From: Allobosea sp. Leaf344
Lineage (GTDB): Bacteria; Pseudomonadota; Alphaproteobacteria; Rhizobiales; Beijerinckiaceae
Length of the DNA stretch: 64,000 nt
Reading direction: 5' to 3'
Assembly: GCF_001426225.1 (NCBI RefSeq)
Contig: NZ_LMRT01000016.1
Span: forward strand, 62,001-126,000
The notes beneath the pieces are model-generated. The model saw only the letters and a list, made by a program, of their open reading frames with translations. It ran no database searches and was not told the DNA's origin. This document shows, piece by piece, positions 1-64,000 of the stretch. Position 1 is the stretch's first letter; each line of letters begins with the position of its first letter. A program made the position numbers and the translations under genes.

Positions 1-369
1 CACCTTGAACGCGGCATCAGGAAGGTCAGGGTCGGCACGAAAACCGAAAGCAGCGATCGGTGGATACCGCTCCCGCAAGACTTTCTGGAGCGCTATCCCG
101 AGAAGATCGACGGACCCCTGTTCACGAAGTCCAGCAGGACCATGGGCAAGGACCTGCTCAAGGCGTTCCGCGCGCTCGGCCTCAAAGACAAGAAGCTGGT
201 GAACCACTCACTTCGTCACCGCGCCAAGGATCGGCTCAGGGCCGAGGAATGTCCCGAGGACATTCAGGAATGGATTTGCGGGCATGAGGAGATCACGGCT
301 GCCGATGGATACGGAAAAGGGCCGCCGATGACCGTCCTCAAACCTTGGATTGATTTGATCGGATACTGA
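1..369 (+). CDS. Tyrosine recombinase/integrase, C-terminal part (5' end outside window)
   Basis: The open frame runs from the first base of the window to the stop at 367-369, giving about 122 residues of the catalytic domain of a phage-type integrase. The C-terminal catalytic signature is visible: the HSLRH box (His-x-x-Arg), then GH about 30 residues later, then the probable nucleophilic Tyr in DGYGKG. Such enzymes cut and rejoin DNA at attachment sites. The N-terminal arm-binding and core-binding domains are outside the window, so it cannot be told whether the gene is intact. It points to integration of this island or of a neighbouring one. Confidence 0.8.
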   Translation, partial: HLERGIRKVRVGTKTESSDRWIPLPQDFLERYPEKIDGPLFTKSSRTMGKDLLKAFRALGLKDKKLVNHSLRHRAKDRLRAEECPEDIQEWICGHEEITAADGYGKGPPMTVLKPWIDLIGY

Positions 370-495
370 CAAGATTTCGTTCAGCCAAATTCGTTGAACG
401 AAACACCACGACAACCGTGCCAACCGTATCAAGAGTGTCAACAGTGTCAGAAACAAGCATCTTGACTAATCAATATTTCCGGTCACCCTAAAACG

Positions 496-529
496 ACAAC
501 CCCCCCCGCCCGCGAAGCCGAGGGGTTGT
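496..529 (+). terminator. Possible terminator after the integrase
   Basis: ACAACCCC (496-503) pairs with GGGGTTGT (522-529) around a GC-rich loop. It lies about 125 bases after the integrase stop. The following run is T/G-rich (TGGTTGG) rather than a clean U tract, so the assignment is tentative. Confidence 0.35.
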
Positions 530-629
530 TGGTTGGATTGCTCGTGGTCTGACAGCCCGATCCAATCACAATTTGCGCTGATGTCAACCTGCACTTTGCG
601 GGGTGGCGAAGCTTTGCCGGAGATCGGGA

Positions 630-1342
630 TGAACCTCACCGTCGAGACCATCGAAGCGCTGCGCCAAGGGCCTGCCCAGCGACGCCATCCTGGACGCCCT
701 CCAGGCGGCAATTAAGGCCCGTATCGAGAACCAGCGGGCCAAGGACCGGGAACGCCAGCGACGCAGCAGGCGGCTCGCAGGCCCCGCCGTACCGCTGTTT
801 CGGAGGCCGGTCACAGTGACGCCCGTGACCCTTCCCCTGACAAAAAAGAAGGTCCCCCTGCACCCCCTAAGAAAAAAACAAACCCTATCCATGCGAAGCC
901 TCCTTCGTCGGCTTCTGCGACGGCTGAGGCGGCGGAAGGCTCAAGGTTGCCTGACGAGTGGTCGCCGACCCAGGATCACATCCATCAGGTCGAGATGGCC
1001 TGCGACCGTCTCCTCGATCCTGAAATCCGAAAGGAGTTCCAATTCGACCCTGACGCACACAACACGCTGCCAATGAGCATTTCCATCTTCGCGTCGTCGT
1101 TCGTCGAAGAGCAGGCTCGTCGGATGCTCGATTGGGCGATCACCTGGAGGCGCACCCACCGGAATTGGGATGGGCGCTTCTCCGAGTGGTTGCGGATCGA
1201 GATCGCCAAGCAATCGCGGGGGAAGCGGTCGCTCAGTACGGTCATGGACGACGTTTTCGGACCCACTACCCAAACGCTCGACAATTCGGTCTGGCGTCAG
1301 ATGAACGCGATCAGGAGGACGGAGCGGCGTGCGACCGCCTGA
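630..1342 (+). pseudogene. Phage-type replication/primosomal protein, frameshifted remnant
   Basis: The pieces of one protein lie in different frames. An ATG at 630 opens MNLTVETIEAL. A shift near 660 is needed to continue into GLPSDAILDALQAAIKAR and a basic KDRERQRR segment, and a second shift near 770-800 to reach the frame SDARDPSPDKKEGPPAPPKKK and then LPDEWSPTQDHIHQ. The last 131 codons (from TTG 947) are open to the stop at 1340-1342. The proline/lysine linker and the W-SP...F-x-x-W layout of the last part resemble the C-terminal domain of phage DUF1376/DnaT-like replication proteins. The family call is inference from memory; the frame changes are visible. The last part could still be made from an internal start. 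Confidence 0.45.
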
Positions 1343-1392
1343 CGCAGGCAGATTTCAATTTTGACTTCCCGGCACCATGAAACGGGGGGTCC

Positions 1393-1500
1393 ATGACCAA
1401 GCAAACGCCGATGCAGCGTCCAATGACGCAGCGCATCTCGAAGGACACCAGGACTGAAGGCAGGCGCACGAAGGCCAAACTGAGCCTTACGCTGAAATAA
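1393..1500 (+). CDS. Small basic ORF, 35 aa, uncertain
   Basis: ATG at 1393 follows a GGGGGG run at ribosome-binding distance and gives a 35-residue peptide rich in Thr, Arg and Lys, ending SLTLK before TAA at 1498-1500. No domain is recognised. It sits 50 bases after the decayed replication gene and may be a remnant of the same phage-type module or a chance frame. Confidence 0.25.
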   Translation: MTKQTPMQRPMTQRISKDTRTEGRRTKAKLSLTLK

Positions 1501-1925
1501 TATCGACAGCAGGGTTGTGTATAAATATTATTAGAAGATCAAGACATAGACATCCAGGGCAGCGACGTAAGTCGTTCTGAAGGGCTGACCCGGCCCAGGC
1601 TGCGAAAAGCGGAGTTCTACCGTTGACTAGGGCAAGGCGTAGGATGCGCCACCGAGACCTGAAGGGGCGCTCGGTTAGTAGGTGACTGCGGTCATCTACA
1701 GATAGTCACTCCTTCACGACGGCTCTGTGTCAAAATTCACAACCGTCACTCTTCCATGCGTCAACTTGAACCGGCGTCTGGACGGAGGCCACCGCACGGT
1801 GACCTGCTGGGTGCTTGCACCGGAGAAGCGCAGCAAAATCATGGGATGCAGGCAGCACCATGATCATCTGGGACGATGTAGGTTGCGGGTTCAGTGTTGA
1901 CACTCATGTGAGACCAACAACTCTC

Positions 1926-1992
1926 TCCCCCGCTCTCTTCTCAATAGTGTCTGAACTCCGATGTGTTTTCAGACCGGGAAGGGAGCGGGGGA
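1926..1992. repeat. Nested 67-nt hairpin (15-bp outer stem, 7-bp inner stem)
   Basis: The outer arms are TCCCCCGCTCTCTTC (1926-1940) and GAAGGGAGCGGGGGA (1978-1992), complementary except for one G-U position. Inside lies a second stem, GTCTGAA (1949-1955) with TTCAGAC (1968-1974). No U-rich tail follows and no gene ends nearby, so it is not an ordinary terminator. It could be a small structured RNA, an origin or transfer-type site, or a mobile-element end. Confidence 0.6.
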
Positions 1993-2087
1993 ATAGAAGT
2001 ATGTCTCGATCTATGTGAGCCCGTGCGGGCGGCAAAGCCGCTGGTCCCGAAAGATTCCTCACTACTTCCTTTCGAGTTCTGCACGAA

Positions 2088-2127
2088 GATGTTCTTCAAG
2101 CGAGCGAAGTGAGTGAAGAAGAACATC
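2088..2127. repeat. 10-bp perfect inverted repeat with 20-nt spacer
   Basis: GATGTTCTTC (2088-2097) and GAAGAACATC (2118-2127) are perfectly complementary. The spacer contains GAGCGAAGTGAGTGAA, and a related string GAACGCAGTGAGTTTG follows the right arm. No gene ends here. Confidence 0.6.
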
Positions 2128-2668
2128 AAGTGCGGTGTGAACGAACGCAGTGAGTTTGCACCTCAATTGCTCTCAAACATTATGGCTTGAATTCGCAAAC
2201 CGGTGGTGGAGATCGGCAAGCCCAAATGGCACGTTGCGCAACGGCGAAGGCGCTAGTTCTTAACGCGGCGAATGATCGGCGCGCTCGTTGAGCCAGCGAC
2301 GAAAGCGGGCAGTACGCGCGTCGGGCCTCGAATCGCGCGTGGCGGCATTGAGAATTCAGTCTTTCTCACCTCGTCTAAGAGAGGCCCGTCCTGCCGGAGG
2401 CGTTCGCGGCTCCAATAGGAAACAAGGAGCGACCATGCGGCGGGTGAGCCGAAAGGGGTCTTTTTTTACTGACTTCTGTGCGCGCGAAGCTCACGCGGCC
2501 AGTTTCCCCGTCCGTCCAGCACGGTGGCCATCGCGGGCTTCAGGCGCTGCACGCAGGCGTTTTGCGGTACGGATCAGTGGAGCCGTTGCGCTTGTGAAGC
2601 TCTCATCCTGGCCACTCATTACATCCAGCCCGGACAATGTGTAATCTCTCAGCCGGAGGGCAGCGGCT

Positions 2669-3487
2669 ATGACCGAGAATGCACGCCACGACGCCTGGAG
2701 CGCCGGAGACAGCTACAACCGTTATATGGGCCGCTGGAGCCGACAGATCGCACCGCTGTTCCTCGACTGGATCGATGCCCCTGCCGGTGCGGACTGGCTC
2801 GATGTAGGCTGCGGGACCGGCGCGCTATCTGCTGCCATTGTCGCTCGATGTTCGCCGCGAAGCGTGGTCTCCATCGATCCGTCAGAGGGCTTTCTCCAGA
2901 CAGCAGGGGCAGCGGTCACGGATGGTCGCGTGAAGTTCCGGCTCGGCGATGCTCAGGCCATTCCGGCAGCGGACAGAAGCTTCGACGTGATAGCTTCGGG
3001 GCTGGTGCTCAACTTTGTGCCGGACCGCGTCCAGGCTCTGGGCGAGATGCGGCGCGTCAGCCGTCCTGGTGCTTTGATCGGGTTTTATGTCTGGGACTAT
3101 CCCGGCGGCGGCATCGAGTTCATGCGGGCCTTTTGGAGCGCAGCGATAGAACTCGACCCGAAGGCTTCGGACCTGATGGAAGGCAAGCGCTTCCCATTCT
3201 GCACCCCCGATGGGCTCGCGGCGCTGGCCAGGGAAGGGGGCCTTGAGGTCCTCGACCAAACCGCCATCGAAGCGCCAACGGTGTTCCAGGACTTTGACGA
3301 CTACTGGCATCCGTTCACGCTCGGAGCAGGCCCCGCACCCGGCTATTGCATGAGCCTTGACCCAGACCACCGGGAACGACTGCGACAGAAGCTCGACGAG
3401 ACATTGCCTCGACAGGAAGATGGCTCGATCCGGCTTATGTCGAGAGCGTGGGCGGTGAAGGCGAGCGGCTCTCGCTTTACTACTTAG
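2669..3487 (+). CDS. Class I SAM-dependent methyltransferase
   Basis: A 272-residue protein with the SAM-binding glycine loop LDVGCGTG at residues 44-51, an acidic residue ending the second strand (VSIDPS), and the post-loop motif FDVIASGLVLNFV. This is the Rossmann-fold layout of small-molecule methyltransferases (UbiE/Methyltransf_11 type). The substrate cannot be told from the sequence. The ATG at 2669 has a GGAGG ribosome-binding site about 10 bases upstream. A DUF4242 gene follows 71 bases downstream on the same strand and may be cotranscribed. Confidence 0.85.
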   Translation: MTENARHDAWSAGDSYNRYMGRWSRQIAPLFLDWIDAPAGADWLDVGCGTGALSAAIVARCSPRSVVSIDPSEGFLQTAGAAVTDGRVKFRLGDAQAIPAADRSFDVIASGLVLNFVPDRVQALGEMRRVSRPGALIGFYVWDYPGGGIEFMRAFWSAAIELDPKASDLMEGKRFPFCTPDGLAALAREGGLEVLDQTAIEAPTVFQDFDDYWHPFTLGAGPAPGYCMSLDPDHRERLRQKLDETLPRQEDGSIRLMSRAWAVKASGSRFTT

Positions 3488-3558
3488 GTCGCCCAGCAGG
3501 TTGTGGACAGCCTGCTTTGGGAGGAGCAAGCTCTCGATCCAACCTGGGGAGGATGATC

Positions 3559-3831
3559 ATGCCGCAGTTCGTAATCGAGAGAGAAATGCCGGGAGCAGGC
3601 AAGCTCGGACCGGAGGAGCTTAAAGGTGCTTCTCAAGGGTCCTGCAACGTTCTGCGAGAGCTAGGACCTGAGATTCAGTGGGTCCACAGCTATGTCACGG
3701 ACGACAAGATTTACTGCGTTTACCGCGCCCCGAGCGAGGAACTGATCCGCAAGCACGCTGTCACGGCGGGATTTCCCGCGAATAGCATCGCGCAGGTCCG
3801 GGCCACGATCGATCCTACGACAGCAGAGTAG
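3559..3831 (+). CDS. DUF4242 family protein
   Basis: A 90-residue protein starting MPQFVIEREMPGAG and continuing with LGPEIQWVHSYVTDDKIYCVYRA; this strand pattern is typical of DUF4242, a small ferredoxin-like-fold family of which a Streptomyces member binds nickel. The ATG at 3559 is preferred over the in-frame ATG at 3553 because the GGGGAGG ribosome-binding site ends at 3552, leaving proper spacing only for 3559. It lies just after the methyltransferase gene. Its role here is unknown. Confidence 0.75.
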   Translation: MPQFVIEREMPGAGKLGPEELKGASQGSCNVLRELGPEIQWVHSYVTDDKIYCVYRAPSEELIRKHAVTAGFPANSIAQVRATIDPTTAE

Positions 3832-3991
3832 CCGTCTCCTCACATCAGTCTGGCTTTGCAGGCGTCAGTCTGGTCGGCAACCACACGCTCTTGTTGTGGT
3901 TGCTGTTCGTTGAACCGGCATGAACTCTTCGATGTGACGCAGGCCGAACGTTGCGCCCGGTGCAAGCATAGTAGCTGTAACCCTAAACGAC

Positions 3992-4013
3992 AAAGCCGCC
4001 CGAAGGCGGCTTT
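3992..4013 (-). terminator. Rho-independent terminator after the 4035-4115 micropeptide gene
   Basis: AAAGCCGCC and GGCGGCTTT form a 9-bp perfect stem with a CGAA loop. Read on the minus strand it lies 22 bases after the micropeptide stop and is followed by TTTGTCGTTT. Confidence 0.65.
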
Positions 4014-4034
4014 GCCATTATTAGTCTCGATGCG

Positions 4035-4115
4035 TCAGGGGCAGCAGGAGACTGTTGCGAGAGCCGGGGCCGCCAGGATCATCAGCGTGGTGAGAGTGAG
4101 AGCGACAAGCTTCAT
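4035..4115 (-). CDS. Secreted micropeptide ending Ser-Cys-Cys-Pro (copy 1)
   Basis: A 26-codon frame reads MKLVALTLTT, then LMILAAPALA, then TVSCCP and TGA. Residues 1-20 form a complete signal peptide: Lys at position 2, a hydrophobic core and an ALA cleavage site. Cleavage would leave only TVSCCP. A TTGGAGA ribosome-binding site lies 7 bases before the ATG, and a hairpin terminator follows the stop, so the unit looks like a complete monocistronic gene. A homologous copy lies at 7942-8019; the two differ mainly at synonymous codon positions, which argues strongly for translation. Function is unknown; the vicinal cysteines could bind metal or be modified. Confidence 0.7.
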   Translation of the reverse strand: MKLVALTLTTLMILAAPALATVSCCP

Positions 4116-4234
4116 TGCATTCTCCAAGTTGTGAAACCAAAGCTACCCGGCACCGGGTAGCTAATCCACCGCATGAGGGATCACAAATCTGGCAGTGACA
4201 CGGGCGCTTTCGTTTCGCACGAAGCCGACCGAGG

Positions 4235-4355
4235 CCGTCTCACACGAGCAGGGTCTTCTGAGCCGTCGCACAGATGTTCCAGAACTGTCTCATACAAATC
4301 GGTTGCGAGTTTGAGAATGCGTGAGAGGCTCGGGTCTTAGGATCATGTGAGACGG
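4235..4355. promoter_or_regulatory. Candidate recombination/operator site of the serine recombinase
   Basis: Upstream of the recombinase, CCGTCTCACA (4235-4244) and TGTGAGACGG (4346-4355) are perfect inverted copies, and a related CTGTCTCATAC lies between them at 4285-4295. The right copy ends 8 bases before the recombinase ATG and overlaps its ribosome-binding region. Resolvase genes often carry their res site or operator here. That this protein binds these copies is inference. Confidence 0.45.
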
Positions 4356-4363
4356 AGAGCAGA

Positions 4364-4936
4364 ATGGCAGGAATACTGATTGGATATTCGAGGACAAGTA
4401 GTTCTGACCAACAGGCTGGGCTTGAGGCGCAGGAACGGGACCTGAAGGCGGCTGGCGTCGAGAAGATGTTCTCCGAACAGGTCTCGTCGGTAGCGCGGCG
4501 GGAGCAGTTGGAAGCCGCTATCGACTTCTCTCGCTCGGGCGACACGCTGGTCGTCACCCGTCCCGACCGGCTCTCTCGCGGCGTCGCTGATCTGCTCCAA
4601 ATCATCGAGAGGTTAGAGAGAAAGGGTGTCGCCCTCCGCATCCTGAGCTTCGGGGGTGGAGGCGCGTTCGACACGTCCAACGCAACATCGAAGCTGATCA
4701 TGACCATCCTGGCCGGGACGGCAGCCTGGGAGCGTGCCGTGATGTTGGAGCGGCAACTCGAAGGAATTGCGAAGGCGAAGGCTGCGGGCAGATACCGGGG
4801 CCGAGCACCGACCGCCCGCAGACAGGCGGAAACAGTCAGGGCTCTCCACGCCGAGGGGGCGAAGGTCGCCGACATCGTCAGACAGGTCGGGATCAGCCGG
4901 GCCAGCGTCTATCGATGCCTGAACTCCGCAGCGTGA
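4364..4936 (+). CDS. Serine recombinase (resolvase/invertase family)
   Basis: A 190-residue protein of the usual resolvase length. The N-terminal catalytic motif reads IGYSRTSSSDQQ, with Ser12 at the position of the nucleophilic serine. RPDRLSRGVADLL carries the conserved arginine box, and the C-terminus (VADIVRQVGISRASVYRCL) is a Hin-type helix-turn-helix. Such enzymes resolve cointegrates or invert segments through a serine-DNA link. No transposase is adjacent, so it may be a lone resolvase maintaining the island or the remnant of a Tn3-like element. The ATG at 4364 has a GGAGA motif upstream. Confidence 0.88.
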   Translation: MAGILIGYSRTSSSDQQAGLEAQERDLKAAGVEKMFSEQVSSVARREQLEAAIDFSRSGDTLVVTRPDRLSRGVADLLQIIERLERKGVALRILSFGGGGAFDTSNATSKLIMTILAGTAAWERAVMLERQLEGIAKAKAAGRYRGRAPTARRQAETVRALHAEGAKVADIVRQVGISRASVYRCLNSAA

Positions 4937-5086
4937 CGGAAGAGTTCTGACCGCGAGTTCTGCGACACCGTCCGCACGGAAATCCCAGACGATCTCGATC
5001 AGGCCGAGGCTCTCTCGGAAACGACCGATTGTGAGAGAGATGGAGCGTGAGCGTGCCATGCAGCCGACACACTGCCATTTTTGCCT

Positions 5087-5308
5087 TCAACCGCAGCAGG
5101 GCGAAGTCTTACCGGTCTGACGGGCTTCCTGGATCGGAGGACAGGGGGCGTCACCGTAGGAACAGAACACGCAGCAATCTCCTGGCTTGGGGCGCAAGAC
5201 GGTCCCGCAGCCGCTGCACTCGTAGAAGAACTGGCAGGCGTCAGTCGGCATGGTCTCGACGGACTGTTTGCCGCACTGCGGGCAGGTCAGCGTGGATTGA
5301 AACTGCAT
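5087..5308 (-). CDS. GDCCVxC domain protein
   Basis: A 73-residue, cysteine-rich protein. Cys9/Cys12 and Cys31/Cys34 form two CxxC/CxGC pairs like a small zinc ribbon, and the signature GDCCVFCSYGD covers residues 43-53 with Cys45, Cys46 and Cys49. Two more vicinal cysteines (Cys71, Cys72) end the protein. The GDCCVxC family is known from databases partly as selenoproteins; here all positions are plain cysteine codons with no in-frame UGA. Its biochemical role is not established. It may belong with the thiol/metal genes around it. Confidence 0.8.
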   Translation of the reverse strand: MQFQSTLTCPQCGKQSVETMPTDACQFFYECSGCGTVLRPKPGDCCVFCSYGDAPCPPIQEARQTGKTSPCCG

Positions 5309-5526
5309 AATCTCTCATTCTCCTCCACATCTGATGCTCGAAGCACAATCAGAAGCTACGAAGCTTTGAACAGCAAGCGGGCTCATACGCTAGAAGCTGG
5401 TTGCTAGATCGCTAATGGGGGTTCTCTAACTCACCGCCGGATGATCAACAGCGCCCAACCATACGGGCGAACTGGTTGAAATATCAGTACAAGAACGCGC
5501 CGTTGGGCCGGTGAGGGGTATCTGTT

Positions 5527-6303
5527 TTGCAGATTTTCGACGGTCTTCTGTTAGCCGGTGCGGGGCTAATCGCTGGGGGAGTTAACGCCATCGCGGGTGG
5601 CGGTACGTTCTTTACATTTGCAGCGTTGATGGCCGTAGGCATCCCACCAGTCGCCGCGAACGCCACCAGCGCCGTGGCGGTGATGCCGGGCTCTATCGCC
5701 TCGACCATCGCCTATCGACGCGAGATTTTGGCCTTGGGGCGTACGCTGGTTCCGCTCTGCTTGATTTCCGCCGCCGGAGGATTGGCGGGTGGATGGCTGC
5801 TCCTGAACACGGACAACACGACGTTTCGCGGACTGGTACCTTGGCTCTTGCTCTTTGCTACGGCCTTGTTCGCGATTTCACCTAAAATCTTGCCGCTTGT
5901 AAGCTACCTGACGTCAAAAAACGGGGATTTCGATAGTTCCGCAACACCATTCTCTCTCGGTGGAATCGTCTTACAAGGTTTAGTGGCCATCTATGGCGGA
6001 TATTTCGGCGCTGGAATGGGGATAATGATGCTCGCATCACTGTCGCTAATATTCGGCGACCGTTTCCATGACGCCAATTCGGCCAAGAACATCCTTTCTG
6101 TGTTCATGCAGGGGTTTGCGGTAATTCTTTTTTTGTTCTCTGGACTTGTGCATTGGCCCGAGGCGTTGGTTGTCACAGCGTCGAGCATCCTGGGTGGGAT
6201 TTTAGGGGTAGTGGTAGCTCGACGGGTTCCGACCAGCGTCATACGCTGGTCGGTTATCAGTGTAGGCGCGGCGCTAAGTACGCTGTATTTTGTGCAGTCC
6301 TGA
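5527..6303 (+). CDS. TauE/SafE family sulfite-exporter-like permease
   Basis: A 258-residue integral membrane protein with several hydrophobic segments and the family hallmark near the N-terminus, GGVNAIAGGGTFFTF, echoed in the second half by YGGYFGAGMGIMMLASL. TauE/SafE proteins export sulfite, sulfoacetate or related organic anions across the inner membrane. The start is TTG at 5527 in a GAGGGG-containing context. No sulfonate catabolic genes are adjacent, so the substrate is open. Base composition is less GC-rich than in the right half of the window. Confidence 0.85.
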   Translation: MQIFDGLLLAGAGLIAGGVNAIAGGGTFFTFAALMAVGIPPVAANATSAVAVMPGSIASTIAYRREILALGRTLVPLCLISAAGGLAGGWLLLNTDNTTFRGLVPWLLLFATALFAISPKILPLVSYLTSKNGDFDSSATPFSLGGIVLQGLVAIYGGYFGAGMGIMMLASLSLIFGDRFHDANSAKNILSVFMQGFAVILFLFSGLVHWPEALVVTASSILGGILGVVVARRVPTSVIRWSVISVGAALSTLYFVQS

Positions 6304-6349
6304 AGGTGTCCGGGCTCTGTCGGTAGCGTAAAAACCTACAATGTGATTG

Positions 6350-6901
6350 TTAGACCGCCGCCATTACCTCGCCGCGCGCCGGATAGCCGCTGGCGACCAC
6401 GAAGTCGATTGCGCTTAGAACGTCAGAAAACTGAGGCCGCGCAAATGGCATCGTCTGCACGGAGCAGAAGTAAAGGGTGACGTCCGGGCGGACAAGGTAG
6501 AGAGCGGGTTCGGCGAAACGAGGGGGCTCTTCCAGGCCAGCCGAGGTCTTGCCATTGGAGGAGGAGACGTAGAGGCCCCAGGCTCGCGCCTGAAGAAGCC
6601 CCAACCCGAAACCGATCCGTAGATTTTGCAGGGTCCAGTCGGACTTGGTTTGCTCCGCGCGCTCCTGGACATCAGTCGATACCGCCACGACGCCAACGCC
6701 TCGCCTTTCGAACTCTGGTAGCTTCGCCTCAAGGTCTCGAAGCTGAGCCTTGCACAGGGGGCAGTGGAGGCCCCGGTAGAACACGACCAGCGTGAACTGC
6801 TCCGGGCTCTCCGCCGCGAGGTCGAAGGACCCTCCACCCGCGAGAGGAACCACGAGAGGCGGAACAGGCTGGCGCGGAAACAAGGGGGTGAGGTCGGTCA
6901 T
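6350..6901 (-). CDS. Peroxiredoxin-like protein (AhpC/TSA family)
   Basis: A 183-residue thioredoxin-fold protein. The strand and loop LVVFYRGLHCPLCKAQLRDL place a redox-active CxxC at residues 47-50, where peroxiredoxin-like proteins carry their peroxidatic cysteine. VVAVSTDVQE is the usual following strand. It probably reduces peroxides or acts as a thiol oxidoreductase in the cytoplasm; no signal peptide is seen. A HAD hydrolase gene lies 26 bases upstream on the same strand, so the two are probably cotranscribed. Confidence 0.85.
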   Translation of the reverse strand: MTDLTPLFPRQPVPPLVVPLAGGGSFDLAAESPEQFTLVVFYRGLHCPLCKAQLRDLEAKLPEFERRGVGVVAVSTDVQERAEQTKSDWTLQNLRIGFGLGLLQARAWGLYVSSSNGKTSAGLEEPPRFAEPALYLVRPDVTLYFCSVQTMPFARPQFSDVLSAIDFVVASGYPARGEVMAAV

Positions 6902-6927
6902 GTGCGTCTCCAGTATGAAGCGTTCGA

Positions 6928-7596
6928 TCAGGGCAAGCCGAGCAGTGCGTTGGCTACGTCGGTCAACTCCTGGCCTTGAATGTCAGGCGTGAGCATCACG
7001 TCGGGATAAGGCTGACCTCGGGCAACGAAAGCCGTCATCAGCCCGGCTGCCTTAGCACCGTGCGTGTCCCAGGCGTGGGTGGCAGTAAGGGCTACCTCGG
7101 AAAGATCAACCCCTACGCAGTGGGCGACGTGCCGGTACACCTCCGGTCGCGGCTTCGATAGGCTCACATCCTCAACCGAAATCACCTGCTCTATAAAACC
7201 GTCCAACTTAGCGCGCTTCAGGAGGGTCTCAGTGGAAGTTCGCGCGCCGTTGCTGACGGCGCCGAGCCTGAAACCCCCGTCCGAAAGCGCCTTGAACGAG
7301 GCGTGCGCATCGGGGTGAGGGTCAAGACTCTTCATACCCTCCAGCACGCTCGATGCGCGCTGCTCGTCTAAGGGTAGTCGGTGAGCGTGCAGAAGGGTGA
7401 GCAGCGCGCCCTTCAAGATAATCGGGAATGGGGAAAACCGGTCTGTCAGAGCGATCGCAAACGCATCGCGAAGCCCTGACGCAAACCAGATTTCCATCGC
7501 ACTTGCCGGTAGCCCAAGGCCCTCCAGTCGAGGCCGCATACTTTCCAGCGAGAACACTGTCTCAATGATGTCGAAGGCTACGACTTTTGGTCTCAA
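6928..7596 (-). CDS. HAD-superfamily hydrolase, haloacid dehalogenase type II-like
   Basis: A 222-residue protein. The N-terminal motif VVAFDIIETVFS holds the nucleophilic Asp9; LGAVSNGA is motif II; a Lys (LSKPRPEVY) is motif III; and the motif IV region reads TATHAWDTHGAKAAG. The length and the DIxET start fit haloacid dehalogenase type II or related phosphatases. FDIIE deviates from the usual FDxNETL, so substrate assignment is uncertain. It lies directly upstream of the peroxiredoxin-like gene. Confidence 0.82.
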   Translation of the reverse strand: MRPKVVAFDIIETVFSLESMRPRLEGLGLPASAMEIWFASGLRDAFAIALTDRFSPFPIILKGALLTLLHAHRLPLDEQRASSVLEGMKSLDPHPDAHASFKALSDGGFRLGAVSNGARTSTETLLKRAKLDGFIEQVISVEDVSLSKPRPEVYRHVAHCVGVDLSEVALTATHAWDTHGAKAAGLMTAFVARGQPYPDVMLTPDIQGQELTDVANALLGLP

Positions 7597-7941
7597 CGAC
7601 CCAACTCAACGCCATCGTTCCGGCCTTGATCACCGTCACTTGCAAAACAGCGACGTTAGCCGGTGCCATCGCAGTGGTTGGCGCGGCGACAAGTTCTTAC
7701 CCGGTTCATTCGAATGCGAGTCGTTAGTGTGGTTCTGGAAAGCAGGCTCAGAGAGAGGGCCAGAGGCACTCGAAGGCCAGCGTTTCCTGCGCCTGATCCA
7801 TCAACATTCTGTGAAACCGGCGGGTCAGCAGAGCGTCACCGTGCACCGGCGGACGTGATGTGCCATCATTGTGAAAGATAGCCTTGTGGAAGATTGCAAG
7901 CGCGCGGTGTAGATTTCCGTGCCAACCAACTGGAGACCGAC
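7597..7941. other. Intergenic stretch, nothing recognised
   Basis: About 345 bases between the start of the HAD gene and the second micropeptide. Short frames exist on both strands but none has a ribosome-binding site or protein-like composition. The promoters of the two divergent units probably lie here. Confidence 0.5.
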
Positions 7942-8019
7942 ATGAAACTCATTGCACTGACGCTGACCACGATGATGATGCTTGCTGCCCCGGCTCTTGC
8001 TGGCGTCTGCTGCCCCTGA
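7942..8019 (+). CDS. Secreted micropeptide ending Val-Cys-Cys-Pro (copy 2)
   Basis: A 25-codon frame reads MKLIALTLTT, then MMMLAAPALA, then GVCCP and TGA, with a TGGAGA ribosome-binding site 8 bases before the ATG. It aligns with the 4035-4115 micropeptide over its whole length with one single-residue gap (no Ser before Cys-Cys). Codon pairs such as AAA/AAG, CTC/CTT, GCA/GCT, CTG/CTC, ACG/ACT and GCT/GCG differ silently, while the residues are kept. The mature part after the ALA site would be only about five residues. Function is unknown. A weak hairpin (8039-8062) follows. Confidence 0.7.
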   Translation: MKLIALTLTTMMMLAAPALAGVCCP

Positions 8020-8038
8020 CGCTCAAGAACAAGACGAG

Positions 8039-8062
8039 CAGAGCCGCTTTCGAGGGGCTCTG
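8039..8062 (+). terminator. Possible terminator after micropeptide copy 2
   Basis: CAGAGCC (8039-8045) pairs with GGCTCTG (8056-8062). No strong U tract follows, so it is a weak call. Confidence 0.3.
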
Positions 8063-8144
8063 TCATCGCCAGTTCGACCGCTCGAACTATCGCTCGGCTT
8101 CTGATCTCATAGGCTGAGAGCGAACTGTATGGGCCGGGGCGGGG

Positions 8145-8645
8145 CTAATCAAAATCGAGATATTGCCGCAATGGGTCCGAATTCGATTGCGGGACCTCGC
8201 GGCGTTGGTCGTGTGGGATATTTTTTGCTGGCTCCTCTGCGAGCCCTAGACTTTCCTCAAGCAGCTTACGGTCCAGCAGGGGACGTAATTTGGAGCCGGA
8301 CTCAAGTGGAGGTGAGACAATATCCCACCGCTGAGCCAACTCGCTCTGGGTGATCTGTGCTACTACGGCTGCGATCTGTTTCTTCTTGCGCACCGTCATC
8401 GCCAGGATCATGGCGAAAGACTCTGTGTCCCGGTTTACGCGAACCACCGTCCCCTCGATCCGGCCAAGCCTGTCGATATACGCCACGATCCGCTGCCCCC
8501 GATATGGCAGGATGGGAGAGGTTGTCGAGAACCCATCTGGTGTTACATCGAGGGTCTCACAGGTAATCTCCGAATTATCAGGCATCAACATCCTGCCGTT
8601 AAGCCGCAGGGTTTGTCGGAGATATTTACGTTTTTCTTGATTCAT
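8145..8645 (-). CDS. PilZ domain protein (probable c-di-GMP effector)
   Basis: A 166-residue protein. The N-terminal EKRKYLRQ carries the PilZ RxxxR motif (Arg6, Arg10), and DVTPDGFS is the second c-di-GMP motif in a D-x-T-x-x-G form. A PilZ barrel follows to about residue 95; the C-terminal 70 residues are charged and unassigned. ATG at 8645 is chosen because it overlaps the stop of the upstream GGDEF-EAL gene as TGATG, which indicates translational coupling; the TTG one codon upstream is less likely. The pair would make, break and sense the same second messenger. Confidence 0.82.
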   Translation of the reverse strand: MNQEKRKYLRQTLRLNGRMLMPDNSEITCETLDVTPDGFSTTSPILPYRGQRIVAYIDRLGRIEGTVVRVNRDTESFAMILAMTVRKKKQIAAVVAQITQSELAQRWDIVSPPLESGSKLRPLLDRKLLEESLGLAEEPAKNIPHDQRREVPQSNSDPLRQYLDFD

Positions 8646-10891
8646 CAACTAGAAACTCTGATTTGCTGGTCGCATTCAGTGTTGTTTTCGATCCGGTTGG
8701 GTCCATTGATTGACGCGGTGATCGGCTGGGACCAATTCGATATCAGCCAGGGCACTCTGGTAGCGATCATGGGTTTGGCATAAAAATAGCCTTGGGCCTG
8801 ATCACATCCCATGGCCTTCAGCCTAGCCGCCTGACCAGCGGTCTCCACGCCCTCTGCCGTCACTTCCATCCCCATGCTCTGGCCCAGACTGATAACGGCC
8901 GACACGATCGCAGCGTCTTCGCGGTCTGTTTCAAGATCGCGAATGAAGCTTTGATCGATCTTGACGTGGTGGACGGGGAATCGTTTCAGATGTGTCAGTG
9001 AGGCGAAGCCCGTGCCAAAATCGTCAAGAGCGACAGTCACACCCGCTCTAGCGAACTGCCTGAGGATGTCTAAGGCAGTCTCGGTGCTACGCTCCAAGAA
9101 GACGCTTTCGGTAACCTCGACTTCAAATTTGTACGTCGGGACGCTAAATTCGGCCAACAAGGCGAGTATATGCTCAGCGAGGTGAGGGTCACCAAACTCG
9201 GTGGACGAGAAGTTCACCGCCACCCGTCCGCAGTCAATTCCCTGATCAAGCCAACCGCGCACGTCGCCCAGCACATGTCGGATCATGCGCGCGCCCATCG
9301 CCACGGTGGTTTCTGGATCACTGAAAGCAGGTCCGAAAGAGCCCGGTGCCAAGATGCCACGGCTGGGATGTTGCCACCGAGCTAACGCCTCCAAACCGAC
9401 GATCTCGCCAGTTCTGAGCGAAACCTGCGGTTGATAAAAAGGACGAAACTGGTCAGCGCCTAATCCGTCCCGGACCTCTGCCAGCACCCGCACGCGCTGT
9501 TCGATGCGTTCGCGGGCCGCTTCAGTGTAAACAACAGCGCGCCCTCGTCGCTCAGCCTTTGCCCGATAGAGCGCGATATCAGCATCCTTCATCAACTCAA
9601 TCGGAGAGCCGTGGTGAGCAGGGAACGCCGCTATACCCATGCTGGCTTTGGTCGAGATCGCGCGACCGGCGTAATGGATGACATGCGACATTGCCTCGGC
9701 CAATTCCTGGGCGAACCGAGATGCCTCATCCAAATCCGTATCGAGGAGAATGACAGCGAACTCATCGCCTCCCAAGCGAGCAACCGTATCGATGTCACGC
9801 GCCTTCGCTGACAGTCGCTTTGCAGCTTCGACAAGCAACGCATCGCCTGCGTCATGGCCTAATGTGTCGTTGACCGATTTGAAATCGTCGAGATCGAGCA
9901 GCAGCAGGCTGACACTCGCGCCACTTGCCCCCGCACTCTCTATCGCTTCCGCAAGACGCTGCTGAAAGAGCACACGATTTACAAGGCCCGTTAATGCGTC
10001 ATGATTGGCCATCCACCAAAGTTCTTGCTCAGCCCTTTTTCGATCGGTGATATCGAAAGTTACCCCGATCAAGCGCCTGGGTTTGCCTTCTTCCGAAACT
10101 GCGATTGACCTCGCCGAGAGCCAAACGATTTTCCCATCAGGTCGGACGTAGCGGATTTCTTCTTGCTGGTCGTCTGAGCCCCACATCGGAGCGCGCCACT
10201 TGTCGTCGCGGTGGACCCGATCGTCAAACTCCGACGCGGGGCCGGAGCCAAGGCCAATCAAATCGAGTGCGCTACCGGACCGGGTCACAAAGTCGTCGCT
10301 TAAGTTTCGTTCCCAAGCGAACATTCTGCCTGCTTGGAGGGCCAGTCGAAGGCGCTCATCGCTGTCTCTCAACGCTCGGTTGGCGACGCGAAGTTCCAGT
10401 TCCCGCATAACTGACCGAGCTAAGGCACGAAGGATATCAGCCTGCACGTTTGTGAGCCCATCTGGCCTCGGCTCGTTTCCCAGAACGCAGACAGTCCCCA
10501 GCGGAAGCCCATTGCTGTTTTTCAGGACCGCGCCTGCGTAGAAGCGCACGCGGGCGTTGCCGGTCACAAGCGAGTTTTCGGCGAAGCGAGGGTCCTTGGT
10601 GGTGTCAGGAACGATAAAGAGATCGTCCTGCTTGATGGCGTGGGCACAAATGGACGCATCTATTGGCGTTTCGCAGATGCCCAACCCGATCTCGGATTTG
10701 AACCATTGCCGCGTGTCCTCAACGAAGCTCACCATTGCCATCGGAGCGTTGCAGATTTCTGCGGCGATCCGGGCAATGTCATTAAAGGCGACCTCTGGCT
10801 CTGTATCCAAGATCGCGTAGTCTCGGAGCGCAGCAAGCCGCTCCTGCTGGCTCCAAGCGCGGCGCGAATTCTCGCTCACGCAGCAATCCAT
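8645..10891 (-). CDS. GAF-PAS-GGDEF-EAL cyclic-di-GMP turnover protein
   Basis: A 748-residue cytoplasmic signalling protein from the ATG at 10891. A GAF domain (about residues 10-165, starting RLAALRDYAILDTEPE) is followed by a PAS domain (about 175-290). The GGDEF domain (about 305-465) has an intact RLGGDEFAVI. The EAL domain (about 480-725) has an intact LEALARW, the ALDDFGTGFASL loop, KIDQSF and AEGVE. Both cyclase and phosphodiesterase signatures are therefore complete. The frame is open to a further start at 10996, but the extra 35 residues are not family-like. It is coupled by TGATG to the PilZ gene. Confidence 0.9.
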   Translation of the reverse strand: MDCCVSENSRRAWSQQERLAALRDYAILDTEPEVAFNDIARIAAEICNAPMAMVSFVEDTRQWFKSEIGLGICETPIDASICAHAIKQDDLFIVPDTTKDPRFAENSLVTGNARVRFYAGAVLKNSNGLPLGTVCVLGNEPRPDGLTNVQADILRALARSVMRELELRVANRALRDSDERLRLALQAGRMFAWERNLSDDFVTRSGSALDLIGLGSGPASEFDDRVHRDDKWRAPMWGSDDQQEEIRYVRPDGKIVWLSARSIAVSEEGKPRRLIGVTFDITDRKRAEQELWWMANHDALTGLVNRVLFQQRLAEAIESAGASGASVSLLLLDLDDFKSVNDTLGHDAGDALLVEAAKRLSAKARDIDTVARLGGDEFAVILLDTDLDEASRFAQELAEAMSHVIHYAGRAISTKASMGIAAFPAHHGSPIELMKDADIALYRAKAERRGRAVVYTEAARERIEQRVRVLAEVRDGLGADQFRPFYQPQVSLRTGEIVGLEALARWQHPSRGILAPGSFGPAFSDPETTVAMGARMIRHVLGDVRGWLDQGIDCGRVAVNFSSTEFGDPHLAEHILALLAEFSVPTYKFEVEVTESVFLERSTETALDILRQFARAGVTVALDDFGTGFASLTHLKRFPVHHVKIDQSFIRDLETDREDAAIVSAVISLGQSMGMEVTAEGVETAGQAARLKAMGCDQAQGYFYAKPMIATRVPWLISNWSQPITASINGPNRIENNTECDQQIRVSS

Positions 10892-11120
10892 GACTGTTTC
10901 TGCCTGTCCGGTTGTTGGCAGGTCCAGACTGATCCATCCACGTTGAAAGCGAGTTAAGACGATGAGCAGCGGGAGCCGTATCGGCGACGCTGACACGATC
11001 TTGATCCTCCAGCATTGGACCGCCGCCTGAACCGCGTGTACTTGTCATGAATGGTCCCATGCGGAACAATTGGGGTAGGACGATCATTTGCGCGCTTATT
11101 GCGAGCGGAACGGAGGTCGG

Positions 11121-11507
11121 GTGACAACAGTGTCGGTTCTGCTCGTTGAAGATGAGCTTCTGATTAGGATGGATATCGAAAGCTCGCTGGTTGAAGCCGG
11201 TTTTGACGTTGTAGATGCAGCCAATGGCGCGGATGCGATGCGAATTTTCGATGAGCGGCCTGCGGACTTCAGCGCCGTGATCACCGATATCAGGCTCGGC
11301 CAGGGCTCAAACGGCTGGGAAGTGGCAAGATACATCCGAGCATCGGTGCCCACAATGCCTGTAGTTTACATCAGCGGTGACAGCACAGGCGACTGGTCGT
11401 CACAAGGCGTGCCGAACAGCGTAATGATTGCAAAGCCTTTCGCTTTCTCGCAGATCATTACCGCGATCTCCATGCTCCTCAATCAGCCCGATCAACTTTT
11501 GTCCTGA
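11121..11507 (+). CDS. Single-domain response regulator (CheY-like)
   Basis: A 128-residue receiver domain. VSVLLVEDELLIRMDI gives the acidic pocket, VITDIRLG the phosphoacceptor Asp, VVYISGD the Thr/Ser position and IAKPF the conserved Lys. The GTG at 11121 is chosen because GGAGGT lies at 11112-11117 with ideal spacing; a longer frame from TTG 11088 adds residues foreign to the family. It has no output domain. Its stop lies one base from the stop of the convergent hybrid kinase, which may be its partner. Confidence 0.88.
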   Translation: MTTVSVLLVEDELLIRMDIESSLVEAGFDVVDAANGADAMRIFDERPADFSAVITDIRLGQGSNGWEVARYIRASVPTMPVVYISGDSTGDWSSQGVPNSVMIAKPFAFSQIITAISMLLNQPDQLLS

Positions 11508-11508
11508 C

Positions 11509-13770
11509 CTAGCCGGGGAGATCGAACTTCAGACACGCATCGATCGCTCGTGCCAAAGTGTGCTGATCAAACGGTTTGCTCAATCTCGGCAGGTTCACGT
11601 TCGGCGGAAGTTCCGCGTACCCGGTAGCTACGAGAATGGGCATTTGGGGATATTTTTCCTGGACAATCTCAGCCAGTTGCACGCCCGTCATCTTTGGCAT
11701 GGCCTGATCCGTGATAAGAAGATCAAACCGGTTCTCGGCGAGTAGAGTCAGAGCCTCTGGGCCGGACGCAGCCTCAACGATCGAATGACCGGCATCCTCC
11801 AACATCATCACGGTGTTCAAACGCACCAGCGCGTCGTCATCGACGACCAGCAGACGTAGCGATTGGCTGTTGCTCGTTAGATTGTCTGCCTCTTGCTCAA
11901 CTATCATCGGAGCAGGTGCGGCCTTTGCGGCTGGGAGCCAGATTTCGGCAGTGGTGCCCTGGCCCTTTGCGCTAATCAGCACCAGTTTGCCGCCTGACTG
12001 CTCAGCGAAGCCGTGGACCATGGAAAGACCTAGCCCTGTCCCCTTGCCAACACCCTTGGTGGTAAAGAACGGCTCCCGAACGCGCGCCAATGTCGGCTCG
12101 TCCATGCCTTCGCCCGTATCGGTCACAGATAGGCAGACGAATTGACTCAAATCATACTTCTCAGGCCCGTGTTCCCAGCCTGTTCCAACTTTGAGAGCGA
12201 TTGAAATGGTGCCGCCTTCCGGCATCGCGTCTCGCGCGTTGACCACAAGATTCAGCAGGGCCAGTTCAAGCTGGTTGGCATCGACCTGCGCGCGAGCGGG
12301 TCCCAGCGGAAAGCGCGTCTCGATCTGCATCTGAGGCCCCAGGGAGCGCTGGAGAAGGTCCTCCATGCCCCGAACAAGCGCGGGTACGTCCACAGGCTCA
12401 GGTTTGAGGTCTTGCCTGCGTGCGAACGAGAGCATGCGCTGAGTAAGCGCCGCCCCGCGTTGTGCGCCCTGACGAGCATTTTCGACAAGTCGGGTCAGCT
12501 TGGGGTCGCTCGGCATGTGTTTTCGCAACAGGTCGAGGTTGCCACTGATCACAGCGAGAAGGTTGTTGAAGTCGTGTGCCACCCCTCCCGTCAATTGGCC
12601 AACCGCTTCAATTTTTTGCGCCTGCCGGAGAGCGTCTTCTGCCTGTCTTCGAGCGGTGATATCCACCAAGCCACCAAGTACGCGCGCGAACTCGCCTCTT
12701 TCGTATTGTTCGACGCGCTCAGACAGCAGAACATCCAGCACGCTGCCGGTGGAGGAGACCAAGCGATGTTCGGAGCCTTGTAGCTCACCGTGGGCAATCA
12801 GCCTGGGCCACTCCGCCTCGACGCGTCTCAGCGCCGAATCCTCCGTCATAAAGTCAGAAAGCGGACGCCCGATAACGGCCTCGCGATGGTAACCGAGCAG
12901 TTCCGCCCAGGCGTCGCTCACCTGCTCAATTCGCCCCTCATGGTCCAGGGCATGCAGAGGCAGCGGCGTTCTCCGATACAGGCTGCGGAAGCGCTCCTCG
13001 CTGCTTCGAAGCGCTTCTGCTTCCTTCTCGGCGAGCACCGCGAAGCGGCGGTCGAACATGGCGGCGATCATAGCCAGCACCAGGATCAGGAAGGTGGCCG
13101 CTGCAATTGCGACAGCTAGGCTGGTATGCCCGATAGTCGCATGGTCGTAGCTGTCCTGGGTAGCGTGACCGCCCGTGAAGGATGCAGCGACCATCGCTGT
13201 GTAGTGCATGCCCGCGATAGCAATGCCCATTACGATAGCGGCTACGATCTTCTGGCCTATGCCGGTGTTTTTGAGCGCAAGCCAGAGAGCTACAGTGGCC
13301 GCCCCAATCGCAATCAAAACCGATAGCGCAGCCCACCAGTGATCATAGGCGATGGATGCGTCCATCTCCATCGCCGCCATCCCGGTATAGTGCATGGCAG
13401 CGATCCCGAGCCCCATGATAAGGCCGCTTGCGATCAGCGCGGCTGGGGTACTCCCCGGTCGTTGAACAATGAAAAAACCGAGCCCCGTCACCAGGATTGG
13501 CAGAACGAACGAGAATACGGTCAACAGTAAGTCATACTCCACCGCCATTCCGGGCACGCTGAAAGCCAGCATCGCGATGAAGTGCATCGCCCAGATGCCG
13601 CCCCCCAGAGCCAGGGCGGCAGTGCCTAGCCAAGCGTACGAGGCTAAGCCGGAGGTGGCGCGGATACGTCCCGCCAGATCAAGCGCGGCAAAGGCAGACA
13701 GCATCGCGACCAGAATCGAAAGCGCGACGAGCGAGGGATCGTGCATTCCTGCAATCGACACGGCATTCAC
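11509..13770 (-). CDS. MHYT-sensor hybrid histidine kinase (PAS-HisKA-HATPase-REC)
   Basis: A 753-residue membrane protein. Its N-terminal 245 residues form the seven-helix MHYT sensor, with MHFI once and MHYT twice at spaced helices, thought to bind metal and sense a gas such as O2, CO or NO. A PAS domain follows (about 255-375), then the kinase core with the H box VAHDFNNLLAV, the N box LLNLVVNARDAMPEGG, DTGEGM and GKGTGLGLSMV. A C-terminal receiver has the phosphoacceptor in LLITDQAMP. The start is GTG 13770; an internal ATG at 13746 also fits the sensor domain. The stop is almost back-to-back with the CheY-like gene. Confidence 0.9.
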   Translation of the reverse strand: MNAVSIAGMHDPSLVALSILVAMLSAFAALDLAGRIRATSGLASYAWLGTAALALGGGIWAMHFIAMLAFSVPGMAVEYDLLLTVFSFVLPILVTGLGFFIVQRPGSTPAALIASGLIMGLGIAAMHYTGMAAMEMDASIAYDHWWAALSVLIAIGAATVALWLALKNTGIGQKIVAAIVMGIAIAGMHYTAMVAASFTGGHATQDSYDHATIGHTSLAVAIAAATFLILVLAMIAAMFDRRFAVLAEKEAEALRSSEERFRSLYRRTPLPLHALDHEGRIEQVSDAWAELLGYHREAVIGRPLSDFMTEDSALRRVEAEWPRLIAHGELQGSEHRLVSSTGSVLDVLLSERVEQYERGEFARVLGGLVDITARRQAEDALRQAQKIEAVGQLTGGVAHDFNNLLAVISGNLDLLRKHMPSDPKLTRLVENARQGAQRGAALTQRMLSFARRQDLKPEPVDVPALVRGMEDLLQRSLGPQMQIETRFPLGPARAQVDANQLELALLNLVVNARDAMPEGGTISIALKVGTGWEHGPEKYDLSQFVCLSVTDTGEGMDEPTLARVREPFFTTKGVGKGTGLGLSMVHGFAEQSGGKLVLISAKGQGTTAEIWLPAAKAAPAPMIVEQEADNLTSNSQSLRLLVVDDDALVRLNTVMMLEDAGHSIVEAASGPEALTLLAENRFDLLITDQAMPKMTGVQLAEIVQEKYPQMPILVATGYAELPPNVNLPRLSKPFDQHTLARAIDACLKFDLPG

Positions 13771-13865
13771 TACCTATGGGCGCGTAAGAATATGGGGCTT
13801 TGGCCTACATCAGCCGACTGATGGTCGCAATTGATGCTTGCCCTCACGATGGGCACGGCAGTTCG

Positions 13866-14198
13866 TCAGTGAGTGGTCGCTGCGATCGACTTGCAGATCG
13901 TGATCTCGATGGTTTCGCCGTTTTCGTTCAACCTCTTCCAGCGCTTGAGCCCTGGTTGAAACAGCAGCGTAGGCAGTCCGGCCTCGTGAGGAACCAGCTT
14001 CTCGTCATCCAAAGCGTACGGGCGACGTTGACCGGCGACCTCGACGGTGATCGCCCCGTCTGGTCCCACAGGGTCGATCACCACGACGCCAGTTTCAAAC
14101 TTGCAGATGTAAGTGCTGCTGTTGGCAAGCGCACAGCCGTAGCTGGAAAGCACGACCGCACTCGGTGCGAGGAGCGCCGTGAAATATGCCTTCATCAT
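13866..14198 (-). CDS. Small secreted protein, function unknown
   Basis: A 110-residue protein with an N-terminal hydrophobic segment ending in CALANSS, consistent with a signal peptide cleaved after ALA. The mature part has two cysteines (YICKF and TICKS) placed to form a disulfide across a short beta-rich domain, somewhat like small lysozyme-inhibitor folds, though I cannot assign a family. It is the first of a group of small exported proteins between 13.9 and 16.7 kb. Confidence 0.6.
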   Translation of the reverse strand: MMKAYFTALLAPSAVVLSSYGCALANSSTYICKFETGVVVIDPVGPDGAITVEVAGQRRPYALDDEKLVPHEAGLPTLLFQPGLKRWKRLNENGETIEITICKSIAATTH

Positions 14199-14441
14199 GA
14201 CAGCCGTCCTTCAACTGCCGAGTACAGGGTGGCCTCACGCTCGACGCGGTCGCGCGCGGTTTGTTCCGAATGGAACTGGTGTTTTTCGGACGGCCTGCAA
14301 ACCGTTGGTACAATCACCTCCTCGTTCCACAACCCCGCTAACCCCCTCAGCATGAACGGTTATTCATGGAACCGAGGTCTCTGGCCGTCGTTTATGAGGC
14401 GCGGCAGGGGTCACAACAGAAGTCCTCGAAAGGGAATAGCC

Positions 14442-14867
14442 ATGATCAGGAACCTCGTTCTTATCACTGCTCTCGCGATCGCTCCGGCGGCTGCCTTCGC
14501 TCAGTCCAGTTCCGGCGCTGCCGGTGGCGCGGCCAGCGGAGCAGCGACTGGCGCAGTCGGCGGCGCAATCGTCGGCGGTCCTGCTGGTGCGGCTGTCGGT
14601 GCTGTTGGTGGCGCGGCGGCGGGTGCGATCGTGGGCGGCATCGCGGCCGATCAGCGTCCTGCCTTCCGCACCTATGTGACAGAGCAGAAGGTGCCCTCCG
14701 TCACTTACAAGGAGCAGGTCGTGGTTGGCGCGACGCTGCCGGACACCATCACGTACCGCGAGGTTCCGGCTAAGTATGGCAAGACCGAGTACCGCTATAC
14801 GGTCGTGAACAACAAGACCGTCCTGGTCGAGCCGAAGACCCGTAAGATCGTCCAGATCATCGAGTGA
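14442..14867 (+). CDS. DUF1236 family secreted protein with glycine-zipper region
   Basis: A 141-residue protein. Residues 1-22 are a signal peptide (ending AAAFA), residues 25-70 an Ala/Gly-rich zipper-like segment with repeats such as GGAIVGGPAGAAVG, and the C-terminal 70 residues (FRTYVTEQ, PAKYGKTEYRYTVVNN, TVLVEPKTRKIVQIIE) match DUF1236, common in exported proteins of Hyphomicrobiales. Function is unknown; an envelope role is likely. The ATG at 14442 has an AAAGGG motif about 8 bases upstream. A strong terminator follows the stop. Confidence 0.85.
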   Translation: MIRNLVLITALAIAPAAAFAQSSSGAAGGAASGAATGAVGGAIVGGPAGAAVGAVGGAAAGAIVGGIAADQRPAFRTYVTEQKVPSVTYKEQVVVGATLPDTITYREVPAKYGKTEYRYTVVNNKTVLVEPKTRKIVQIIE

Positions 14868-14876
14868 TTTTCTACT

Positions 14877-14902
14877 GAGCCCACCCCTCGCGGGGTGGGC
14901 TC
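14877..14902 (+). terminator. Strong rho-independent terminator after the DUF1236 gene
   Basis: GAGCCCACCCC and GGGGTGGGCTC form a perfect 11-bp stem with a TCGC loop, followed by TTCAATTT. It begins 9 bases after the stop codon. Confidence 0.85.
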
Positions 14903-14938
14903 TTCAATTTCGCGGATCGCAAGCACGGAGGTAGCGTC

Positions 14939-15205
14939 ATGATACGAGCAAGCCTGATTGCAGCAGGGATCGCCTTGGGAGCCATCGCCGCTCCTGCAAA
15001 CGCCCAGGTCCAATTGGAATTCGGGATCGATCGCCCCGGCTATGATGGACCGCGTTACCGGGATCATCGAGGCGATTGGGATCGGCGGAATTTTCGCGGT
15101 CCGGCAGTTCGCGACGATGATGATGACGACTGCCGGATTGTCATCAGGCGTCGTGTCAATCGATATGGCGAGATGGTCGAGCGCCGCACCCGCGTGTGTG
15201 ATTGA
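14939..15205 (+). CDS. Small secreted protein with poly-Asp stretch
   Basis: An 88-residue protein with a clear signal peptide (MIRASLIAAGIALG to APANAQ). The mature part is rich in Arg, Asp, Gly and Tyr, contains six consecutive Asp residues, and has two cysteines (DDDCRIV and the final RVCD). GGAGG lies about 8 bases upstream of the ATG. Similar short Arg/Asp-rich exported proteins occur in Hyphomicrobiales; no function is known to me. Confidence 0.7.
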   Translation: MIRASLIAAGIALGAIAAPANAQVQLEFGIDRPGYDGPRYRDHRGDWDRRNFRGPAVRDDDDDDCRIVIRRRVNRYGEMVERRTRVCD

Positions 15206-15248
15206 GGCGAACAGCCATTGTTTTAAGGCCACGCTCCGAGGTCAAACT

Positions 15249-15533
15249 ATGCGAAAACAACTCATCCTCGCAGCGGCCTTGTGCGGGCTCGCTCTGGCGT
15301 CCATTCCGGTTGCCAATGCCGCGCCCGTCGCGAGCGTCATTGCCATCGAGTTTCCCGACCATATCGAGCAGGTTAAGAAGGGCGGCCATAAGTTCAAAGG
15401 TCACAGGGGCTGGAAGCACTCGCGACACTGGAACGGGGGCTACAGGGACGGTCGATATTACGGCGGTCCGCCTCCGCACGCTCGCGCTTACGGTCGAAGA
15501 GCCCGACATTTTGGTCATTATCGCTACTGGTGA
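15249..15533 (+). CDS. Small secreted His/Gly-rich protein
   Basis: A 94-residue protein with a signal peptide (MRKQLILAAALCGLAL to ANAAP), then a mature part rich in His, Gly, Arg and Tyr, including GHRGWKHSRHWNGGYRDGR and a C-terminal HFGHYRYW. The histidines could bind metal or nucleic acid; this is only suggested by composition. The ATG at 15249 has GAGG 7 bases before it. It lies 43 bases after the poly-Asp protein gene and is probably cotranscribed with it. Confidence 0.7.
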   Translation: MRKQLILAAALCGLALASIPVANAAPVASVIAIEFPDHIEQVKKGGHKFKGHRGWKHSRHWNGGYRDGRYYGGPPPHARAYGRRARHFGHYRYW

Positions 15534-15664
15534 AGTTGCTCTGCTTGCGCGTCTGCACCGCCAATAAGGAGATGCGCGAAACCGACCATGCGTTTACCGC
15601 CGGTTTCCATTTCAGCGACATGGTCCCGGTTGGAACTTGTTCGCGCAACGCGAGAGGTGAGCGA

Positions 15665-15895
15665 ATGGTCAAGCTTGCGAGCGGCCTCTCGTCATCGTCA
15701 GACCCCTACTTCGACGCGGCCTGGGCGATTATCACTGCGGCTGGCTGCGTAGACCATAGGCATCGAGAGATCGAAGCTCAGAGACTGGCTCTCATCATCG
15801 ACGAGCTATGCCGGGACAGGCGTCAGGACGATTCAGAAATCGCTTGGCTTGCTGCCGACCGGTTCGTCACCGATCAACGGCAAGCGTGCCGCTGA
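15665..15895 (+). CDS. Hypothetical small protein
   Basis: ATG at 15665 with an AGAGGTGAG ribosome-binding site gives 76 residues (MVKLASGLSSSSDPYFDAAW and so on) that look helical, with charged segments. No signal peptide and no recognised domain. The frame extends upstream to GTG 15530, overlapping the previous gene, but those residues do not look protein-like. Confidence 0.45.
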   Translation: MVKLASGLSSSSDPYFDAAWAIITAAGCVDHRHREIEAQRLALIIDELCRDRRQDDSEIAWLAADRFVTDQRQACR

Positions 15896-16222
15896 TAGTC
15901 AAGTTGGTTGACGTGGTTGTAGGAAGTGTACCTAGACCACGGTCTTTGTGTCGCTGATCGCAGGTCAGGATGAGCCGCCTTACCGCCTGAGTTTAGGCTA
16001 CGCGATGTTGGGGCGTTGCCGGAACCGGTCCTGCTCTCCCAAGCGATGTCTCGGCACCACCCAAGGTCATAACAACCCCGGCTCCGGCTGCGACTTCAAT
16101 AGCGCGCAGTATGGCAGCGGTAAGGCAACTAGCCCCTGTTAGCGAAAGCATCGGGCCTGTTTGGCGTTCATCTGCGCGCGCGATACAGAGCCAAAGCTGT
16201 TGGAAACCAACTGTTTTAGCAA
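15896..16222. other. Intergenic stretch, nothing recognised
   Basis: About 327 bases between a small hypothetical gene and the stop of the convergent 16223-16735 gene. No credible frame, repeat or RNA gene is seen. Confidence 0.5.
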
Positions 16223-16735
16223 TTATTGCGCGGTAGCCTGAAGATTAGTGGGCGGAGCAGTCTCATCAGAAAAATAGGTGCGCCCGGCTGCTGCGCCCGC
16301 CAGCAGTTCTTTCTGCCACGCCTTCCCACCCGACTTGCCTAGTGAGGCGAAGTCAGAACGACGGAGTTCGTCACTTCGGCGGCCATTGTAGACCAGCACG
16401 CCTTTCGTGGTGACCACGATATCACCCCGCCGCAGCGTGGGGTCTCTGAGATACCAGTTTGCATCGGTTGCCGGATCGAGTTTCACGAGGGGCGGCGACG
16501 GCTTGGTAGAAACTTCTGGAAGAGAGACCGGCTTCGGTTTCCGAGGCTGCCTCTTCCGAACTGTCATATGAAGCGGCGCGTACTCGCGCTCTGGCACGTA
16601 GTAGTACGCAGTGGGCCGAGAGGGGGCACCGAAGAATGTCGCGGCGAAATCCTCGAACAGATTACGCGCTGAAGTTCCTGTTGGGCTGGAAATAGAAAAG
16701 CCAACCACCGCCCCCACTAGCAACAGTCGTTTCAT
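16223..16735 (-). CDS. Secreted hypothetical protein
   Basis: A 170-residue protein with a signal peptide (MKRLLLVGAVVGFSISSPTG, cleavage near TSARN). A Tyr/Pro-rich segment (RPTAYYYVPEREYAP) and a basic Pro/Lys stretch (RKRQPRKPKP) are followed by a compact C-terminal domain, NWYLRDPTLRRGDIVVT then GVLVYNG and a charged helix. I do not recognise the family by name. The C-terminal arrangement could be a small SH3-like or beta domain. It lies alone between gaps. Confidence 0.6.
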   Translation of the reverse strand: MKRLLLVGAVVGFSISSPTGTSARNLFEDFAATFFGAPSRPTAYYYVPEREYAPLHMTVRKRQPRKPKPVSLPEVSTKPSPPLVKLDPATDANWYLRDPTLRRGDIVVTTKGVLVYNGRRSDELRRSDFASLGKSGGKAWQKELLAGAAAGRTYFSDETAPPTNLQATAQ

Positions 16736-16843
16736 AGCTACCGCCTCCTCGCTTACTCACGCAACGGCGGTGAAGGGGCAAAGTTCGCTCCAACTAACAA
16801 AGTTAATGTTTGGGATGGCGACCAAGGGGGGCGTCCGAGAATC

Positions 16844-17370
16844 TCAGTCCGGCAGTAGCATCGGCATCATCCCGATGCTGTCGGGGATGGGCAGCGAGCG
16901 CGTCGTGACGATCACGGGTTCGATCGCGATCTTGAACGGCTGATATCGCCCCGTCCCGTCCGCCCTAATGCTGGCCGGAACCGACATAGCCGCCGCGTAC
17001 ACCTCGGCTCGGACTGTCTCGGTGGCAATGGGCAGAAGGCGAAAGGCTCCCTGTCGTTGCAGCGCGGAGACAAACTCGGTCGCGGTAATAGAGCCAAGTT
17101 CGACGAGGCCGCGCAGACCGATGCCGTTCCACCAGCCCCAGATGCCGACTCTGGACCACCATCGGCATTGTCGTCGGCGGTAGCAGAAGGCGTTGTGAAT
17201 GCTCTTCCGCAGTTGCCCGAATTGGGAGGGGTCAGCGAGCGGTGCAGTGATCTGCAATGAGTGAAGTTGGCGCGGATCGTGCGCCTGGATGCGGCGGGCA
17301 ATCCTGAGTGAATATCGCCAGCAGCACGCCTCGCAGAGGATCGAGGCGCATCGCGAAGACGAGTGGCACA
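16844..17370 (-). pseudogene. Frameshifted hypothetical gene
   Basis: On the minus strand, a frame beginning near GTG 17370 reads PLVFAMRLDPLRGVLLAIF and HPGARSAPTSLIADHC, then hits a stop. The overlapping next frame continues ADPSQFGQLRKSIHNAFCYR, VGIWGWWNGIGLRGLVELGS and YQPFKIAIEPVIV to the stop at 16844. Both parts look protein-like, and together they would make one protein of about 175 residues, so a single-base indel around 17245 is likely. I do not recognise the family. A sequencing error would look the same. Confidence 0.4.
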
Positions 17371-17505
17371 TACGGGTCATAGGCTATTTATGGATCGGTC
17401 CGCCGCGATCGCCCCATCATGCCTTTAGGCTATGATGTTAATTTCGACTCTTGAGCAAGCCATCCGGTATTCAATGTTCATTGCAACACCAATGGATATT
17501 TCCAA

Positions 17506-17961
17506 ATGGCAACTATCAAGACCGGTCGCATTCCGACCAAAGCAAAGATTTTTCTCGGCACCCGCATCAATGCCAATGGTATCATGAATGAAGAAGCTTT
17601 TCATCAATCAGATTTTACTAGCTCGCACCCGCCTGTTTCGGTGAAATGGAACGGCGCGAGCGCCAATCTTTACTATTGGGTTTGGTCCGCCCGGAGGACG
17701 CCGTTCAATCAAATCGCGGCTGACCTGATCAAGCATCCCGACTTCCCCATCCTGGGAGAGGCGATCGTCATCACTCAGATTGAGCGCTGGCATCAATTTC
17801 GCGTGCAGGGCGATGTAAATGATGCTCGCCGCATGATCGCCCACCTGGGTATGAAGGAGGGTGAGCAGGTGGTCTTCAAACCTTCAGGTCGCCACAGGAC
17901 CCACCAGTACATCTACGTTAAATCAGACACCGACGCCTTCGCGGTTCGGCTGGCCATCTGA
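17506..17961 (+). CDS. Hypothetical protein with AF-x-(F/V) C-terminal motif
   Basis: A 151-residue protein without signal peptide or recognised domain. The middle (NLYYWVWSARRTPFNQIAAD) and the C-terminus (QYIYVKSDTDAFAVRLAI) suggest an alpha/beta fold. No strong ribosome-binding site precedes ATG 17506; an in-frame ATG at 17584 is an alternative. The final motif resembles those ending three other island proteins. A terminator follows directly. Confidence 0.55.
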   Translation: MATIKTGRIPTKAKIFLGTRINANGIMNEEAFHQSDFTSSHPPVSVKWNGASANLYYWVWSARRTPFNQIAADLIKHPDFPILGEAIVITQIERWHQFRVQGDVNDARRMIAHLGMKEGEQVVFKPSGRHRTHQYIYVKSDTDAFAVRLAI

Positions 17962-17969
17962 CCAGTCTC

Positions 17970-17993
17970 AGTGGCGCGCCCAGGCGCGCCACT
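17970..17993 (+). terminator. Rho-independent terminator after 17506-17961
   Basis: AGTGGCGCGCC and GGCGCGCCACT are perfect inverted copies separated by CA, followed by TCTATAAAT. The stem starts 9 bases after the stop codon. Confidence 0.75.
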
Positions 17994-18007
17994 TCTATAA
18001 ATACGAG

Positions 18008-18304
18008 ATGAGACGCATCGAAGCGAGCGGCATTGCGGAACGCGTCCGCGCCGAACGGCTCGCCAGCCACCCCCACGTCGTGAGGCAGCACGGCCTCATG
18101 TGCCACGCTCTCGGCGACGATCGCTTCCGCGCCGAGCTTGACGAACGGCGGCACTGGATCGAGCAACATCGCTCGGCATCATTTGCCTTCGACACTCTGC
18201 CGGATGGCGCTGGGCGAGTGTATTTCTTTGCAGATGCCGATGACGCTTTCCACTTCAAGATGCGGTTCGGAACGCGGGTGTCTCCTCCGCCGCAAGATCG
18301 TTGA
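18008..18304 (+). CDS. Hypothetical protein ending in AFHFKMRFG motif
   Basis: A 98-residue protein from ATG 18008, charged and helical in its first half (ERVRAERLASHPHVVRQH) and ending RVYFFADADDAFHFKMRFG plus ten residues. The last motif recurs in the DUF5131 protein at 26652-27713. The final 50 bases overlap the 3' end of the convergent DNA methyltransferase gene. Function unknown. Confidence 0.5.
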   Translation: MRRIEASGIAERVRAERLASHPHVVRQHGLMCHALGDDRFRAELDERRHWIEQHRSASFAFDTLPDGAGRVYFFADADDAFHFKMRFGTRVSPPPQDR

Positions 18305-19856
18305 GCGGCGAGCCGGTCGTCGGCATCACCTTCGCGATTCGGCGGCGGGCGATCTCGACATACTCGGCCATCATCTCGGAGCCGACGAAGCTGAAGCCTT
18401 CTTGGAGGGCGGCGACGGCTGTCGATCCCGACCCGGCGAAGGGATCAAAAATGATGCCGCCCGGCGGTGTCACAAGGCGGGTCAAATATTTCATTAGTTC
18501 AGACGGCTCGACGCATGGATGTTTGTTTCTCGGACCTCGGTCGGCCTTTGACGCCTTAGCCACGTAGAAGTACCGGCCCCAGGTCTCATCAATACCGTCA
18601 TGAATCACGTTGGCGGGCCATCGGCCATTCTCTGCCCTCGGCGCTTCGACGTATTGCTTCAAGCTCGTCGCTGGTCGAATTCCGGCCGCCACATTGGCTT
18701 CAGTGAAGCTCGCAAAGCCTTTGCTGCCCGGCCGGGATGTTGGTCGATCTTTTCGCGCTACATCGACGAGGCCGGTTGGAGGCAGGCCACGGCCAGTTAG
18801 CGCGACGGAGGTCCCGAGTTTCCTGCCCACCCGACCTTGCTCGATCCGCTCGCTCGTAGGAACGCGACAAGCATCGATGTTCATCGCGCCGGTACCGAAC
18901 CGCACGACGTTGGACGCCACGCTTGTTTCCGCGATCGGCCTGCGCGCGATGATGATCGGTTCGAACGCCGGTTTAAGCGCCGTCCCTCGACCGGCGTGCT
19001 CCCCTCTTAAGTTCAGTGATTTTGGAAATCCCGAACTGTAAATCCACATGATTGTGTCGCGGATTTCAAAGCCTGCATCCTCCACAGCAACCGCGAGACG
19101 ATGGAAGGTCCTCGTCCCCCCGAAGGCAACAAGATGACCGCCGGGCTTCAGGACATTGAAGGCCGCTCGCCACGTTTGCACATCAAATGCGATGTCGCCC
19201 CCGTCCCACTCCTGCTCCATGAAGCCGTTGGCGATTTTGCGGTAAGGATTGTTTGATCCAGGCTCACCGCCGGTCAGCGGAGCCGCTCCTTTCCGACCGA
19301 ACCGGCGAGAGATCGAGCCGAGATGATAAGGGGGATCGGTCACGATCGAGTCGAAAAATACGCCCTCTTCGGCAAAGCCTCGCATCAGATCGCGGCAGTC
19401 GCCATGAAGCAGCCGGGCGGTCGGCGTCGATAGGGGCGCTGGTGCCGCTTCGACTCCGACATCGATGAGTGACGGAGACAAGTTGAGCACAACCATGGCC
19501 GCGCTCAACGTTGCGATGGTGCCCTCGCCACGCTCGATCCGAATGATGGCTGGCCTTGAAACGCCTGCTTGAATCGAGAGACGTTCCTGTGACCGTCCGA
19601 GGCGCTTTCGCGTATGAGCGAGCCAAGGCCCGAGTTCGAGATCAGCAGGCTGCTCGGTGAACCGGTGCGCCAAAGCGTTCAGCACCATCACAAGAGCCGC
19701 TACCGTTCCCCGCGCTGCCTCTAGATTGGCAACCGTCATCCGGGACAGGCCGACCTTGGCAGCAAGCGACCGTTGCGAGAGTTTTCGCGAACGCCGGGCC
19801 TTGACGAGTTCTTCGCCGAGGCGGGCTGCGGCGGCTTCGAGAGTGTCACAATCCAT
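18255..19856 (-). CDS. DNA methyltransferase with two N-terminal HTH (XRE) domains
   Basis: A 533-residue protein. Residues about 20-65 (KLSQRSLAAKVGLSRMTVANLE) and 75-125 (LGRSQERLSIQAGVSRPAIIRIE) are two tandem helix-turn-helix domains of XRE type. The catalytic part has DPPY at about residue 174 and the SAM motif DPFAGSGSTAVAAL at about 470, the order of beta-class amino (N4-cytosine or N6-adenine) methyltransferases. No cognate endonuclease is adjacent, so it is an orphan methylase or a regulatory one whose HTH domains may control its own promoter. The long insertion between the motifs probably reads the target sequence. Confidence 0.88.
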   Translation of the reverse strand: MDCDTLEAAAARLGEELVKARRSRKLSQRSLAAKVGLSRMTVANLEAARGTVAALVMVLNALAHRFTEQPADLELGPWLAHTRKRLGRSQERLSIQAGVSRPAIIRIERGEGTIATLSAAMVVLNLSPSLIDVGVEAAPAPLSTPTARLLHGDCRDLMRGFAEEGVFFDSIVTDPPYHLGSISRRFGRKGAAPLTGGEPGSNNPYRKIANGFMEQEWDGGDIAFDVQTWRAAFNVLKPGGHLVAFGGTRTFHRLAVAVEDAGFEIRDTIMWIYSSGFPKSLNLRGEHAGRGTALKPAFEPIIIARRPIAETSVASNVVRFGTGAMNIDACRVPTSERIEQGRVGRKLGTSVALTGRGLPPTGLVDVARKDRPTSRPGSKGFASFTEANVAAGIRPATSLKQYVEAPRAENGRWPANVIHDGIDETWGRYFYVAKASKADRGPRNKHPCVEPSELMKYLTRLVTPPGGIIFDPFAGSGSTAVAALQEGFSFVGSEMMAEYVEIARRRIAKVMPTTGSPLNDLAAEETPAFRTAS

Positions 19857-19944
19857 GGGCCAAATCAGTGCGCAGACGGAAACGAATGCTCACCTTTTGG
19901 CCCAGGAATCGTATCCGTTCGGCTAACGCGCCGCCCTGAGCCTG

Positions 19945-20421
19945 CTACGCCCGAAGAGCCGCGATCTCGTCGAATATACGCTCGGCCTGCACGAACCTTG
20001 CTTGTGCCTCCATCTTCCGATGCGCCGGGTGGCAGTCTGGGTGGAGCTTTTGTCGGTATGCGCGACGTGCTGCGTCTACCAGCCATGGCGGTGCGCCGGG
20101 GGACAGCCCAACTCGTCGGTATAGCGCCTCGGTCGCATCGGGCTGGGCAACGGGGGGAACAGAGCGAACCTGCTCGATCTCCGTTCGCAGAAGCCGCGCC
20201 TCGGCCTTGGCCTTGTTACAGGCAGCTTCCAGTGCCGTGAGATAACTGCGATCCACTGTGATGCGGTCCAGCCAAGGGAAGTTAGCTCGGTCGTTCAGGT
20301 CAAGCAGAAGGTATCCGCCGAACCCCAGCGCGAGGAGGACTACGCCGAGCACAACCCACCAGAAGACCGCTGGGAGAGACGCGATCCAACCTAGTACGAA
20401 AAGAACGAGAAGGACCTGCAT
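19945..20421 (-). CDS. Membrane protein with J-domain-like C-terminus
   Basis: A 158-residue protein. The first 45 residues hold two hydrophobic helices (MQVLLVLFVLGWIASL and VVLGVVLLALGFGGYLLL). The C-terminal 55 residues (EALYRRVGLSPGAPPWLVDAA, then YRQKLHPDCHP) resemble a J domain including the His-Pro-Asp tripeptide that stimulates Hsp70. It is the last gene of a three-gene operon. ATG 20421 overlaps the previous stop as TGATG, which fixes the start; the frame-internal ATG at 20436 is rejected. The cytoplasmic J-like domain would be membrane-tethered. Confidence 0.65.
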   Translation of the reverse strand: MQVLLVLFVLGWIASLPAVFWWVVLGVVLLALGFGGYLLLDLNDRANFPWLDRITVDRSYLTALEAACNKAKAEARLLRTEIEQVRSVPPVAQPDATEALYRRVGLSPGAPPWLVDAARRAYRQKLHPDCHPAHRKMEAQARFVQAERIFDEIAALRA

Positions 20422-20660
20422 CAGCGTCCCCGCCAAAGCAGAGCCGCAAGAAGATTGGTGGTGCCGACGATCTGGCCTCGCGCATCTCTCGTCAGTCGGG
20501 AGCGTTCGTCGTAGATGCCGACCACTGCCCCTTGAGCGTTGCGCGCGACAAGCCTGCGCGCGTGTCGCTGGCGTTCGATCACGCCGATGATCTTGCCGTT
20601 GGCGTCAAGAACGGTCTCACGGGCCGGTGCATGCTTGATATGAACGAGGACGGCGTCCAT
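20421..20660 (-). CDS. Small protein with repeated (D/N)-A-x-G-x-x-(I/V)-V-G motif
   Basis: A 79-residue protein with three internal copies of a short strand-turn unit: LDANGKIIGVI, RNAQGAVVGIY and RDARGQIVGTT, suggesting a small beta repeat. The C-terminus TNLLAALLWRGR is hydrophobic and basic. It has TGATG overlaps with both its neighbours, so all three proteins are probably made in fixed ratio. No family is recognised. Confidence 0.6.
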   Translation of the reverse strand: MDAVLVHIKHAPARETVLDANGKIIGVIERQRHARRLVARNAQGAVVGIYDERSRLTRDARGQIVGTTNLLAALLWRGR

Positions 20661-21874
20661 CAAGCCGCCTCCCTGCCGTGGACCTCTTCTTCGAGTTCGT
20701 CGAGCATCTGATCGAGGATCGCTCCGCCCGCTTCTCTTTCCGCAATAGCCCGTTCATCCCATGCTGGGCGAACGTGATGATCGAGGAGCCTATGCAGAGC
20801 CTGCTCGTCGTCAGGAGGCCGGGTCAGCGACTGATACAAGACGCCGTGCTGGTCGAGCTTCGCTTTGACGGCAGCGGCGGTTTCGGGCTTCACGCGCCGG
20901 TTTCGAACGGTCAGCAGGTCCTCGCATACCCATCGCACCTCGGTGCCGCTGCTGAGGCGCAGGAGTTCGACCACTGCCGGTTCGCCAGGGATCGTGACCT
21001 CGTAGATCAAGCACTCCCCGACGAATGAAAACGACTGGCGCTGCGAGGCGCAATTACGAAAGCGGCGGCCCAGGGAGATCAAATCGGCACCCAGCCGCAA
21101 CTTCAAGTCGGGATCAGTTTTCGGGATCGGCGGCTCGAAAGGGAGCCGAACCTGACGCGCAAGCCAGCCCTCAGCCCATTCGGTCATCCGGCACCCTGTT
21201 GAGCCGACCGGAAGTTGGTCGAGGCTTTCCCGGATGAGTTCGGGCGTCGCGCCGCACAGGTCCACGATCATCTCAACGAAGCGGTTCAACGCGGCAACTT
21301 CTCTCGGATGACAGCGCTCCAGAACGCTGCGGTGCAACAGCCGTTCGTCGAGGCTGGCAGCGACGGTGACGTGCTCAGGACGAATTTGACCGGGAAGCTG
21401 CCCGAGAACTTTGGCGCGATGCCTGTGGCGCGGATCGGAGAACAGTTCGAACGCCAGCCGGTAGGTTTCAGGGCCGTAGACCGGCTGGCTTCCGAACCTG
21501 CTGAACACCCCGAGCAGCCCATCGGGGCATTCGCCGAACAGAACTTCGAGAACGCGCTTCGGCTTCAGCAGGACCAGAGCGCGGGCGACCTGCGCTAGGG
21601 GATCGAGGTGACCGACATCGGCGAGAACATCGGGAGCCTGCATCTCAATGCGGCGAAGAAAATCCTCCGGGTGATCGAGGTCTATTTCGGTAGAAAAAGC
21701 AAAAAAATTTTGGCGTCTGAGGCTATTCGTATAATATAAATGCAACAGGAAGTGGGGTAAAGACGCTTCCAGGCGAGCCGCGACGTTTAGCGCGTAGCCG
21801 CGAAATTCTCGTGGCAGGCGCGTTTGACGCTCGATCAGTCCCAATGATTGCTCCACGCTTGTTTCGATGAACAA
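20660..21874 (-). CDS. Uncharacterised 404-aa protein, possibly PcfJ-like
   Basis: The first gene of the three-gene operon. The N-terminal two-thirds is helical (ALNVAARLEASLPHFLLHL, LAQVARALVLLKPKRVLEVL). Around residues 280-350 a more conserved-looking core, LISLGRRFRNCASQRQSFSF then CLIYEV and VRWVCEDLLTVRNRRV, resembles the cysteine-containing core of PcfJ-like proteins of mobile elements; this is a weak resemblance from memory. The C-terminal 40 residues are strongly acidic. No catalytic motif is evident. The stop overlaps the next start as TGATG. Confidence 0.6.
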   Translation of the reverse strand: MFIETSVEQSLGLIERQTRLPREFRGYALNVAARLEASLPHFLLHLYYTNSLRRQNFFAFSTEIDLDHPEDFLRRIEMQAPDVLADVGHLDPLAQVARALVLLKPKRVLEVLFGECPDGLLGVFSRFGSQPVYGPETYRLAFELFSDPRHRHRAKVLGQLPGQIRPEHVTVAASLDERLLHRSVLERCHPREVAALNRFVEMIVDLCGATPELIRESLDQLPVGSTGCRMTEWAEGWLARQVRLPFEPPIPKTDPDLKLRLGADLISLGRRFRNCASQRQSFSFVGECLIYEVTIPGEPAVVELLRLSSGTEVRWVCEDLLTVRNRRVKPETAAAVKAKLDQHGVLYQSLTRPPDDEQALHRLLDHHVRPAWDERAIAEREAGGAILDQMLDELEEEVHGREAA

Positions 21875-21943
21875 GCATGATCAGGCAGTTCTCGATTTTG
21901 TCGATCATTTTTTGCAACCCGCCCCAGCATCCTCACCCGGCCG

Positions 21944-22339
21944 TTAATCTGATCCCAGCCGTCCCCGCAGTTTCGTCCACCGTCGCTTTCTGCCAGCCCT
22001 CACCGCCATGGCCATGCGGACGGTGACGATGAGGTGCGTCTGACCCGCGTCAGTGAAGATGCCAAACTGATCCAGGAAAGCGATTGCACGCGCGTCGATC
22101 ACCGCGAGACGCCCGGCCTCCAGAAGATAATCCACGTGGCGAAAAGCGACATCCTGCCTGCGATCCTCGTCGAATTTGGCCGAGACGAACTCGTCCGCTC
22201 GGGCATACGCAAGCAGTGGGTAGTCGCGATCGAGAGCGAAGAGCGTTGAGCGAGGAGCCGCAGATATCGGCCATAGTCGTGGTCGAGAAATCCAAACCCA
22301 GTTTGGACGACGCGTTATGGCTTCTGCTGAGGCGCACAA
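21944..22339 (-). CDS. Hypothetical protein, uncertain start
   Basis: The minus-strand frame from ATG 22339 reads, in its last 90 residues, LDRDYPLLAYARADEFVSA, HVDYLLEAGRLAVIDARAIA and HLIVTVRMAMAV, which looks protein-like. The first 35 residues do not, so the true start may differ or the 5' part may be decayed. It ends 69 bases before the start of the three-gene operon on the same strand and may belong to it. Confidence 0.35.
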   Translation of the reverse strand: MCASAEAITRRPNWVWISRPRLWPISAAPRSTLFALDRDYPLLAYARADEFVSAKFDEDRRQDVAFRHVDYLLEAGRLAVIDARAIAFLDQFGIFTDAGQTHLIVTVRMAMAVRAGRKRRWTKLRGRLGSD

Positions 22340-22496
22340 ACCTGATGCCGCTCATCCCAAACAATGCTGAGGATGGTACCTCAGACTGAGACCTCGCGCG
22401 CCCAGGAATGCTACGAAGGGCTGTCCTGTCGGGGTGACGTGATGGTCAAGATCACGCCTGGGAAACCGCCACGTCGCCAGTGGACGGCTTTCTCGT

Positions 22497-25400
22497 TTAT
22501 TCCGGCGTGTCGATCTCGTGCATGATCCGATGCGTCTCTTCCAGGACCTTGATGATTTTCTGATAGTGGCGGATATCGTCCCAGGTCAGCTCACTACTTC
22601 GACGATCTTTCAACCACTTCTGTGCAGGCTGATACCCGCCCACGTAGAGGTTCCAAGCCGCTCCCGGCACGTTCGAAAAATACTGCGTGTCGTTGATCCA
22701 AACTCGCTTCGGTTCGTAACGGGGCTTTACGACGACGCTGTTTCCGCAGCCCTCGAACGGGTAGGAAGCTTTGCCGATAGCAGCATCTTCCATCAGGTGT
22801 AGCCTTCGCAGCTTCTCACCAGCAGCACTAACCGTGGCAAAATGCTTAAGGGAGGTCGGCAATGGTACGCGGGGGAAGCCTAGTTTAAGCGATTTGGAGT
22901 TCGCTTCCCGATATGAGGGCGAGTACATCGCACCGTAGACGTAGTCGAAGACCTTGACCTCGTCGCGTCGGTCGTCCCCCGTCGCTCGACGGAAATCCTC
23001 TTTGGGATTTGGCTGGACAAATGGTGCGCTCAAACCGGCCAGCTTACGGAGTTTAGCGTACAGCTTCGGCTCGAAATTGAGATGCACTTCGGTGGCCAGT
23101 TTTCCTTTGCGAGGATGCAGATAAAGGGGTGCAGTGTAATTCACCTCCTTGATGCTCAGTGAATGGTGGGTGATGGGCAGGTCGTGGACCAAGAAGTCCG
23201 CGAATTCGCGCCCGCCTTCAATCGTTCGGGTATAGGCAATGCCAAGATTGGGCCACGCCCTGAAGTCCTCCATGAAGTCGAACCGGCCCCAATCGACCAT
23301 ATCGGGCCGCGACAAAATCGAGCGGGTGTCGAACGGTCTATAGAGAATCGGCTTGATGTCGTTGATCCAGTCGCTCGTCTGGAGCGCCTTGCGCGCGGCC
23401 GGAAGCTTCCAACCACGCGAGTCGCCGGGAGCATACTTTCCGGCCTTCTTGCCTCCAAAGAAGCGGTTTCTTACCTCACTGTCCGTCAGTTCGGTGTCGG
23501 TGAATACATTGATCCGATTGATCAGTTCAGCCTCGTTGAGGGCGATCACGAGATGATCGCGCGCCGAAACAATCCCGGCAACATTCTCGGGCATGAGCTC
23601 GTCGATCGAGAAGCCCTTGTCGTAGTCACCGTGGTCGCTGGCTTGGCTGCGAGGTGCGAAAGGAAATTGCGGAGCCGCTGGGGCAAGCAGGTCGGCGGAC
23701 AGCTCGGCGAAACTGCTGGCCCATAACGTATCATTCTTCGCTGCGCGAGAGCCCCACAAATCTCCATGGAACACCTCCGCTGGGGCCTTCGCGGCCTTGC
23801 CGATTTGCTTGCGCTTGACCGCGATGATGATCGCCACGCCTTGCATGATGTCGAACACGTTCTCGTCGGCGCTCCCGTCGGGGCTGACCTCCTTCTTGTT
23901 GGAGTTCCCGTGGAGGTCCAGGACGTGGATGCGGTCGAAGGTCCGCATCAAGTGGGCGCGCATGCCACGGAACGTGGGATTTTCAAGATAGCCGTGGTTG
24001 GTGATGAAGCCGAGGACGCCTTCGCCATTCTGGTTGATCATGTGCTCGGAGAGGCGAATGAACTTAACGTAATCGTCTTGAAGCCAGTGCTTCCGCTCGC
24101 CGAAATGAACCCCGTTGACGTACTTGTAATCCTCGATTTTATCGAGAATCCACTCACCGTTGTTGTGGCTGATCCCGCTGTAGGGCGGATTACCGATGAT
24201 CACCATTATCGGCGTCTGGCGTTTGATGTCGCTGGCGGCTTTCGCCTCCTCAGCAATCGCGCGCGAGAGGCCGAACAGAGTTTGATCAACACGCTCACCT
24301 TCTTCAAGCGAGTTCGTCAGATAGACACCCAGACGCGGCGGCTTCGCCGAGGGCTGGTAGCCCAGGCCGGTGAGGATCATGTCCAACTTCATATGGCACA
24401 TCGCATAGCTTGCCATCAGGAGCTCGAAGCCATGGATGCGCGGGATCAGGTCCTGCTCGACATACTTCGACCACTGTCCCGGCGCGATGCCCTGAACTCG
24501 CTCGGCCACCTGCTTGACCACCTCGGCCAAGAACGTCCCGGTTCCGGTGGCCGGATCAAGAATCTGGACCCGGTGAACCTGTTTCTTAATCGTATGCGCC
24601 TTCCCTTTCCGACCGTGCTGGCCAGTGTCCCAATCGATTGTGATCCGGCTCGTATCCGCGAGACCATCGTCCAGGCCAAACTCAGTTCTCAGAACCTCGT
24701 CCACGGCCCGGACGATGAAATTGACCACCGGCTCAGGTGTGTACCAGACGCCGCGCGCCTTCCGTTTCGCCGGGTTGTACTCGGCCAGGAAGACTTCATA
24801 GAAATGCAGGAAGGGGTCCTGCCGGGCCGATACCTTTCCGAAGCCCTTCAGCACCTTTGTCATGTTGGTTGCGGCGAATAGGTTGCATAGCTCGTCGATC
24901 ACGCGGCGCAGACGTTGATCTAGCGTCGGCCCGGCGATGTAGATAAAAAGCTCCCGCAGAAACGGGTTGGATTTCGGGAGAAGCTCCAGCGCTTCGGAAC
25001 GGGTGAACGAGTTCGGGGTGTCGTCGTGAAGGCGCGCTGCGAAGAGACCGTACGCGATCGTTTCCGCATAGATGTCGGCGAAGTCGGCAACGGTGATGTC
25101 GTGAATGAGGTCTGTCTTGAAAGCCTTAAGCTGACCAACCAGATCGCTTGGCGTCGCCCCTTTGGTTTCGGCTTCGAGGTCGGCCGTCAACGCACGAAAC
25201 ATGATGTCTTTGACGATGGCAGCTTTACCAGCCATCAGCTCGGCCAACCGTTTCGACGAGGTGATTGACAGCGGCGTCGTCGTCGCAAAGTCGCGGAGAC
25301 GGTTCCAGAGCGTCTCAAAGCTCTTGGCGTAGGCGGGCAGCTTCGGGGCAAGCTCTGCGATGCTGACGAAGTCGGTCGTGACCCCGTCGCGGATGAACTC

Positions 25401-25730
25401 GAAGTCCAGCCCGTTCGTGTAGATCAGGTTGGGAAGGCCCTTCTTGTAACGCTCCTTTTGAGATTTGCTGTAATCGGTGGACGAGAATTTGCGGATGTCC
25501 TTGCCGATGTCCTTCGCCTCGCACCAACCGATCGCGATCTCGTTCCGATTAAAGACAAAATCAGGAGCTCCCACATCGGTCATGTGCTTCGGCTCGTTGA
25601 TCACCACGAGTGCGGGATCGACCGCCCTGAACAGCTTGACCAGAGCCGGACGGAAGCTGTGCTCAGTGGTCTGGCCACTGGCGTGCAGCGAACGTATTTC
25701 GCTCAGATAAGCCTGAATGTGGATGTCCAT
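22497..25730 (-). CDS. Type ISP/IIG restriction-modification enzyme
   Basis: A 1077-residue single-chain enzyme. The N-terminus has a nuclease-like core, GAPDFVFNRNEIAIGWCEAK, matching PD-(D/E)xK spacing. The N6-adenine methylase has motif I DPATGTGTFLAEV at about residue 391 and NPPY at about 513. The C-terminal 400 residues (ILYRPFDTRSILSRPD and later) are the target-recognition part of the type ISP family. No helicase motifs are seen, unlike LlaBIII, so it is closer to type IIG or PglX-like enzymes. It methylates self DNA and cuts unmodified DNA as one polypeptide. The XRE regulator lies upstream on the same strand. Confidence 0.85.
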   Translation of the reverse strand: MDIHIQAYLSEIRSLHASGQTTEHSFRPALVKLFRAVDPALVVINEPKHMTDVGAPDFVFNRNEIAIGWCEAKDIGKDIRKFSSTDYSKSQKERYKKGLPNLIYTNGLDFEFIRDGVTTDFVSIAELAPKLPAYAKSFETLWNRLRDFATTTPLSITSSKRLAELMAGKAAIVKDIMFRALTADLEAETKGATPSDLVGQLKAFKTDLIHDITVADFADIYAETIAYGLFAARLHDDTPNSFTRSEALELLPKSNPFLRELFIYIAGPTLDQRLRRVIDELCNLFAATNMTKVLKGFGKVSARQDPFLHFYEVFLAEYNPAKRKARGVWYTPEPVVNFIVRAVDEVLRTEFGLDDGLADTSRITIDWDTGQHGRKGKAHTIKKQVHRVQILDPATGTGTFLAEVVKQVAERVQGIAPGQWSKYVEQDLIPRIHGFELLMASYAMCHMKLDMILTGLGYQPSAKPPRLGVYLTNSLEEGERVDQTLFGLSRAIAEEAKAASDIKRQTPIMVIIGNPPYSGISHNNGEWILDKIEDYKYVNGVHFGERKHWLQDDYVKFIRLSEHMINQNGEGVLGFITNHGYLENPTFRGMRAHLMRTFDRIHVLDLHGNSNKKEVSPDGSADENVFDIMQGVAIIIAVKRKQIGKAAKAPAEVFHGDLWGSRAAKNDTLWASSFAELSADLLAPAAPQFPFAPRSQASDHGDYDKGFSIDELMPENVAGIVSARDHLVIALNEAELINRINVFTDTELTDSEVRNRFFGGKKAGKYAPGDSRGWKLPAARKALQTSDWINDIKPILYRPFDTRSILSRPDMVDWGRFDFMEDFRAWPNLGIAYTRTIEGGREFADFLVHDLPITHHSLSIKEVNYTAPLYLHPRKGKLATEVHLNFEPKLYAKLRKLAGLSAPFVQPNPKEDFRRATGDDRRDEVKVFDYVYGAMYSPSYREANSKSLKLGFPRVPLPTSLKHFATVSAAGEKLRRLHLMEDAAIGKASYPFEGCGNSVVVKPRYEPKRVWINDTQYFSNVPGAAWNLYVGGYQPAQKWLKDRRSSELTWDDIRHYQKIIKVLEETHRIMHEIDTPE

Positions 25731-25935
25731 GCACGCGCTCCCCGCTCGGGAGAGGGGTACGCGAGTATCATTGACGGTTTGTTAAGGTTACCCTGCCTCG
25801 GGAATGAAACTGTTTTGGGCCGACGGTGACCTGATCGGCACGAGCTTCAACGCGTTGAGGTCGAAGCGCTCAGGTCCCTCGTTCGAATCGTCTTCGATAA
25901 CGCGCTCGAACAGATCGATGTCTCAACGCCTCCGG

Positions 25936-26346
25936 TTAGAACCACTGAAACTTGATTTCCATGTCCAGGCCGCCATCACTGAGGACGTGGAACACGCCAT
26001 CCTTGTCGATCTCGATGCCTTCGCGATCGAGCAGCCAGGCGCGGATGTCATCGCGCTCGGCGGCTTTGGAGCGGCCCCACCTCGGTGAGACGAGTTGCTC
26101 CATCTGGACCTTCGACTTCGTTTCGAAGCGCTCCAGCTTGAACTGGTTCAGGACGATCTCCCGCCCCGCGTAGCTCTTTACGCCGAGGCTGATCGCCGCG
26201 CAGGCGATCTCGATCGGCTTCGGGATTGCTCCCTCGGACCGTTCGTGCCGCGCGATCGAGTCGCCGTGCATCCCGAGAATTTTGCCGAGTTCGGCCTGGG
26301 TCATGCCCCGGCTTTCCCGCCACGTCTTCAATTCTGCACCGTTCAT
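25936..26346 (-). CDS. XRE-family HTH regulator
   Basis: A 136-residue protein starting MNGAELKTWRESRGMTQAELGKIL, a typical N-terminal helix-turn-helix up to about residue 60 (HGDSIARHERSEGAIPKPIE). The rest (VKSYAGREIVLNQFKLERF and the end EIKFQWF) is unassigned. It lies about 200 bases upstream of the restriction-modification gene on the same strand and probably controls it, as C proteins do. A palindrome 14 bases before its ATG is matched by a second across the divergent promoter region. Confidence 0.8.
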   Translation of the reverse strand: MNGAELKTWRESRGMTQAELGKILGMHGDSIARHERSEGAIPKPIEIACAAISLGVKSYAGREIVLNQFKLERFETKSKVQMEQLVSPRWGRSKAAERDDIRAWLLDREGIEIDKDGVFHVLSDGGLDMEIKFQWF

Positions 26347-26359
26347 GACGCTCTTCTAT

Positions 26360-26374
26360 CCGTCATATTGTCGG
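26360..26374. promoter_or_regulatory. Imperfect palindromic operator upstream of the XRE gene
   Basis: CCGTCATATTGTCGG, a near copy of the perfect palindrome at 26403-26417 with two changed positions. It ends 14 bases before the XRE start codon, a place suited to autorepression. Confidence 0.55.
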
Positions 26375-26402
26375 GCCGTCAAGCGCATCACGCCGCGCAT
26401 AG

Positions 26403-26417
26403 CCGACATTATGTCGG
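26403..26417. promoter_or_regulatory. Perfect 15-bp palindromic operator
   Basis: CCGACATTATGTCGG is symmetric about its central T. Its centre is 43 bases from that of the related site at 26360-26374, about four helical turns, so bound dimers would lie on the same face of the DNA between the XRE gene and the divergent DUF5131 cassette. Confidence 0.6.
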
Positions 26418-26519
26418 ATAGAATAGTTGACAAACCGGCAATTTGCCACAATGTTCTGGCCAGGGTTGAGCTGAAGCCGACAGGGGTCGGTGGCGAGATG
26501 CGGTCAGTGGGGTTCGGTG

Positions 26520-26648
26520 ATGAGTGAGCAGGCAAAGAAGGAAGAGCGGCTTCAGCAAATGCTGCAAGAGATCGCGGAGCGCTCGGAGGCCCGTAAGCGG
26601 GAGATCATGGGCAAGGTTGTCGCCCGTTGGCTGCGCGAGGGAGCCTGA
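26520..26648 (+). CDS. Small charged helical protein, 42 aa
   Basis: ATG 26520 opens MSEQAKKEERLQQMLQEIAE and ends RWLREGA. It is almost entirely charged helix with heptad-like spacing, a possible short coiled coil. It lies 3 bases before the start of the DUF5131 gene, which argues for cotranscription. No family is recognised. Confidence 0.5.
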   Translation: MSEQAKKEERLQQMLQEIAERSEARKREIMGKVVARWLREGA

Positions 26649-26651
26649 GCG

Positions 26652-27713
26652 ATGACGAAGATCGAATGGGCCGATAAGACCATCAACCCGATCGTCGGGT
26701 GCTCGAAGGTGAGCCGGGCGTGCGACCTTTGCTATGCGGCGGACGTGGCCTTCAACATCGAGCACGTCCTGACGAAGGATGGGAACGCCAAACCCCGAGC
26801 CAACTACGAGGGCGTCTCGCGCAAGGACAAGGACGGGCGTCCGAACTGGACCTCGCGGGTCAACTATGACCCGGCCGTCCTGCAACGGCTCTCGCCTGGG
26901 CAGGCTCCGAAGCGGTTCTTCGTGAACAGCATGTCGGATTTCTTCCACCCCAAGGTGAAGCTGGAATGGCTCCAGGAGATTTTCGCTCAATTTGCCCGGT
27001 GCCCGCAGCACACGTTCCTGGTTCTGACCAAGCGGCCGGAGAACGCCTTGAAGCTGGCCGACAAGCTGGATTGGGGGGCAAACATCTGGATGGGGTGCAC
27101 CGTCGAAGATGCCAATGATGAGGTCATTAAACGCGTGGACCATCTTCGGTTCATCCCCGCTGCTCGGCGCTTCATCTCAGCGGAGCCGCTGACGGCGGAT
27201 GTCGCCAGCAAGTTGGACCTCACCGGCATTGATTGGGTCATAACCGGTGGTGAGACAGCGCCGAAGAATGCCCCAAACAGCATAAAAGCCCAAGTTCGCC
27301 CGATGGACCCGGCCCATGTCCTAGCCCTGCGCGATCTTTGCGCCCGCGCCAAGGTCAAATTCTTCTTCAAGCAGTGGGGCGTCTTCGCCGAAAACGGTGT
27401 CCGTCGTGGGCGCGCCAAGCACGGCGAGGGGTTGGGCGGCAAGGTCTACCACCAGTGGCCCGAGAGCGCCGAGAAATCCGCTGACGACCTCTATGCGGTA
27501 GCTTGGAGCGAGAGCGCCGAAGGTGGCGTCAAGCTGCGGCTGGTGACCCCGAACTGGCTTGGCCACGGGACATCGAACAAGTCCTATGACGGCCGGGAGA
27601 TTTCTGCGTGGATGGCCGATAACGGCGTCAAGAACCGGCTGGGCAACGCGCGGAAGGGCATGGCTTTCCTGGAGCCCAACGAGGCGTTCTTCTTCAAGAT
27701 GAGGTTTGCGTGA
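26652..27713 (+). CDS. DUF5131 (phage Gp37/Gp68) family protein
   Basis: A 353-residue protein of the phage Gp37/Gp68 family. MTKIEWADKTINPIVGCSK is the family start, with Cys17, Cys24 and Cys27 in GCSKVSRACDLCYA, resembling a radical-SAM-type iron-sulfur motif. FVNSMSDFFH, FLVLTKRPE and WVITGGE are further family blocks. The family is often found in phages and defence islands, sometimes with a three-Cys-motif partner; the reaction is unproven. The tail after about residue 310 ends AFLEPNEAFFFKMRFA, a motif shared with other island proteins. The stop overlaps the next ATG as TGATG. Confidence 0.85.
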   Translation: MTKIEWADKTINPIVGCSKVSRACDLCYAADVAFNIEHVLTKDGNAKPRANYEGVSRKDKDGRPNWTSRVNYDPAVLQRLSPGQAPKRFFVNSMSDFFHPKVKLEWLQEIFAQFARCPQHTFLVLTKRPENALKLADKLDWGANIWMGCTVEDANDEVIKRVDHLRFIPAARRFISAEPLTADVASKLDLTGIDWVITGGETAPKNAPNSIKAQVRPMDPAHVLALRDLCARAKVKFFFKQWGVFAENGVRRGRAKHGEGLGGKVYHQWPESAEKSADDLYAVAWSESAEGGVKLRLVTPNWLGHGTSNKSYDGREISAWMADNGVKNRLGNARKGMAFLEPNEAFFFKMRFA

Positions 27714-28012
27714 TGAGCAGCGTGTTTCTGATCCGCCTCGAAGATTGTGAGCAACTCGTCATCGAGGTTCCAGGTGCCGAAGACATCGAAAGCGAGTTCG
27801 TAGAGGGGCGTGCCTTGACCACGCTGATGATCGAACTGGGGGCGGCCATCGGCGAGCCCGAGAGCGATGAGATTATCGAGGGCGAAAGGGTGACTACCCA
27901 TGACGTGGAAATCCGCGCGCGCGCGCTCCAAATCCTAGCGGAGAAGCACTTCCCGAGAGACTTTTCCGGCCCATCTCAAGTACCGAGAGCCGTCAAGGCG
28001 TTCGGCAATTGA
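27713..28012 (+). CDS. Small acidic protein coupled to DUF5131
   Basis: A 99-residue acidic protein (SSVFLIRLEDCEQLVIEV, EIIEGERVTTHDVEIRA). ATG 27713 overlaps the DUF5131 stop (TGATG), so translation is coupled; a GTG one codon earlier is less likely. No domain recognised. It could be a partner subunit of the DUF5131 protein. Confidence 0.6.
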   Translation: MSSVFLIRLEDCEQLVIEVPGAEDIESEFVEGRALTTLMIELGAAIGEPESDEIIEGERVTTHDVEIRARALQILAEKHFPRDFSGPSQVPRAVKAFGN

Positions 28013-28017
28013 GTGTC

Positions 28018-28335
28018 ATGAGCCAAGGCACTCCACCGGCCCTATCACAGTCGCGAGCAGTTTTGGCTCAACAACGTGCCTGCATAGCGGCAGGTTATCG
28101 CACCTTTGTGCGAGTCAGACCGATAAATTGGGATTCCCATCCAGCCAGATATGCTGAAGTTGCCTTATGGTTCCGACATCGTGGCGGACTGCATGACATC
28201 GGAATCAGCGGCCTCAAACCTCATCACGGAGCCGTCGCCATGCGGTGGTTCGAATGGCATGGTCGCTATGCTGAGCATTGCTATGCTTTTGCTGAGGAGG
28301 GGCTCGCGTTCGAATTTAAGCTCTTTTACGCGTGA
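28018..28335 (+). CDS. Hypothetical protein, third gene of the DUF5131 cassette
   Basis: A 105-residue protein (AEVALWFRHRGGLHDIGIS, MRWFEWHGRYAEHCYAFAEE) ending LAFEFKLFYA, another variant of the shared C-terminal motif. The start is ATG 28018; TTG 28009, overlapping the upstream stop, is an alternative. It lies 5 bases after its neighbour. Function unknown. Confidence 0.5.
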   Translation: MSQGTPPALSQSRAVLAQQRACIAAGYRTFVRVRPINWDSHPARYAEVALWFRHRGGLHDIGISGLKPHHGAVAMRWFEWHGRYAEHCYAFAEEGLAFEFKLFYA

Positions 28336-28906
28336 TCGTGCTTCGAACGACGAGCGGCGAATTACCTGCACGGCAGCCAACCATTTTTCGCCGAGGTAGG
28401 GGCGACCTAACCGTAGCCACTTGAGCCTTCCCCCGCCCATTCCGACGCTCGCTGCCTCCTGCTCTAAAAACCCCGTCTCCACCTGTTCGCTGACCGTCGT
28501 CGCAACCCCTTGCAAACATGGGCCTGACGACGCTCACCGACCGCGCCGAAGACCGTAGCTGAAACCATCTGTCTTTGATTGATTGGGAGACGATCCGTGA
28601 GACGGTCGGGGCATAAAGCGCGTCGCCCTCTATGCCATGGGCTAGACAGAACCAAGACCAAAATCGACAGCAGCAATTTCATCCGCGACCGTGGCGCGAA
28701 TCTGCTCTGCACCGTCAAAATAAAGCTGGTCAGGCGGGTATTTGAGGCGGCTATCGCAGAGGAGAGAATCCGAACCCGGTCTGACGGACAGCGCTCTCAC
28801 ACGGGTCCGTGATTCTGCGGCAGGTGGACGAGCGTCTGGAGAGTAGTGTCTAAAGGGTGTCGCTAAGCGACTAAACTCCAGGGAATTACCCCAATGAAAT
28901 CAGTGA
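28336..28906. other. Non-coding island end next to tRNA-Arg
   Basis: About 570 bases with no convincing gene on either strand. It separates the last island gene from the tRNA 3' end and may contain attachment-site DNA; no obvious repeat of the tRNA end is seen. Confidence 0.5.
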
Positions 28907-28983
28907 TGGCGCGCCCGAAAGGATTCGAACCTCTGACCCTCAGATTCGTAGTCTGATGCTCTATCCAGCTGAGCTACGGGCGC
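28907..28983 (-). tRNA. tRNA-Arg, anticodon ACG
   Basis: The minus strand folds into a full cloverleaf of 77 nt: acceptor stem GCGCCCG/CGGGCGC, D arm AGCTCAGCTGGATAGAGC, anticodon stem TCAGA/TCTGA with loop CTACGAA (anticodon ACG), T arm with GTTCGAATC, then discriminator G and an encoded CCA at 28907-28909. It reads arginine CGU (and, after A-to-I editing, CGC/CGA) codons. The 3' end faces the island. Confidence 0.95.
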
Positions 28984-29118
28984 GTATCGCGGCAGGCAGC
29001 GCAGGGCGTGCCGAAGCGATGGCGCGGAGATAGCCGCTCTGGCGCGGCTTGGCAACCCTGAAATGATGCCGGCTCGCAAGCTTTCGCGCGCAAGCCGTCG
29101 CGGGCCGCCTCGCGCGCC

Positions 29119-30051
29119 TCAGAAATTCACCTTGTCGGCGCCCTTCAGCTGCAGCGCCGCCCGCGCATCCGCGGGGGTCGCGACCTCCAGCCCCAGCCCC
29201 TCGATGATCTGGCGCGCGGCGCGGACCTGATCGGCATTGGACCTCGCCAACTGGCCCGGGCCGAGCCAGAGCGAATCCTCGAGGCCGACGCGCAGATTGC
29301 CGCCCATCGACACGGCCATCGCCGCGATCGGCAATTGGTGGCGGCCGGCGCCCAGCACCGACCATTGATACTGGTCGCCGAAGAGCCGGTCGGCCGTGCG
29401 CTTCATATGGATCACATCCTCGGGATGCGGGCCGATGCCGCCGAGGATGCCGAAGACCGACTGCACGAAGAAGGGCGGCTTCACCAGCCCGCGATCGACG
29501 AAATGCGCCAGGGTGTAGAGATGGCCGATATCGTAGCATTCGATCTCGAAGCGCGTGTTGTTCTCGGCGCAGGTGGTGAGGATGTTCTCGATGTCCTGGA
29601 AGGTGTTCTTGAAGATGCGGTCCTTCGAGCCTTCGAGATAGGGCCGCTCCCAATCATGCCGGAACTCCTTGAAGCGGGAGAGCATGGGGTAGAGGCCGAA
29701 ATTCATCGAGCCCATGTTTAGGGAGGCAACCTCCGGCTTGAAATGGGCGCAGGGCTGCAGCCGCTCCTCGACGCCCATCGTGGGGGCGCCGCCGGTGGTG
29801 ATGTTGATGACGCAGTCGCTGCGCTGCTTGATCACCTTCAGGAAGGGCTCGAAGGCCTCCGGCGACTGGTCGGGCCGGCCGGTGACGGGATCGCGGGCAT
29901 GGACATGGACCAGCGCCGCGCCGGCCTCGGCGGCGCCGACGGCGGCATCGATGATCTCGTCCGCCGTCACCGGCAGATGTGGCGACATCGAGGGGGTGTG
30001 GATTGCGCCCGTCACCGCGCAGGTGATGATGACTTTGCGGTTCTTCGCCAT
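29119..30051 (-). CDS. BKACE-family beta-keto acid cleavage enzyme (DUF849)
   Basis: A 310-residue TIM-barrel protein starting MAKNRKVIITCAVTGAIHTPSM, with the metal-binding HVHARDP segment and the family block INITTGGAPTMGVEERL. These enzymes condense a beta-keto acid with acetyl-CoA (or another CoA thioester) to give acetoacetate and a new acyl-CoA; one known member cleaves 3-dehydrocarnitine. Directly upstream lies a hydroxyacyl-CoA/carnitine-type dehydrogenase, so the pair probably oxidises and then cleaves a 3-hydroxy acid. The exact substrate is not determined. Confidence 0.9.
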   Translation of the reverse strand: MAKNRKVIITCAVTGAIHTPSMSPHLPVTADEIIDAAVGAAEAGAALVHVHARDPVTGRPDQSPEAFEPFLKVIKQRSDCVINITTGGAPTMGVEERLQPCAHFKPEVASLNMGSMNFGLYPMLSRFKEFRHDWERPYLEGSKDRIFKNTFQDIENILTTCAENNTRFEIECYDIGHLYTLAHFVDRGLVKPPFFVQSVFGILGGIGPHPEDVIHMKRTADRLFGDQYQWSVLGAGRHQLPIAAMAVSMGGNLRVGLEDSLWLGPGQLARSNADQVRAARQIIEGLGLEVATPADARAALQLKGADKVNF

Positions 30052-30090
30052 GCGAATTCCTTCCGTTCCTGAAAATCGGCCCCTGCCAGC

Positions 30091-31029
30091 CTAGTCCGGC
30101 TTGCGCGCGGCCCCGCGCTTATGGGCCTGCAGCGCCGCCAGGCGGCCGTCGCGCCAGTCGCTGAGCCGCTTCACCCGCTCGACCGATTGCGTACCCGGCC
30201 ATTCGCTCATCACCGTCGCGACGGTCGCCTCGCCGAAGGGGTCGCCGCTCTGGCTGTCGGCGACCATCCGGGTGAGCGAGGCGCCATAGCGCCGGCAGTA
30301 ATCGGGGATGCCGCCGGGGGCGTTGAGCTCGATCGTCTCGAACGGCCCCATGAAGGACCAGCGCAGGCCGAGCCCGTCCCGGATCGTCTTGTCGACATCC
30401 TCGGCGCTGGCGACGCCTTCGCCGACCAGACGGAAGGCCTCGGCCAGCAGCACCGCCTGCAGCCGGTTGAGCACGAAGCCGGGCTTTTCCTTGCGCAGCA
30501 CGATCGGCACCTGCCCCGCCTGCTCATAGATCGCCCGGGCCCGTGCCACCACCTCCGGATCGGTCCAGGGCGCGGGAGCGAGTTCGACGATCGGCACGAG
30601 ATGCGGCGGGTTGACGGGGTGGGCGACGAGGCAGCGGGCGCGGCCCTCGAGCGGCTCGCTGAAGACCGAGGCCATGATGAAGGAGGTGGAGGAGGCGAGG
30701 ATAGTCTCCGGCGGGCACAACGCGTCCATCGCGGCAAAGAGCGCCTGCTTGGCCTCGACGGTTTCCGGCCCGTTCTCCTGCACGAGATCGGCGCCGGCCA
30801 GCGCATCCTCCAGGCTCGCCGCGACGCGGATCCGGGCATGGGCGCCGGCCGGATCCCGCACCAGCCCGTGGCCGGCGAGCTCGGCGAGGTTCGTGCCGAT
30901 ATGCGCATGCGCCGCCTGCGCCGCGCCCTCCGCGACGTCGTATAGCGCGACCTCACAGCCATGGCTGGCGAAGATCGTGGCCCAGGCGCGGCCGATCAGG
31001 CCGGCGCCGACGATGGCGATGGTGGTCAT
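30091..31029 (-). CDS. 3-hydroxyacyl-CoA / L-carnitine dehydrogenase-like NAD enzyme
   Basis: A 312-residue protein. MTTIAIVGAGLIGRAWATIF is the NAD-binding Rossmann start (GxGxxG); AHPVNPPHLVPIVEL carries the catalytic His of the 3-hydroxyacyl-CoA dehydrogenase fold, and GFVLNRLQ the helical substrate part. Length and motifs fit L-carnitine dehydrogenase and lambda-crystallin-type enzymes. ATG 31029 is used; the frame runs upstream to 31110 without family-like residues. The BKACE gene follows 39 bases downstream. Confidence 0.85.
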   Translation of the reverse strand: MTTIAIVGAGLIGRAWATIFASHGCEVALYDVAEGAAQAAHAHIGTNLAELAGHGLVRDPAGAHARIRVAASLEDALAGADLVQENGPETVEAKQALFAAMDALCPPETILASSTSFIMASVFSEPLEGRARCLVAHPVNPPHLVPIVELAPAPWTDPEVVARARAIYEQAGQVPIVLRKEKPGFVLNRLQAVLLAEAFRLVGEGVASAEDVDKTIRDGLGLRWSFMGPFETIELNAPGGIPDYCRRYGASLTRMVADSQSGDPFGEATVATVMSEWPGTQSVERVKRLSDWRDGRLAALQAHKRGAARKPD

Positions 31030-31168
31030 GCGGTAGGGTCCTCGGTCGGTCGTCGATCGGCAAAGCGGAGGTAGCCGCGCAGCCTGGCACGGCAGGGTGC
31101 GGCTGCCCATCTTCTCGCCCGGCTGCGCCAGGGAGGAGAGAGGGACGGTCCCGTCACGGCCGGTCCCG

Positions 31169-33694
31169 TCACAGCCACAGCACCTGCCGCCGCAGCGCCA
31201 GATCCTCGCTCAGCGCGCGCGAGGGCCCGGTATGGACGACTTCGCCGCGCTCCAGCACCACGGTCCGGTCGGACAAGGCCAGCGCCAGATCGAGATGATG
31301 ATCGACGATGATGATCGCGATCTCCTGGCGCAGCCGGTCGAAGGCCTCGAACAGCTCCTCGACGACGGCCGGGGCCAGCCCTTCGAAAGGCTCGTCCAGC
31401 AGCAGGACGCGCGTATCGCCGGACAGGGCGCGGGCGACGGCGACCATCTGCTGCTCGCCGCCGGAGAGGTAATCGGCCGGGGAGCGCCAGCGCTGCTTGA
31501 TCCGCGGGAAGAAGCTGAAGATCTTCTCCTCGTCCCAGCTCACGCCATTGCCGGTCATCCGCTTCAGGCGGCCGAGCTCCATATTGTCCTTGACGCTCAT
31601 GCCGGCGAACAGGCCGCGCCCCTGCGGGACATAGGCGATGCCGGCGCGGGCGATGAAAGCGGGTGGCCTGCGGGCAATCTCCTCGCCGGCCAAGGTGATG
31701 CTGCCGGCCGCGGGCGGGGCGATGCCGGTGATCGTCTTGAGCAGGGTCGATTTGCCGGCGCCGTTGCGCCCGAGCAGGGCGAGGATCTCGTTGTCGTGCA
31801 GGTCGAAGCCGACGCCGCGCAGGATGTGGCTCTTGCCATAGAAGGTGTCGACGCCGGAGAGGCCGAGCAGCACGCTGTCGCGCGCCGCCGTGGGGCGCGG
31901 CTTCTCGGCCAGGGCATGGGCGCCGGAGCCGATATAGACCTCCTGCACGCGCCGGCTGGAGCGGGCATCCTCGACCGTGCCATCGACCAGGACGCTGCCC
32001 TCGTTCATCACGGTGACATGGTCCGCGATCTGGAAGACGCGGTCGATGTCATGCTCGACGAGGAGGACGGGCAGGTCGGCGGAGATCGACTTGATCAGAT
32101 TGCCGACGCGCTCGCGCTCGGCGGCGGCGAGCCCGGCCAGCGGCTCGTCCAGCAGCAGCACGCGCGGGCTGGTCGCCAGAGCGAGCGACATGTCGAGCAG
32201 GCGCTGCCCGCCATAGCTGAGCGAGCCCGCCTCCGCCGTCTCGATGCCGCGCAGGCCCATCGTCTCGATGACCGACTGCGTCTGCCGGTTGACCGTCTCG
32301 AGCGAGGCGGCGCTGCGCCAGGGCGCGAAGCGCTCGGACGCGCGGGCCTGGACGGCGAGCCGGACATTCTCGGCGACGGAGAGGGTGGGGAAGAGGTTGG
32401 TGATCTGGAAGGCGCGGCCGATGCCCGCCTGGGCGATCGCCTCCGGCGCCAGGCCGCCGATCTGGCGGTCCCGGAGATGGACCGTGCCCCGGTCGGGCGG
32501 GAACAGGCCGGAAATCAGATTGAAGGCCGTGGTCTTGCCGGCGCCGTTGGGGCCGATCAGCGCATGCAGGCTCCTGTCGCGCATGGCGATGTCGACGCCT
32601 TCGACCGCCTTGATGCCGCCGAACTGCTTGGCGAGGCCTCTGGCCTGCAGGATCGGGCCCTCGATGCTGTCGGCCGGCTTCATGAACTCCGGCAGGGTCA
32701 CCGCGCCGGCCTGCCGGCCGGCCATCGCGGCGTCCCCGGCAGGGTGCTTGCGGAAGGGCCGCAGCAAACGCTCGCCGACGCCGACCAGCCCGGTCGGCGA
32801 GAAGACGATGAAGGCGACGAAGAGCAGGCCGAACCAGAACAGCCAGTTCGGCGTCAGGCTGGAGAGATAGTCGCGGAAGATCACGAAGAACAGCGCGCCG
32901 AGGGCCGGCCCGAGGAAGGAGCGCATGCCGCCGATCACCACCATCGCCAGCAGCTCGCCCGAGAAGGCGACGGAGATCGGCTCCGCCGAGGTCATGCGGT
33001 TGTTGAACAGCAGCAGGGTGCCGGCCAGGCCGGTCAGCGCCGCGGAGATGGTGAAGGCGACGAGCTTGTAGCGATCCGTGGCATAGCCGAGGAAGCGCGC
33101 CCGCTGCTCGTTCTCGCGGATCGCCACCAGCACCGTGCCGATCGGCGAGCGGTGGAAGCGCCAGAGCCCGTAGACGACCGCCATGCCGATGCAGGCGACG
33201 AGGATGTAGAAGCGCGAGGCCTGTTCGAAATCGATGCCCAGGAACAGCGGGCGGGTGATGCCGCCGAGCCCGTCCTCGCCGCCGGTCACCGTCGTCCAGC
33301 GGAAGGCGACGGAATAGGTCATGGCGGCGAGCGCCAGGGTCAGCAGCGAGAAATACACGCCCTTGCGGCGCAGGATCAGCGCGCCGAAGCTGAGCGCGAG
33401 CAGCGCGACGAACAGCACGGCGAGCAGGATCGGCAGCAGGAACTGCCCGGGAAACCAGTGCCGCTGCATCAGCCCGGCCGCATAGGCGGCGAGCCCGAAC
33501 CAGGCGCCATGGCCGAAGGAGACGAGGCCGGTGGTGCCGACCAGCACGTTCAGCGCCAGGCAGGCCATGGCGAAGACGACGATCTCGGTCGCGGAGGTGG
33601 TGCCGAGCCCGATGAGCTGCATCAGGCTGGGCAGGAGGACGAGGCCGGCGGCGGCGATGAGGAGCGGCGCGTAATCGCGCTGGAGCGGGGTCAT
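31169..33694 (-). CDS. Fused branched-chain-type ABC transporter: LivM permease + LivG + LivF ATPases
   Basis: An 841-residue fusion. Residues 1 to about 340 are a LivM-type permease (LNVLVGTTGLVSFGHGAWFG, SPIGTVLVAIRENEQRA). Residues about 355-600 are a LivG-type ATPase (Walker A GPNGAGKTT at about 378, LLLDEPLAGL, LLVEHDIDRVF). Residues about 620-841 are a LivF-type ATPase (GRNGAGKST at about 638, LSGGEQQM, LLLDEPFEGL). The first ATPase has LSYGGQ where LSGGQ is usual. Permease-LivG fusions are known; a triple fusion is less common. It acts in the inner membrane with the LivH protein 7 bases upstream. Confidence 0.92.
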   Translation of the reverse strand: MTPLQRDYAPLLIAAAGLVLLPSLMQLIGLGTTSATEIVVFAMACLALNVLVGTTGLVSFGHGAWFGLAAYAAGLMQRHWFPGQFLLPILLAVLFVALLALSFGALILRRKGVYFSLLTLALAAMTYSVAFRWTTVTGGEDGLGGITRPLFLGIDFEQASRFYILVACIGMAVVYGLWRFHRSPIGTVLVAIRENEQRARFLGYATDRYKLVAFTISAALTGLAGTLLLFNNRMTSAEPISVAFSGELLAMVVIGGMRSFLGPALGALFFVIFRDYLSSLTPNWLFWFGLLFVAFIVFSPTGLVGVGERLLRPFRKHPAGDAAMAGRQAGAVTLPEFMKPADSIEGPILQARGLAKQFGGIKAVEGVDIAMRDRSLHALIGPNGAGKTTAFNLISGLFPPDRGTVHLRDRQIGGLAPEAIAQAGIGRAFQITNLFPTLSVAENVRLAVQARASERFAPWRSAASLETVNRQTQSVIETMGLRGIETAEAGSLSYGGQRLLDMSLALATSPRVLLLDEPLAGLAAAERERVGNLIKSISADLPVLLVEHDIDRVFQIADHVTVMNEGSVLVDGTVEDARSSRRVQEVYIGSGAHALAEKPRPTAARDSVLLGLSGVDTFYGKSHILRGVGFDLHDNEILALLGRNGAGKSTLLKTITGIAPPAAGSITLAGEEIARRPPAFIARAGIAYVPQGRGLFAGMSVKDNMELGRLKRMTGNGVSWDEEKIFSFFPRIKQRWRSPADYLSGGEQQMVAVARALSGDTRVLLLDEPFEGLAPAVVEELFEAFDRLRQEIAIIIVDHHLDLALALSDRTVVLERGEVVHTGPSRALSEDLALRRQVLWL

Positions 33695-33701
33695 CTCATC
33701 C

Positions 33702-34577
33702 TCACTCGAAGCGCTGGATGCGTTCGCCGAACAGCCCGCGCGGCCTGAACAGCAGGACGAGCAGCATCATCAGATAGATCACGGCGGTCGACCATTGGGT
33801 GTAGCCGAGGCCGATGGTGACGCCCTTGACCAGGCCGACCATCAGCGCCGCGACGACGACGCCCCAGAAGGAGCCGAGGCCGCCGATGACGACGACGACG
33901 AAGGCCGGGGTGATGATCTCCTGCCCCATGGCGGGATGGATCGAATAGATCGGCGCCAGCAGGACGCCGGCGAGGCCGGCCAGCCCGATGCCGATCGCCG
34001 CCACCGTGACCATGTAGGGCTGCAGCGAGATGCCGAGCGCGCCGACCATGTCCGGGTTCTGGACGCCGGCGCGCACGACTCGTCCGAAGGCGGTGCGCTG
34101 CAGCAGGAACCACAGGCCCAGCACGCAGCCGGCGGCGATCAGCAGCAGCATGGCCCGGTAGCGGGAATAGATGAAGTCGCCGATGAAGATCTGGCCGCGC
34201 AGCGCCGGCGGGATGGAATAGGAGAGGGGCGGAGCGCCGAAGATCATGCGCAGCGATTGCTCCGCCACCATGGCGAGGCCGAAGGTCAGAAGCAGCGAGA
34301 GGATCGGATCGGAGCGGTAGAAGCGCTGGAACAGGCTTCGCTCCACCACGATGCCGATCAGCGCCACCAGCACGGGCGAGGCGACCAGCGCGCCGCCGAA
34401 GCCGAGATGCGGCGCGAGCACGATGGTGAGATAGGCGCCGATGGCATAGAAGGCGCCATGGGCGAGGTTGACGATGCCGCCCAGCGAGAAGATCAGCGAC
34501 AGTCCCAGCGCGATCAGGAGGTAATAGACCCCGTCGAGCAGTCCGTTCAGCACCTGCTGGATGAAGAGGGTGAGCAA
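33702..34577 (-). CDS. livH: Branched-chain amino acid-type ABC permease (LivH)
   Basis: A 291-residue integral membrane protein with about eight hydrophobic segments. LLDGVYYLLIALGLSLIFSLGG and the NLAHGAFYAIGAYLT block are typical of LivH; the EAA-like cytoplasmic loop contains GIVVERSLFQRFYRSDPI. It pairs with the LivM part of the fusion encoded just downstream. The true substrate is probably the acid degraded by the neighbouring enzymes rather than an amino acid. Confidence 0.92.
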   Translation of the reverse strand: MLTLFIQQVLNGLLDGVYYLLIALGLSLIFSLGGIVNLAHGAFYAIGAYLTIVLAPHLGFGGALVASPVLVALIGIVVERSLFQRFYRSDPILSLLLTFGLAMVAEQSLRMIFGAPPLSYSIPPALRGQIFIGDFIYSRYRAMLLLIAAGCVLGLWFLLQRTAFGRVVRAGVQNPDMVGALGISLQPYMVTVAAIGIGLAGLAGVLLAPIYSIHPAMGQEIITPAFVVVVIGGLGSFWGVVVAALMVGLVKGVTIGLGYTQWSTAVIYLMMLLVLLFRPRGLFGERIQRFE

Positions 34578-34701
34578 GAGGCAGTCCTTGTTCGCAGCCG
34601 GGTTGCGTCGCTCCGGCGGGCGGGCCGGACCCGTCCCTCAGTCGCGGCCGGGCCGGAGCATGAGGGACGGGTGCCGCCGCGATTTGGCCCTGGCGGGCGG
34701 C

Positions 34702-35964
34702 TCACACCATCTTGCAGACGGCCTCGTCCCCGCTGGTGGCGATGACCTCCATATCCTCGCTGGGGCCGGGCACCGGCGGCGAGGAGGTGAAGAGATCCCA
34801 CTGGTTCTTGACCTGTGCCGCCGGCAGCGCGGTGATCGTGTACATCTCGCTGATCAGCTGGTGGTCGGAGGCGCGGAAATAGCCAGGCCGCGTCTTCATC
34901 ACGTCGAATTTCGCGCCCTTTTCCCAATGCTCGAGGATCTTGGCGGTCTCGGTGCTCTTCAGCTCGTTCATCGACTGGGCCATGATCTTCACGGCCATGT
35001 AGTCGCCCCAGGCCTGGTTCTCCGGCGGCTTGCCGTATTTCTTGGTGAAGGCGGCGACGAAGGCCTTGGTGCCGGGGGTGTCGATCAGGTGGTGCCAGAC
35101 GCAGGGCCAGACGCCGCCGAAATTATCCTTGCCCGCCGCCCAGGCCAGCGCCGTGTCGAAGCCGAAGCCGGCGACCGGGAAGGTCAGGCCGAACTCGGCA
35201 TATTGCTTGAGGAAATTGGTGATCTGATTGCCGGCCAGGTTGGAGATGACGAGGTCGGGCTTGGCGGCGCGGATCTCCAGCAGCAGGGCCGAGAAGTCGG
35301 TTGCGTCGGTCGGGACCAGCTTGTCGGCGGCGAACTGGCCGCCATTGGCCTCCATGAAGCGCTTGGCGACCTTGAGCAGATCATGGCCGAAGGCGTAGTC
35401 CGCCGTCAGCGAGAACCATTTCTTGCCCTTGACCAGCCCCTGGGCCATCAGCGAGCGGCCACAGCTCTTCACATACATCGAGTTCTGATGCTCGACATGG
35501 AACATGTAGCGGTTGCAATTCTCGCCGCGCAGCGCGTCGGAATTGCCGCCTGTATTGACGAAGAGCGTCTTGTTGCGGGCCGCGACCTGCGCGATCGTCA
35601 GGCAGGAGGCCGACGAGATCTCGCCCAGGATGCAGGTGACCTTGTCGCGCTCGATCATGCGCTCGGCCTTGGTGGAGGCGGTCTGCGGATTGACCGAATC
35701 CTCCTTCAGCGCCTCCAGCTTGCGGCCATTGACGCCGCCGGCGGCATTGATCTCCTCGACCGCGAGATCGACGGCCATCACGCCATATTCGCCGAGCGGG
35801 CCGAGGAAACCGGTGCGCGGGGTGAGATGGCCGAAGCGGATGGCGTCTGGCGTCTGCGCCAGGATGACGGCCGGGCTGGCGATGAGGCCGGTCGCGGCGC
35901 CCGCACCCAGCCCCAGCAGGGTCTGGCGGCGGGATGGGCGGAAGAGCGTGTCGGTGTCGGTCAT
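34702..35964 (-). CDS. ABC transporter substrate-binding protein (type 1 periplasmic)
   Basis: A 420-residue exported protein. SRRQTLLGLGAGAATGLIAS is a twin-arginine-like signal, so export may use Tat. The mature protein has the LivJ-type fold (IRFGHLTPRTGFLGPLGEYG, INAAGGVNGRKLEALKEDS, TCILGEISSASCLTIAQVAA). It delivers a substrate to the LivH/LivMGF transporter encoded 125 bases downstream. It is transcribed away from the GntR gene, with a palindromic operator between them. Confidence 0.92.
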   Translation of the reverse strand: MTDTDTLFRPSRRQTLLGLGAGAATGLIASPAVILAQTPDAIRFGHLTPRTGFLGPLGEYGVMAVDLAVEEINAAGGVNGRKLEALKEDSVNPQTASTKAERMIERDKVTCILGEISSASCLTIAQVAARNKTLFVNTGGNSDALRGENCNRYMFHVEHQNSMYVKSCGRSLMAQGLVKGKKWFSLTADYAFGHDLLKVAKRFMEANGGQFAADKLVPTDATDFSALLLEIRAAKPDLVISNLAGNQITNFLKQYAEFGLTFPVAGFGFDTALAWAAGKDNFGGVWPCVWHHLIDTPGTKAFVAAFTKKYGKPPENQAWGDYMAVKIMAQSMNELKSTETAKILEHWEKGAKFDVMKTRPGYFRASDHQLISEMYTITALPAAQVKNQWDLFTSSPPVPGPSEDMEVIATSGDEAVCKMV

Positions 35965-36060
35965 GGATCGTTCCTCCCAGAACGGGCCGTGCGGTGTTCC
36001 GCATCGGCAAGGGATCGTCGTGTCGCGCTGTCGCGGCCGATGGGCGCCGCTTGTCGTGAT

Positions 36061-36072
36061 CTGTGATCACAG
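36061..36072. promoter_or_regulatory. 12-bp palindrome in the divergent promoter, probable GntR operator
   Basis: CTGTGATCACAG is its own reverse complement. It lies 15 bases before the GntR start codon and about 97 bases before that of the substrate-binding protein. FCD-type GntR proteins bind short palindromes of this kind; that this one does is inference. Confidence 0.55.
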
Positions 36073-36086
36073 TTAGGTTGGCAGAC

Positions 36087-36893
36087 ATGATTGCCCCTGT
36101 CCAGCCCCTCGCCCCGGAGCCGCCGCGCCCCTCCGCCATCGCCGCTGTCGGCCTGCTGCCGCGCGAGACGCTGGGCGACAGGGTGACGGCCGAATTGCGG
36201 GCGCTGCTGGTGGCGGGGCGCCTGGCGCCGGGCGAGAAACTCTCGCTGCGGCGGGTGGCCGAGGCGCTCGGCGTGTCGATCATGCCGGTGCGCGAGGCGG
36301 TCAGCCGGCTCGCCGCCGACAGCGCGCTCGAGGTGCTGCCAGGGCGGGCGGTGCGCGTGCCGGTGCTGACCCAGGCGCAGTTCCGGGAGCTGACGCGGCT
36401 GCGGCTGGTGGTGGAGGGTTTCGCCGCCGAGGAGGCGGCGCGCAACGCCACGCAGGAGCAGATCGCGGCGATCGCGGCCTGCGAGGCGCGCTTCCGGGAC
36501 CTCGCCAGCGCCGAGCCGCCCGATGCGGCGGGGGCCGTCGCCGCCAATCGCGACCTGCATTTCGCGCTGTACGAGGCGGCCGCGATGCCGACCCTCGTCG
36601 AGATGATCGAGCGGCTCTGGCTCAAGGCCGGGCCGATCCTCAACCTCGACATGCGCGACGAGCCGCGCCGGCTCAAGGGCGGCAGCGCCATGCAGGCGCA
36701 TGCGGCGCTGCTCGACGCGCTGCGCCGCCGCGATCCGGTGCAGGCGCGGGACGCGCTGCAGAGGGATATCGCCGAGGCCGCCGCCCATATCGCGGCGATC
36801 GGCCGGCTGGGGCCGGAGAGCGAGCCCGGTCGTTCCACGGACGAGGCGCGGCGGCCGCCGCACATCGGCATCGAGACAATGGGAGAGCGTTGA
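36087..36893 (+). CDS. GntR-family regulator (FCD subfamily)
   Basis: A 268-residue regulator. The winged helix (LGDRVTAELRALLVAGRLAPG, LSLRRVAEALGVSIMPVREAV) is followed by an all-helical FCD ligand domain with the metal-binding residues in NRDLHFALYEAA and the final HAALLDALRRRD. It probably represses the divergent transporter/catabolic operon until the substrate or its CoA ester binds. ATG 36087 is preferred; GTG 36063 would begin inside the palindromic operator. The SDR gene starts immediately after its stop. Confidence 0.9.
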   Translation: MIAPVQPLAPEPPRPSAIAAVGLLPRETLGDRVTAELRALLVAGRLAPGEKLSLRRVAEALGVSIMPVREAVSRLAADSALEVLPGRAVRVPVLTQAQFRELTRLRLVVEGFAAEEAARNATQEQIAAIAACEARFRDLASAEPPDAAGAVAANRDLHFALYEAAAMPTLVEMIERLWLKAGPILNLDMRDEPRRLKGGSAMQAHAALLDALRRRDPVQARDALQRDIAEAAAHIAAIGRLGPESEPGRSTDEARRPPHIGIETMGER

Positions 36894-37670
36894 ATGGACC
36901 TGCAAATCGACGGGCTGCGCGTGCTGGTCACGGCCGGAGCCAACGGCATCGGGCGCGCGACGGCGCGGGCCTTCGCGGCGGAAGGCGCCCGGGTCCATAT
37001 CTGCGACGTCGACCGCGACGCGCTTCGCGCCATGGCCGAGAGCGACCCGGGCATCACGCAATCGGTCTGCGACGTCTCCGACCGGGCCGCGGTGGCGCGG
37101 CTGTTCGAGGAGGCGCTGGCGGCGCTGGGCGGGCTCGACTGCCTCGTCAACAATGCCGGCATCGCCGGCCCGACCGGCCGCGTCGACGAGATCGATCCGG
37201 CCGATTGGGATTCCTGCCTCGCGATCGACCTGACCGGCCAGTACAATTGCACCAGGCTGGCGGTGCAGCACCTGAAGCAATCCGGCAATGCCAGCATCGT
37301 CAACCTGTCGAGCCAGGCGGGAAAGCACGGTTTCCCGCTGCGTTCGCCCTATGCGGCGGCGAAATGGGGGGTGATCGGCTTCACCAAGGCGCTGTCGGCG
37401 GAGCTCGGCGAATTCGGCATCCGGGCGAACGCGATCTGCCCGGGGCTGGTCGAGGGGCCGCGCATCCAGAGCGTCATCGCCAACAAGGCGCGCAGCCTGA
37501 ACATCTCGCATGATGAGATGGCGGAGCGGCTGTTCGCGGGCGTCTCGATCAAGCGCTTCGTCGACCCCTCCGACATCGCCAGGCAGATCGTCTTCCTGGC
37601 CTCGCCCTTCGGCAAGACCATCTCCGGCCAGGAGATCTCGGTCTGCGGCGATACGCGGATGCTGAGCTGA
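36894..37670 (+). CDS. SDR-family oxidoreductase
   Basis: A 258-residue short-chain dehydrogenase. The cofactor loop VTAGANGIGRA, the NNAGIAGP motif, the catalytic Ser (VNLSSQAG) and Tyr-x-x-x-Lys (YAAAKWG) are all present. It probably oxidises a hydroxy group using NAD(P). Its start follows the GntR stop with no gap, so the two are coupled, and it probably belongs to the same pathway as the divergent genes. Confidence 0.9.
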   Translation: MDLQIDGLRVLVTAGANGIGRATARAFAAEGARVHICDVDRDALRAMAESDPGITQSVCDVSDRAAVARLFEEALAALGGLDCLVNNAGIAGPTGRVDEIDPADWDSCLAIDLTGQYNCTRLAVQHLKQSGNASIVNLSSQAGKHGFPLRSPYAAAKWGVIGFTKALSAELGEFGIRANAICPGLVEGPRIQSVIANKARSLNISHDEMAERLFAGVSIKRFVDPSDIARQIVFLASPFGKTISGQEISVCGDTRMLS

Positions 37671-37691
37671 TCCGGCGCCCGGCTGCGCGGC

Positions 37692-38201
37692 CTAGTCGGC
37701 GGCGAAGGGGGCGAAGAGCGTCACCACCTGCTCGTAGACCGGGCGCTTGAACGGGATGATCAGCTCCGGCGTCTCCCCGAGCCGCGCCCAGCGCCAGGCG
37801 TCGAACTCGGCCTTGTGGCCGCCGGCGGGGTTGGCGACGTCGATCTCGGTCTCCGGCCCGTCCAGGCGGAAGGCGAACCATTTCTGCGCCTGGCCGCGCC
37901 AGCGGCCGCGCCAGGCCTCGCGGCCGATATCGAGCGGCAGGTCATAGGTCAGCCAGCCCGGCGATTCCGCGAGCAGGCTGGCGCTGGTGACGTTGGTCTC
38001 CTCCTGCAATTCGCGGCGCGCGGCCTGCAGCGGCGTCTCGCCCTTGTCGATGCCGCCCTGGGGCATCTGCCATTCGTAATTCTCGGCGACGTGTTCGCGC
38101 AGCTTCTTGTTGGCGCGGCGCCCGACGAACACCAGTCCCCGGGGGTTGAACAAGGCCAGCCCGACGCAGGGGCGGTAGCCTTGGGGCGGCTGGGGCGTCA
38201 T
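37692..38201 (-). CDS. rppH: RNA pyrophosphohydrolase
   Basis: A 169-residue Nudix enzyme. The Nudix box GGIDKGETPLQAARRELQEE is complete, and YRPCVGLALFNPRGLVFVGRR and QKWFAFRLDG are typical of RppH/IalA. It removes pyrophosphate from 5'-triphosphate RNA, starting mRNA decay, or hydrolyses diadenosine polyphosphates. Its ATG overlaps the deacetylase stop as ATGA. Confidence 0.92.
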   Translation of the reverse strand: MTPQPPQGYRPCVGLALFNPRGLVFVGRRANKKLREHVAENYEWQMPQGGIDKGETPLQAARRELQEETNVTSASLLAESPGWLTYDLPLDIGREAWRGRWRGQAQKWFAFRLDGPETEIDVANPAGGHKAEFDAWRWARLGETPELIIPFKRPVYEQVVTLFAPFAAD

Positions 38202-39406
38202 CGTAGGGATCCGGTGCTCGATGGGTTGCGGAAGCCGCGGGCGGCGCTCACCGGCACGAGCACGATGCCCTTGGCTTCCAGCCCGGCGCTCCAGCGCGTG
38301 ATGCGGTCGATCGAGACCGGCAGGGCGCTGGCGGCCGCGAGGACGATGCCGCGCTCGCGGGCCAGCGCCTCGAGCCGCTCCAGCTCCTTGTCGATGGCGT
38401 CGGCGCGGGGCACGCTGTCGATGACGCGATCGACCTTGAGGCCGGGGATCTGCGCGCGGGCGGCCGAGGCGGCCAGCAGGCTGCGGGCGGAGGAGCCGTC
38501 ATCGATCACCATCAGGCCCCGGCCGGCGATCTCGCGCAGCAGCGGGGTCAGCGCCGCTTCATCCGCCGTCAGCCGGCCGCCCAGGAAATTGACGATGCCG
38601 ACATAGCCGGTGAAGCGGCCCAGCACCCAGCTGAGCTTCTCGGCATTCTCCGAGGCTTTCGGCCCGGCCAGCAGCGTATGCGGACCCGGATCATTGTCGG
38701 GATAGTCGAACGGCTCCATCGGCACCTGCAGGAAGACCTCGTGGCCGTCGCCGCGGGCGCGCTGGACGGTGCGCTCGAGCTCGCTGCCATAGGGCGCGAA
38801 GGCGAAGGAGACCGGTCCCGGCAGCCGGGCGATCGCGTCGCTGGTGCTGGACTGGCTGATGCCGAGACCGCCGACCAGCAGGGCGATGCGCCCCGCAGGC
38901 TTGTTGGCGGGCGGCGGGCCGAGCGGTCGCGCATAGATCTGGGCCGGAGTCTCCCCGCCCGGGCCGATGCGCGGCAGGGTGCCGAAGCGCGTGCGCTCGA
39001 CCAGGCGGCTGTCGGGCGCGGGCGCGAGCTTGGCCGGGGCGTCGCTGTCGGGCACGGTGATGACGATGGCGCCCGGCGCCTCCGCACCCTGACGCACCAC
39101 GACGACGCCGGATTCGCTTTCGAGCTGCCTGGCGGTGGATTGGCTGCGCGGTTCGGCGGGCGCGGCCGGGGCAGCGCCGCCAGCCGGCTGCGGTGCGGCG
39201 CGCTTCTCGATCATCGCGGTGGCGACCGGCTCGCCGCCATCGGGATCGCGCTTGATCGCGACGTAGAGCAGCAGCAGAGCCAGCGTCAGACCGACGCAGG
39301 CACAGGCGCCGAGCGCCAGCAAGCGAGCCCAGCGCTGTCCGCCCTTCGCCGCTGCGCGGTGCTGGCCCAGCGGCCGATTGAGATCGGTAAGCGGCGTTCC
39401 GGCCAA
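38198..39406 (-). CDS. Divergent polysaccharide deacetylase family protein
   Basis: A 402-residue protein with one N-terminal membrane helix (RLLALGACACVGLTLALLLL). A Pro/Ala-rich linker follows, then the C-terminal domain (RIALLVGGLGISQSSTSDA, VFLQVPMEPFDYPDNDPG, YVGIVNFLGGRLTADE, GLMVIDDGSSARSL). This is the family found next to ctpA and rppH in many alphaproteobacteria, probably acting in the periplasm on cell-wall sugars. No classic NodB zinc triad is complete, as usual for the divergent family. Confidence 0.88.
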   Translation of the reverse strand: MAGTPLTDLNRPLGQHRAAAKGGQRWARLLALGACACVGLTLALLLLYVAIKRDPDGGEPVATAMIEKRAAPQPAGGAAPAAPAEPRSQSTARQLESESGVVVVRQGAEAPGAIVITVPDSDAPAKLAPAPDSRLVERTRFGTLPRIGPGGETPAQIYARPLGPPPANKPAGRIALLVGGLGISQSSTSDAIARLPGPVSFAFAPYGSELERTVQRARGDGHEVFLQVPMEPFDYPDNDPGPHTLLAGPKASENAEKLSWVLGRFTGYVGIVNFLGGRLTADEAALTPLLREIAGRGLMVIDDGSSARSLLAASAARAQIPGLKVDRVIDSVPRADAIDKELERLEALARERGIVLAAASALPVSIDRITRWSAGLEAKGIVLVPVSAARGFRNPSSTGSLR

Positions 39407-39539
39407 GGTCAGCCGTCCTGAACTGTTTGAGGCGGGCCCGAATCAACGGCCCGCCCGGCTAGTCTTGTCGTGTCGCGGGGGCGGCGTCGAGTGCCCGCGC
39501 GGTCCGGCGCGGGCAGGATCGCCATCGCGCCGGCCTCGC

Positions 39540-40871
39540 TCAGTTCGGCTTGGGCGCCTCGGTCGCCGGAGCGGCGGCGTCCTTCTTGGCGCCCCGCAGC
39601 AGGTTGAGGGCCGCGGTCAGCTGCGTGTCCTTGGCCGGATCGTTCGGCACATAGGAGGCGGAGCCGGACTGCTCGTCCTTGCCGTCGCCGGCCTTGAGAT
39701 GGCCCTTCAGCGCCGCCTCGCCCTTGTTCTCGGAGAGCTTGTCCTTGAGCTCCGGGGGGATCTCCTGCAGCACCTCGACATCGGGGGTGATGCCCTTGGC
39801 CTGGATCGAGGTGCCGGACGGGGTGTAGTAGCGCGCGGTGGTCAGCCGCAGGCCGCCATTGCCGCCGAGCGGGATCACGGTCTGCACCGAACCCTTGCCG
39901 AAGGAGCGGGTGCCCATCACGGTGGCGCGCTTATGATCCTGCAGCGCGCCGGCGACGATCTCCGCGGCGGAGGCCGAGGAGCCGTTGATCAGCACCACGA
40001 CCGGCTTGCCCTTGGCGAGATCGCCCGCCTTCGCGTTGAAGACCTGCGTCTCCTCGGCGTTGCGGCCGCGGGTCGAGACGATCTTGCCGCGCTCCAGGAA
40101 GGCGTCGGAGACCAGGACGGATTGGTCGAGACGGCCGCCGCGATTGTTGCGGAGGTCGATGACATAGCCCTTGATCTTGTCGGCGCCGACCTCGGTATTG
40201 ACCTTGTCGATCGCCTTGCGCAGCCCCTCATAGGTCTGCTCGCTGAAGGTGCCGATGCGGATATAGCCGACATCGGCCTCGACGCGCTCCTCCACCGCCG
40301 GCACGACGATGGTCGAGCGGGTGAGGGTGAACTCCAGCGGCTCGGGCTTGCCCGGCCGTTCGATCTTCAGCTTGACCTGGGTGTTGATGATGCCGCGCAT
40401 CTTCTCGACCGCCTGGGTAAGGCTCAGGCCCTTGACCTCGGTGTCGTCGATCTGGCGGATGATGTCGTTGGTCAGGATGCCGGCCTTGGAGGCGGGCGTG
40501 TCGCGGATCGGCTTGGCGACCTTGAGGACGCCTTCCTCCATCGTCACCTCGATGCCGAGCCCGCCGAACTGGCCGCGCATGTCGGTATCCATGTCGCGGA
40601 AGCTCTTGGAATCGAGATAGGCGGAATGCGGGTCCAGCGACGAGACCATGCCGTTGATCGCGGCCTCGATCAGCTTCTGTTCATCCGGCTTCTCGACATA
40701 ATCGGTGCGGATCTTCTCGAAGATGTCCCCGAACAGGTTCAGGCTGCGATAGACCTCGGCCGACGCCGCGATGGCGTGGGTGGAGGAGAAAAGCCCGGTC
40801 TGCGTGACCGCGCCGGTCAAACCTGCGCCCATGATCGCGCCGGCAAAAACGAGGGAAACCTTGCGCATCAT
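39540..40871 (-). CDS. ctpA: Carboxy-terminal processing protease (S41)
   Basis: A 443-residue exported protease. After an N-terminal signal or anchor (VSLVFAGAIMGAGLTGAV), the PDZ domain covers about residues 90-175 (GGLGIEVTMEEGVLKV, KAGILTNDIIRQIDD). The catalytic core follows with Ser in INGSSASAAEIVAGAL and Lys in GTRSFGKGSVQT. It trims periplasmic proteins at their C-termini, with murein hydrolases as known targets. Its ATG overlaps the stop of the EnvC-like gene (ATGA), so activator and protease are coupled. Confidence 0.93.
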   Translation of the reverse strand: MMRKVSLVFAGAIMGAGLTGAVTQTGLFSSTHAIAASAEVYRSLNLFGDIFEKIRTDYVEKPDEQKLIEAAINGMVSSLDPHSAYLDSKSFRDMDTDMRGQFGGLGIEVTMEEGVLKVAKPIRDTPASKAGILTNDIIRQIDDTEVKGLSLTQAVEKMRGIINTQVKLKIERPGKPEPLEFTLTRSTIVVPAVEERVEADVGYIRIGTFSEQTYEGLRKAIDKVNTEVGADKIKGYVIDLRNNRGGRLDQSVLVSDAFLERGKIVSTRGRNAEETQVFNAKAGDLAKGKPVVVLINGSSASAAEIVAGALQDHKRATVMGTRSFGKGSVQTVIPLGGNGGLRLTTARYYTPSGTSIQAKGITPDVEVLQEIPPELKDKLSENKGEAALKGHLKAGDGKDEQSGSASYVPNDPAKDTQLTAALNLLRGAKKDAAAPATEAPKPN

Positions 40872-42271
40872 CCGCGAGCCTTTTCGCTAAGCGTTTTCGT
40901 CCACCACGGCGTCGGATCGACCGAGACACCGTCTTTCCTGAACTCGATATAGAGGACCGGTTCCCCGCTCCCCGAACCCACGATCGTCGCCGCAGCTTCC
41001 GACGTTTCACCCATCGTCGCAACCGGCTCTCCGGCGAGGACGAACTGGTTCAGCGCCACATCGATGCGCTGCATGCCGGCCAGTAGGATATAGTATCCCC
41101 CGCCGGCATTCAGGATCAAGAGCTGCCCGAAGGAGCGGAACGGTCCCGCATAAACCACCCAAGCGTCCGAAGGCGTCGAAACTAGGGCGTTCGCCCGCGT
41201 CGCGATCGAAATCCCGCGCGTCGTGCCGCCGGCGCCGTCGCTTTCGCCGAAGCCACGCAATTGTGAACCCGCGACCGGCAGCGGCAGCAGGCCGCGCGTC
41301 TCGGCGAAGGCGATTTTCGGCGCGAGCCTGGCGGGATCCTTGAAAGCGAGGGCCGCCATGCGCTGCCGTTGCTCCCTGGTTTCCGCCTCGAGCGCCTGCC
41401 TCGCCGATTCGGCGGCGCGCGTGGCGGTGGAGATCTCCTTCTCCATCTGCTCGACGAAGTCGCGCAGGCTGCGGGCCTGGTCGGCCAGCTCGCCGGCCGC
41501 GGCGCGCTGGGCCTCGGCATCGCGGGTGGCGCTGGCCTCGCGCTCGCGCCGCGCCTCGACCAATGCGGCCAGCCGCTGGCGCTCGCCGGCCAGGGCTTCG
41601 AGCTCGCCGGTGATCGACCGGCGCTCGGCGGCGATCCCCTCCCGCAGCCGCACCAGCTCGGCCAGATCGGTGCCCAGCACCTGGATCTCCTGGCGGAGAT
41701 CCGGAACCACCGCGCCGAGCAGCATCGAGGCGCGCACGGCTTCCAGAATATCCTCGGGGCTGACCAGCACGGCCGGGGGCGGGCGCCGCCCGATGCGCTG
41801 CAGCGCGGCCAGAACCTCGCCGATCAGGCCGCGACGCCCCTCCAGCGAGCGGCGAATGGCGGATTCGCTGGATTGCAGCAGGGTCAGGCGCTGCTCCAGC
41901 GCGGCCACCTTGCGCTCCGAGGCCTGGGTGCGCTGGGTGGTGTCGAGCAGGGCCTTGTTGAGACCGGCGCGGTCGGCGCGGATCGCGGAGATCTCGGCTT
42001 CGAGCCTGGCACGCAGGCCGGCGCTGCCGGAGAGACGCTCCTCGATCGCCTTCAGCTCGCGCTCGCGGGCCCGCTTCTCGTCCTGCTTGATCTGCGCTTC
42101 GCGGGTGAGCTGGTCGGGATCCGGCGTGCCGGTCTGCGCCTGTGCGGCGCCGGGCAGGGCGGTCGCGAGGATCAGCGCCGCCAGAAGCGCCCGGCCGCTC
42201 GCCCGGCGGCCGCGCCCATCCGGGCCGGCGGCGCGGAACGATCCGCGAATCAAAATCCGATCGGAGCTCAT
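40868..42271 (-). CDS. EnvC-like murein hydrolase activator with degenerate LytM domain
   Basis: A 467-residue exported protein. A signal segment (ALLAALILATALPGAAQAQ) is followed by long coiled coils (residues about 60-300, rich in Glu, Arg, Ala and Leu), then a C-terminal M23/LytM-type domain (RGISIATRANALVS, GGYYILLAGMQRIDVALNQF). The zinc-binding His/Asp residues of active M23 peptidases are absent, as in EnvC and other activators. It probably regulates amidases at division. ATG 42271 overlaps the rlmH stop (ATGA). Confidence 0.88.
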   Translation of the reverse strand: MSSDRILIRGSFRAAGPDGRGRRASGRALLAALILATALPGAAQAQTGTPDPDQLTREAQIKQDEKRARERELKAIEERLSGSAGLRARLEAEISAIRADRAGLNKALLDTTQRTQASERKVAALEQRLTLLQSSESAIRRSLEGRRGLIGEVLAALQRIGRRPPPAVLVSPEDILEAVRASMLLGAVVPDLRQEIQVLGTDLAELVRLREGIAAERRSITGELEALAGERQRLAALVEARREREASATRDAEAQRAAAGELADQARSLRDFVEQMEKEISTATRAAESARQALEAETREQRQRMAALAFKDPARLAPKIAFAETRGLLPLPVAGSQLRGFGESDGAGGTTRGISIATRANALVSTPSDAWVVYAGPFRSFGQLLILNAGGGYYILLAGMQRIDVALNQFVLAGEPVATMGETSEAAATIVGSGSGEPVLYIEFRKDGVSVDPTPWWTKTLSEKARG

Positions 42272-42747
42272 GCCCGATGATAGGGGTGACCGGCCATGAT
42301 CGTCATCGCCCGGTAGAGCTGTTCGAGCGCCAGGACCCGCACGATCTGATGAGGCAGGGTCAGGGCGCCGAAGGCGAGCGTCAGCTGGGCCTGCCTGCGC
42401 AGCGCCTCGTCGAGCCCGTCCGCCCCGCCGATGACGAAGGTCGCGGCCTGCGTGCCGGCGTCGCGCGCCGTGGCGAGGCGCGCGGCGAAGGCTTCGCTCG
42501 TCAGAGCGCCGCCGCGCTCGTCCAGCGCGATCAACAGGCCGGGTTGCGCCTTGGCCAGGATGGAAGCCGCCTCCTCGCGCTTGCGCTCCTCGGCGCGACG
42601 ACCTCGGCTCTCGGCGATCTCGACGATATCGGGGCCGGTCAGGCCGAGACCGCGCCCGAGCGCCAGCCCGCGCTCGCGATAGCGCTCGCACAGCTCGCGC
42701 TCCGGCCCGTCCTTGAGCCGGCCGATGGCGATGAGGGCAAGGCGCAT
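42268..42747 (-). CDS. rlmH: 23S rRNA pseudouridine-1915 N3-methyltransferase
   Basis: A 159-residue SPOUT methyltransferase. MRLALIAIGRLKDGPERELC opens the family, ATFVIGGADGLDEALR is the SAM-binding knot, and LTLPHQIVRVLALEQLYRA is the conserved C-terminus. It methylates helix 69 of the large ribosomal subunit. It lies between rsfS and the envC-like gene in the usual alphaproteobacterial order. Confidence 0.95.
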   Translation of the reverse strand: MRLALIAIGRLKDGPERELCERYRERGLALGRGLGLTGPDIVEIAESRGRRAEERKREEAASILAKAQPGLLIALDERGGALTSEAFAARLATARDAGTQAATFVIGGADGLDEALRRQAQLTLAFGALTLPHQIVRVLALEQLYRAMTIMAGHPYHRA

Positions 42748-42819
42748 GTCGAGCCGCGGGGTCAGCGAACGCCGTCGAACACGGCGGGGGCCGGGCGACA
42801 GCCGCCCGGCAGCGGCGCG

Positions 42820-43137
42820 TCAGCCGACGAGCCGCTCATTGGGACGGTCTGCGCCCCACATCTTCTCGAGATTATAGAAGTCCCGGACTTCGGGCCGGAA
42901 GACATGGATGATGATGTCGCCGGTATCGATCAGGACCCAGTCGCAGGCGGGCATGCCTTCGACCTTCGGAGCCGGCAGGCCGGAGCCCTTCAGCGCCTCG
43001 ACCAGGCTGTCGGCGATGGAGGCGACGTGCCGGTTGACGCGGCCGGTCGCGATGATCATGGCGTCGGCCAGGGAGGTCTTGCCGACCAGGTCGATGACGG
43101 TGATGTCCTCGGCCTTCATTTCTTCGAGGACATGCAA
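42820..43137 (-). CDS. rsfS: Ribosome silencing factor RsfS (start uncertain)
   Basis: At least 105 residues: LEEMKAEDITVIDLVGKTSLADA, MIIATGRVNRHVASIADSL, DWVLIDTGDIIIHVF and YNLEKMWGADRP are the family blocks. It binds L14 and blocks subunit joining when nutrients fall. No ATG or GTG start lies upstream: the frame stays open to a TGA near 43260. The candidates are TTG 43137, which trims the first helix, and CTG 43230 (LNRQTLGEAEPKPLPQAAV), which would restore a normal N-terminus. Confidence 0.9.
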   Translation of the reverse strand: MHVLEEMKAEDITVIDLVGKTSLADAMIIATGRVNRHVASIADSLVEALKGSGLPAPKVEGMPACDWVLIDTGDIIIHVFRPEVRDFYNLEKMWGADRPNERLVG

Positions 43138-43300
43138 TGCGAGGGCGACGCTGTCAGCGGAGGGGTTGTCCGATACAGCGGCCTGGGGAAGCGGCTTGGG
43201 CTCGGCTTCGCCAAGGGTTTGACGGTTCAGTTCCGTATCCTCTCGATCACGACGCGCTCACTGCGCGACGATCTGAAAATACGCTCGACCCGCCCAAATT

Positions 43301-43912
43301 TCAATCTTTTTCGGCCAGTTCCCGCAACATCGTCGACGAGAGATCCGAGCGGCGGCCATGCAGGAAGATCCAGGCCGGCGGTTTCGCACCGGGCAGCGCG
43401 GCGCCCTGGCTCTCCGACATGCGGTAGCGCGAGAGCCAGTTCGCGGCGGGCGAGGCGACGGCGTGATGCGTCGAGCCCGGGCGGTCGATCACGGCGATCG
43501 GCATCATCCGGGCGATGGCGCGCCACTCGTTCCAGCGATGGAAATTCTGGAGATTGTCCGAGCCCATCAGCCAGACGAATTGCACGCCGGGGCAGCGCAG
43601 CTGCAGGGCGCGCAGCGTGTCGGCGGTGTAGCGCGTGCGCAGCTTCGCCTCGATGCCGGTGACGTGGATGCGCGCATGATCCGCCACCTGGCGGCTGAAG
43701 GCGATCCGCGACTCGATCGGCGGCAGGCGGGCATTGTCCTTGAGCGGATTGCCCGGGGTGACGAGCCACCAGACTCGGTCGAGCTGCAGGCGGCGCAGCG
43801 CCGTCAGGCTCGCCATGCGATGCCCGTCATGGGCCGGGTTGAAGGTCCCGCCGAACAACCCGATGCGCAAGCCCGGCGCATGGGGCGGTAGCCGCATGTG
43901 CTCGATGCTCAC
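43301..43912 (-). CDS. nadD: Nicotinate-nucleotide adenylyltransferase
   Basis: A protein of about 200 residues. [18 protein letters not shown] carries the nucleotidyltransferase HxGH-type motif, [11 protein letters not shown] and [14 protein letters not shown] are NadD blocks, and LSSTMLRE is the ISSTxIR-like C-terminal motif. It converts nicotinate mononucleotide to NaAD in NAD synthesis. GTG 43912 overlaps the proA stop (GTGA) and suggests coupling; ATG 43897 is five codons further in and equally possible. Confidence 0.92.
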
Positions 43913-45216
43913 GGCCGGATCTGACCATTGCCATGGACACGGTATTTGAACGAGCAGAGCTGTTCGACGCCGACCGGGCCGCGCGCATGCATGCGCCCCG
44001 TGGCGATCCCGATCTCGGCGCCGAAGCCGAATTCCCCGCCATCGGCGAATTGGGTCGAGGCATTGTGCAGCACGATGGCGGAATCGACCTCCGCCAGGAA
44101 GCGCGCGGCCACCGCCGCGTCCTCGGTGACGATCGCATCGGTATGGTGCGAGCCGAAACGGGCGATATGCTCCATCGCCTCCTCCGGACCGGCGACGAGT
44201 TTCACCGCTATGATCCGGTCGAGATATTCGGTCGCCCAATCCGCTTCGCCGGCGGGCGTGACGCGCGGATCGACGGCCTGCGTCCGCGCATCGCCGCGCA
44301 CCGCGCAGCCCCCGGCCAGGAGATCGGCGACCAGCGGATGCAGATGGGTGTCGGCGCAGGCCCGGTCGACCAGCAGGGTTTCGGCCGCGCCGCAGACGCC
44401 GGTGCGGCGCAGCTTGGCGTTGAGCACGATCTCGCGCGCCATGGCCAGATCCGCGGCCGCATGGACATAGACATGGCAGTTGCCGTCGAGATGGGCGAAG
44501 ACCGGCACGCGGGCTTCGGCCTGGACGCGCGCGACGAGGCTGCGGCCGCCGCGCGGCACCACCACGTCGATCGCGCCGTCGAGCCCGGCGAGCAGGGCGC
44601 CGACCGCGGCACGGTCGCGCGTCGGCACCAGCTGGACGGCGTCCGGCGGCAGGCCGGCTTCGCTCAGGCCTTCGCGCAGCGCGTCAGTGATGGCGAGCGA
44701 GGTGCGGAAACTATCCGACCCGGCCCGCAGGATCGCGGCGTTTCCGCTCTTCAGGCAGAGCGCCCCGGCATCGGCGGTGACGTTGGGCCGGCTCTCGAAG
44801 ATCACGGCGATGACGCCGAGCGGCGTCGCCACACGCTCGAAACGCAGGCCGTTGGGCCGGGTCCATTGCGCCAGGACGCGGCCGACGGGATCGGGCAGGG
44901 CGGCGACGCTCGCCACGGCGGCCGCGACATCGGCGAGGCGGGCCTCGTCGAGCGACAGCCGGTCGATGAAGGCCGGGGCCTGTCCCGCCGCCTTCGCATC
45001 CGCCAGGTCGCGGGCATTGGCGTCGAGGATCGCCGCCGCATGCCGGCCGATCGCGGCCGCCATGGCGTGCAGCGCGGCGTCGCGCTGCGCCGCCGGGGCG
45101 AGCGCGACCTGTCGCGAGGCCGCGCGGGCGCTGAGCCCGATCGCCGCCATCGCGGCCTGCAGATCGCGTTCGTCGTCGCCGGTGGAGACCACGCGCAGGG
45201 CGCTCTCGCTCGTCAT
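43909..45216 (-). CDS. proA: Gamma-glutamyl phosphate reductase
   Basis: A 435-residue aldehyde dehydrogenase-fold enzyme. [36 protein letters not shown] and the catalytic Cys segment [15 protein letters not shown] are diagnostic. It reduces glutamyl phosphate to the semialdehyde, the second step of proline synthesis. ATG 45216 is used; GTG 45264 would overlap the proB 3' end by 11 bases. Confidence 0.95.
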
Positions 45217-45253
45217 GATCAGTGGCCTGTCCAACCCCAGTTTCGCCGCGACC

Positions 45254-46378
45254 TTAACCGACACCGAGCGCCATGTCGTCCCGGTGGATCATCTCGGCGC
45301 GCCCGGGATAGCCCAGTATGGCCTCGATGTCCCGCGAGGCCCGGCCCAGCACCAGCGCGGCTTCATGCGCGTCGTAGGAGACCAGCCCGCGCCCCAGCAC
45401 GGCGCCCGCGCCGTCGCGGATCAGCACGGCGTCGCCGCGCGAGAACTCGCCCTCGATACGGCTCACGCCGACGGGCAGCAGGCTGGCGCCGCCGCGCAGC
45501 GCGCGCACCGCGCCGGCGTCGAGATAGAGCGCGCCGCGCGGTTCCAGCGAGCCGGCGATCCAGGTCTTGCGCGCGGTGGCGGGGGTCGAACCGCTCAGGA
45601 ACCAGGTGCAGCGCGCCCCGCCTGCGACCGCGGCGAGCGGATTCTTGCCGCGGCCATCGGCGATCAGCATATGCGTGCCGCCCGCCGCCGCGATCTTGCC
45701 CGCCTCGATCTTGGTGCGCATGCCGCCGCGGGACAGTTCCGAGGCCGCGCCGCCGGCCATGGCGTCGATCTCGGGGGTGATGCGCTCGACCAGCGGGATG
45801 TGGCGGGCCGCGGGGTCGCTGGCGGGAGGGGCGGTGTAGAGCCCGTCGATATCGGAGAACAGCACCAGGAGATCGGCGCCCGCCATGGTGGCGACGCGCG
45901 CGGCGAGGCGGTCATTGTCGCCATAGCGGATCTCGGTCGTCGCGACGGTGTCGTTCTCGTTGATCACCGGCACGGCGCGCAGGTCGAGCAGCCGTCCCAG
46001 CGTCGCCCGCGCATTGAGATAGCGCCGGCGCTCCTCGGTATCGGCGAGGGTCAGGAGGATCTGCCCGGCGGTGAGACCGTGATGGCCGAGCGCCTCCGCC
46101 CAGGTCCGTGCCAGCGCGATCTGCCCGACGGCGGCGGCGGCCTGGCTCTCCTCCAGCCGCAGCGAGCCGGAGGGCAGCCCGAGCACGGTCCGCCCCAGCG
46201 CGATCGCGCCGGACGAGACCACGAGCACATCGGCGCCGCGCTGGTGGAGATCGGCGAGATCCTCGGCCAGCGCCGCCAGCCAGGCATGGCGCAGGCGGCT
46301 GCGCTCGCGATCGACCAGCAGGCTGGAGCCGACCTTGACGACGATGCGGCGGAACTGGCTGAGCGAAGGGGTTTTCAC
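45254..46378 (-). CDS. proB: Glutamate 5-kinase with PUA domain
   Basis: A 374-residue enzyme: amino-acid kinase domain ([54 protein letters not shown]) plus a C-terminal PUA domain from about residue 280 ([20 protein letters not shown]). It phosphorylates glutamate and is normally feedback-inhibited by proline. It heads the minus-strand housekeeping run proB-proA-nadD-rsfS-rlmH. Confidence 0.95.
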
Positions 46379-46668
46379 GACGGGAACCGGAGCGGACGAA
46401 ACGGCACGGAGCCTCTGCCTGTTGGCGAAATCGCGGGCATTGTAAAGCGCCGGAGCCGCCTGCCGGCACTGCGCCTGGCGCTTTTCGCCGGGTTCGCATT
46501 GACAGGGAGGCTTCGATCGCCCATATGGGGTGGGTCGATATTTAGGCCGAACGACTTGGCCCCGCGCATGAAGATGCGCCTGCTGACGACCTTCCTGCTC
46601 AAAAAATCGAAACGCCGGCGCGTGGGTTTCGTCACGCGCCTTCCTAAAACGCAGCGAAAGGATTCGTT
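46379..46668 (+). promoter_or_regulatory. Promoter region and probable long 5' UTR of the cold-shock gene
   Basis: About 290 non-coding bases lie between the divergent proB start and the cold-shock gene. Long structured leaders are known for cspA-type genes; no specific thermosensor structure could be traced by eye. Confidence 0.35.
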
Positions 46669-46878
46669 ATGAGCGTCGGTACAGTCAAGTGGTTCAATTC
46701 GACCAAGGGTTTTGGTTTCATCCAGCCGGATGATGGCGGTCAGGACGTGTTCGTCCATATCAGCGCCGTCGAGCGGGCCGGCATGCGCGACCTCCGGGAG
46801 GGCCAGAAGATCTCCTTCGAGCTCGTCCAGGACAAGCGCTCGGGCAAGATGTCGGCCGACCAGCTTCGCGCCGAGTGA
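46669..46878 (+). CDS. Cold-shock protein, CspA family
   Basis: A 69-residue single cold-shock domain: [20 protein letters not shown] (RNP1 KGFGFI) and [13 protein letters not shown] (RNP2 VFVHI). It binds single-stranded RNA and DNA and melts structures. AAAGGA lies 8 bases before the ATG. It is followed after 154 bases by rpsU, a common pairing in Hyphomicrobiales. Confidence 0.95.
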
Positions 46879-47032
46879 GCCATTCGCCCCGTCGCGCGGG
46901 CATTGAATCGAGACGGCGACCACGGATGTACTGGCGCCCGATCCGTTCTGCTCTTCACCGCGACGAGGCGTGACGAAGGGTCGGGGATCACATCCCGGCC
47001 CTTTTCCACTTTCGAGACGTCAGGAGACAGCG

Positions 47033-47296
47033 ATGCAGGTTCTCGTCCGCGACAACAATGTCGATCAGGCCCTTCGGGTCCTCAAGAAGAAGATGCAGCG
47101 CGAGGGCGTGTTTCGCGAGATGAAGCGCCGTTCGGCCTATGAGAAGCCGTCCGAGAAGCGCGTCCGCGAGAAGGCCGACGCCATCCGCCGGGCCCGCAAG
47201 GTCGCCCGCAAGCAGATGCAGCGCGAGGGTCTGATCGCCGCGCCGAAGGTCAAGCCGCGGCCGGTCCGCGCTGGAAGCGCAGCTCCCGCGCGCTGA
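47033..47296 (+). CDS. rpsU: 30S ribosomal protein S21
   Basis: An 87-residue protein: [39 protein letters not shown] and the basic tail [11 protein letters not shown] are typical of S21. CAGGAGAC precedes ATG 47033. S21 helps pair the mRNA with the anti-Shine-Dalgarno of 16S rRNA. The tail after residue 70 ([17 protein letters not shown]) is extended. Confidence 0.95.
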
Positions 47297-47381
47297 TTTC
47301 ACTACCCTTTTGCGGGCATCTGGATTATTGCCCGCCTCGCGGGCCTCGGAATGACCCGCGTCAACCCAAAGAAGGCTCACC

Positions 47382-47762
47382 TTGAAGAACCCGAACGACC
47401 GCAGCTTCACTGATCGTCAGTCCAATTCCCAGAACGCCAAGAAGGCGCTGCTCGAGCGCTTCAAGGCACGGCCTGGGCCGGATGATCCGATCATGCAGCA
47501 GCGCCGCGCGGAGCGTGAGGCCATCGCTCAAGCCCGTGCCGCCCGCGAAGCCGAAAAGGCCGCCGCCCGCGCCGAGGCCGAGCGTCTCGCCGCGATCGAG
47601 CGGGCGCGCCTCGAAGAGGAAGAGCGCCAGGCCGAGATCCAGCGCGAGGCGGCCCGCAAGGCCGAGCAGGCGAAGCGCGATGCCGAGCGCCCGCGCAAGG
47701 TTCTGCTCGAGGCGGTGCAATACGCGCAGATGCGCGCCGCCGGCAAGGGCGGACGGCGCTAG
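47382..47762 (+). CDS. DUF6481 family protein
   Basis: A 126-residue highly charged protein. KNPNDRSFTDRQSNSQNAKK and LLERFKARPGPDDP are the conserved start, followed by a long Ala/Glu/Arg helix and VLLEAVQYAQMRAAGKGGRR. The start is TTG at 47382. The family is usually found next to S21 and cold-shock genes; its role is unknown. Confidence 0.82.
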   Translation: MKNPNDRSFTDRQSNSQNAKKALLERFKARPGPDDPIMQQRRAEREAIAQARAAREAEKAAARAEAERLAAIERARLEEEERQAEIQREAARKAEQAKRDAERPRKVLLEAVQYAQMRAAGKGGRR

Positions 47763-47979
47763 GGCCGGTGCCGCCGCGGCTTGGCCGCGGTGGGCATGAG
47801 ACGACGACGCGGCGCGGCGCTTCAGGCTTTTCAGCCGATCGCGCGCCGGCTGACGGGGTTCTCGCTCGCGGATCGGCGGCAGGAGGCTCGGCAGTGGACG
47901 GAACCGGCGGTGCGGGCTAAGGCCCGGCGCGCTGCCGGCAGGACACGCCTTTCCCCGAACCCAGCTGGGAGCGCCCGTC

Positions 47980-48309
47980 ATGGCCACCCGAGGACTTTCC
48001 GCCGATGAGATCAAGCGTCGCGCGCAGATCGCATTCGACAAGGCCGATGCGCGCAAGCAGGAGGCTTCGCGCGCGATGGAGGCCGAGCAGCAGGCGCGTG
48101 ACGCCGTGCTGCAGAAGACGGCGCGGCTGCGCGCCCTGCGCCTCGCCAAGGAGCAGGCGGATGCCGAGACGGCCGCCATCGTCGCGGCCGAACAGGCGCA
48201 GGTGAAGGCCGACCAGGCCCAGGCCAAGGCCGATGCCAAGGCGGCGAAGACCAAGGCCGCCAGCGACAAGGCGGCCAAGCCGCGCAAGACGGCGCTCAAG
48301 ACCGGCTGA
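47980..48309 (+). CDS. Ala/Lys-rich coiled-coil protein
   Basis: A 109-residue protein (ATRGLSADEIKRRAQIAFDK, then a long alternating Ala/Lys/Glu helix and a KPRKTALKTG tail). Composition resembles small nucleic-acid-associated or ribosome-associated proteins. It is separated from DUF6481 by 217 bases. No family named with confidence. Confidence 0.6.
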   Translation: MATRGLSADEIKRRAQIAFDKADARKQEASRAMEAEQQARDAVLQKTARLRALRLAKEQADAETAAIVAAEQAQVKADQAQAKADAKAAKTKAASDKAAKPRKTALKTG

Positions 48310-48771
48310 GCCGCCCCGGCACGGCGGCTCGAACCGGCGCCCGATTATTTCCATTTCGGAAAGACTGCCTTCCTGCCGTGGCCGAGTTCCCCGCTGCGGT
48401 CGGCTCTGGATACGCGCCCCTCGCATCGTGCAAAAAGCTGCGGCGTTCCGCCGCGCCCGGCGGGCGCTATTGCGCAGCGAATGTCTATTCTGGCAGGAAA
48501 ATGCGCATCTAGAACGTTTTAGATGCCCTCCTCAGTAATTCCGCGATTTATGCTGCGCTGCGGTGCGGCTCGACTTGTGGCGCCGTGTTTTACGACGTCG
48601 AGGCCGCTATAGCCGGGTGCCGGCGCCGGACGTCGCGGCCGTTCCACTCGGCTTCTCTCACAAATCTCTTGCCAGATCGGCGCTCCCGCTAAATCTATAG
48701 GCTTCGGCTTCGGATTTAGCCGCAAGCAAGCTCGCCTCGATCAAGAAGGCGAAGCCAGAGGGAGAACGATC
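48310..48771. other. Intergenic stretch with a small palindrome
   Basis: About 460 bases without a gene. GCATCTA (48505-48511) and TAGATGC (48520-48526) form a short inverted repeat around GAACGTTT. The TRAP operon promoter probably lies in the last 150 bases. Confidence 0.5.
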
Positions 48772-49887
48772 ATGACGACCGAACCCGCAAAGCCTCGTTC
48801 CAGCCGCCGCAATTTCCTGAAGGTCGCCGGCCTCGCCGGCGCCGGCGCCATCGCCATGCCGCAGGTCAGCCGCGCGCAGACCGTCACCTGGAAATACCAG
48901 TCGACCTGGCCGACCAAGGACATCTTCCACGAATTCGCGGGCGATTTCGCCAAGCGCGTCAACGAGATGTCGGGCGGGCGCCTGAAGATGGACGTGCTCG
49001 CCGCCGGCGCGGTGGTTCCGGCCTTCCAGATGCAGGATGCGGTGGCCGCCGGCATTCTCGACGCCGGCCATGGCGTCTGCGCCTATTGGTACGGAAAGAA
49101 CAAGGCCTTCTCGCTGTTCGGCACGCCGCCTTCGCTGGGCTGGGACGCCCACAGCTTCCTCGCCTGGATGAATTACGGCGGCGGCTACGATCTCTACAAC
49201 GAGCTGGTGCAGCAGCAGCTCAAGCTGAACCTCGTCGGCTTCCTCACCGGCCCGATGCCCTGCCAGCCGCTCGGCTGGTTCAAGAAGGAGCTGAAGACGG
49301 CCGATGATTTCAAGGGGCTGAAATACCGCACCGTCGGCCTCGCCGCCGATCTGATGCGCGAGATGGGCGCCGCCGTGACGATCCTGGCCGGCGGCGAAAT
49401 CGTGCCGGCGCTGGAGCGCGGCGTCATCGACGGGGCGGAGTTCAACAACCCCTCCTCGGATTCGCTGCTCGGCTTCCAGGACGTCGCCAAGGTGTTCATG
49501 CTGCAGAGCTATCACCAGGCGGCGGAGAGCTTCGAGATCATCTTCAACAAGACGAAGTTCGACGCGCTGTCGCCTGAGCTGAAGGCGATCGTGAAATATG
49601 CGGCGGAATCGGCCTCGTCCGACATGTTGTGGAAGGCGCTCGACCGCTATTCCAAGGATCTCGAGATGCTGCGCGGCAAGGGCGTCAACGTCGTGCAGAC
49701 GCCGGAAGCGATCCTGAAGTCGCAGCTCGCCGCCTGGGACAAGGTGCTCGAGAAGCTGTCGGCCGAGAATGCGTTCTTCAAGAAGGTGGTGGAGTCGCAG
49801 AAGGCCTGGGTGAAGCGCTCGGTCGGCTTCGAGCGGATCAACACGCCTTCGCGCGAGCTCGCCTACACGCATTTCTTCAAGGCCTGA
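48772..49887 (+). CDS. TRAP transporter substrate-binding protein (DctP family)
   Basis: A 371-residue exported protein. SSRRNFLKVAGLAGAGAIAM is a clear twin-arginine signal. The mature protein has DctP-family features (FAKRVNEMSGGRLKMDV, DDFKGLKYRTVGLAADLM, GGEIVPALERGVIDGAEFN). Members of this Tat-exported group often bind 2-oxo acids or other carboxylates. It is the first gene of the three-part TRAP operon; GGAG lies 9 bases before the ATG. Confidence 0.93.
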   Translation: MTTEPAKPRSSRRNFLKVAGLAGAGAIAMPQVSRAQTVTWKYQSTWPTKDIFHEFAGDFAKRVNEMSGGRLKMDVLAAGAVVPAFQMQDAVAAGILDAGHGVCAYWYGKNKAFSLFGTPPSLGWDAHSFLAWMNYGGGYDLYNELVQQQLKLNLVGFLTGPMPCQPLGWFKKELKTADDFKGLKYRTVGLAADLMREMGAAVTILAGGEIVPALERGVIDGAEFNNPSSDSLLGFQDVAKVFMLQSYHQAAESFEIIFNKTKFDALSPELKAIVKYAAESASSDMLWKALDRYSKDLEMLRGKGVNVVQTPEAILKSQLAAWDKVLEKLSAENAFFKKVVESQKAWVKRSVGFERINTPSRELAYTHFFKA

Positions 49888-50024
49888 CGCGCAGCTCCCT
49901 CCGATAGTGCCCGGCCGTCTCCGCGGCCGGGCGCCTGCGCGCCGCTCGCGCGTGGCCTTCGGCGCGGAAAGCGGCCCGGTGGCAGCAGCAGCGCCCGTTC
50001 CTCCCCGTCCAACCGGACCCGTTC

Positions 50025-50618
50025 ATGAAGCTCATCCTGGCGATCGACAAGTTCAACACCGCCATCGGCAAGCTCGCCGGCTGGAGCATCCTGATCCTGA
50101 CCTTCGCGATCAGCTATGAGGTGTTCGCACGCTATGCGCTGCGCGCACCGACCGAATGGGCCTTCGACGTCAGCTACATCCTGTACGGCACCCTGTTCAT
50201 GCTGGCCGGCCCCTATGCGCTGGCCCGCAACGCGCATGTGCGCGGCGATTTCCTCTATCGGCAATGGAGCCCGCGGACTCAGGCCAGGATCGATCTGACG
50301 CTGTATCTGCTGTTCTTCTTTCCCGGCATCATCGCGCTCGCCTGGGCCGGCTATAAATTCGCGGCGTTCTCCTGGATGATCGGCGAGCATTCGTCGAATT
50401 CACCCAATGGCCCGCCGCTCTACCATTTCAAATCGCTGATCCCGGTCGCGGGCGTGCTGATGACCGTCCAGGGCCTGGCGGAGGTGGCGCGGTGCGTGAT
50501 CTGCCTGCGCACCGGCGAGTGGCCAGCGCGGCTGCACGACGTCGAAGAGACCGAGAAGCTCATTCTGGAAAACGCGGCCCTCGCCGAGGCCGCACCGCAG
50601 GCAGGGAAAGCCGTCTGA
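50025..50618 (+). CDS. TRAP transporter small permease (DctQ family)
   Basis: A 197-residue membrane protein with four hydrophobic segments (AGWSILILTFAISYEVFARY, LTLYLLFFFPGIIALAW and others) and the DctQ signature WAFDVSYILYGTLFMLAGPY. Its stop overlaps the start of the large permease gene as TGATG. Confidence 0.93.
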   Translation: MKLILAIDKFNTAIGKLAGWSILILTFAISYEVFARYALRAPTEWAFDVSYILYGTLFMLAGPYALARNAHVRGDFLYRQWSPRTQARIDLTLYLLFFFPGIIALAWAGYKFAAFSWMIGEHSSNSPNGPPLYHFKSLIPVAGVLMTVQGLAEVARCVICLRTGEWPARLHDVEETEKLILENAALAEAAPQAGKAV

Positions 50619-51946
50619 TGTTTGGCATGGGCAATCCCGAACTCGGCGTGCTGATGCTCGTCCTGTTCATCGTCTTCATCATGCTGGGCTTCCCGATCGC
50701 CTTCACGCTGATGGCACTGGGTGTCGGCTTCGGCTACTGGGCGATGGGCGACACGGTGTTCAACCTCGTCGTGCAGCGCACCTATTCGGTGATGGCCAAC
50801 GACGTGCTGGTCTCGATCCCGCTGTTCATCTTCATGGGCTACATCATCGAGCGGGCGAACATCCTCGACAAGCTGTTCAAATCGATCCAGCTCGCGCTCG
50901 GCAATGTCCCCGGCTCGCTCGCCATCGCGACGCTCGCGACCTGTGCGATCTTCGCCACCGCCACCGGCATCGTCGGCGCCGTGGTGACGCTGATGGGGCT
51001 GCTCGCCTTCCCGGCGATGCTGCGCGCGGGCTACGACGTCAAGCTCTCGGCCGGCGTCGTCTGCGCCGGCGGCTGCCTCGGCATCCTGATCCCGCCCAGC
51101 GTGATGCTGATCCTCTACGGCGCGACGGCGGGCGTCTCGGTGCCGAAGCTTTATGCAGGCGCGCTGTTTCCGGGGCTGCTGCTGGCCGGGCTCTACATGA
51201 TCTACGTGCTGGTGCGCTGCTGGCTGAACCCCAGCCTGGCGCCGAAGCTGCCGAAGGAGGAGACCGACGTTCCCTGGTCGACCGTGCTCTGGGCCTTGGC
51301 GACGAGCTTCTTCCCGCTGACGCTGCTGATCATGTCGGTGCTGGGCGCGATCTTCTTCGGCCTGGCGACGCCGACCGAAGCGGCCGCGATCGGCGCGCTC
51401 GGCAGCCTGCTGCTGGCGGCCGCCTACCGCTCCCTGAATTTCGAGAAGGTGCGGGAATCCGTGGTGCTGACCGCCCGGACCTCGGCGATGGTCTGCTGGC
51501 TCTTCGTCGGCTCCTTCATCTTCTCCTCGATCTTCGCCATCCTCGGCGGGCATGAGCCGATCAAGAACCTCGTCACGGCGATGGATCTCTCGCCGACCAT
51601 GTTCCTGATCGTCGCTCAGGTGATCATCTTCATCCTGGGCTGGCCGCTGGAATGGACGGAGATCATCGTGATTTTCGTGCCGATTTTCCTGCCGCTGCTC
51701 GAATTCTTCAAGATCGATCCGCTGTTCTTCGGCATCCTCGTCGCGCTGAACATCCAGACCTCCTTCCTCTCGCCGCCGGTCGCGATGGCGCCGTTCTATC
51801 TCAAGGGGATTGCACCGCCGCACATCACCATCAACGAGATCTTCGCCGGCGTGACCCCGTTCCTGATGCTGGTCTTCGTCGCGCTGGTGATGGTCTATGT
51901 GTTTCCGGGCATCGCGCTCTGGCTGCCGAAATATCTGTACGGCTAG
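50618..51946 (+). CDS. TRAP transporter large permease (DctM family)
   Basis: A 442-residue membrane protein with about 12 helices. IVGAVVTLMGLLAFPAMLRAG and GGCLGILIPPSVMLILYGA are DctM hallmarks, and ATPTEAAAIGALGSLLLA recurs in the second half. It forms the ion-driven channel with DctQ. ATG 50618 is fixed by the overlap with the DctQ stop. Confidence 0.95.
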   Translation: MFGMGNPELGVLMLVLFIVFIMLGFPIAFTLMALGVGFGYWAMGDTVFNLVVQRTYSVMANDVLVSIPLFIFMGYIIERANILDKLFKSIQLALGNVPGSLAIATLATCAIFATATGIVGAVVTLMGLLAFPAMLRAGYDVKLSAGVVCAGGCLGILIPPSVMLILYGATAGVSVPKLYAGALFPGLLLAGLYMIYVLVRCWLNPSLAPKLPKEETDVPWSTVLWALATSFFPLTLLIMSVLGAIFFGLATPTEAAAIGALGSLLLAAAYRSLNFEKVRESVVLTARTSAMVCWLFVGSFIFSSIFAILGGHEPIKNLVTAMDLSPTMFLIVAQVIIFILGWPLEWTEIIVIFVPIFLPLLEFFKIDPLFFGILVALNIQTSFLSPPVAMAPFYLKGIAPPHITINEIFAGVTPFLMLVFVALVMVYVFPGIALWLPKYLYG

Positions 51947-52092
51947 GGCGCGTTTCCCGGCCGGATCCTCTGCAAAATACCCGTCCGTCTATGACAAACG
52001 GAATTATCCGCTTTAGTCTCGCCTTCGATTGAACCTTTGCCGCTCTCGCTGCGACCAATGGCAGCGAGCCGGAATGCGGGGCCTCGAAGGCG

Positions 52093-52653
52093 GTGCATAC
52101 GGAATCGGACGAAGACATCGTCAAGCGGATCGCCTCGGGCGACCGGCTCGCCATGAAGGTGCTGTTCTCGCGGCATCAGGTGCGGGTCTACCGTTTCGTG
52201 CTGCGGCTCGTCCGCGACGAGACGCTTGCCGAGGATGTGATCAGCGATGTCTTTCTCGATCTCTGGCGACAGGCGGCGACATTCGAGGCGCGGGCCTCGG
52301 TCGCGACATGGCTGCTCGCCATCGCCCGCAACAAGGCCTATTCGCTGCTGCGCAAGCGCCGCGACGCCGGGCTCGACGATGATTTCGCCGAAAGCATCGA
52401 GGATGAGGCGGACGACCCCGAAATCCTTCTGCAGAAGCAGGATAAGGGCATGGCGATCCGCGGCTGCCTCGACAGGCTCAGCCGCGAGCATCGCGAGATC
52501 GTCGATCTCGTCTATTATCACGAGACCAGTGTCGAGGAGGCCGCGCGGATCGTCGGCATTCCGGAAAACACGGTCAAGACCAGGCTCTTCCACGCCCGCA
52601 AGAAGCTGGGCGACTTGCTCAAGGCCGCCGGCATCGACAGGGGCTGGCCATGA
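52093..52653 (+). CDS. ECF-type RNA polymerase sigma factor
   Basis: A 186-residue sigma-70-family factor. Region 2 (LFSRHQVRVYRFVLRLVRDE, AEDVISDVFLDLWRQA, WLLAIARNKAYSLLRKRR) and region 4 (EIVDLVYYHETSVEEAARI, PENTVKTRLFHARKKLG) are complete. The start is GTG 52093. It is followed by a membrane anti-sigma gene and a subtilase gene, with which it probably forms a signal-transduction unit. Confidence 0.93.
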   Translation: MHTESDEDIVKRIASGDRLAMKVLFSRHQVRVYRFVLRLVRDETLAEDVISDVFLDLWRQAATFEARASVATWLLAIARNKAYSLLRKRRDAGLDDDFAESIEDEADDPEILLQKQDKGMAIRGCLDRLSREHREIVDLVYYHETSVEEAARIVGIPENTVKTRLFHARKKLGDLLKAAGIDRGWP

Positions 52654-52692
52654 GCAGCGCCGCAACCGCATCGCCGGCCCGGGAGACACGCC

Positions 52693-53373
52693 ATGACTGA
52701 CAGGATCGCACAGGATCCGCGGCTGGCCGAGATCGAGGCCCTGCTGCCCTTCTACGCCAATGGCCGCCTGGATGCGCGGGAGAGATCGCGCGTCGAGGCG
52801 GCGCTGGCCGCCGATCCGGAGCTCGCGGCGCGTCTCGAGATCATCCGCGAGGACATGGCCGAGACGATCCTGCTGAACGAGAGCCTCGGCGCTGCCTCGC
52901 CGCGCGCGCTCGACAGGCTGATGGAAGCGATCGACGCGGAGGAGCGCCAGGCTCCGCTGGCCGTGCGGGCCCGGCGCGGGCTGCTCGGCTGGCTCGCGGA
53001 TCGGCTCGCCGCCCAGCCGCCGCGCCGGCTGGCCTATGCCGGGGCGGCGGCGGTCGCGGTGATCGCGATCCAGGGGGCCGTGCTGACCGGCCTCGCGATC
53101 CGCGAGCCGCAGGGCTACCAGACCGCTTCGGCGCCGGCCGTCACGGCCTCCGAGCGCTATGTCCTGCTCAGCTTCGCCCCGGATGCGAAGGCCAGCGACA
53201 TCGCCGCCTTCTTCCGCCGCTATGACGCCTCGGTGGTCGATGGGCCGCGGGCCAACGGCTTCTTCAAGGTGCGCGTCGGGGATGCCAGCCTGACGCCGTC
53301 GCAGCTCGATGCGATCGCCGCCCGCATGAAGGCGGAGCGGGCGATCGTGACCTTCGTCGCGCCGGCGCCATGA
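52693..53373 (+). CDS. Transmembrane anti-sigma factor with propeptide-like C-terminus
   Basis: A 226-residue protein. An N-terminal cytoplasmic anti-sigma-like helical part (IEALLPFYANGRLDARERSR, VEAALAADPELAARLEI) is followed by one membrane helix (LAYAGAAAVAVIAIQGAVL) and a periplasmic domain, YVLLSFAPDAKASDIAAFFR then VVDGPRANGFFKVRVG. That domain resembles subtilase propeptides. No zinc-binding HxxxCxxC motif is present. The neighbouring subtilase might act on, or be held by, this domain. Confidence 0.8.
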   Translation: MTDRIAQDPRLAEIEALLPFYANGRLDARERSRVEAALAADPELAARLEIIREDMAETILLNESLGAASPRALDRLMEAIDAEERQAPLAVRARRGLLGWLADRLAAQPPRRLAYAGAAAVAVIAIQGAVLTGLAIREPQGYQTASAPAVTASERYVLLSFAPDAKASDIAAFFRRYDASVVDGPRANGFFKVRVGDASLTPSQLDAIAARMKAERAIVTFVAPAP

Positions 53374-53404
53374 TGGCCGGGGCCGTCGGGAAGGAGACCA
53401 TGCC

Positions 53405-55168
53405 ATGACCAGCCGCAGCCCGGGCCTTCCGCTCTCGCCGCCGCCCGCCGTTCCGCCGGCCCTGCCGCGCCTGGCGGCCGGGCTGCTGGGGGTACTCCTG
53501 TGGGGCGCCGGTCTCGGCCTCGCGCCGGCCTCGGCCCAGAGCGCCTTTCCCGAGCGCTTCCAGCGCGGCACCGGCACGGTGCGGCCGCTGACCCGGGTCG
53601 AGCGTCCGCTCCCCATGGTCAGGCAACCCGCTGTTCGGCAGCCGGCGAACCTGCCCGCTGCCCAGCTCCGGCCCGAGCCGGGGCGCTATCCCGCGCCGCG
53701 CGAGCCGGGGATGGGCCGGCCCGGCCGGCCGCGGCCGGGCGGTGGCTGGGGCGGCGTCGGCATCGGCGTCGGTGCGGGCATCATCGGCGGCATTCTGCTC
53801 GATCAGGCGACGCGGCCGCGGGTCTATGAGCCGGAGTATGACGAGCCGCCGCCGCCGCGCTATCCCCGGCGGCCGGTGGTCACCGTGGAGGAGGATTTCG
53901 ACGAGCCCGCGACGCGCCCGCCGCGGCGGACGCGCCCGGTGCGGGAGGCGGCGCCGCCGCGCCGGACACCGCCGCGCACCGCCCGGCCGGCGCCGGGCCC
54001 GCCCGCAGTCAGCGTGCCGGCCGTCGCCGAGACGCGGTTCGTGCCCGATGAGATCCTGATCGAGCTCGCGCCGAACGCGCAGGCGGACACCGTCCTGCGG
54101 CGCCACCGCGCGGTGCTGCTCGCGAGCCGGAGCTTCGCGCTGCCGGGGGTGACGCTGATCCGGGCGCGGCTGGAGGGCGGCCGCACTGCGCGCGGCGTGC
54201 TGGCGCAGATGGCACGGGACCGCGACGTCGCCGGGGCGCAGCCGAACTATCTCTACGCGCTGCAGCAGCCGGCGCCGGGCGATACCGCGGCGCTTCCGCC
54301 GGCGGCGCCGGTGCCGGACAAGCAGCCGCAATATATCGTCGAGAAGCTGCGCCTCGGCGATCTCCACAAGCTGGCGCGCGGCGAGAAGATCCGCGTGGCC
54401 GTGATCGATTCCGGCGCCGACCAGGCCCATCCGGAACTGAAGGGGGTGGTGGAGGCGAGTTTCGATGCGCTCGGCGGCGAGGCGAGGCCGCATGCGCATG
54501 GCACCGCCATGGCCGCGGCGATCCTGGCGCAGACGCAGCTGCAGGGCGTGGCGCCGGCCGCGCGCCTGCTGGCGGCCCGGGCCTTTTCGGGCGAGGCCGG
54601 CCCCGCAGCCGCCAGCGGCACCACCTTCCACATCCTCACCGCGCTGGACTGGGCGGCGGGGGAGGGCGCGCGCGTCTTCAACCTGTCCTTCGCCGGGCCG
54701 CAGGACAGGCTGCTCTCGCGCAGCCTGGCAGGCGCCCGCGACAAGGGGATCGTCGCCATCGCCGCCGCCGGCAATGGTGGCGCCAAGGCCGCGCCGCTCT
54801 ATCCGGGCGCCGATCCCAGCGTCATCGCGGTGACGGCGACCGATGCCGAGGACAAGCCGTTCAGCCAGGCCAGCCGTGGCAGCCATATCGCGGTGGCGGC
54901 GCCGGGCGTCGACGTGCTGGCCGCCGAGCCGGAGGGGCGCTACGCCTTTTCCTCCGGAACCTCGATCGCGGCGGCGCATGTCTCGGGCATCGTCGCGCTG
55001 CTCCTGGAAAAGCGGCCGGATCTCAACCTCGAAGGCGTGCGCAAATTGCTGACGGAAAGCGCCGTCGATCTCGGCTCGCGCGGGCGCGACGCGGTGTTCG
55101 GCGCGGGGCGTGTCGATGCGCCGGCGGCTCTGGCGCGGGCGCTGCCGGTCTCGGAGCTCGGTCGCTAG
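53405..55168 (+). CDS. S8 subtilisin-like serine protease, exported
   Basis: A 587-residue protein. A signal peptide-like start is followed by a Pro/Arg-rich region with a glycine-rich helix (VGIGVGAGIIGGILLDQA), then a propeptide-like domain (about residues 215-290, FVPDEILIELAPNAQADTVL). The catalytic domain has Asp335 (VAVIDSGAD), His365 (HAHGTAMAAAI) and Ser520 (SSGTSIAAAHVSG), with the oxyanion Asn in AAAGNGG. The triad is complete, so it should be active in the periplasm or cell surface. It lies 31 bases after the anti-sigma gene. Confidence 0.92.
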   Translation: MTSRSPGLPLSPPPAVPPALPRLAAGLLGVLLWGAGLGLAPASAQSAFPERFQRGTGTVRPLTRVERPLPMVRQPAVRQPANLPAAQLRPEPGRYPAPREPGMGRPGRPRPGGGWGGVGIGVGAGIIGGILLDQATRPRVYEPEYDEPPPPRYPRRPVVTVEEDFDEPATRPPRRTRPVREAAPPRRTPPRTARPAPGPPAVSVPAVAETRFVPDEILIELAPNAQADTVLRRHRAVLLASRSFALPGVTLIRARLEGGRTARGVLAQMARDRDVAGAQPNYLYALQQPAPGDTAALPPAAPVPDKQPQYIVEKLRLGDLHKLARGEKIRVAVIDSGADQAHPELKGVVEASFDALGGEARPHAHGTAMAAAILAQTQLQGVAPAARLLAARAFSGEAGPAAASGTTFHILTALDWAAGEGARVFNLSFAGPQDRLLSRSLAGARDKGIVAIAAAGNGGAKAAPLYPGADPSVIAVTATDAEDKPFSQASRGSHIAVAAPGVDVLAAEPEGRYAFSSGTSIAAAHVSGIVALLLEKRPDLNLEGVRKLLTESAVDLGSRGRDAVFGAGRVDAPAALARALPVSELGR

Positions 55169-55225
55169 CGCCCCGCCGCGCGATCAGGCTTGACCTCGCG
55201 CCGTGCTTGAGCCTGATGTCGCGGC

Positions 55226-56380
55226 ATGCGCCGCCCCCGCCTGCTGTTCGTCGCCACCGAAGACTGGTTCTTCGCCTCGCATTTCCTGCCGATGCTGCGG
55301 GCAGCGCGCGAGCTCGACTACGACGTCGCGGTGATCGCGCGCGAGCGGCATCACCGGCGGATCATCGAGGGTGCGGGCGCCCAGCTGATCGCGCTGGAGG
55401 CCGAGCGCCGCAGCCTCGATCCGCGCGCTTTGTTCAGGCAGGTCAGGGCGCTGAAGCGGCTGATCGAGGCCTATCGGCCGGATATCCTGCATTGCATCGC
55501 GCTGAAGCCGATCGCTTTGGCGGGGCTCGCCGGTAAGCTCGCGGGGGTGGATCGGCGGGTCTATGCGCTGACCGGGCTCGGCTTTCTCGGCGCGAGCCAG
55601 GGCTTCGTCGCCAGCGCGGCGCGGCTGGCGGCGCGGCTGTGGCTGCGCGAGGCGATCGACGGGCCCAAGGTGCGCTTCCTGTTCGAAAACCCCGACGACG
55701 CGCTGAGCCTGGGGCTCGACCCGCAGGACGCGGCCAAGGTCCGGATCGTCGGCGGGGCCGGGGTCGACCCGCTGATCCTGATGCCGCTGCCGATGCCGCC
55801 GGCACCGCCGCTCAAGGTCGCGATCGTCGCCCGCATGCTCTGGTCGAAAGGCGTCGATCTCGCGGTCGAAGCCGTGCGGCTGGCGCGGGCCGAGGGTGCG
55901 CGCGTCGAGCTGACGATCCATGGCGCGCCCGACCCGTCCAATCCCAAGGCGATCCCGCTCGAAACCCTGCAGGGCTGGACGCGGCGTCCGGGCGTCCACT
56001 GGGCCGGGGCGACCCGCGATGTCGAGGCGGTCTGGGCGGCGCATCATCTCTGCATCCTGCCGTCGCGCGGCGGCGAGGGGCTGCCGCGCACCATTCTGGA
56101 AGCCGCCTCCTGCGCCCGGCCGGTGCTGACCACGGATGTGCCGGGCTGCCGCTATTTCATCCGCGACGGGCGCGACGGGCTGGTGGTCCCGCCCGATGAC
56201 CCGGCGGCGCTGGCCAAGGCGCTGATCATGCTGGCCGGCGCGCCCTCGCTGGCGGAGCGCATGGGCGCGAGCGCGCGGGCGCGGCTGCTCGACGGCTTCA
56301 CCGAGCGCGACGTGATGTCCGGCGTGAAGAGCCTGTATCGCGGGCTGCTGGCGCAGCCGGGCACGGATGTGGCGGCGTGA
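55226..56380 (+). CDS. Glycosyltransferase family 4 protein
   Basis: A 384-residue GT-B protein. The N-terminal acceptor domain (LLFVATEDWFFASHFLPML, YRPDILHCIALKP) and the nucleotide-sugar domain (VAIVARMLWSKGVDLAVEAV, ILPSRGGEGLPRTILEAASC with the E-x7-E pattern) are clear. It probably adds a sugar to a lipid carrier or surface polysaccharide. Its stop overlaps the next start as GTGA. Confidence 0.92.
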   Translation: MRRPRLLFVATEDWFFASHFLPMLRAARELDYDVAVIARERHHRRIIEGAGAQLIALEAERRSLDPRALFRQVRALKRLIEAYRPDILHCIALKPIALAGLAGKLAGVDRRVYALTGLGFLGASQGFVASAARLAARLWLREAIDGPKVRFLFENPDDALSLGLDPQDAAKVRIVGGAGVDPLILMPLPMPPAPPLKVAIVARMLWSKGVDLAVEAVRLARAEGARVELTIHGAPDPSNPKAIPLETLQGWTRRPGVHWAGATRDVEAVWAAHHLCILPSRGGEGLPRTILEAASCARPVLTTDVPGCRYFIRDGRDGLVVPPDDPAALAKALIMLAGAPSLAERMGASARARLLDGFTERDVMSGVKSLYRGLLAQPGTDVAA

Positions 56381-57039
56381 GCGAGGTGGCGACGCTCGAC
56401 CGCCGGGCGTTCATCCTGGCCCAGACGCGGCTGCTGCCGGTGCCGCATGCGCCCGAGATCCGGCTGCATGTCGCCGAGGAGGCGACGGAGCTCTGGCAGA
56501 AGACCGAGGACGAGCTTGCGGTGATCGGGCTGCCGCCGCCCTTCTGGGCCTTCGCCTGGGCGGGCGGGCAGGCGCTGGCGCGCTATCTGCTGGACCATCC
56601 GGACAGCGTGCGCGGGCGGCGCGTTCTCGATTTCGCGACGGGCTCGGGGCTCGTCGGCATCGCGGCGCTGCTGTCGGGGGCGGATACGGCGGAAGGCTGC
56701 GACATCGACCCCTTCGCGATCGAGGCGGTGGCGCTCAACGCCGCGGCCAATGGCGTCGGGATGAGCGCGATCTGCGAGGATCTGGTCGGGCGCGACGCGG
56801 GCTGGGACGTGATCTGCGCCGGGGATGTCTGCTATGAGCGCGACATGGCCGAGCGGGTCGTCGCCTGGCTGTCGACGCTGCAGGCACGCGGGGCGCAGGT
56901 GCTGATCGGCGATCCCGGGCGCGCCTATCTGCCGAAGCGGCGGCTCACGGCCCTGGCGAGCTATGAGGTGCCGGTGACGCGCTCGTTGGAGGATGCCGAG
57001 ATCAAGCGCAGCACCGTCTGGCGGCTGGAGCCGGGCTGA
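56377..57039 (+). CDS. Class I SAM-dependent methyltransferase (Nnt1/ETFB-type)
   Basis: A 220-residue protein. PFWAFAWAGGQALARYLLDH, VLDFATGSGLVGIAALLSGA and AICAGDVCYE-like residues (VICAGDVCYERDMAERVV) are typical of the protein-lysine/nicotinamide methyltransferase-like group. The target is unknown. GTG 56377 overlaps the glycosyltransferase stop, so the two are coupled. Confidence 0.85.
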   Translation: MSEVATLDRRAFILAQTRLLPVPHAPEIRLHVAEEATELWQKTEDELAVIGLPPPFWAFAWAGGQALARYLLDHPDSVRGRRVLDFATGSGLVGIAALLSGADTAEGCDIDPFAIEAVALNAAANGVGMSAICEDLVGRDAGWDVICAGDVCYERDMAERVVAWLSTLQARGAQVLIGDPGRAYLPKRRLTALASYEVPVTRSLEDAEIKRSTVWRLEPG

Positions 57040-57048
57040 GCCGCCGCC

Positions 57049-57666
57049 TCAGCCACCATGCCGGTCGAGGAAGGCCTCGACCGTCAGGCTGCGGAAATCC
57101 TGCAGCGCCGCACGCAGCCGCGCATGGTCCCAATCCCACCAGCCGAGCGCGATGAGCCGCTCGGCGATCGCTTCGGGAAACCGCTCGCGGATCGGCCGGG
57201 CGGGGTTTCCGGCGACGATGCTGTAGGGGGCGACGTCCTTGGTGACCACGGCGCCGCCCGCGACCACGGCTCCCGTGCCGATGCTGCGGCCGGGCAGGAT
57301 GATCGCGCCATGGCCGATCCAGACGTCATGGCCGATGGTGACCGGCGTCGAGCGGCGCCAGGCGAAGAACGCCGCATCATCCTCGGCATCGTCGAAATAG
57401 GCGGAGGCGCGATAGGTGAAATGCGACTGGCTCGCCCGCTGCATCGGGTGGTTGCCCGGGTTGATCCGCGTATGGGCCGCGATCGAGCAGAACTTGCCGA
57501 TCGAGGTGTAGATGATGCTGGAATCATTGACGACGTAGGAATAGTCGCCCATCGCGGATTCGACGAAAGCGGTGCGCGCCCCGATCTCCGTATAGCGTCC
57601 GAGTGTCGCCTCGCGGATCTGCGCGGTGGGGTCGATCACGGGCTCGGGCCCGAGTTTCCTGGCCAT
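57049..57666 (-). CDS. Hexapeptide-repeat acyltransferase of the phosphonate operon
   Basis: A 205-residue left-handed beta-helix protein. [60 protein letters not shown] and [20 protein letters not shown] show the repeats; His in GNHPMQR fits the catalytic residue of the xenobiotic acyltransferase group. This type is regularly found in C-P lyase operons, where its substrate is not firmly known. It is the last gene of the phn operon in the window. Confidence 0.9.
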
Positions 57667-57684
57667 GACGGGTCCTCGCGCGGT

Positions 57685-58380
57685 TCAGCTGCTGAGCGGC
57701 ACGGATTCGATCAGGCGGAAGCGGCTGTCGCGGCTCTCCTGGCGAAACAGGGCGAGGCGGTCGATCGGCACCGCTCCGGCCGGGACGGCGGCGGCGAACT
57801 CGGCTTCCAGAGCCCGTCGAACCGGCGCCACCCGCTCGGCCGGCAGGCTGCCGGTCAGCGTCATGTGGAAGCGAAAGGCATCGCCGACATAGGGGTAGCC
57901 GAAAGCTTCGAGATAGGCGCGCTGGGCCGGGGTCAGCGGCGAGCGCAGGCGCCGGGCGAGGTCGGCCTGTCCCAGGGGCGCGCGGAAGGGCTCGAACGCC
58001 TGCACGATGCGGAAGGCCAGGTCCTGCAGCGCCTGGCTCGGCTGCGCGGGTGTCAGCGCCACGAAGCTGCCGAGCGCGGAAACCGACAGCCCGGCCAGGA
58101 CGACCGGAATCAGGCTCGCCGCGAGATTATGGGAAAAGGCGCGCAATTGCGCCTCGCTGCGCCCCGCCGCCAGCTCGAACGGCGCCTTCAGCGTCGCGTG
58201 AAAGCCGTAGCGGCGCGGCTCGGCCGTCAGCTCCGCCCAATCGGCCGGGTCGCAGCCGCCGGGCGGCGCGCTGGCCATGTCCTCGCCGGTGACCGCGTCA
58301 TAGCCGATCACGCCGCTGCCGAAGCGCCAGAGCGCGCTCTCGGCCGGCGGCGCAAAATAGAGGGCGTAGCGCGGGCTCAA
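57685..58380 (-). CDS. DUF1045 phosphonate-operon protein
   Basis: A 231-residue protein, RYALYFAPPAESALWRFGSG, RYGFHATLKAPFELA and YVGDAFRFHMTLTGSLP. The two HxT motifs (HATLKAP and HMTLTG) give it a 2H-phosphoesterase-like layout. It is a standard partner of rhizobial phn genes and may substitute for a cyclic-phosphodiesterase or ribosyl-bisphosphate step. The start is TTG 58380, overlapping the phnM stop (TTGA). Confidence 0.88.
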   Translation of the reverse strand: MSPRYALYFAPPAESALWRFGSGVIGYDAVTGEDMASAPPGGCDPADWAELTAEPRRYGFHATLKAPFELAAGRSEAQLRAFSHNLAASLIPVVLAGLSVSALGSFVALTPAQPSQALQDLAFRIVQAFEPFRAPLGQADLARRLRSPLTPAQRAYLEAFGYPYVGDAFRFHMTLTGSLPAERVAPVRRALEAEFAAAVPAGAVPIDRLALFRQESRDSRFRLIESVPLSS

Positions 58381-59516
58381 AATGCGCGCTCGCCTTGCGA
58401 CCAGACCGCGCGGATGACCGGCGTCGCGCCGAGCGCACGGAACCGCACGAGATCGGCGCGCAGCCCGGGCCTGAGATGGCCGCGATCCCCCAGGCCCAGT
58501 ATGTCGGCGACCTTCCAGGTCACCATCCCCATCGCCTCCGGCAAAGCGATGCCATGGTCGGCATGCAGCTTGAGCACGGCCTGCAGCAGGCTCGCCGGGA
58601 CGTAATCCGAAGAGAGCCCGTCGAGCAGGCCCTTCTCCGCCAGTTCGGAGACGGAGACGCCGCCGGAATGCGAGCCGCCGCGCACGACGTTGGGCGCGCC
58701 GGCGATCGTCGCCAGGCCGCGCTGCTTGGCCGCCTCGGCCGCCTCGATCGTGGTCGGGAACTCCGAGATGACGGCGCCCGAGGCGATGCCGGCCTCGACA
58801 TGATCGAGCGTGGTGTCGTCATGGGTGGCGATCGGGATGCCGCGGGACCTGAACATCTCCACCACCGCCTGCCAGTTGCGCGACACATTGGCCGCGCCCT
58901 CGCGCTGGCGCACGGCGACATCCTCCTCGAACTCGGCCTCGCTCTTGCCGTTGCCCACCGCATAGGTCCTGAGATGCTCGATATTGCGCCATTGCCGCTG
59001 GCCCGGCGTATGGTCCATCAGCGAAACCAGCTGGACGAGCTCATCGTCCTGATAGGGTTCGATGTCCTTGAGCAGGTCGGGGCTGGTGAGTTCGCAGCGC
59101 ATATGGATGCGGTGGTCGATGCGGAAGACTTTTTCGCGCCGGCCCGCCGCGAGCGCGCTCATCACATCGGCGAAGATGTCCTTGCGGTAATCCTTGGCCG
59201 AGAACGGCGTTCCGGCGCAGATCGCGTCATAGACGGTGGTGACCCCCGCCGCCGCCATCTGCGCATCATGGACCAGCGCCGCGGCCAGCCCGTTCGGCCA
59301 GAACACTTTCGGCCGGGGCATGAAGTGCTTTTCCATATTGTCGGTGTGCATCTCGACCAGGCCGGGGGCGACGTAATCACCCTCCGCATCGGTCGCGCTG
59401 GACAGGGTCGAGCGGCCCCGATCGACGGCGAGGATGCCGGTCTTATCGAAGACGATGGAGCCGGTGACGACCTCGTTCTCGAGGATCAGGCGGGCATTGG
59501 TCAGGATCGTCTGCAT
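58377..59516 (-). CDS. phnM: Alpha-D-ribose 1-methylphosphonate 5-triphosphate diphosphatase
   Basis: A 379-residue amidohydrolase-fold enzyme. VAPGLVEMHTDNMEKHFMPR carries the metal-binding His residues in the HTDN form typical of PhnM, and GIPIATHDDTTLDHV and ISEFPTTIEAA are further family blocks. It removes pyrophosphate from the triphosphate made by PhnI/G/H/L. Its ATG overlaps the phnL stop as TGATG. Confidence 0.95.
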   Translation of the reverse strand: MQTILTNARLILENEVVTGSIVFDKTGILAVDRGRSTLSSATDAEGDYVAPGLVEMHTDNMEKHFMPRPKVFWPNGLAAALVHDAQMAAAGVTTVYDAICAGTPFSAKDYRKDIFADVMSALAAGRREKVFRIDHRIHMRCELTSPDLLKDIEPYQDDELVQLVSLMDHTPGQRQWRNIEHLRTYAVGNGKSEAEFEEDVAVRQREGAANVSRNWQAVVEMFRSRGIPIATHDDTTLDHVEAGIASGAVISEFPTTIEAAEAAKQRGLATIAGAPNVVRGGSHSGGVSVSELAEKGLLDGLSSDYVPASLLQAVLKLHADHGIALPEAMGMVTWKVADILGLGDRGHLRPGLRADLVRFRALGATPVIRAVWSQGERAF

Positions 59517-60214
59517 CAGGCGGCCTTCCGGAAATCGGTGATGTCGAGATAGCGCGTCGCGACCGCCTCTCGCACAGCCTCGTCATGGAAGATACCGACG
59601 ATCGCGGAGCCGGCCTGCCGCGCCTCCGCGATCAGCTGCACCACCACGTCGCGATTGGCGGCGTCGAGCGACGCAGTCGGCTCGTCGATCAGCATGATCG
59701 GCGAGGGGTCGACGAAGGAGCGGGCGATGTTGACGCGCTGCTGTTCGCCGCCGGAAAAGGTCGCCGGGGCGAGGGTCCAGAGCCGCTCGGGCAGGTTGAG
59801 CCGCGCCAGCATCGCCTGCGCCCGTTCGGTCGCCGCCTCCGGCGTCGCACCCCGCGCCAGCAGCGGATCGCGCACGATGTCGAGCGCCGAGACGCGCGGG
59901 ATCACCCGCAGGAATTGCGAGACGAAGCCGAGCGTGCGGCGGCGGATCTCCAGAACGGTGCGCGGCACGGCCGAGACGATGTCGATGGCGCGCCCGTCAT
60001 GGGTGATCGCGATGGTGCCGCGCGTCGGCCGGTAATTGCCGTAGAGAATGCGCAGCAGGCTGGATTTGCCGGCGCCCGACGCGCCGGCCAGGACCAGCGC
60101 CTCGCCGGCGGCGACGCTGAAGCCGACATTGTCGAAGACGGGCAGCCGCACGCCACCCTGATTATGCAGGGTGAAGCTCTTGGCGACGTTCTCGACGTGA
60201 ATCATCCTGGTCAT
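59516..60214 (-). CDS. phnL: C-P lyase system ATP-binding protein PhnL
   Basis: A 232-residue ABC-type ATPase: Walker [19 protein letters not shown], signature [14 protein letters not shown], Walker [28 protein letters not shown] is a PhnL N-terminal feature. It works with PhnG/H/I in transferring methylphosphonate to the ribose of ATP. The phnK stop lies 53 bases upstream. Confidence 0.94.
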
Positions 60215-60267
60215 GGCTCAGTGCCTTGTGGGGAGGGCGTGACACGGGTGTGACGGAGGCGGCTGTC

Positions 60268-61062
60268 TCATACGGTCAGCACCGCCGATGTCAGCAGCTG
60301 GGTATAGGCGTGGTGGGGATCGTCGAGCACCTGGTCGGTCAGCCCCTGCTCGACGACATGCCCGTCCTTCATCACCATCAGCCGGTCGGTGAGCAGGCGC
60401 GCCACGGCGAGATCATGGGTGACGATGATCGCGGCGAGGCCGAGATCGCGCACCAGCACGCGCAGCAGGTCGAGCAGCCGGGCCTGGACCGACACGTCGA
60501 GCCCGCCCGTCGGCTCGTCCATGAAGACGAGCCGCGGCTCGGAGACCAGCACGCGGGCGATCTGCAGGCGCTGCTGCATCCCGCCGGAAAACTGGCGCGG
60601 CCGGTCGTCGATGCGCGCGCCGGCGATCTCGACGCGCTGCAGCCAGTCGAGCGCGCGCTCGCGGATCTGCCCGTAATGCCGGTCGCCGCGATCCATCAGC
60701 CGCTCGCCGACATTGCCGCCGGCCGAGACGTCCATGCGCAGCCCGTCGCGCGGGTTCTGGTGGACGATGCCCCAGGCCGTACGCATCAGCCGGCGGCGCT
60801 CCTGCTCGGCCAGCGCATAGATGTCGAGCGGCTGGCCCATTCCGCGGAACATGACCTCGCCGCCATCGGGGCGATCGATCCCGGCGAGGCAGCGCAGCAG
60901 GGTCGATTTGCCGGAGCCGGATTCACCGACGATGCCGAGCACCTCGCCCGGCCAGAGATCGAAGGAGACATCGGCGCAGCCGACGCGCTCGCCGTAATAG
61001 CGGCTGACGCCCGTGACCGAGAGCAACGGGGCGGGGTCGGGGGGAGAGAGATGCAGGGTCAT
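60268..61062 (-). CDS. phnK: C-P lyase system ATP-binding protein PhnK
   Basis: A 264-residue ABC-type ATPase: GESGSGKSTLLRCLAG, FSGGMQQRLQIARVL, LVFMDEPTGGLDVSVQ. VSRYYGERVGCADVSFDLWPG is typical of PhnK. It binds the C-P lyase core complex at PhnJ. Unlike its neighbours it is not coupled to the preceding gene: the gap to phnJ is about 517 bases, filled by palindromic repeats. Confidence 0.94.
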   Translation of the reverse strand: MTLHLSPPDPAPLLSVTGVSRYYGERVGCADVSFDLWPGEVLGIVGESGSGKSTLLRCLAGIDRPDGGEVMFRGMGQPLDIYALAEQERRRLMRTAWGIVHQNPRDGLRMDVSAGGNVGERLMDRGDRHYGQIRERALDWLQRVEIAGARIDDRPRQFSGGMQQRLQIARVLVSEPRLVFMDEPTGGLDVSVQARLLDLLRVLVRDLGLAAIIVTHDLAVARLLTDRLMVMKDGHVVEQGLTDQVLDDPHHAYTQLLTSAVLTV

Positions 61063-61080
61063 GACCGGTTGTCCTCACAG

Positions 61081-61730
61081 TCCATGCGAGCGGAGCGGAG
61101 CGATCGGGGAGACATGGCGCGCGGCCCGCCGTCCTTGCGAGTGGGGCGAAGCGATCCAGGTGAAGTGGTGCACTGCCCGCCCGTCCTTGCGAGCAAAGCG
61201 AAGCAATCCAGGAGGTGTAACGCGCTGCCGCCCCTGGGTTGCTTCGTCGGCTTCGCCTCCTCGCAATGACGAGGGGGCGCGACTGCCGCCCCGTCCTTGC
61301 GAGCGGAGCGAAGCAATCCAGGAGACGTCGTGCGCTGCCGCCCCTGCGTTGCTTCGTCGGCGTTGCCTCCTCGCAATGACGGGGAGGGCTCGACTGCGGC
61401 CCCGTCCTTGCGAGCAGAGCGAAGCGATCCAGGAGACGTAGCGTGCTGCCGGCCCGTTCTTCCGAGCGGAGCGAAGCAATCCAGGAGACGTAGCGTGCCG
61501 CCGCTCCTGGGTTGCTTCGTCGGCTTTGCCTCCTCGCAATGACGGGGAGGGCGCAGGGGCGTGGGGAGGACGTGCAAGGTCATGACCCGTTCTCCCCACC
61601 GTCCTTGCGAGCGGAGCGAAGCAATCCAGGGGGCGTCGTGCACTGTTGCTCCTCGGTTGCTTCGTCGGCTTTGCCTCCTCGCAATGACGGGGAGGGCTCT
61701 ACCAGCCCGTTCGCCGATGACGGGGAGGGC
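61081..61730. repeat. Array of interspersed palindromic repeats between phnJ and phnK
   Basis: Seven copies of an A unit (consensus CCTTGCGAGCGGAGCGAAGC, then AATCCAGG) start near 61084, 61132, 61183, 61293, 61404, 61456 and 61601. Four copies of a B unit (GGTTGCTTCGTCGGCTTTGC then CTCCTCGCAATGACGGGG) start near 61238, 61348, 61509 and 61655. The B unit is roughly the reverse complement of the A unit, so A-B pairs can form long hairpins, as in REP/BIME elements of Hyphomicrobiales. The last A-B pair and an extra GACGGGGAGGGCTC copy lie inside the phnJ reading frame. Confidence 0.85.
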
Positions 61731-62737
61731 TCGATCAGGCCGCTCGCCGCCGCGTCACCCAGCATCGCGCCGCGATGGCCCGCGGCCCGGCGCGTCTCGC
61801 AATGATGGCTGTCGGAGCAGACGAACATGCGGCTGCCGCGATCGTCGATCACCACCTCGTCGAGATAGGAATCGGTGGCGCCGCAAAGCGCGCAGGGCTC
61901 GTCCCAGCTCTGGATGCGGAAGGGATGATCGTCGAAATCCAGGCTCCTGACGCTGGTATGCGGCGGCAGCGCATAGATGCGCTTCTCGCGGCCGGCGCCG
62001 AACAACTGCAGGGCCGGCGACATGTGCATCTTGGGATTGTCGAATTTCGGAATGGGCGAAGGCGCCATGACATAGCGGCCATTGACCAGCACCGGATAAT
62101 CATAGGTCGTGGTGACCTCGCCGAAGCAGGCGATGTTCTCGTAGAGCTTGACCTGCATCAGGCCGTATTCGGCCCAGGCGTGCATCTTGCGGGTCTCGGT
62201 CTCATGCGGCTCCAGCTTGCGCAGCGGCTCGGGCTGGGGAACCTGGTAGACCAGGATCTGCCCTCGCTGCAGCGGCGCCTCCGGAATGCGGTGGCGGGTC
62301 TGGATGATCGTCGCGTCCTGCGTCGCCTCGGTGGTGCGGGCATCGGCCGTGCGTTCGAAGAAGCGGCGGATCGACACCGCATTGGTGGTGTCGTCGGCGC
62401 CCTGGTCGATGACCTTGAGCCGGTCGCTTGGGCCGATGATCGCCGCCGTCACCTGGATGCCACCCGTGCCCCAGCCACGGGCGAGCGGCATTTCGCGCGA
62501 GCCGAACGGCACCTGATAGCCGGGAATGGCCACCGCCTTGAGCAGGGCGCGGCGGATCATCCGCTTCGTCTGCTCGTCGAGATAGGCGTAATTATAGGCC
62601 GGGCTGGTCTCGCTCGACGCAGCCTCCCGGGACGAAGCCGCTTGTTGCATGGCGAAGGATCCCTGGACGGCGGCTGGAGCGGGCTGCGAACCGGCGCCGC
62701 GCGCCGGCCCGTCGCGATTTGTCTGATGGGCGCTCAT
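61580..62737 (-). CDS. phnJ: Alpha-D-ribose 1-methylphosphonate 5-phosphate C-P lyase
   Basis: A 385-residue radical SAM enzyme, longer than usual at both ends. The core (YNYAYLDEQTKRMIRRALLK, LPRLARG-type loop seen here as PLARGWGTGGIQVTAAIIG, HAWAEYGLMQVKLYENIA) and the iron-sulfur cysteines in CALCGATD and VCSDSHHCETR are intact. The N-terminal 45 residues are an Ala/Ser/Gln-rich extension. The last 45 or so residues (SLRGGKADEATEEQQ, PPGLLRSARKDGGENGS) are translated repeat DNA. It cleaves the carbon-phosphorus bond. ATG 62737 overlaps the phnI stop. Confidence 0.93.
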   Translation of the reverse strand: MSAHQTNRDGPARGAGSQPAPAAVQGSFAMQQAASSREAASSETSPAYNYAYLDEQTKRMIRRALLKAVAIPGYQVPFGSREMPLARGWGTGGIQVTAAIIGPSDRLKVIDQGADDTTNAVSIRRFFERTADARTTEATQDATIIQTRHRIPEAPLQRGQILVYQVPQPEPLRKLEPHETETRKMHAWAEYGLMQVKLYENIACFGEVTTTYDYPVLVNGRYVMAPSPIPKFDNPKMHMSPALQLFGAGREKRIYALPPHTSVRSLDFDDHPFRIQSWDEPCALCGATDSYLDEVVIDDRGSRMFVCSDSHHCETRRAAGHRGAMLGDAAASGLIEPSPSSANGLVEPSPSLRGGKADEATEEQQCTTPPGLLRSARKDGGENGS

Positions 62738-63855
62738 TCCGCGGCCTCCGGCACGGCGTCGTCATCGGCCGCCCGGCGCGCCTCGCGCTCGCGGCGGATG
62801 CGGCGGATCAGCTCGAGCTCGCCCTGGAAATCGACATAATGCGGCAGCTTGAGATGCTCGACGAAACCGGCCGCCTCGACATTATCGGCGTGGTACAGCA
62901 CGAATTCATCCTGCTGGGCCGGGTAGGTCGCGGCTTCGCCGAAGTCCCGGCATTTCAGCGCACGGTCGACCAGCGACATCGACATCGCCTTGCGCTCGGC
63001 ATGGCCGAAGGCGAGGCCGTAGCCGCGGGTGAATTGCGGCGCGACCTCCTTCGAGCCGGTGAACTGGTTGACCATCTGGCATTCGGTCAGGGTGATGTCG
63101 CCGAGATCGACGGCGAAGCCGAGCTCCTCCGGCACGAATGCGACGCTGACCTCGCCGACGCGGATTTCGCCGACGAAGGGGTGATTGCCGCCGAAACCGC
63201 GCTGGACGGAGTAGCCCAGCCCGAGCAGAAAGCCCTCGTCGCCGCGCGCCATCGCCTGCAGCCGGACATCGCGCGCGGCCGGAAAGGAGACCGGCTCGCG
63301 CGTCAGGTCGAAGGGCCGGGGATCGCCCTCCGGAGGCTCCTCGGCCTCCATCAGCCCTTCGGCCCCGAGAATATCCGGGACGCGGGGCATGGTCTGATCG
63401 AGGCCGTCTGAAGCGGGCAGGGGTTTCGCGGGCTGCTCCGGCCGGTCCCCCTCCATCAGCGCGAAATCGAAGAGCCGGTGGGTGTAGTCATAGGTCGGGC
63501 CGAGCACCTGCCCGCCCGGCAGATCCTTATAGGTCGCGGAAACCCGGCGGCGGATCGCCATCCTGGCGGTGTCGACCGGCTCGGAGGAGCCGAAGCGCGG
63601 CAGGGTGGTGCGGTAGGCGCGCACCAGGAAGGCGGCCTCGATCACATCGCCCTGCGCCTGTTTCAGCGCCAGCGCGGCGAGATCGGGATCGCAGAGCGAG
63701 CCTTCGTTCATGACGCGGGCGCAGGCCAGCGCCTGCTGCTCGCGGATCTGCGCGACGCTGATCTCAGGCACAGCCTCGTCGCCGCGACGGGCTTCGGCGA
63801 CGAGATCATGCGTGGCGAGGATGGCGGCCTCGCCGCCCTTGACGGCGACATACAT
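62734..63855 (-). CDS. phnI: C-P lyase complex subunit PhnI
   Basis: A 373-residue protein: MYVAVKGGEAAILATHDLVA, SLCDPDLAALALKQAQGDVI and FLVRAYRTTLPRFG are PhnI blocks, with YVDFQGELELIRRIRRE near the C-terminus. It is the nucleosidase-like core subunit that displaces adenine from ATP with methylphosphonate. Its start overlaps the phnH stop (TGATG). Confidence 0.95.
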   Translation of the reverse strand: MYVAVKGGEAAILATHDLVAEARRGDEAVPEISVAQIREQQALACARVMNEGSLCDPDLAALALKQAQGDVIEAAFLVRAYRTTLPRFGSSEPVDTARMAIRRRVSATYKDLPGGQVLGPTYDYTHRLFDFALMEGDRPEQPAKPLPASDGLDQTMPRVPDILGAEGLMEAEEPPEGDPRPFDLTREPVSFPAARDVRLQAMARGDEGFLLGLGYSVQRGFGGNHPFVGEIRVGEVSVAFVPEELGFAVDLGDITLTECQMVNQFTGSKEVAPQFTRGYGLAFGHAERKAMSMSLVDRALKCRDFGEAATYPAQQDEFVLYHADNVEAAGFVEHLKLPHYVDFQGELELIRRIRREREARRAADDDAVPEAAE

Positions 63856-64000
63856 CAGCGGGTCTCCGGACGGATCATCGCGCCCTCGGCGATCTCAGTG
63901 GAGCGCGGCAGGCCGATCAGCGCCTCGCCATGGCACAGCACGACATCGACCCCGAGCGGATAGAGCGCGGCGTTCTCCACCATCTCCTGCCAGAATCCGG
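63855..64000 (-). CDS. phnH: C-P lyase complex subunit PhnH, C-terminal part (5' end outside window)
   Basis: The last 47 codons of the gene are visible: FWQEMVENAALYPLGVDVVL then CHGEALIGLPRSTEI and PETR before TGA. The LYPLGVDVVL and LIGLPRST blocks are typical of PhnH. It belongs to the core PhnGHIJ complex. The 5' part continues beyond the window. Confidence 0.88.
   Translation of the reverse strand, partial: GFWQEMVENAALYPLGVDVVLCHGEALIGLPRSTEIAEGAMIRPETR

Follow-up and report, generated by a model that had tools for sequence, protein, structure and literature searches.

The window, by which we mean the whole 64,000-nucleotide stretch of Allobosea sp. Leaf344 DNA analysed here (contig NZ_LMRT01000016.1, positions 62,001 to 126,000), contains two very short open reading frames that encode nearly the same peptide. 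The frames, their signals and their most relevant neighbours are as follows.

1..369, plus strand: C-terminal part of an integrase-like gene with an att repeat, its frame open from contig position C15:61095, before the window
3448..3831, plus strand: SCO4226-like ('nickel responsive') protein (PF14026, E 1.2e-26), convergent with copy 1 and ~0.2 kb from it
3991..4014, minus strand: terminator-like hairpin of copy 1, CAAAGCCGCC-TTCG-GGCGGCTTTG, a perfect dyad with a short U tract, its GCCGC core 24 nt after the stop
4035..4115, minus strand: copy 1, 26 codons plus stop, MKLVALTLTTLMILAAPALATVSCCP
4121..4127, minus strand: Shine-Dalgarno-like TTGGAGA of copy 1
4141..4162, minus strand: perfect 22-bp dyad upstream of copy 1, AGCTACCCGG-TG-CCGGGTAGCT, a possible operator or 5′ hairpin
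5087..5308, minus strand: GDCCVxC (seleno)protein (NF041374, E 1.2e-30)
7930..7936, plus strand: Shine-Dalgarno-like CTGGAGA of copy 2
7942..8019, plus strand: copy 2, 25 codons plus stop, MKLIALTLTTMMMLAAPALAGVCCP
8035..8068, plus strand: hairpin of copy 2, the weakest of five, its GCCGC core 23 nt after the stop
28906..28923, minus strand: 18-bp repeat made of 17 bp from the tRNA end and one further base, recurring at C15:60958 (window -1042)
28907..28983, minus strand: tRNA-Arg(ACG), the island boundary

A sequence-only reading of this DNA had reported two frames of 26 and 25 codons with nearly the same peptide, and both are present at those lengths. It had given the correct interval for the first copy and no strand; the frame is on the minus strand, and plus-strand frame 1 of 4035-4115 encodes an unrelated peptide. 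The TGGAGA ribosome-binding site that it proposed is found a few bases 5′ of the ATG in both copies, and in place of its approximately nine silent codon pairs we counted ten between copies 1 and 2. Altogether 17 of 75 aligned nucleotides differ between the copies while 21 of 25 residues are identical, giving a dN/dS of 0.09 (NG86). Seventeen random substitutions left a mean of 14.4 residues unchanged, and at least 21 were kept in none of 20,000 trials. The window and 54 control stretches of 20 kb, together 1.144 Mb, hold 5,635 ATG-to-stop frames of 20–40 aa, nested starts being separate entries, and 601 of these have a Shine-Dalgarno-like sequence upstream. A simple rule that looks for a signal peptide and a short tail, composed after the twins were known, selects three of the 601, and two of those three are the twins. 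The substitution trials and the short-frame count together rule out random coincidence.

Profile searches extended the pair to five members in four genomes: copies 1 and 2 in the window's genome (G000) and one member each in G013, G141 and G733. The member in G013, of the same genus, is MKLIVLTLTTLVVLAAPALASCPSCP and was found with a profile of the twin pair among 67 genus genomes. Within the same family, a three-member profile run against 298 genomes yielded MKLVAMTLTTLMVMAAPALACCPGCP from Enterovirga aerilata (G141), and a four-member profile run against 397 genomes yielded MKLVLLTVSTFVALAAPALAACCP from G733; each of the three peptides is followed by a stop. All five have 24–26 codons, start with MKL and end in Cys-Pro-stop, and the stretch LAAPALA is kept across members, reading MAAPALA in one. 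The tails TVSCCP, GVCCP, SCPSCP, CCPGCP and ACCP carry two or three cysteines. A recent local duplication of the twins is unsupported, since the nucleotide identity between copies 1 and 2 (0.77) is no higher than that of either copy to the Enterovirga member (0.78 for copy 1, 0.79 for copy 2).

The gene is rare, true members being confined to 4 of the 397 family genomes. At E up to 0.01 the family search gave matches in nine genomes, four of them true (G000, G013, G141 and G733). On inspection of their sequences, the matches in G270, G294, G120 and G755 and a second one in G013 proved to be longer proteins or frames that lack a suitable start, and G009 was rejected on its 788-aa frame alone. 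The genus search at E up to 0.1 matched 8 of 67 genomes, with true members in two (G000 and G013). The G057 match was a longer protein when its sequence was inspected, while those in G004, G009, G012, G024 and G065 lie in frames of 86–788 aa and were rejected on frame length only. No member beyond the window's two was detected at E up to 0.001 in the order samples (397 genomes, in two draws that are probably much alike) or the class sample (289 genomes); one order match, in G662, was the signal peptide of a longer protein. Among 51 genomes of G733's genus and nine of Enterovirga, the sole carriers were G733 and G141 themselves. A degenerate DNA pattern, which fits the four members then known and as we read it would miss G733, matched once among 84,980 species represented by one genome each, at the G141 locus itself in Enterovirga aerilata DB1703, which NCBI places in Methylobacteriaceae. 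Viral contigs held no member, two that matched the hairpin pattern being ends of longer frames. Searches by tblastn gave no match in plasmid records for the copy 1 and G141 peptides or in phage records for the G141 peptide, weak negatives because the BLAST low-complexity filter was on.

The gene is absent from the family libraries searched. Pfam has no family for any of the five peptides, DUF2946 included (E up to 1 for the twins, up to 0.01 for the other three), NCBIfam gave no match for the two window copies, and the best PHROGs value was E 0.32, for one member of five. The peptides had no match in the PDB, and no description of the gene was recognised in the open-licence literature.

Comparison of the five members suggests that it is the peptide that is maintained. 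All ten member pairs have a dN/dS of 0.07–0.49 (NG86), values that are rough because each pair offers few synonymous sites (~19–22). Over codons 1–20 the pairwise differences number 51, 10 and 100 at codon positions one, two and three, respectively, and length differences between members are whole codons. Selection on the protein sequence, which the sequence-only reading had proposed and for which it had suggested a dN/dS test, is supported by the homologues and these ratios, and the locus has the look of a coding gene whose protein product is selected.

The earlier description of the precursor as almost all signal peptide fits its anatomy of MK, hydrophobic core and A-x-A, with cleavage a prediction. 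The basic n-region, core and A-x-A were recognised by eye, and for the window copies also by the simple rule. All five members keep the A-x-A site, and the signal-like part is conserved at least as well as the tail. A lipobox has the form [LVI]-[ASTVI]-[GAS]-Cys at the cleavage site. By eye, LASC of G013 and LAAC of G733 fit it, TVSC of copy 1 fits a looser pattern only, and AGVC of copy 2 and ALAC of G141 do not fit. Because copy 2 and G141 are without a lipobox, lipoprotein modification is not a family trait.

Upstream of the frames little is shared beyond the ribosome-binding sites. The dyad 5′ of copy 1 has no second site in the window at up to three mismatches and was not seen by eye 5′ of the other four members; a terminator scan includes it (4141-4162) among its minus-strand terminator-like sites. 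Upstream of copy 2 (window 7869-7894), the near-identical stretches TTGTGAAAGAT and TTGTGGAAGAT are 15 bp apart. No shared promoter or operator motif was found by eye in the upstream stretches of the five members, and where 2.1 sites were expected, a sigma-70-type scan of 3000-9500 returned two, both away from the twins.

Downstream, a stem of the AAGCCGCC...GGCGGCTT type lies 3′ of the stop in all five members, diverged in copy 2, and its GCCGC core starts 22–24 nt after the stop. The five 54-nt folds span -18.9 to -27.9 kcal/mol (z -1.6 to -5.1). That of copy 1 reaches -27 kcal/mol (z -5.1), and none of 200 shuffles folds as well for copy 1, G141 or G733; the figures are 6 of 200 for G013 and 13 of 200 for copy 2 (-18.9 kcal/mol, z -1.6). 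Both partners have changed in three stem pairs, each time in a single sequence, and two pairs are broken, again each in a single sequence. The stretch from stop to hairpin keeps its length and not its sequence, and frame and hairpin together measure ~125–135 nt. An exact AAGCCGCC stem is found three times in the 4.35-Mb genome, at copy 1 and at two other sites, neither of which showed an extra gene copy nearby, and it is missing from all 1.08 Mb of control stretches. Other AAGCCGCC hairpins stand 15–30 nt behind unrelated frames, which argues that such stems are terminators with an ordinary spacing, and the near-constant distance from stop to hairpin was dropped as a special feature. The two downstream hairpins of the window are missing from the terminator scan (5 sites against 5.0 expected), probably because they lack five T's, and their terminator role is therefore inferred; the U tracts after the hairpins are short.

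Both window copies are cargo of a ~30-kb tRNA-Arg island that runs from C15:60958 to window position 28923, with a G+C content of 58.8% in the window part and 69.2% beyond. The outer 18-bp repeat lies 137 bp before the first ATG of the integrase-like frame, which has weak Pfam matches below cut-off (PF13102, 0.0022; PF00589, 0.0083). At gathering thresholds Rfam recognises only the tRNA in the window. Besides the genes listed above, the island carries a TauE-type transporter, a redoxin, a HAD hydrolase and a serine recombinase. A 1077-aa frame at window 22497-25730 resembles, by eye, a fused methylase-endonuclease of the restriction-modification kind, and a methylase-like gene is located at window 18255-19856. 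The shared island, the Cys-Pro-stop ending in every member and the hairpin 3′ of the frame all go beyond what the sequence-only reading described.

The remaining loci add two further mobile settings to the tRNA island, one beside a relaxase and one beside transposition genes. The G013 gene has a MobA/MobL relaxase on one side and, on the other, a series of Metal_resist-like (below cut-off), DUF305 and CusA/CzcA genes. The Enterovirga gene is convergent with a MerR regulator nearest the CueR, CadR and ZntR models (below their cut-offs), which has a cation efflux protein beside it, and TnsA-like (below cut-off) and TniB-like genes are near. At this locus (L013 11153-15224) the TnsA-like, TniB-like and transposition-type genes near metal cargo may form a Tn7-like element. 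The G733 gene starts 296 bp from a contig end. Its neighbours on the other side are a FecR protein, a protein whose SCO4226-like match stays sub-threshold (0.0027; 18.3 bits, with the cut-off at 28.5) and one that, judged from its sequence, looks like a GGDEF/EAL protein.

To gauge the background for the metal link, 54 stretches of 20 kb drawn from G013 (20), G141 (18) and the window's contig (16) were searched with eight seed proteins taken from the four loci. The seeds matched in 1 of 54 stretches, through a SCO4226-like gene at 48% identity, or in 3 of 54 if two stretches with RND pumps at 25–28% identity, taken as other RND types, are counted; the four loci themselves score by construction, the seeds having been drawn from them and the test framed post hoc. 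Metal genes are not common background in the control genomes, but mobile islands often carry them anyway.

Gene order bears on whether the short frame might act on what lies beyond it. The next downstream gene is convergent in three of the five loci, being SCO4226-like at copy 1, PilZ-like (below cut-off) at copy 2 and MerR in G141. The other two have a co-directional next ORF, the relaxase at ~0.3 kb in G013 and an unrelated ORF at ~0.1 kb in G733. No downstream gene is common to the five loci, and no cysteine or sulfur gene was recognised as the next gene in any of them, family scans covering the next genes other than that of G733. The suggestion that the leader is itself the functional part is thus disfavoured in its regulatory sense by the three convergent neighbours; read as an uncleaved membrane peptide, it may hold.

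We class the gene among small exported or membrane proteins, and tentatively favour the explanation that it is a free-standing, mobile gene for an envelope micropeptide with a cysteine tail that would bind soft metals or thiols. The micro-gene comprises a ribosome-binding site, a frame of 24–26 codons and a hairpin, and it is found on or near mobile elements in a few related alphaproteobacteria. Once translated, the Sec-signal-like peptide would place its four-to-six-residue tail on the outer side of the inner membrane or, if signal peptidase cleaves it, in the periplasm. There the two or three cysteines and the terminal Cys-Pro may react with thiols or bind metals of the Cu, Zn, Cd or Hg class, and the peptide would assist the metal-handling genes that accompany it. 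This ligand reading is favoured by the invariant Cys-Pro and the metal-gene neighbours, and the tiny exported thiol or metal ligand of the sequence-only reading is accordingly best kept as a plausible candidate function, with some support from those neighbours. A narrower form, which we consider unlikely, is that of a genetically encoded dithiol, in which an unmodified exported tail such as ACCP, SCPSCP or CCPGCP would serve as a periplasmic or secreted metal ligand spread together with pumps. Against a ligand, the metal link is post hoc, the SCO4226-like match of G733 is sub-threshold and no particular metal is indicated. A 26-residue chain is also short for normal Sec targeting, and conservation of the signal-like part at least equal to that of the tail is needless for a mere targeting signal.

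That last point speaks for the main rival of the ligand reading, a somewhat unlikely one in our estimate, in which an uncleaved signal-anchor micropeptide acts in the inner membrane as a modulator of a transporter or protease, or as a toxic peptide of the TimP kind, and the cysteines tune it or form a disulfide. A chain of 24–26 aa could make one membrane span, and a signal-like part that is the most conserved is also reported for TimP (PMC7667032). All five peptides keep A-x-A, whereas the same source gives TimP a cleavage-disfavouring Leu at -3 (PMC7667032), and retention of the Cys-Pro end in all five likewise tells against this rival.

Distinctly less probable is a minimal nascent-chain sensor like CutF/CruR, in which the cysteines bind metal, the terminal Pro slows termination and both are coupled to RNA folding. 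A finished chain of 24–26 aa would still sit in the ribosomal tunnel, which counts against it. Signal sequence, Cys pair, C-terminal Pro and stem-loop are also parts of CutF (PMC9973294). The Pro-stop is present in all five members, and a C-terminal Pro can stall termination in E. coli (PMC7246954, citing Hayes 2002), but that study reports no significant expression change from C-terminal proline in its own library (PMC7246954). The three convergent next genes, with a relaxase (G013) and an unrelated ORF (G733) as the other two, the want of a common downstream gene and the negative Pfam result for all five, DUF2946 included, argue against such control.

We think it very unlikely that the transcript is a functional small RNA with its terminator, the frame being incidental or a second function. 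The compensatory changes in the conserved hairpin and the ~125–135 nt of frame plus hairpin would suit it, but the excess of third-position differences, dN/dS below 0.5 and whole-codon indels point to the peptide, the stretch between stop and hairpin is conserved in length alone, and AAGCCGCC hairpins 15–30 nt behind unrelated frames make the spacing ordinary for a terminator. A cysteine-responsive attenuator leader, with Cys codons placed before a terminator, is highly improbable: short frames ending in Cys codons and followed by a hairpin do recall the cysteine-rich regulatory sORFs noted in mycobacteria (PMC9094748, citing Canestrari 2020), but the first gene past the hairpin is convergent in three of five loci and no recognisable cysteine gene in the other two, no downstream gene is common to all, members differ in how many Cys codons they have and where, and conservation of the remaining residues would not be required.

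The interest of the case lies in a conserved gene whose product is about as small as exported proteins get. If the tail were a metal ligand, it would show that a thiol chelator only a few residues long can be directly encoded by an organism, and an encoded dithiol would stand beside glutathione-like or methanobactin-like ligands as their ribosomal counterpart. If the signal-like core were instead the active part, it would join the cases in which a signal-like sequence is functional. The peptide is so small that its synthesis and full testing are feasible.

Among known systems, methanobactin precursors resemble the micropeptide in being short, Cys-containing and alphaproteobacterial, with a metal theme. 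They differ in that no maturation genes were recognised by eye among the ORFs beside the present loci, and the N-terminus here is Sec-signal-like. Mycobacterial polycysteine short-ORF attenuators share a short frame with Cys codons (PMC9094748), whereas here no recognisable sulfur gene lies downstream, the whole peptide is conserved and it has a signal-like core. TimP is small, with a predicted signal peptide that stays uncleaved, and its N-terminal signal sequence is reported to be better conserved than the rest (PMC7667032). Small size and a well-conserved N-terminal part, signal-like in our peptides, are shared, but TimP is enterobacterial and repressed by the sRNA TimR (PMC7667032), whereas the present gene combines A-x-A, a Cys-Pro tail and a mobile setting. 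CutF/CruR and TimP-like proteins are the nearest working analogues, and the five peptides are not CutF/CruR members. CutF has ~120 aa. CruR has 145 aa (PMC9426467) against 24–26 aa here, where there is no DUF2946 match, and both head operons that they control, while the present loci have no shared downstream gene and a convergent one in three of five. What CutF/CruR have in common with the micropeptide is a signal sequence, predicted in the case of the micropeptide, a cysteine motif, a C-terminal proline and metal-linked neighbourhoods (PMC9973294, PMC9426467) and, for CutF, a stem-loop behind the frame (PMC9973294).
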